Origin: JACPSX01 sp035288405 [NCBI: bacterium]
GTDB taxonomy: Bacteria; JACPSX01
Length of the DNA stretch: 7,247 nt
Direction: 5' to 3'
Assembly (NCBI GenBank): GCA_035288405.1
Contig: DATEAK010000313.1
Location: forward strand, 1 to 7,247
The notes below the pieces were generated by a model. It saw only the letters and a list, made by a program, of their open reading frames with translations. It searched no databases and was not told the origin of the DNA. Shown piece after piece: positions 1 to 7,247 of this stretch (position 1 is the stretch's first letter; each line of letters starts with the position of its first letter). The position numbers and the translations under genes were made by a program.

Positions 1-279
1 GGACGTTGTCTCCTAGTTCGTAAGGAGGGGTCGAGTGAGAAACTCCCTTCCAAGGTGAGCGATCTCAACGTCTATCAGGGTGATCGCCTTCTCCTGGAAA
101 GACCCGGCGCAGGTGGCTACGGCCCTCCAGCGGCACGGCCCGCGACGGCCGTCTTGGAAGATGTTCTGGAAGGGTCTGTAAGCCTTCCGCAGGCCCGGGA
201 TATTTACCGGGTCGCTATCGACGCTTCCACGATGAAGATAGACGAAAGGTCTACCCAATCATTGCGCTCTCTGCGTTAA
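1..279 (+). CDS. Hydantoinase B/oxoprolinase subunit, C-terminal fragment (5' end outside window)
   Basis: This frame is open from the first base to a TAA at 277-279, so the window holds only the last 92 residues of a longer protein. The segment ELPSK-like 'EKLPSKV', followed by 'YQGDRLLLERPGAGGYGPP' and 'VLEDVLEGSVSLPQARDIYRV', matches the tail of HyuB/N-methylhydantoinase B subunits. In that family a glycine-rich PGGGGYGDP turn is followed by a helix with V.EG.VS...A...Y.V. Full-length members are around 500-600 residues, and they hydrolyse hydantoins or 5-oxoproline with an ATP-dependent HyuA partner. A GTG at 55 could be mistaken for a start, but the family similarity begins upstream of it. 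The 192-bp gap and the hairpin after it suggest it belongs to a transcription unit before the egtD operon. The exact substrate cannot be told. Confidence 0.85.
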   Translation, partial: GRCLLVRKEGSSEKLPSKVSDLNVYQGDRLLLERPGAGGYGPPAARPATAVLEDVLEGSVSLPQARDIYRVAIDASTMKIDERSTQSLRSLR

Positions 280-471
280 AGCCTGCGGCGATTGTCAGAA
301 ACTACAAAATTCTTGTGGCAAAACGGTTTCAGGATGGTTTGATTACTATTATTGCCTACGGCAAGAACTGGCTCGCGGGACTGCACCGGAACCGGTAGAG
401 CCGGTGCAGATCCGGTCTTGTTGGGAAGGCGCACGCTTTGATAGGAACGGCCGTAAAAGAGGGGGATCCCA
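280..471 (+). other. Intergenic leader before egtD
   Basis: I see no gene here. The first part (about 300-355) is AT-rich compared with its surroundings and includes TACTAT/TATTAT-like hexamers at 344-352 that could be a -10 element. No convincing -35 box sits 16-18 bases upstream, so I do not call a promoter firmly. The second part holds the hairpin at 381-409 and several CCGG(T) repeats. The region ends in a purine-rich Shine-Dalgarno stretch (AGAGGGGG, about 457-464) a few bases before the egtD ATG. It is the most likely place for the operon's promoter and any 5'-UTR control. Confidence 0.5.
381..409 (+). repeat. 9-bp perfect hairpin in the egtD leader
   Basis: CTGCACCGG (381-389) is the exact reverse complement of CCGGTGCAG (401-409). 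The loop between them is 11 nt and itself contains the palindrome ACCGGT (391-396). Another CCGGT follows at 412-416, so alternative pairings among CCGG units are possible. No uninterrupted T-tract follows (the next bases are ATCCGGTCTTGTT), so this is not a textbook intrinsic terminator. It may terminate the upstream hyuB unit weakly, protect mRNA, or act as a leader structure of the egtD operon. Confidence 0.55.
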
Positions 472-1464
472 ATGACGACGTGGAAGCCGGAGTGTTCGCT
501 TCAAACGACCGCCCTGGCCCAAAAAATGGGCCCATTTGCCAGCTTGGGAGAGGATGTCCGCCGGGGGTTGACGAAGATCCCGAAGGAATTGCCTCCCAAA
601 TACTTCTATGATGCCTACGGCGGAAAGCTCTTTGACCGGATTTGCGATCTCCCTGAATACTATCTGACTCAAACCGAGCAAGCTCTCCTCGAGAAGATTA
701 GCGAGGATCTGATTGCCTCGTGCCGTCCTACGAGCCTGGTGGAGTTCGGCTCGGGAAGCTGCCGCAAGACCCGGGTCTTGCTCGATGCCATGTCCCGACG
801 TGGATGTCTCGACCTCTACATACCGATTGATCTGAATGAAGACTTGATTCAGTCAACAGCGCGCACTCTGCAAAATGAATTTCCGGGATTGCGGGTCTGC
901 GGCGTGACCGGTGACTTTAATCTCCCGGTCGAGCTTCCTCCCCGGGAGGGGCGGCGACTGGTTGCTTTCCTGGGGAGCACCATCGGGAATCTTGCTCCGC
1001 AGGAGGCCATCTCCTTCCTGCGCAGTGTGGCAAACCACCTCTCGCCACAGGACTGCTTTCTGCTGGGAACGGACCTGGTAAAGGACAGGAGCGTTCTGGA
1101 AAGAGCTTACAACGACGCTGCGGGTGTGACGGCGCAGTTTAACCGGAATATGCTGTCGGTCATCAATCGACACCTGGGTGCGGATTTTCAACTGGATTGG
1201 TTTGAACACCTCGCATTTTATAACGAGGCAGAGTCGCGGGTCGAAATGCACCTGGTGGCCCGGAAATCCCACCGTGTCTGGATCGAAGACATCGGACTGG
1301 CCGTTGACTTCACCGAAGGAGAATCGATCCGCACGGAAATCAGCTGCAAGTATACCCGGGGAATGGTTGAAAAGATGCTGGAAGAAGCGGGACTTCAGCT
1401 CTTGCGTTGGGAAATGGACGCGGACAATCTGTTTGCCCTCTCCGTTTCCGCAGTTTGTCGTTGA
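472..1464 (+). CDS. egtD: L-histidine N-alpha-methyltransferase EgtD (hercynine synthase)
   Basis: EgtD is a cytosolic SAM-dependent enzyme that trimethylates the alpha-amino group of histidine to give hercynine, the precursor of ergothioneine and selenoneine. At 330 residues it has the normal family length. The hallmarks occur in order: LPPKYFYD (41-47), LPEYYLTQTE (60-69), the SAM-binding loop VEFGSGSCRKTR (90-101), PIDLNEDL (118-125), FLGSTIGNL (167-174), LLGTDLVKD (197-205), RAYNDAAGVTAQFN (211-224) and TEISCKY (288-294). Aligned by eye with mycobacterial EgtD, whose numbering is offset by 7, the histidine-binding residues are all kept: Tyr46, Tyr63, Asn173, Tyr213, Glu289 and Ser291. The ATG has a good ribosome-binding site (AGAGGGGG) and is the first sensible start. 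The TGA stop lies 8 bases before the start of the next gene, implying a translationally coupled operon. I am very sure of the family and activity. Confidence 0.96.
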   Translation: MTTWKPECSLQTTALAQKMGPFASLGEDVRRGLTKIPKELPPKYFYDAYGGKLFDRICDLPEYYLTQTEQALLEKISEDLIASCRPTSLVEFGSGSCRKTRVLLDAMSRRGCLDLYIPIDLNEDLIQSTARTLQNEFPGLRVCGVTGDFNLPVELPPREGRRLVAFLGSTIGNLAPQEAISFLRSVANHLSPQDCFLLGTDLVKDRSVLERAYNDAAGVTAQFNRNMLSVINRHLGADFQLDWFEHLAFYNEAESRVEMHLVARKSHRVWIEDIGLAVDFTEGESIRTEISCKYTRGMVEKMLEEAGLQLLRWEMDADNLFALSVSAVCR

Positions 1465-1472
1465 GACCCGGA

Positions 1473-2582
1473 ATGATCAGGGCTCGAGCGGAAACGGTCG
1501 GCAGCTTGCTGCGCCCGCCCTGGCTGCTCAAGGCCCGGCAGGAAATGGCTGCGGGAGTCCTCACTCCGTCGGATTTTAAGGCCGGCGAAGACCGGGCGGT
1601 CGATGAGGCTGTCTCTCTCCAGGAAGCGGCTGGCTTCGAGGTGATTACCGATGGAGAGATGCGCCGTCAGTCCTTTCAAAGCCAGATGACGGAAGCCGTC
1701 CATGGATTTGGCGAGCCGACGACCGCCGCGTTTCTGTGGGGCAGCTGGCACGGGGACGACGAGGTGGGAGACTGTACGCTGCCGCGTCCGGCGTCTCTGG
1801 GGGTTGTCGACAAACTCCGGCGCCGGCGACACCTTTCGGCGGAGGAGTTCACCTACCTGCGGGGCCGCACTCATAAAACCGCCAAGGTCACGTTGCCAAG
1901 CCCGAGCCTCTTTGCGAATTTCTGGTCACCCGGGCGCTCCACAGCAGCCTATTCGACATTCGATCTTTTCCTAGCGGACGTAGTGGAAATTTTGCGGGAC
2001 GAAGTAGCCGAACTGGTCCGTCTGGGGGCGAGTTACATCCAAATCGATGCCCCTCATTACGCTCTGCTGGTGGACCCTCAGACTCGGTCTTTTTATGAAG
2101 CTCGGGGGTGGAGCCTGGATCGCTGGCTGAGTGAAGGCATCGAAATGGACAACGCCGTAATGGGCAACTTTTCGGAAGTGACGTTCGGTTTTCACCTTTG
2201 ACGGGGCAACCAGGACAGCCGGTGGCTGGTCCGGGGCGGATATGAAAGAATCGCGCGCCAGATTTTCCAGAAGGTCAAGGCCCACCGTTTACTCCTTGAG
2301 TATGACGACGATCGCTCCGGATCCTTTGCGCCGCTGGGCGAAGTGCCGGCAGACAAAATCGCCGTTTTGGGTTTAATCACGACAAAGAATTCCCGCTTGG
2401 AATCTGCAGCCGAAATTATCGGGCGCATTCGGGAAGCAAGCCGTTTTCTTCCTTTGGAACAACTGGCCTTAAGCCCGCAATGCGGGTTTGCCACTTCGGT
2501 CATCGGAAACCGCCTTACTCCTTTGGACCAGAACCGCAAGCTCCGACTGGTCGTGGACACAGCGCGCTCGGTCTGGGGCTGA
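1473..2582 (+). CDS. MetE C-terminal-like methyl/alkyltransferase, candidate selenoprotein with in-frame TGA (Sec243)
   Basis: Read through the TGA at 2199-2201, this is one 369-residue frame of the 'cobalamin-independent methionine synthase II' family (MetE C-terminal barrel; relatives include core-MetE and epoxyalkane:coenzyme M transferase). These enzymes bind zinc and activate a thiol for methyl or alkyl transfer. Family signs are TVGSLLRPPWLL near residue 8, EAAGFEVITDGEMRRQSF (about 54-71), YIQIDAPHYALLVDP (about 189-203), FHL-U-RGNQDSRW (240-251), LLLEYDD (273-279) and LSPQCGF (333-339). The zinc ligands align as His241, residue 243 (Cys in relatives, TGA here), Glu276 and Cys337. The 61-residue Glu-Cys spacing equals that of E. 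coli MetE (665/726). The N-terminal MetE domain that binds folate is absent. I chose ATG 1473 because it gives the usual family N-terminus; the upstream ATG 1407 overlaps egtD and adds an unrelated stretch. Annotation pipelines will split the gene at 2201. A pseudogene or sequencing error (TGC/TGT to TGA) is the alternative. The physiological substrate is unknown. Confidence 0.85.
2199..2201 (+). other. In-frame TGA, proposed selenocysteine codon
   Basis: The codon occupies residue 243 of the MetE-like frame, the X-position of H-x-[X]-R-G-N where relatives have a zinc-binding Cys. TGA differs from either Cys codon by one base. The same gene ends in a TGA at 2580-2582, and egtD and the permease gene also end in TGA. 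A genome-wide reassignment of TGA is therefore unlikely, and a local recoding signal would be needed. No other stop or frame change occurs between 2202 and 2579. Confidence 0.75.
2213..2232 (+). promoter_or_regulatory. Candidate bacterial SECIS hairpin
   Basis: GGAC (2213-2216) pairs with GTCC (2229-2232) and AGCC (2217-2220) pairs with GGCT (2224-2227). One G (2228) bulges on the 3' side, and a GGU loop (2221-2223) closes the structure. The loop starts 20 nt after the TGA. Known bacterial SECIS elements sit directly downstream of the UGA, with a small apical loop roughly 16-37 nt away and a G in its first two positions; E. coli fdhF has a loop containing GGU. The fit to that model is seen directly, but SelB binding is inference. 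The hairpin overlaps codons conserved in the family (QDSRWLV), so chance pairing cannot be excluded. Confidence 0.65.
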
Positions 2583-2626
2583 AGGTTGTCTGAGGCGCCG
2601 GTGAGGCGGCACTTTCGGGAGGAGCC

Positions 2627-3949
2627 ATGAGAACAGAAAGTAAAACCACCGTTTCCGATCTGATGGAAATGATTACTGAGGCTCAGGGGATCGCCCTCAA
2701 TCTGGTCGAAGACCTGACGGATGAGCAAATGCTGGGACCCCGCCTGCCGATTGTGAACCCTCCGCTTTGGGAGATTGGCCATGTCGCATGGTTTCAAGAG
2801 AAATGGGTCTTGCGGCACCTGGGAAAGGCGAAGCCGATCATCCCCGAGGCGGACTCTCTCTATGACTCTGCTTGTGTCCCTCACGATTCTCGCTGGGAGC
2901 TGCCTCTGCCTTCCCGGCGGGAAACCTTCCGCTATGTGCAGGAGGTGCGTGACCGGGTGCTGGATCGTCTGATCTCCATCGCACCGAATGCGGCGGAAGA
3001 TTACTTCCATCACCTGGCGGTTTTCCATACAGGAATGCACGCTGAAGCCTTCACCTATACCCGGCAGACTTTGGGATACTCCCGGCCCCAGCTTCTTGTC
3101 CCTCCGGGCAGGGTTCATTCTGAGGCGGCGGGTACGGGATCTTTGCCGGGCGACGTGGAAATTCCCGGTGGCACGTATTGGCTTGGAGCGACTCCCGACC
3201 TTCCGTTTGTCTTTGACAACGAGAAGTGGGCACACCCGGTCCCTCTGAGGACATTCCGGATCGCACGTGCACCGGTGACAAACGCCGAGTATGCCTCTTT
3301 TGTCGAGGAGGGAGGCTACCAACGCCGGGAGTTTTGGTCCGATGAGGGATGGATCTGGCGTGAACAATCCGGTGCCCGCCATCCTGTCTACTGGGAGCAT
3401 GGATCCGGGGGACGATGGTTTCGGCGTAGTTTCGACCGTTGGGTGGCGCTGGAGGATCATCACCCGATCGTTCACGTAAACTGGTACGAGGCCGATGCCT
3501 ATTGCCGTTGGGCCAGCCGCAGGTTGCCGGCGGAATCCGAGTGGGAGATGGCGGCCAGCGTAAATCGGTTGCCCGATGGTCGGGAGAGGGAAGAGCGGAA
3601 ACGGACGTTTCCCTGGGGAGACGAGCTTCCCTCGCCGGACCGAGCTCATCTGGACTTTGCCGGCCTTAGCTGCATTGACGTGGGATTTCTTTCCTCCGGC
3701 GACAGCGCTTTCGGATGCCGGCAGATGATCGGGAACGTGTGGGAGTGGACGAGCACGGACTTTGACGCCTATCCGGGTTTTGTGGCGGATCCGTACAAAG
3801 AATATTCCCAGCCGTGGTTTGGAACTCACAAAGTCCTGAGAGGAGGCTGCTGGGCGACGGGCTCTCGCTTGATCCGCAACACCTGGCGGAATTTTTACAC
3901 AGCGGACCGCCGGGACGTTTTCGCCGGCTTTCGTACGTGCGTCCTCTAG
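2627..3949 (+). CDS. senA: Iron-dependent EgtB/SenA-family synthase, probably SenA-like (selenoneine synthase)
   Basis: This 440-residue protein has an N-terminal DinB-like helical domain (about 10-150) and a C-terminal formylglycine-generating-enzyme (FGE)-sulfatase-type domain (about 175-440), the architecture of EgtB, OvoA and SenA. Such enzymes use non-haem iron and O2 to join hercynine to a sulfur or selenium donor, giving a sulfoxide or selenide. The expected iron ligands are His52 (LWEIGHVAWFQEKW) and the H-x3-H pair His134/His138 (FHTGMHAEAF). Other landmarks are DSLYDSACVPHDSRWELPLPS (76-96, split here only by my reading), FVFDNEKWAHPV (194-205), VHVNWYEADAYCRW (282-295), GDSAFGCRQMIGNVWEW (358-374), VLRGGCWAT (403-411) and RRDVFAGFRTC (428-438). 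The DSLYDS..V.HD.RW, HxxMHxEAFxYTRQTLGY and GGCWAT patterns are those I associate with SenA-type proteins; classical EgtB has FNSYY and HEQQH. That subfamily call comes from memory, without an alignment. No senB is adjacent. A strong GGGAGGAG site precedes the ATG. Confidence 0.8.
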   Translation: MRTESKTTVSDLMEMITEAQGIALNLVEDLTDEQMLGPRLPIVNPPLWEIGHVAWFQEKWVLRHLGKAKPIIPEADSLYDSACVPHDSRWELPLPSRRETFRYVQEVRDRVLDRLISIAPNAAEDYFHHLAVFHTGMHAEAFTYTRQTLGYSRPQLLVPPGRVHSEAAGTGSLPGDVEIPGGTYWLGATPDLPFVFDNEKWAHPVPLRTFRIARAPVTNAEYASFVEEGGYQRREFWSDEGWIWREQSGARHPVYWEHGSGGRWFRRSFDRWVALEDHHPIVHVNWYEADAYCRWASRRLPAESEWEMAASVNRLPDGREREERKRTFPWGDELPSPDRAHLDFAGLSCIDVGFLSSGDSAFGCRQMIGNVWEWTSTDFDAYPGFVADPYKEYSQPWFGTHKVLRGGCWATGSRLIRNTWRNFYTADRRDVFAGFRTCVL

Positions 3950-3981
3950 AAATGCCGTGCTCCGTGAGAGGAGAAGGATGA

Positions 3982-4716
3982 GTGGGTGCCCAAGTTTCAC
4001 TCGAAGGGGTAAGCAAATTCTACGATAACGAGAAAGCACTCCAGGACATCCACCTCACCTTCACGGAGGATGTCACGACCGCCGTGGTCGGTCCCAGCGG
4101 GAGCGGAAAATCAACCCTCCTGCAATTGATTAACGGGCTCATCCGTCCCAGCCGGGGGGAAATTTCGGTCTTTGGAAGTCTCATCGACTACGACCGATTG
4201 CCGCAGCTCCGATTGCGGATCGGCTATGCGGTGCAAGGTACCGGGCTGTTCCCTCACCTGACTGTCTGGGAAAACATAACGCTTCTTGCCAGGCTCGTCC
4301 GCTGGGATCCCGCACGAATCAAAGGACGTGGGCAGGAACTCATGCGATTGGTAGGCCTATCCTCTTCGTTGGAAGGTAGATACCCTCACGAACTCAGCGG
4401 TGGACAACAACAGAGAGTGGGACTATGCCGGGCCATGATGTTAAACCCCAGGATCTTTCTTCTCGACGAGCCCTTCGGAGCACTCGATCCCATGACGCGC
4501 AGTGAAATTCACCAGGAATTCCTGCACCTGCAAAAGTCGGAGGCGAGGACCATTATCCTGGTGACTCATGATCTGCGAGAGGCGCTGAAGCTTGCTCAGG
4601 AGGTGGTGATCCTGAATCGGGGGAATCTCGTGCAACGAGGAACTTGCGCGGAAATCGTGCAAAGCCCGGCCGGCGAGTTTGTGGAGACCTTTCTGAATTC
4701 CCAACTCGAAGACTAG
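3982..4716 (+). CDS. ABC transporter ATPase, OpuC/OsmV/EgtV type
   Basis: This 244-residue cytosolic ATPase drives the transporter whose other half is the next gene. All nucleotide-binding motifs are intact: Walker A GPSGSGKST (37-45), Q-loop Gln85, signature LSGGQQQR (138-145), Walker B IFLLDEPFGALD (158-169) and switch His196 (VTHD). It resembles quaternary-amine (glycine betaine/choline/carnitine) uptake ATPases such as OpuCA. It lacks the C-terminal CBS pair that many of those use to sense ionic strength, which suggests it is not a classical osmostress pump. The start is GTG; AGGAG at 3969-3973 lies 8 bases upstream. An ATG at 3978 is in another frame and stops after 16 codons. The gap to the upstream gene is 32 bp and to the downstream gene 13 bp, so all three are probably co-transcribed. 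Confidence 0.93.
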   Translation: MGAQVSLEGVSKFYDNEKALQDIHLTFTEDVTTAVVGPSGSGKSTLLQLINGLIRPSRGEISVFGSLIDYDRLPQLRLRIGYAVQGTGLFPHLTVWENITLLARLVRWDPARIKGRGQELMRLVGLSSSLEGRYPHELSGGQQQRVGLCRAMMLNPRIFLLDEPFGALDPMTRSEIHQEFLHLQKSEARTIILVTHDLREALKLAQEVVILNRGNLVQRGTCAEIVQSPAGEFVETFLNSQLED

Positions 4717-4729
4717 GCTGGAGGCCCGT

Positions 4730-6235
4730 ATGAAACAATTGGCCATCGTAGTGGCCGCGAGTTTCCTCCTCTTGTTTTTGCCGCCCGGGAGCGTCTCCGC
4801 CCCGCGGCAGACCATCGTGGTGGGTTCCAAGCACTTCAACGAGGGGTACATTCTGTCGGAGATCATGGCGCAGCTCCTGGAGGATCGAGGGTTCCAAGTG
4901 GACAGGAAGTTTGGTTTGGGAGGAACCCTGATCTGTTTTGACGCTCTGCGCAACGGGGGGATCGACTTATACCCGGAATATTCGGGGACCTTGGAGCAGG
5001 CGGTCTTGAAGCTTCCGCGCAGGGCATCCTACCGGGAACTGCGCCGTCGTCTAAAGGAGCAGTTTGGTTTGGATCTTCTGGATTCGTTCGGTTTTAGCAA
5101 CAGCTATGCCGTTGCCGTAAGCCGAACACTTGCCGAGAAGATCGGGCTGAAAACGATCAGCGATTTGGCGAGATTTCCGAACCTTCGGTTTGCTTTCAGC
5201 CTCGAGTTCCTCAACCGGCAGGACGGGTGGCCCGGGCTGGCTCGAACCTACGGTCTCTCCGTGCGTCCCTTGGGGATTGAACACGGACTGGCCTACCAGG
5301 CGATTCGGGAAAACAAACTGGACTTGACCGATGTCTACTCCACAGATGGAGACATTCGGAAGTTCGATTTGGTCCTCTTGAAAGACGACCGGCGCTACTT
5401 CCCCGACTATCTGGCTGCACCGTTGGTCCGCGCTGATGTGGACGAGGGAGCCAAACAATCTCTGGGTGAGCTGGCGGGCACGATCTCGGCGACCGAGATG
5501 CAGGAGCTAAACGGGATGGCCGTGCTCGAGGGGAAGAGCTTTGCGGAAATCGCGCGAGAAGTTTTGAGCAAGAAAGGGCTGCTCCATGGCGGAAGAAGCT
5601 TCAGGGAGCGCAGTAGATGGGCCACTCTGCTCTCTCGGACGGGGACACACCTCAAGCTCACTCTGATTGCGCTCCTGGCAGCCATGGCACTTGCGATCCC
5701 TTTTGGAGTGTTGATCTACCGCCTCCGTGTGATCTCCCGGCCGGTGATTTATGGTGCCGGGCTACTGCAGACGATCCCATCGATCGCTCTCCTTGCCTTC
5801 ATGATTCCTTTGCTGGGAATTGGGTCGGTGCCGGCCATCGTAGCCCTGTTCCTGTACGCCCTTTTGCCCATTTTGAGGAACACGGCGGCTGCACTGTTCT
5901 CCATCGATCCGGTGCTCAAGAAAGTGGCCGTCGGGATGGGCCTTACGGCCTGGCAGCGCCTGCGCCACGTTGAGCTCCCACTGGGCGTACCCACGATTCT
6001 GGCCGGCATCAAAACAGCAGCCGTCATCAACATCGGCACGGCCACACTGGCTGCGTTCATCGGGGCCGGCGGTCTCGGAGAGCCGATTGTCACCGGTCTC
6101 GCCTTAAATGATACGTCACTCATTCTGGAAGGGGCGATCCCGGCGGCTTTGCTGGCCGTCCTCACCGAATTTGCCTTTGAGGTGCTCGAAAGGCTGGTAA
6201 TCCCCAAGCACCTCCGGCAAAAGCCTGCGGAATGA
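4730..6235 (+). CDS. Fused substrate-binding protein/permease of a quaternary-amine (EgtU-like) ABC transporter
   Basis: This 501-residue fusion has three parts. Residues 1-24 form a signal peptide ending SVSA. Residues about 27-285 form an OpuAC/YehZ-type binding domain (VVGSKHFNEGYILSEIMAQLL at 30-50, FGLGGTLICFDALRNGGIDLYPEYSGT at 61-87, DVYSTDGDI at 201-209). Residues about 300-495 form a five-helix permease with QTIPSIALLAFMIPLLGIGSVPAI (347-370), ILRNT (381-385), an EAA-type loop VGMGLTAWQRLRHVELPLGVP (401-421) and NIGTATLAAFIGAGGLGEPI (434-453). Such systems bind trimethylammonium compounds; EgtU-EgtV of some pathogens import ergothioneine. The binding domain is N-terminal here, whereas in OpuC-like/EgtU fusions I know it follows the permease. 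Operon position after egtD and a SenA/EgtB gene suggests ergothioneine, selenoneine, hercynine or a betaine as ligand, which is inference. GGAGG lies just before the ATG. Confidence 0.92.
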   Translation: MKQLAIVVAASFLLLFLPPGSVSAPRQTIVVGSKHFNEGYILSEIMAQLLEDRGFQVDRKFGLGGTLICFDALRNGGIDLYPEYSGTLEQAVLKLPRRASYRELRRRLKEQFGLDLLDSFGFSNSYAVAVSRTLAEKIGLKTISDLARFPNLRFAFSLEFLNRQDGWPGLARTYGLSVRPLGIEHGLAYQAIRENKLDLTDVYSTDGDIRKFDLVLLKDDRRYFPDYLAAPLVRADVDEGAKQSLGELAGTISATEMQELNGMAVLEGKSFAEIAREVLSKKGLLHGGRSFRERSRWATLLSRTGTHLKLTLIALLAAMALAIPFGVLIYRLRVISRPVIYGAGLLQTIPSIALLAFMIPLLGIGSVPAIVALFLYALLPILRNTAAALFSIDPVLKKVAVGMGLTAWQRLRHVELPLGVPTILAGIKTAAVINIGTATLAAFIGAGGLGEPIVTGLALNDTSLILEGAIPAALLAVLTEFAFEVLERLVIPKHLRQKPAE

Positions 6236-6243
6236 GGTAGGAT

Positions 6244-6283
6244 TTCCTGCAGGAATGAACACGGAAGCGTGATCCGAGCTTCC
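6244..6283 (+). repeat. Palindrome and inverted repeat after the permease gene
   Basis: A perfect 12-bp palindrome, TTCCTGCAGGAA, lies at 6244-6255, 8 bases after the permease stop. It is followed by a 6-bp inverted repeat, GGAAGC (6263-6268) / GCTTCC (6278-6283), with a 9-nt loop. Neither is followed by a T-tract, so they are not clear terminators. They might be an operator, an mRNA-processing hairpin, or chance. Confidence 0.4.
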
Positions 6284-6311
6284 CGATGGAGGGAGCGAGA
6301 GAGGAAGGATA

Positions 6312-6407
6312 ATGAGGGGGAGGAGGTTCTGGGGTCAGGTCTGACCGTCCACTTGGCTGCTGCTCCTGGTGGGGGCGGGATATGTCGTCTACACCTTGAT
6401 CTTTTAA
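6312..6407 (+). CDS. Possible 31-residue membrane peptide crossed by an in-frame TGA
   Basis: An ATG at 6312, with a good purine-rich site (GAGAGAGGAAGG, about 6297-6308) before it, opens a frame reading MRGRRFWGQV, then TGA (6342-6344), then a Pro-Ser-Thr-Trp start to about 17 hydrophobic residues (WLLLLVGAGYVVYTLIF) ending in TAA at 6405-6407. A short basic N-terminus, one membrane helix and a stop right after it are typical of small membrane proteins. No ATG, GTG or TTG start lies between the TGA and the helix. Read normally, only a 10-residue peptide would be made. Read as selenocysteine, Sec11 would lie just before the helix. I recognise no family. The frame is short and chance is a serious alternative. 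Confidence 0.35.
6360..6378 (+). promoter_or_regulatory. Possible second SECIS-like hairpin
   Basis: CTCC (6363-6366) can pair with GGGG (6371-6374) around a UGGU loop (6367-6370). A bulged G (6375) and three more pairs (6360-6362 with 6376-6378) follow. Two of the seven pairs are G-U. The loop begins 23 nt after the TGA at 6342-6344. The layout (four apical pairs, 3' bulged G, GGU in the loop) mirrors the hairpin at 2213-2232. The G-rich strand makes such pairing easy by chance, and a competing stem (6349-6356 with 6365-6372) exists. Confidence 0.25.
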
Positions 6408-6501
6408 TGCAGTGAAGGTCGGGGATTTGCTGCAAGAGTTGCACGCCTTCATTGAATCCGGACAGAAGCCTGTGAAAATCAGGATGAGAGGAGATTCACT
6501 T

Positions 6502-6990
6502 ATGCTCGATGAACATGCCAAGAAGACGGCGCTGCGGATGATCCCGTACGGGATGTTTATCCTTACGACAAAGAGCAAAGATGGCCGAGACATCGGCGCG
6601 GCCACGGTGAATTGGGTCACGCAAACTTCCTTTAAGCCGCCTCTCGTTGCGATTGGCGTGAAAGTCGAGTCGGGCGTCCATCGTCATATCAGGGATACCG
6701 GTGTTTTTGCAATGAACGTCATCGGTAAGGACCAACGCGAGATGGCATTTAACTTTTTTAAGTCACACGAACGCCAGGGTGAATCGATCGGTGGCGAGCG
6801 TTTCGAACCCGGCTCGGCAACGGGATGCCCGCTGCTGCTGAGGGCGCCGGCATGGTGGGAGTGTAAAATTGTCGGCGAGGTTGCCAAGGGAGATCATACG
6901 CTCTTTGTGGGAGAAGTGCTGAACGCCGGTTTGCGAAGGGGAGATCAGGCCATTCTCATGCGGGAGCACGATCTCTACTACGGGGGCTAA
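6502..6990 (+). CDS. Flavin reductase-like (FMN-binding split-barrel) protein
   Basis: With the ATG at 6502 this is a 162-residue cytosolic protein of the flavin reductase-like domain family, whose members bind FMN and either reduce free flavin with NAD(P)H or pass electrons to a partner. The domain spans nearly the whole chain: ALRMIPYGMFILTT (10-23), TVNWVTQTSFKPPLVAIGVK (35-54, FMN-contact region), GVFAMNVIGKDQREMAFNFF (67-86), FEPG..TGCPLL (about 102-111), AWWECKIVGEVAKGDHTLFVGEV (about 117-139) and a terminal YYGG. I prefer 6502 because AGAGGAGA precedes it at good spacing and homologues start close to this point. A GTG at 6412 in the same frame would add 30 residues (VGDLLQELHAFIESG...), a plausible helix but without a ribosome-binding site. 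The gene is probably the last of the operon; its partner is unknown. Confidence 0.88.
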   Translation: MLDEHAKKTALRMIPYGMFILTTKSKDGRDIGAATVNWVTQTSFKPPLVAIGVKVESGVHRHIRDTGVFAMNVIGKDQREMAFNFFKSHERQGESIGGERFEPGSATGCPLLLRAPAWWECKIVGEVAKGDHTLFVGEVLNAGLRRGDQAILMREHDLYYGG

Positions 6991-7035
6991 AGGGTGCATG
7001 AACGGCATCGGGGGTTTGCCTATGGATATCCTCGA

Positions 7036-7054
7036 ATGGGTGCTCGGCACCCAT
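7036..7054 (+). terminator. 8-bp perfect hairpin downstream of the operon, possible terminator or processing stem
   Basis: ATGGGTGC (7036-7043) and GCACCCAT (7047-7054) are exact reverse complements around a TCG loop, 46 bases after the last stop codon. The stem is strong, but CTGCCGGG follows it rather than a T-tract, so factor-independent termination is doubtful. It could stabilise the transcript's 3' end. Confidence 0.4.
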
Positions 7055-7159
7055 CTGCCGGGATTAGGAACGGGACGGCAGCCAATTGCACATGTTATCT
7101 TATCCACCTGAGTCCGAGTTTGCCAATGAGATAGAATCAAAGAGTCCGTTGGCTGGAAA

Positions 7160-7181
7160 TTGACCACCCGAGAGGGGTCAA
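7160..7181 (+). repeat. Inverted repeat with possible GAGA tetraloop
   Basis: TTGAC (7160-7164) pairs with GTCAA (7177-7181). After a two-base bulge, CCC (7167-7169) pairs with GGG (7174-7176), leaving a GAGA loop of the stable GNRA type. No T-tract follows. It may be a second transcript-end hairpin, an operator for an unseen downstream gene, or chance. Confidence 0.3.
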
Positions 7182-7247
7182 ACCTACGTCCTGGGGATTA
7201 AGGGATCCTGGCGGGGGCGGGGTTTCAGGCGATTGCCTCCAGAGAAA

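What the first reader, a model, noticed from the sequence alone, without database searches (positions are those of the whole stretch)
1473..2582. MetE-like methyltransferase is split by a TGA that looks like selenocysteine
The frame before and after the TGA at 2199-2201 is the same, with no other stop or frameshift over the next 126 sense codons. Those codons encode the rest of the family fold, including the Glu and Cys zinc ligands and the usual C-terminus (SPQCGFATSVIGNRLT...). The TGA replaces precisely the Cys of H-x-C-R-G-N. A random nonsense mutation would hit the single functionally critical Cys only rarely, and a pseudogene would be expected to show more decay. I know of no described selenoprotein in the cobalamin-independent methionine synthase family, though I cannot search.
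Basis: partly seen in the sequence, partly recalled or inferred. Interest (0 to 1): 0.93.

Follow-up and report, generated by a model that had tools for sequence, protein, structure and literature searches.

The report
Selenocysteine in a MetE-type methyltransferase
A bacterial enzyme of the methionine-synthase family appears to carry selenocysteine, read from a UGA 'stop' codon, where its relatives have a zinc-binding cysteine, and its gene sits in a cluster that looks built around the selenium antioxidant selenoneine, so selenium may be used both in the enzyme and in the pathway around it.

Summary
At 1473-2582 a 369-residue MetE-core protein has one in-frame TGA (2199-2201) at the first Cys of the His-x-Cys zinc motif. 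It is not decay: of 18 close members compared (window, 16 genomes, 1 plasmid), 11 have TGA at this codon and no other inner stop, 7 have Cys. In the 11, a hairpin (CAGCC-GGU-GGCUG) follows at SECIS distance; only 3 of 139 invariant, degenerate columns keep one codon in all 11, and all three lie 4-9 codons after the TGA; Cys genes show no such focus. SelB is found in 9 of 10 TGA genomes, tRNA-Sec in 5 of 6 searched whole; the window's own genome is not held. A 2026 inventory of 119 prokaryotic selenoprotein families lists no MetE-type protein. I conclude a new selenoprotein family, with Sec as probable zinc ligand, linked to selenoneine-type genes. Metal binding, methyl donor and acceptor are inferred, not shown.

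The parts
1473..2582 (+). MetE-core (PF01717) selenoprotein gene, here called MetU (working name), 369 aa with Sec at 243
   Evidence: start ATG matches the starts of most relatives
2199..2201 (+). UGA codon read as selenocysteine (residue 243), at the first Cys of the His-x-Cys zinc motif
   Evidence: same codon is TGA in 11 of 18 and Cys in 7 of 18 close members
2216..2228 (+). Apical hairpin CAGCC-GGU-GGCUG, proposed bacterial SECIS; loop starts 19 nt after the UGA
   Evidence: codon freeze; bSECIS rules from PMC13188914
2213..2231 (+). Possible lower extension of the SECIS stem (columns 15-33 and 16-32 of A3)
   Evidence: RNAalifold consensus; the pair 15-33 fails in 2 of 11
2193..2195 (+). 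His241 codon, zinc ligand by homology
   Evidence: invariant in 26 of 26 aligned rows
2298..2300 (+). Glu276 codon, zinc ligand by homology
   Evidence: invariant in 26 of 26 rows
2481..2483 (+). Cys337 codon, zinc ligand by homology
   Evidence: invariant in 26 of 26 rows; aligned with the NPDCG Cys of Candida MetE
472..1464 (+). EgtD, histidine N-alpha-methyltransferase (makes hercynine)
   Evidence: TIGR03438 364.9 bits, cut-off 290.9
2627..3949 (+). SenA-type selenoneine synthase (EgtB superfamily)
   Evidence: NF041186 502 bits, cut-off 420
3982..4716 (+). ABC transporter ATPase of the cluster
   Evidence: PF00005; same neighbour in relatives
4730..6235 (+). Fused substrate-binding protein (OpuAC) and permease, betaine-type importer
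   Evidence: PF04069 and PF00528; same neighbour in relatives

Best explanation
The gene encodes a selenoprotein. Shown by comparison: the UGA at 2199-2201 is conserved as a sense codon, replaced only by Cys codons in the relatives compared, and followed by a SECIS-like hairpin under selection; the protein is predicted with the MetE catalytic barrel. Inferred: SelB and tRNA-Sec insert Sec at residue 243, so that a zinc is held by His241, Sec243, Glu276 and Cys337, and the enzyme binds a homocysteine-like amino acid through Ser11, Glu62 and Asp192, activating its sulfur (or selenium) as a metal-bound nucleophile for methyl transfer. It is a single-barrel 'core' enzyme without the second, N-terminal barrel of MetE, so the methyl donor is probably not polyglutamyl folate. 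From its place between egtD and senA, the likeliest role is methyl traffic around hercynine/selenoneine: either recycling of the homocysteine that follows from EgtD's use of SAM, or moving a methyl group on or off a chalcogen product. Which of the two is open (see the last two rivals, which are sub-readings of this one).
For: Conserved UGA/Cys site: 11 TGA, 7 Cys of 18. TGA members include loci whose record titles name Tectomicrobia, Methylomirabilota, Acidobacteria and Nitrospinota. Codon freeze peaks after the UGA in the Sec group: the 8 best of 147 eleven-codon windows start at codons 242-249; in the Cys group the window starting at codon 244 ranks 37th of 140. 3 of 139 columns are single-codon, all in codons 244-254, p about 8e-5. 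The hairpin pairs in 54 of 55 cells and appears in 9 of 11 single-sequence folds of Sec genes against 2 of 7 of Cys genes. SelB and tRNA-Sec in carriers. MetE barrel: AlphaFold2 pLDDT 91.7, Z 35.0 to 1ypx, 34.0 to 3rpd and to T. maritima MetE 1xr2. The zinc and homocysteine residues of MetE listed in PMC7857596 (passages) map to invariant columns. Gene cluster: EgtD-MetU-SenA-ABC-SBP/permease in 5 members (ends cut by the contig in G001), EgtD-MetU-SenA fragment in G019, related layouts in 4 more.
Against: No peptide or selenium measurement. SelB is also common without the gene (34 of 41 non-carriers) and is in 5 of 6 Cys genomes, so it does not discriminate. G020 (TGA) has no SelB hit and G001 (TGA) no tRNA-Sec; no tRNA-Sec lies on the SelB contigs of G023 and G284 as far as fetched, and those two genomes were not searched whole for it. 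The bSECIS rules are loose, and Cys homologues keep the upper four pairs because the S-R-W-L protein motif is conserved. There is no base-pair covariation. Seven of 18 members show no link to the cluster, and G284 only a loose one. The window-type genomes G001, G002, G019, G020 and G023 lack SenB over cut-off, so selenoneine production there is itself uncertain.
Confidence: 0.85

Rival explanations
1. Nonsense mutation or sequencing error in a Cys enzyme: the TGA is an accident and the gene is a pseudogene.
For: Reads and own genome not available.
Against: Same TGA in 10 further assemblies at 63-77% identity, exactly one inner stop in each; selection on protein after the TGA; synonymous freeze right after the TGA only in TGA genes.
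Confidence: 0.01
2. UGA is read by a route other than Sec: genome-wide UGA reassignment or leaky read-through with Trp/Cys.
For: Read-through without Sec is known in principle (recalled).
Against: EgtD and the SBP-permease in the same window end in TGA. In the rows compared the position alternates only with Cys, and most carriers have SelB, several a tRNA-Sec.
Confidence: 0.02
3. A selenoprotein, but with a housekeeping role: a methionine synthase that regenerates methionine from the homocysteine that follows from EgtD; Sec merely protects the zinc site from oxidation.
For: All three homocysteine-binding residues are invariant; EgtD is the neighbour and consumes SAM; E. coli MetE is recalled to be oxidation-sensitive at a Cys near the active site.
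Against: The same operon exists without this gene in G018, G021 and G022, which have no match to it at E 1e-60, so EgtD does not need it; no test of activity; under the cut-off of every NCBIfam methionine-synthase model it matches.
Confidence: 0.4
4. A selenoprotein dedicated to organoselenium: it moves a methyl group on or off selenoneine or a related selenol (for example Se-methylselenoneine to selenoneine, methyl passed to homocysteine).
For: Co-localisation with SenA; with SenA-SenB in G008 and, about 6 kb off, in G284; a superfamily relative (C. ljungdahlii Mlp2) is reported to transfer methyl between methylcobalamin and selenide (PMC10418091, passages).
Against: No structural evidence for a selenoneine pocket; Cys forms sit in the same kind of cluster; window-type genomes lack SenB over cut-off.
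Confidence: 0.35

Closest known systems
Listeria monocytogenes putative B12-independent methionine synthase, PDB 1ypx
   Same: Same single barrel and length, HICRGN, LEYDNERSG and SPQCGF motifs; Z 35.0 over 311 residues, 160 bits by sequence
   Different: Cys, not Sec, in the motif; about 30% identity; its gene neighbourhood was not examined here
MesD core methionine synthase, PDB 3rpd (PMC7857596, passages)
   Same: Core barrel, zinc and homocysteine residues, Z 34.0
   Different: 48 bits only; MesD has an insertion with Tyr226 and needs MesX; no Sec; no DUF1852 hit among the 7 window proteins scanned
MetE (cobalamin-independent methionine synthase, TIGR01371)
   Same: Catalytic barrel, ligand set His-Cys-Glu-Cys
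   Different: Lacks the N-terminal barrel; 38.2 bits against a cut-off of 929.95; Sec for the first Cys
SenABC selenoneine cluster of Variovorax (PMC10891094, passages)
   Same: SenA above the curated cut-off beside the gene; SenA-SenB beside a Cys member in G008
   Different: The word methyl does not occur in that paper's main text by term search; the window has EgtD and an importer, no SenB over cut-off nearby
Type 1 mlp clusters (PMC10418091, passages)
   Same: UroD/MetE-superfamily methyltransferases linked to selenium and to genomes with Sec machinery
   Different: Mlps are MtaA-like corrinoid enzymes of anaerobes; the passages seen do not call them selenoproteins
Arsenite methyltransferase and other selenoprotein methyltransferases (Table 1 of PMC13188914)
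   Same: Sec in a methyltransferase
   Different: Other families and domains; no MetE/PF01717 entry in the table

Membership tests
Bacterial selenoprotein | In-frame UGA with Cys at the same place in homologues and intact frame beyond | tested here: met
   11 TGA, 7 Cys of 18; 24 of 24 outgroup rows Cys
Bacterial selenoprotein | bSECIS downstream (3-9 nt loop with G in first two positions, 4-16 bp upper stem, 16-37 nt from UGA, MFE at most -7.5) | tested here: met
   5-bp stem, GGU loop, 19 nt, -15.4 kcal/mol for the window over 51 nt (rules). The rules are loose: 2 of 7 Cys genes fold the same hairpin
Bacterial selenoprotein | SelB and tRNA-Sec in the same genome | tested here: inconclusive
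   Own genome not held. In other TGA genomes SelB 9 of 10; tRNA-Sec 5 of 6 searched whole, plus G019
Bacterial selenoprotein | Selenium in the purified protein | not testable with these tools
   needs 75Se label or mass spectrometry
MetE-core family (PF01717) | Profile match over the gathering score | tested here: met
   54.7 bits, cut-off 21
MetE-core family (PF01717) | MetE catalytic barrel | tested here: met
   Z 35.0 to 1ypx, 34.0 to T. maritima MetE 1xr2, on a predicted model
MetE-core family (PF01717) | Zinc ligands His, Cys, Glu, Cys | tested here: met
   His241, Glu276, Cys337 invariant; the first Cys is Sec243 here. Metal binding itself not tested
MetE-core family (PF01717) | Homocysteine-binding Ser, Glu, Asp | tested here: met
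   S11, E62, D192 invariant in 26 rows
MetE proper (TIGR01371) | Two-barrel protein over the equivalog cut-off | tested here: not met
   369 aa; 38.2 bits against 929.95
PRK06520 subfamily (NF005085) | Score over the curated cut-off | tested here: not met
   233.1 against 313; nearest NCBIfam model all the same
Selenoneine (sen) cluster | SenA over cut-off | tested here: met
   502 against 420
Selenoneine (sen) cluster | SenB in the cluster or genome | tested here: inconclusive
   None of the 7 window proteins scanned matches it; own genome not held. Over cut-off in 7 of 16 carrier genomes (G004, G006, G007, G008, G010, G170, G284), not in 9 (G001, G002, G003, G005, G019, G020, G023, G037, G038)

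The most novel reading that the evidence does not exclude
A selenoprotein that serves a selenometabolite: a zinc methyltransferase whose metal is held by a genetically encoded selenocysteine and whose substrate is an organoselenium compound of the selenoneine pathway, so that the Sec-decoding system and the small-molecule selenium pathway meet in one operon.
Probability: 0.35. Interest if true: 0.92.

Novelty: new variant of a known kind. Interest (0 to 1): 0.83.

Why it matters
The 2026 review says that most characterised selenoproteins have a thioredoxin-like fold with a redox motif. A Sec in the MetE zinc site would put selenium into a non-redox zinc methyltransferase, and the natural Sec and Cys forms (11 and 7 here) offer a ready-made comparison of what selenium does to a zinc-activated nucleophile. 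The cluster links Sec decoding to selenoneine-type genes, two uses of selenium usually treated apart. It also shows a selenoprotein family in largely uncultured lineages whose genes a standard caller would cut at the UGA.

Tried and rejected
Pseudogene and code reassignment were considered and set aside (see rivals). SelB as a discriminator led nowhere: it is in 34 of 41 non-carriers and in 5 of 6 Cys genomes. RNA covariation gave nothing, as the hairpin pairs hardly vary; codon freeze was the useful test. Single-sequence folds show the hairpin in 9 of 11 Sec genes, not in G002 and G019. The tree needs 4 changes for the Sec label (bootstrap 3-5), but many inner branches are unsupported and starred branches alone force only 1, so gain and loss cannot be told apart. 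Papers: one search found none joining MetE-like with selenoprotein and selenocysteine; one search listed 6 papers, of which I looked into one (PMC10418091, passages); one search listed four joining selenoneine with methionine synthase, none on this subject by title; one search listed one review, seen as a listing only. The Haft and Gwadz 2023 paper on new selenoprotein families is not held; I know its families only through the 2026 review's table. The original SenABC paper was not looked up; I relied on PMC10891094 passages. Whether the switch to Cys follows SelB loss could not be tested (one Cys genome, G010, lacks SelB). Dropped before counts: the outgroup row L063 (start cut off), matches that were given no locus, and columns where the amino acid varies.

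Full report
1. The observation. The window encodes, all on the + strand, EgtD (472-1464), a PF01717 protein interrupted by one TGA (1473-2582), a SenA-type protein (2627-3949), an ABC ATPase (3982-4716), a fused OpuAC-permease protein (4730-6235) and a flavin reductase (6412-6990). Reading the TGA at 2199-2201 as a residue gives 369 amino acids with no other stop before 2580.

2. Relatives. A scan of genome contigs with the read-through protein gave 8 loci at 62-77% identity. The matching codon is TGA in 6 of 8 and TGC in 2 of 8. Searches in groups around these genomes (3, 95, 1, 396, 16 and 399 genomes, some drawn from larger groups) added 8 genomes with a close member (63-70% identity): G019, G020, G023 and G284 with one TGA, G010, G037, G038 and G170 with Cys. 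A plasmid of Rubrobacter radiotolerans has a Cys form. In all I compared 18 close members: 11 Sec, each with exactly one inner UGA, and 7 Cys. Twenty-four more distant homologues (43-54% identity, 23 and one) all have Cys there and form the outgroup; one further, L063, was cut off at its start and left out. The 18 form one starred clade (95/98). Within it the Sec label needs 4 changes (bootstrap 3-5), but many inner branches are weak.

3. Selection on the RNA. If the UGA is decoded, the bases after it should be constrained beyond the protein. Taking columns where the amino acid is invariant, I measured how often the commonest codon is used, against the mean for that amino acid. In the 11 Sec genes the eight highest of 147 eleven-codon windows all start at codons 242-249. 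In the 7 Cys genes the window starting at codon 244 ranks 37th of 140. Counted more simply, 139 such columns exist in the Sec set and only 3 have a single codon in all 11 genes: Gln247, Ser249 and Leu252. All lie in the stretch 244-254 that had been named and holds 7 such columns (hypergeometric p 8e-5). The Cys set has 15 single-codon columns of 133, spread over the gene; two of them, Gln247 and Ser249, are also in this stretch. Third bases that fit the hairpin differ between sets: codon 248 C in 11 of 11 against 3 of 7 (the amino acid varies here too), codon 250 G in 10 of 11 against 2 of 7, codon 252 G in 11 of 11 against 2 of 7 (Fisher p 0.011, 0.013, 0.0025); codon 249 does not differ. 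These tests treat related genes as independent, so the p values are optimistic.

4. The hairpin. The alignment fold of the 11 Sec genes puts CAGCC-GGU-GGCUG at 2216-2228, with 54 of 55 pairs formed. The loop begins 19 nt after the UGA and starts with G. This meets the bSECIS rules quoted in PMC13188914 (passages). Two deviants still fit: G005 has an AGGUG loop on a shorter stem, G284 has a GUU loop. Folded one by one over 51 nt, 9 of 11 Sec genes and 2 of 7 Cys genes form this hairpin. In the Cys genes the upper four pairs could still form, because S-R-W-L is a protein motif, while the basal pair is standard in only 3 of 7. The pairs do not covary, so the structure rests on codon constraint and position, not on compensatory change.

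5. Decoding machinery. SelB over the curated cut-off is present in 8 of 8 genomes (G001-G008) and, in G019, G023, G284, G037, G038 and G170, but not in G020 or G010. Thus 9 of 10 TGA genomes and 5 of 6 Cys genomes have it. It is common in the background (34 of 41 non-carriers), so its presence is needed but not telling. tRNA-Sec: the best Rfam hits of G002-G008 are tRNA-SeC with anticodon TCA by ARAGORN. The three hits of G001 over the Rfam cut-off are tRNA-Trp and two tRNA-Ser, so G001 has none found. G019 has tRNA-SeC on its SelB contig. The SelB contigs of G023 and G284, as far as fetched, show none; these genomes were not searched whole for it, and G020 was not tested. The window's own genome is not held.

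6. The protein. AlphaFold2 with 24 own rows gives pLDDT 91.7. The closest solved folds are Listeria 1ypx (Z 35.0), MesD 3rpd (Z 34.0) and T. maritima MetE entries (Z 33.4-34.0), some with zinc, homocysteine or methyl-folate. PMC7857596 (passages) lists the MetE zinc ligands as His641, Cys643, Glu665, Cys726 and the homocysteine contacts as Ser433, Glu484, Asp599. The equivalents here are His241, Sec243, Glu276, Cys337, and Ser11, Glu62, Asp192. All seven columns are invariant in 26 aligned rows, Sec counted as Cys. The match of His241, residue 243 and Cys337 to Candida MetE is direct in the sequence alignment; that of Glu276 rests on 1ypx and on its place at a strand end, and is an inference. 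Metal binding is not shown.

7. The setting. The gene lies in the order EgtD-MetU-SenA-ABC-SBP/permease in the window, G001 (ends cut by the contig), G002, G020 and G023, and EgtD-MetU-SenA fragment in G019. In G008 the order is EgtD-MetC-SenA-SenB. In G010 it follows EgtD-ABC-SBP/permease, and SenA-SenB stand at the start of another contig. In G038 it follows SenA-EgtD-ABC-permease/SBP; in G037 it follows EgtD-ABC-permease/SBP, with SenA and the start of an EgtD at the end of a second contig. In G284 SenB and SenA are about 6 kb away on the other strand. In the remaining 7 of 18 (G003, G004, G005, G006, G007, G170, Rubrobacter) no link is seen; for G003 the contig is only 3,764 bases. The same operon without this gene exists in G018, G021 and G022, which have no match to it at E 1e-60, so the gene is an optional part. 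SenA over cut-off was found in 11 of 16 carrier genomes, under the cut-off in 2 (G170, G284; partial matches), and not in 3 (G003, G005, G019; G019 has the fragment). SenA is also common in relatives without this gene, so co-occurrence proves little; adjacency is the evidence. In a SenA tree the window's SenA groups with that of G001 (100*), next to those of G002, G020, G023, G018, G021 and G022 (84), apart from the SenB-linked ones.

8. What it does. SenA joins hercynine to a selenosugar made by SenB (PMC10891094, passages). EgtD makes hercynine from histidine and SAM (established knowledge). A zinc methyltransferase between them, with the homocysteine site kept, can serve in two ways: recycling the homocysteine that follows from EgtD, or moving a methyl between homocysteine and a methylated selenium or sulfur product. 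Replacing the ligand thiolate by selenolate should make the zinc-bound nucleophile more electron-rich or the site harder to over-oxidise; both are inference. That G001, G002, G019, G020 and G023 lack SenB over cut-off leaves open what their SenA uses as donor, and weakens the selenoneine-specific reading.

9. Novelty. The inventory of PMC13188914 (Table 1, 119 families or subfamilies; section 7 parts 1 and 2 of 3 read, which hold the whole table) has no PF01717, MetE or UroD entry (also term search). NCBIfam has no model whose cut-off this protein passes. deep-Sep (PMC12013277) and the 2022 review (PMC9312934) do not mention methionine synthase in their main text (term searches). Full-text searches for the combination found nothing on this subject. 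Most subscription papers and preprints are outside that library. I rate it a new selenoprotein family: a new variant of a known kind, not a new kind of system.

Noticed in passing
L112:13012-14043 (G002), L029:1474-2508 (G001), L122, L123: Of 25 genomes, 6 have SenB over cut-off and no second match at E 1e-15, while 18 of the other 19 (not G037) have a divergent SenB-like glycosyltransferase instead (70-96 bits, cut-off 300); G001 and G002 have one too (107 and 82 bits). It lies beside a gatB-like gene in three of four loci read and has EGGMSN/EGGMAN where SenB is reported with EGGAHV. An alternative selenosugar synthase, or an unrelated enzyme; genomes without SenA were not compared.
   Followed up: partly
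L008:8116-8812 and 13622-14319: A direct repeat of about 698 bases at 99% identity, holding a zinc-ribbon-like ORF, flanks the EgtD-MetC-SenA-SenB operon of this Nitrospinae genome, as if the operon had been moved as a unit.
   Followed up: partly
G004 (L017 and G004:C84:51850-53718): This betaproteobacterial MAG has two SelB genes, two tRNA-Sec-like hits (64.9 and 63.7 bits; only the first checked by ARAGORN) and two SenA genes on different contigs: two Sec systems, or a mixed bin.
   Followed up: no
L003:2427-3764: In G003 the Sec gene is followed by a radical-SAM-like protein (PF04055 at 25.2 bits, under the cut-off of 29.5); by eye a similar kind of protein follows the Cys gene in L004. 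A possible corrinoid link for the methyl donor.
   Followed up: no
window 4730-6235: Substrate-binding domain first, permease second in one protein, next to ergothioneine/selenoneine-type genes: an importer for betaine-like molecules, perhaps ergothioneine or selenoneine.
   Followed up: no
window 6412-6990: A flavin reductase domain gene follows the cluster; no match to it appeared in L002, where the rest of the cluster is kept.
   Followed up: no
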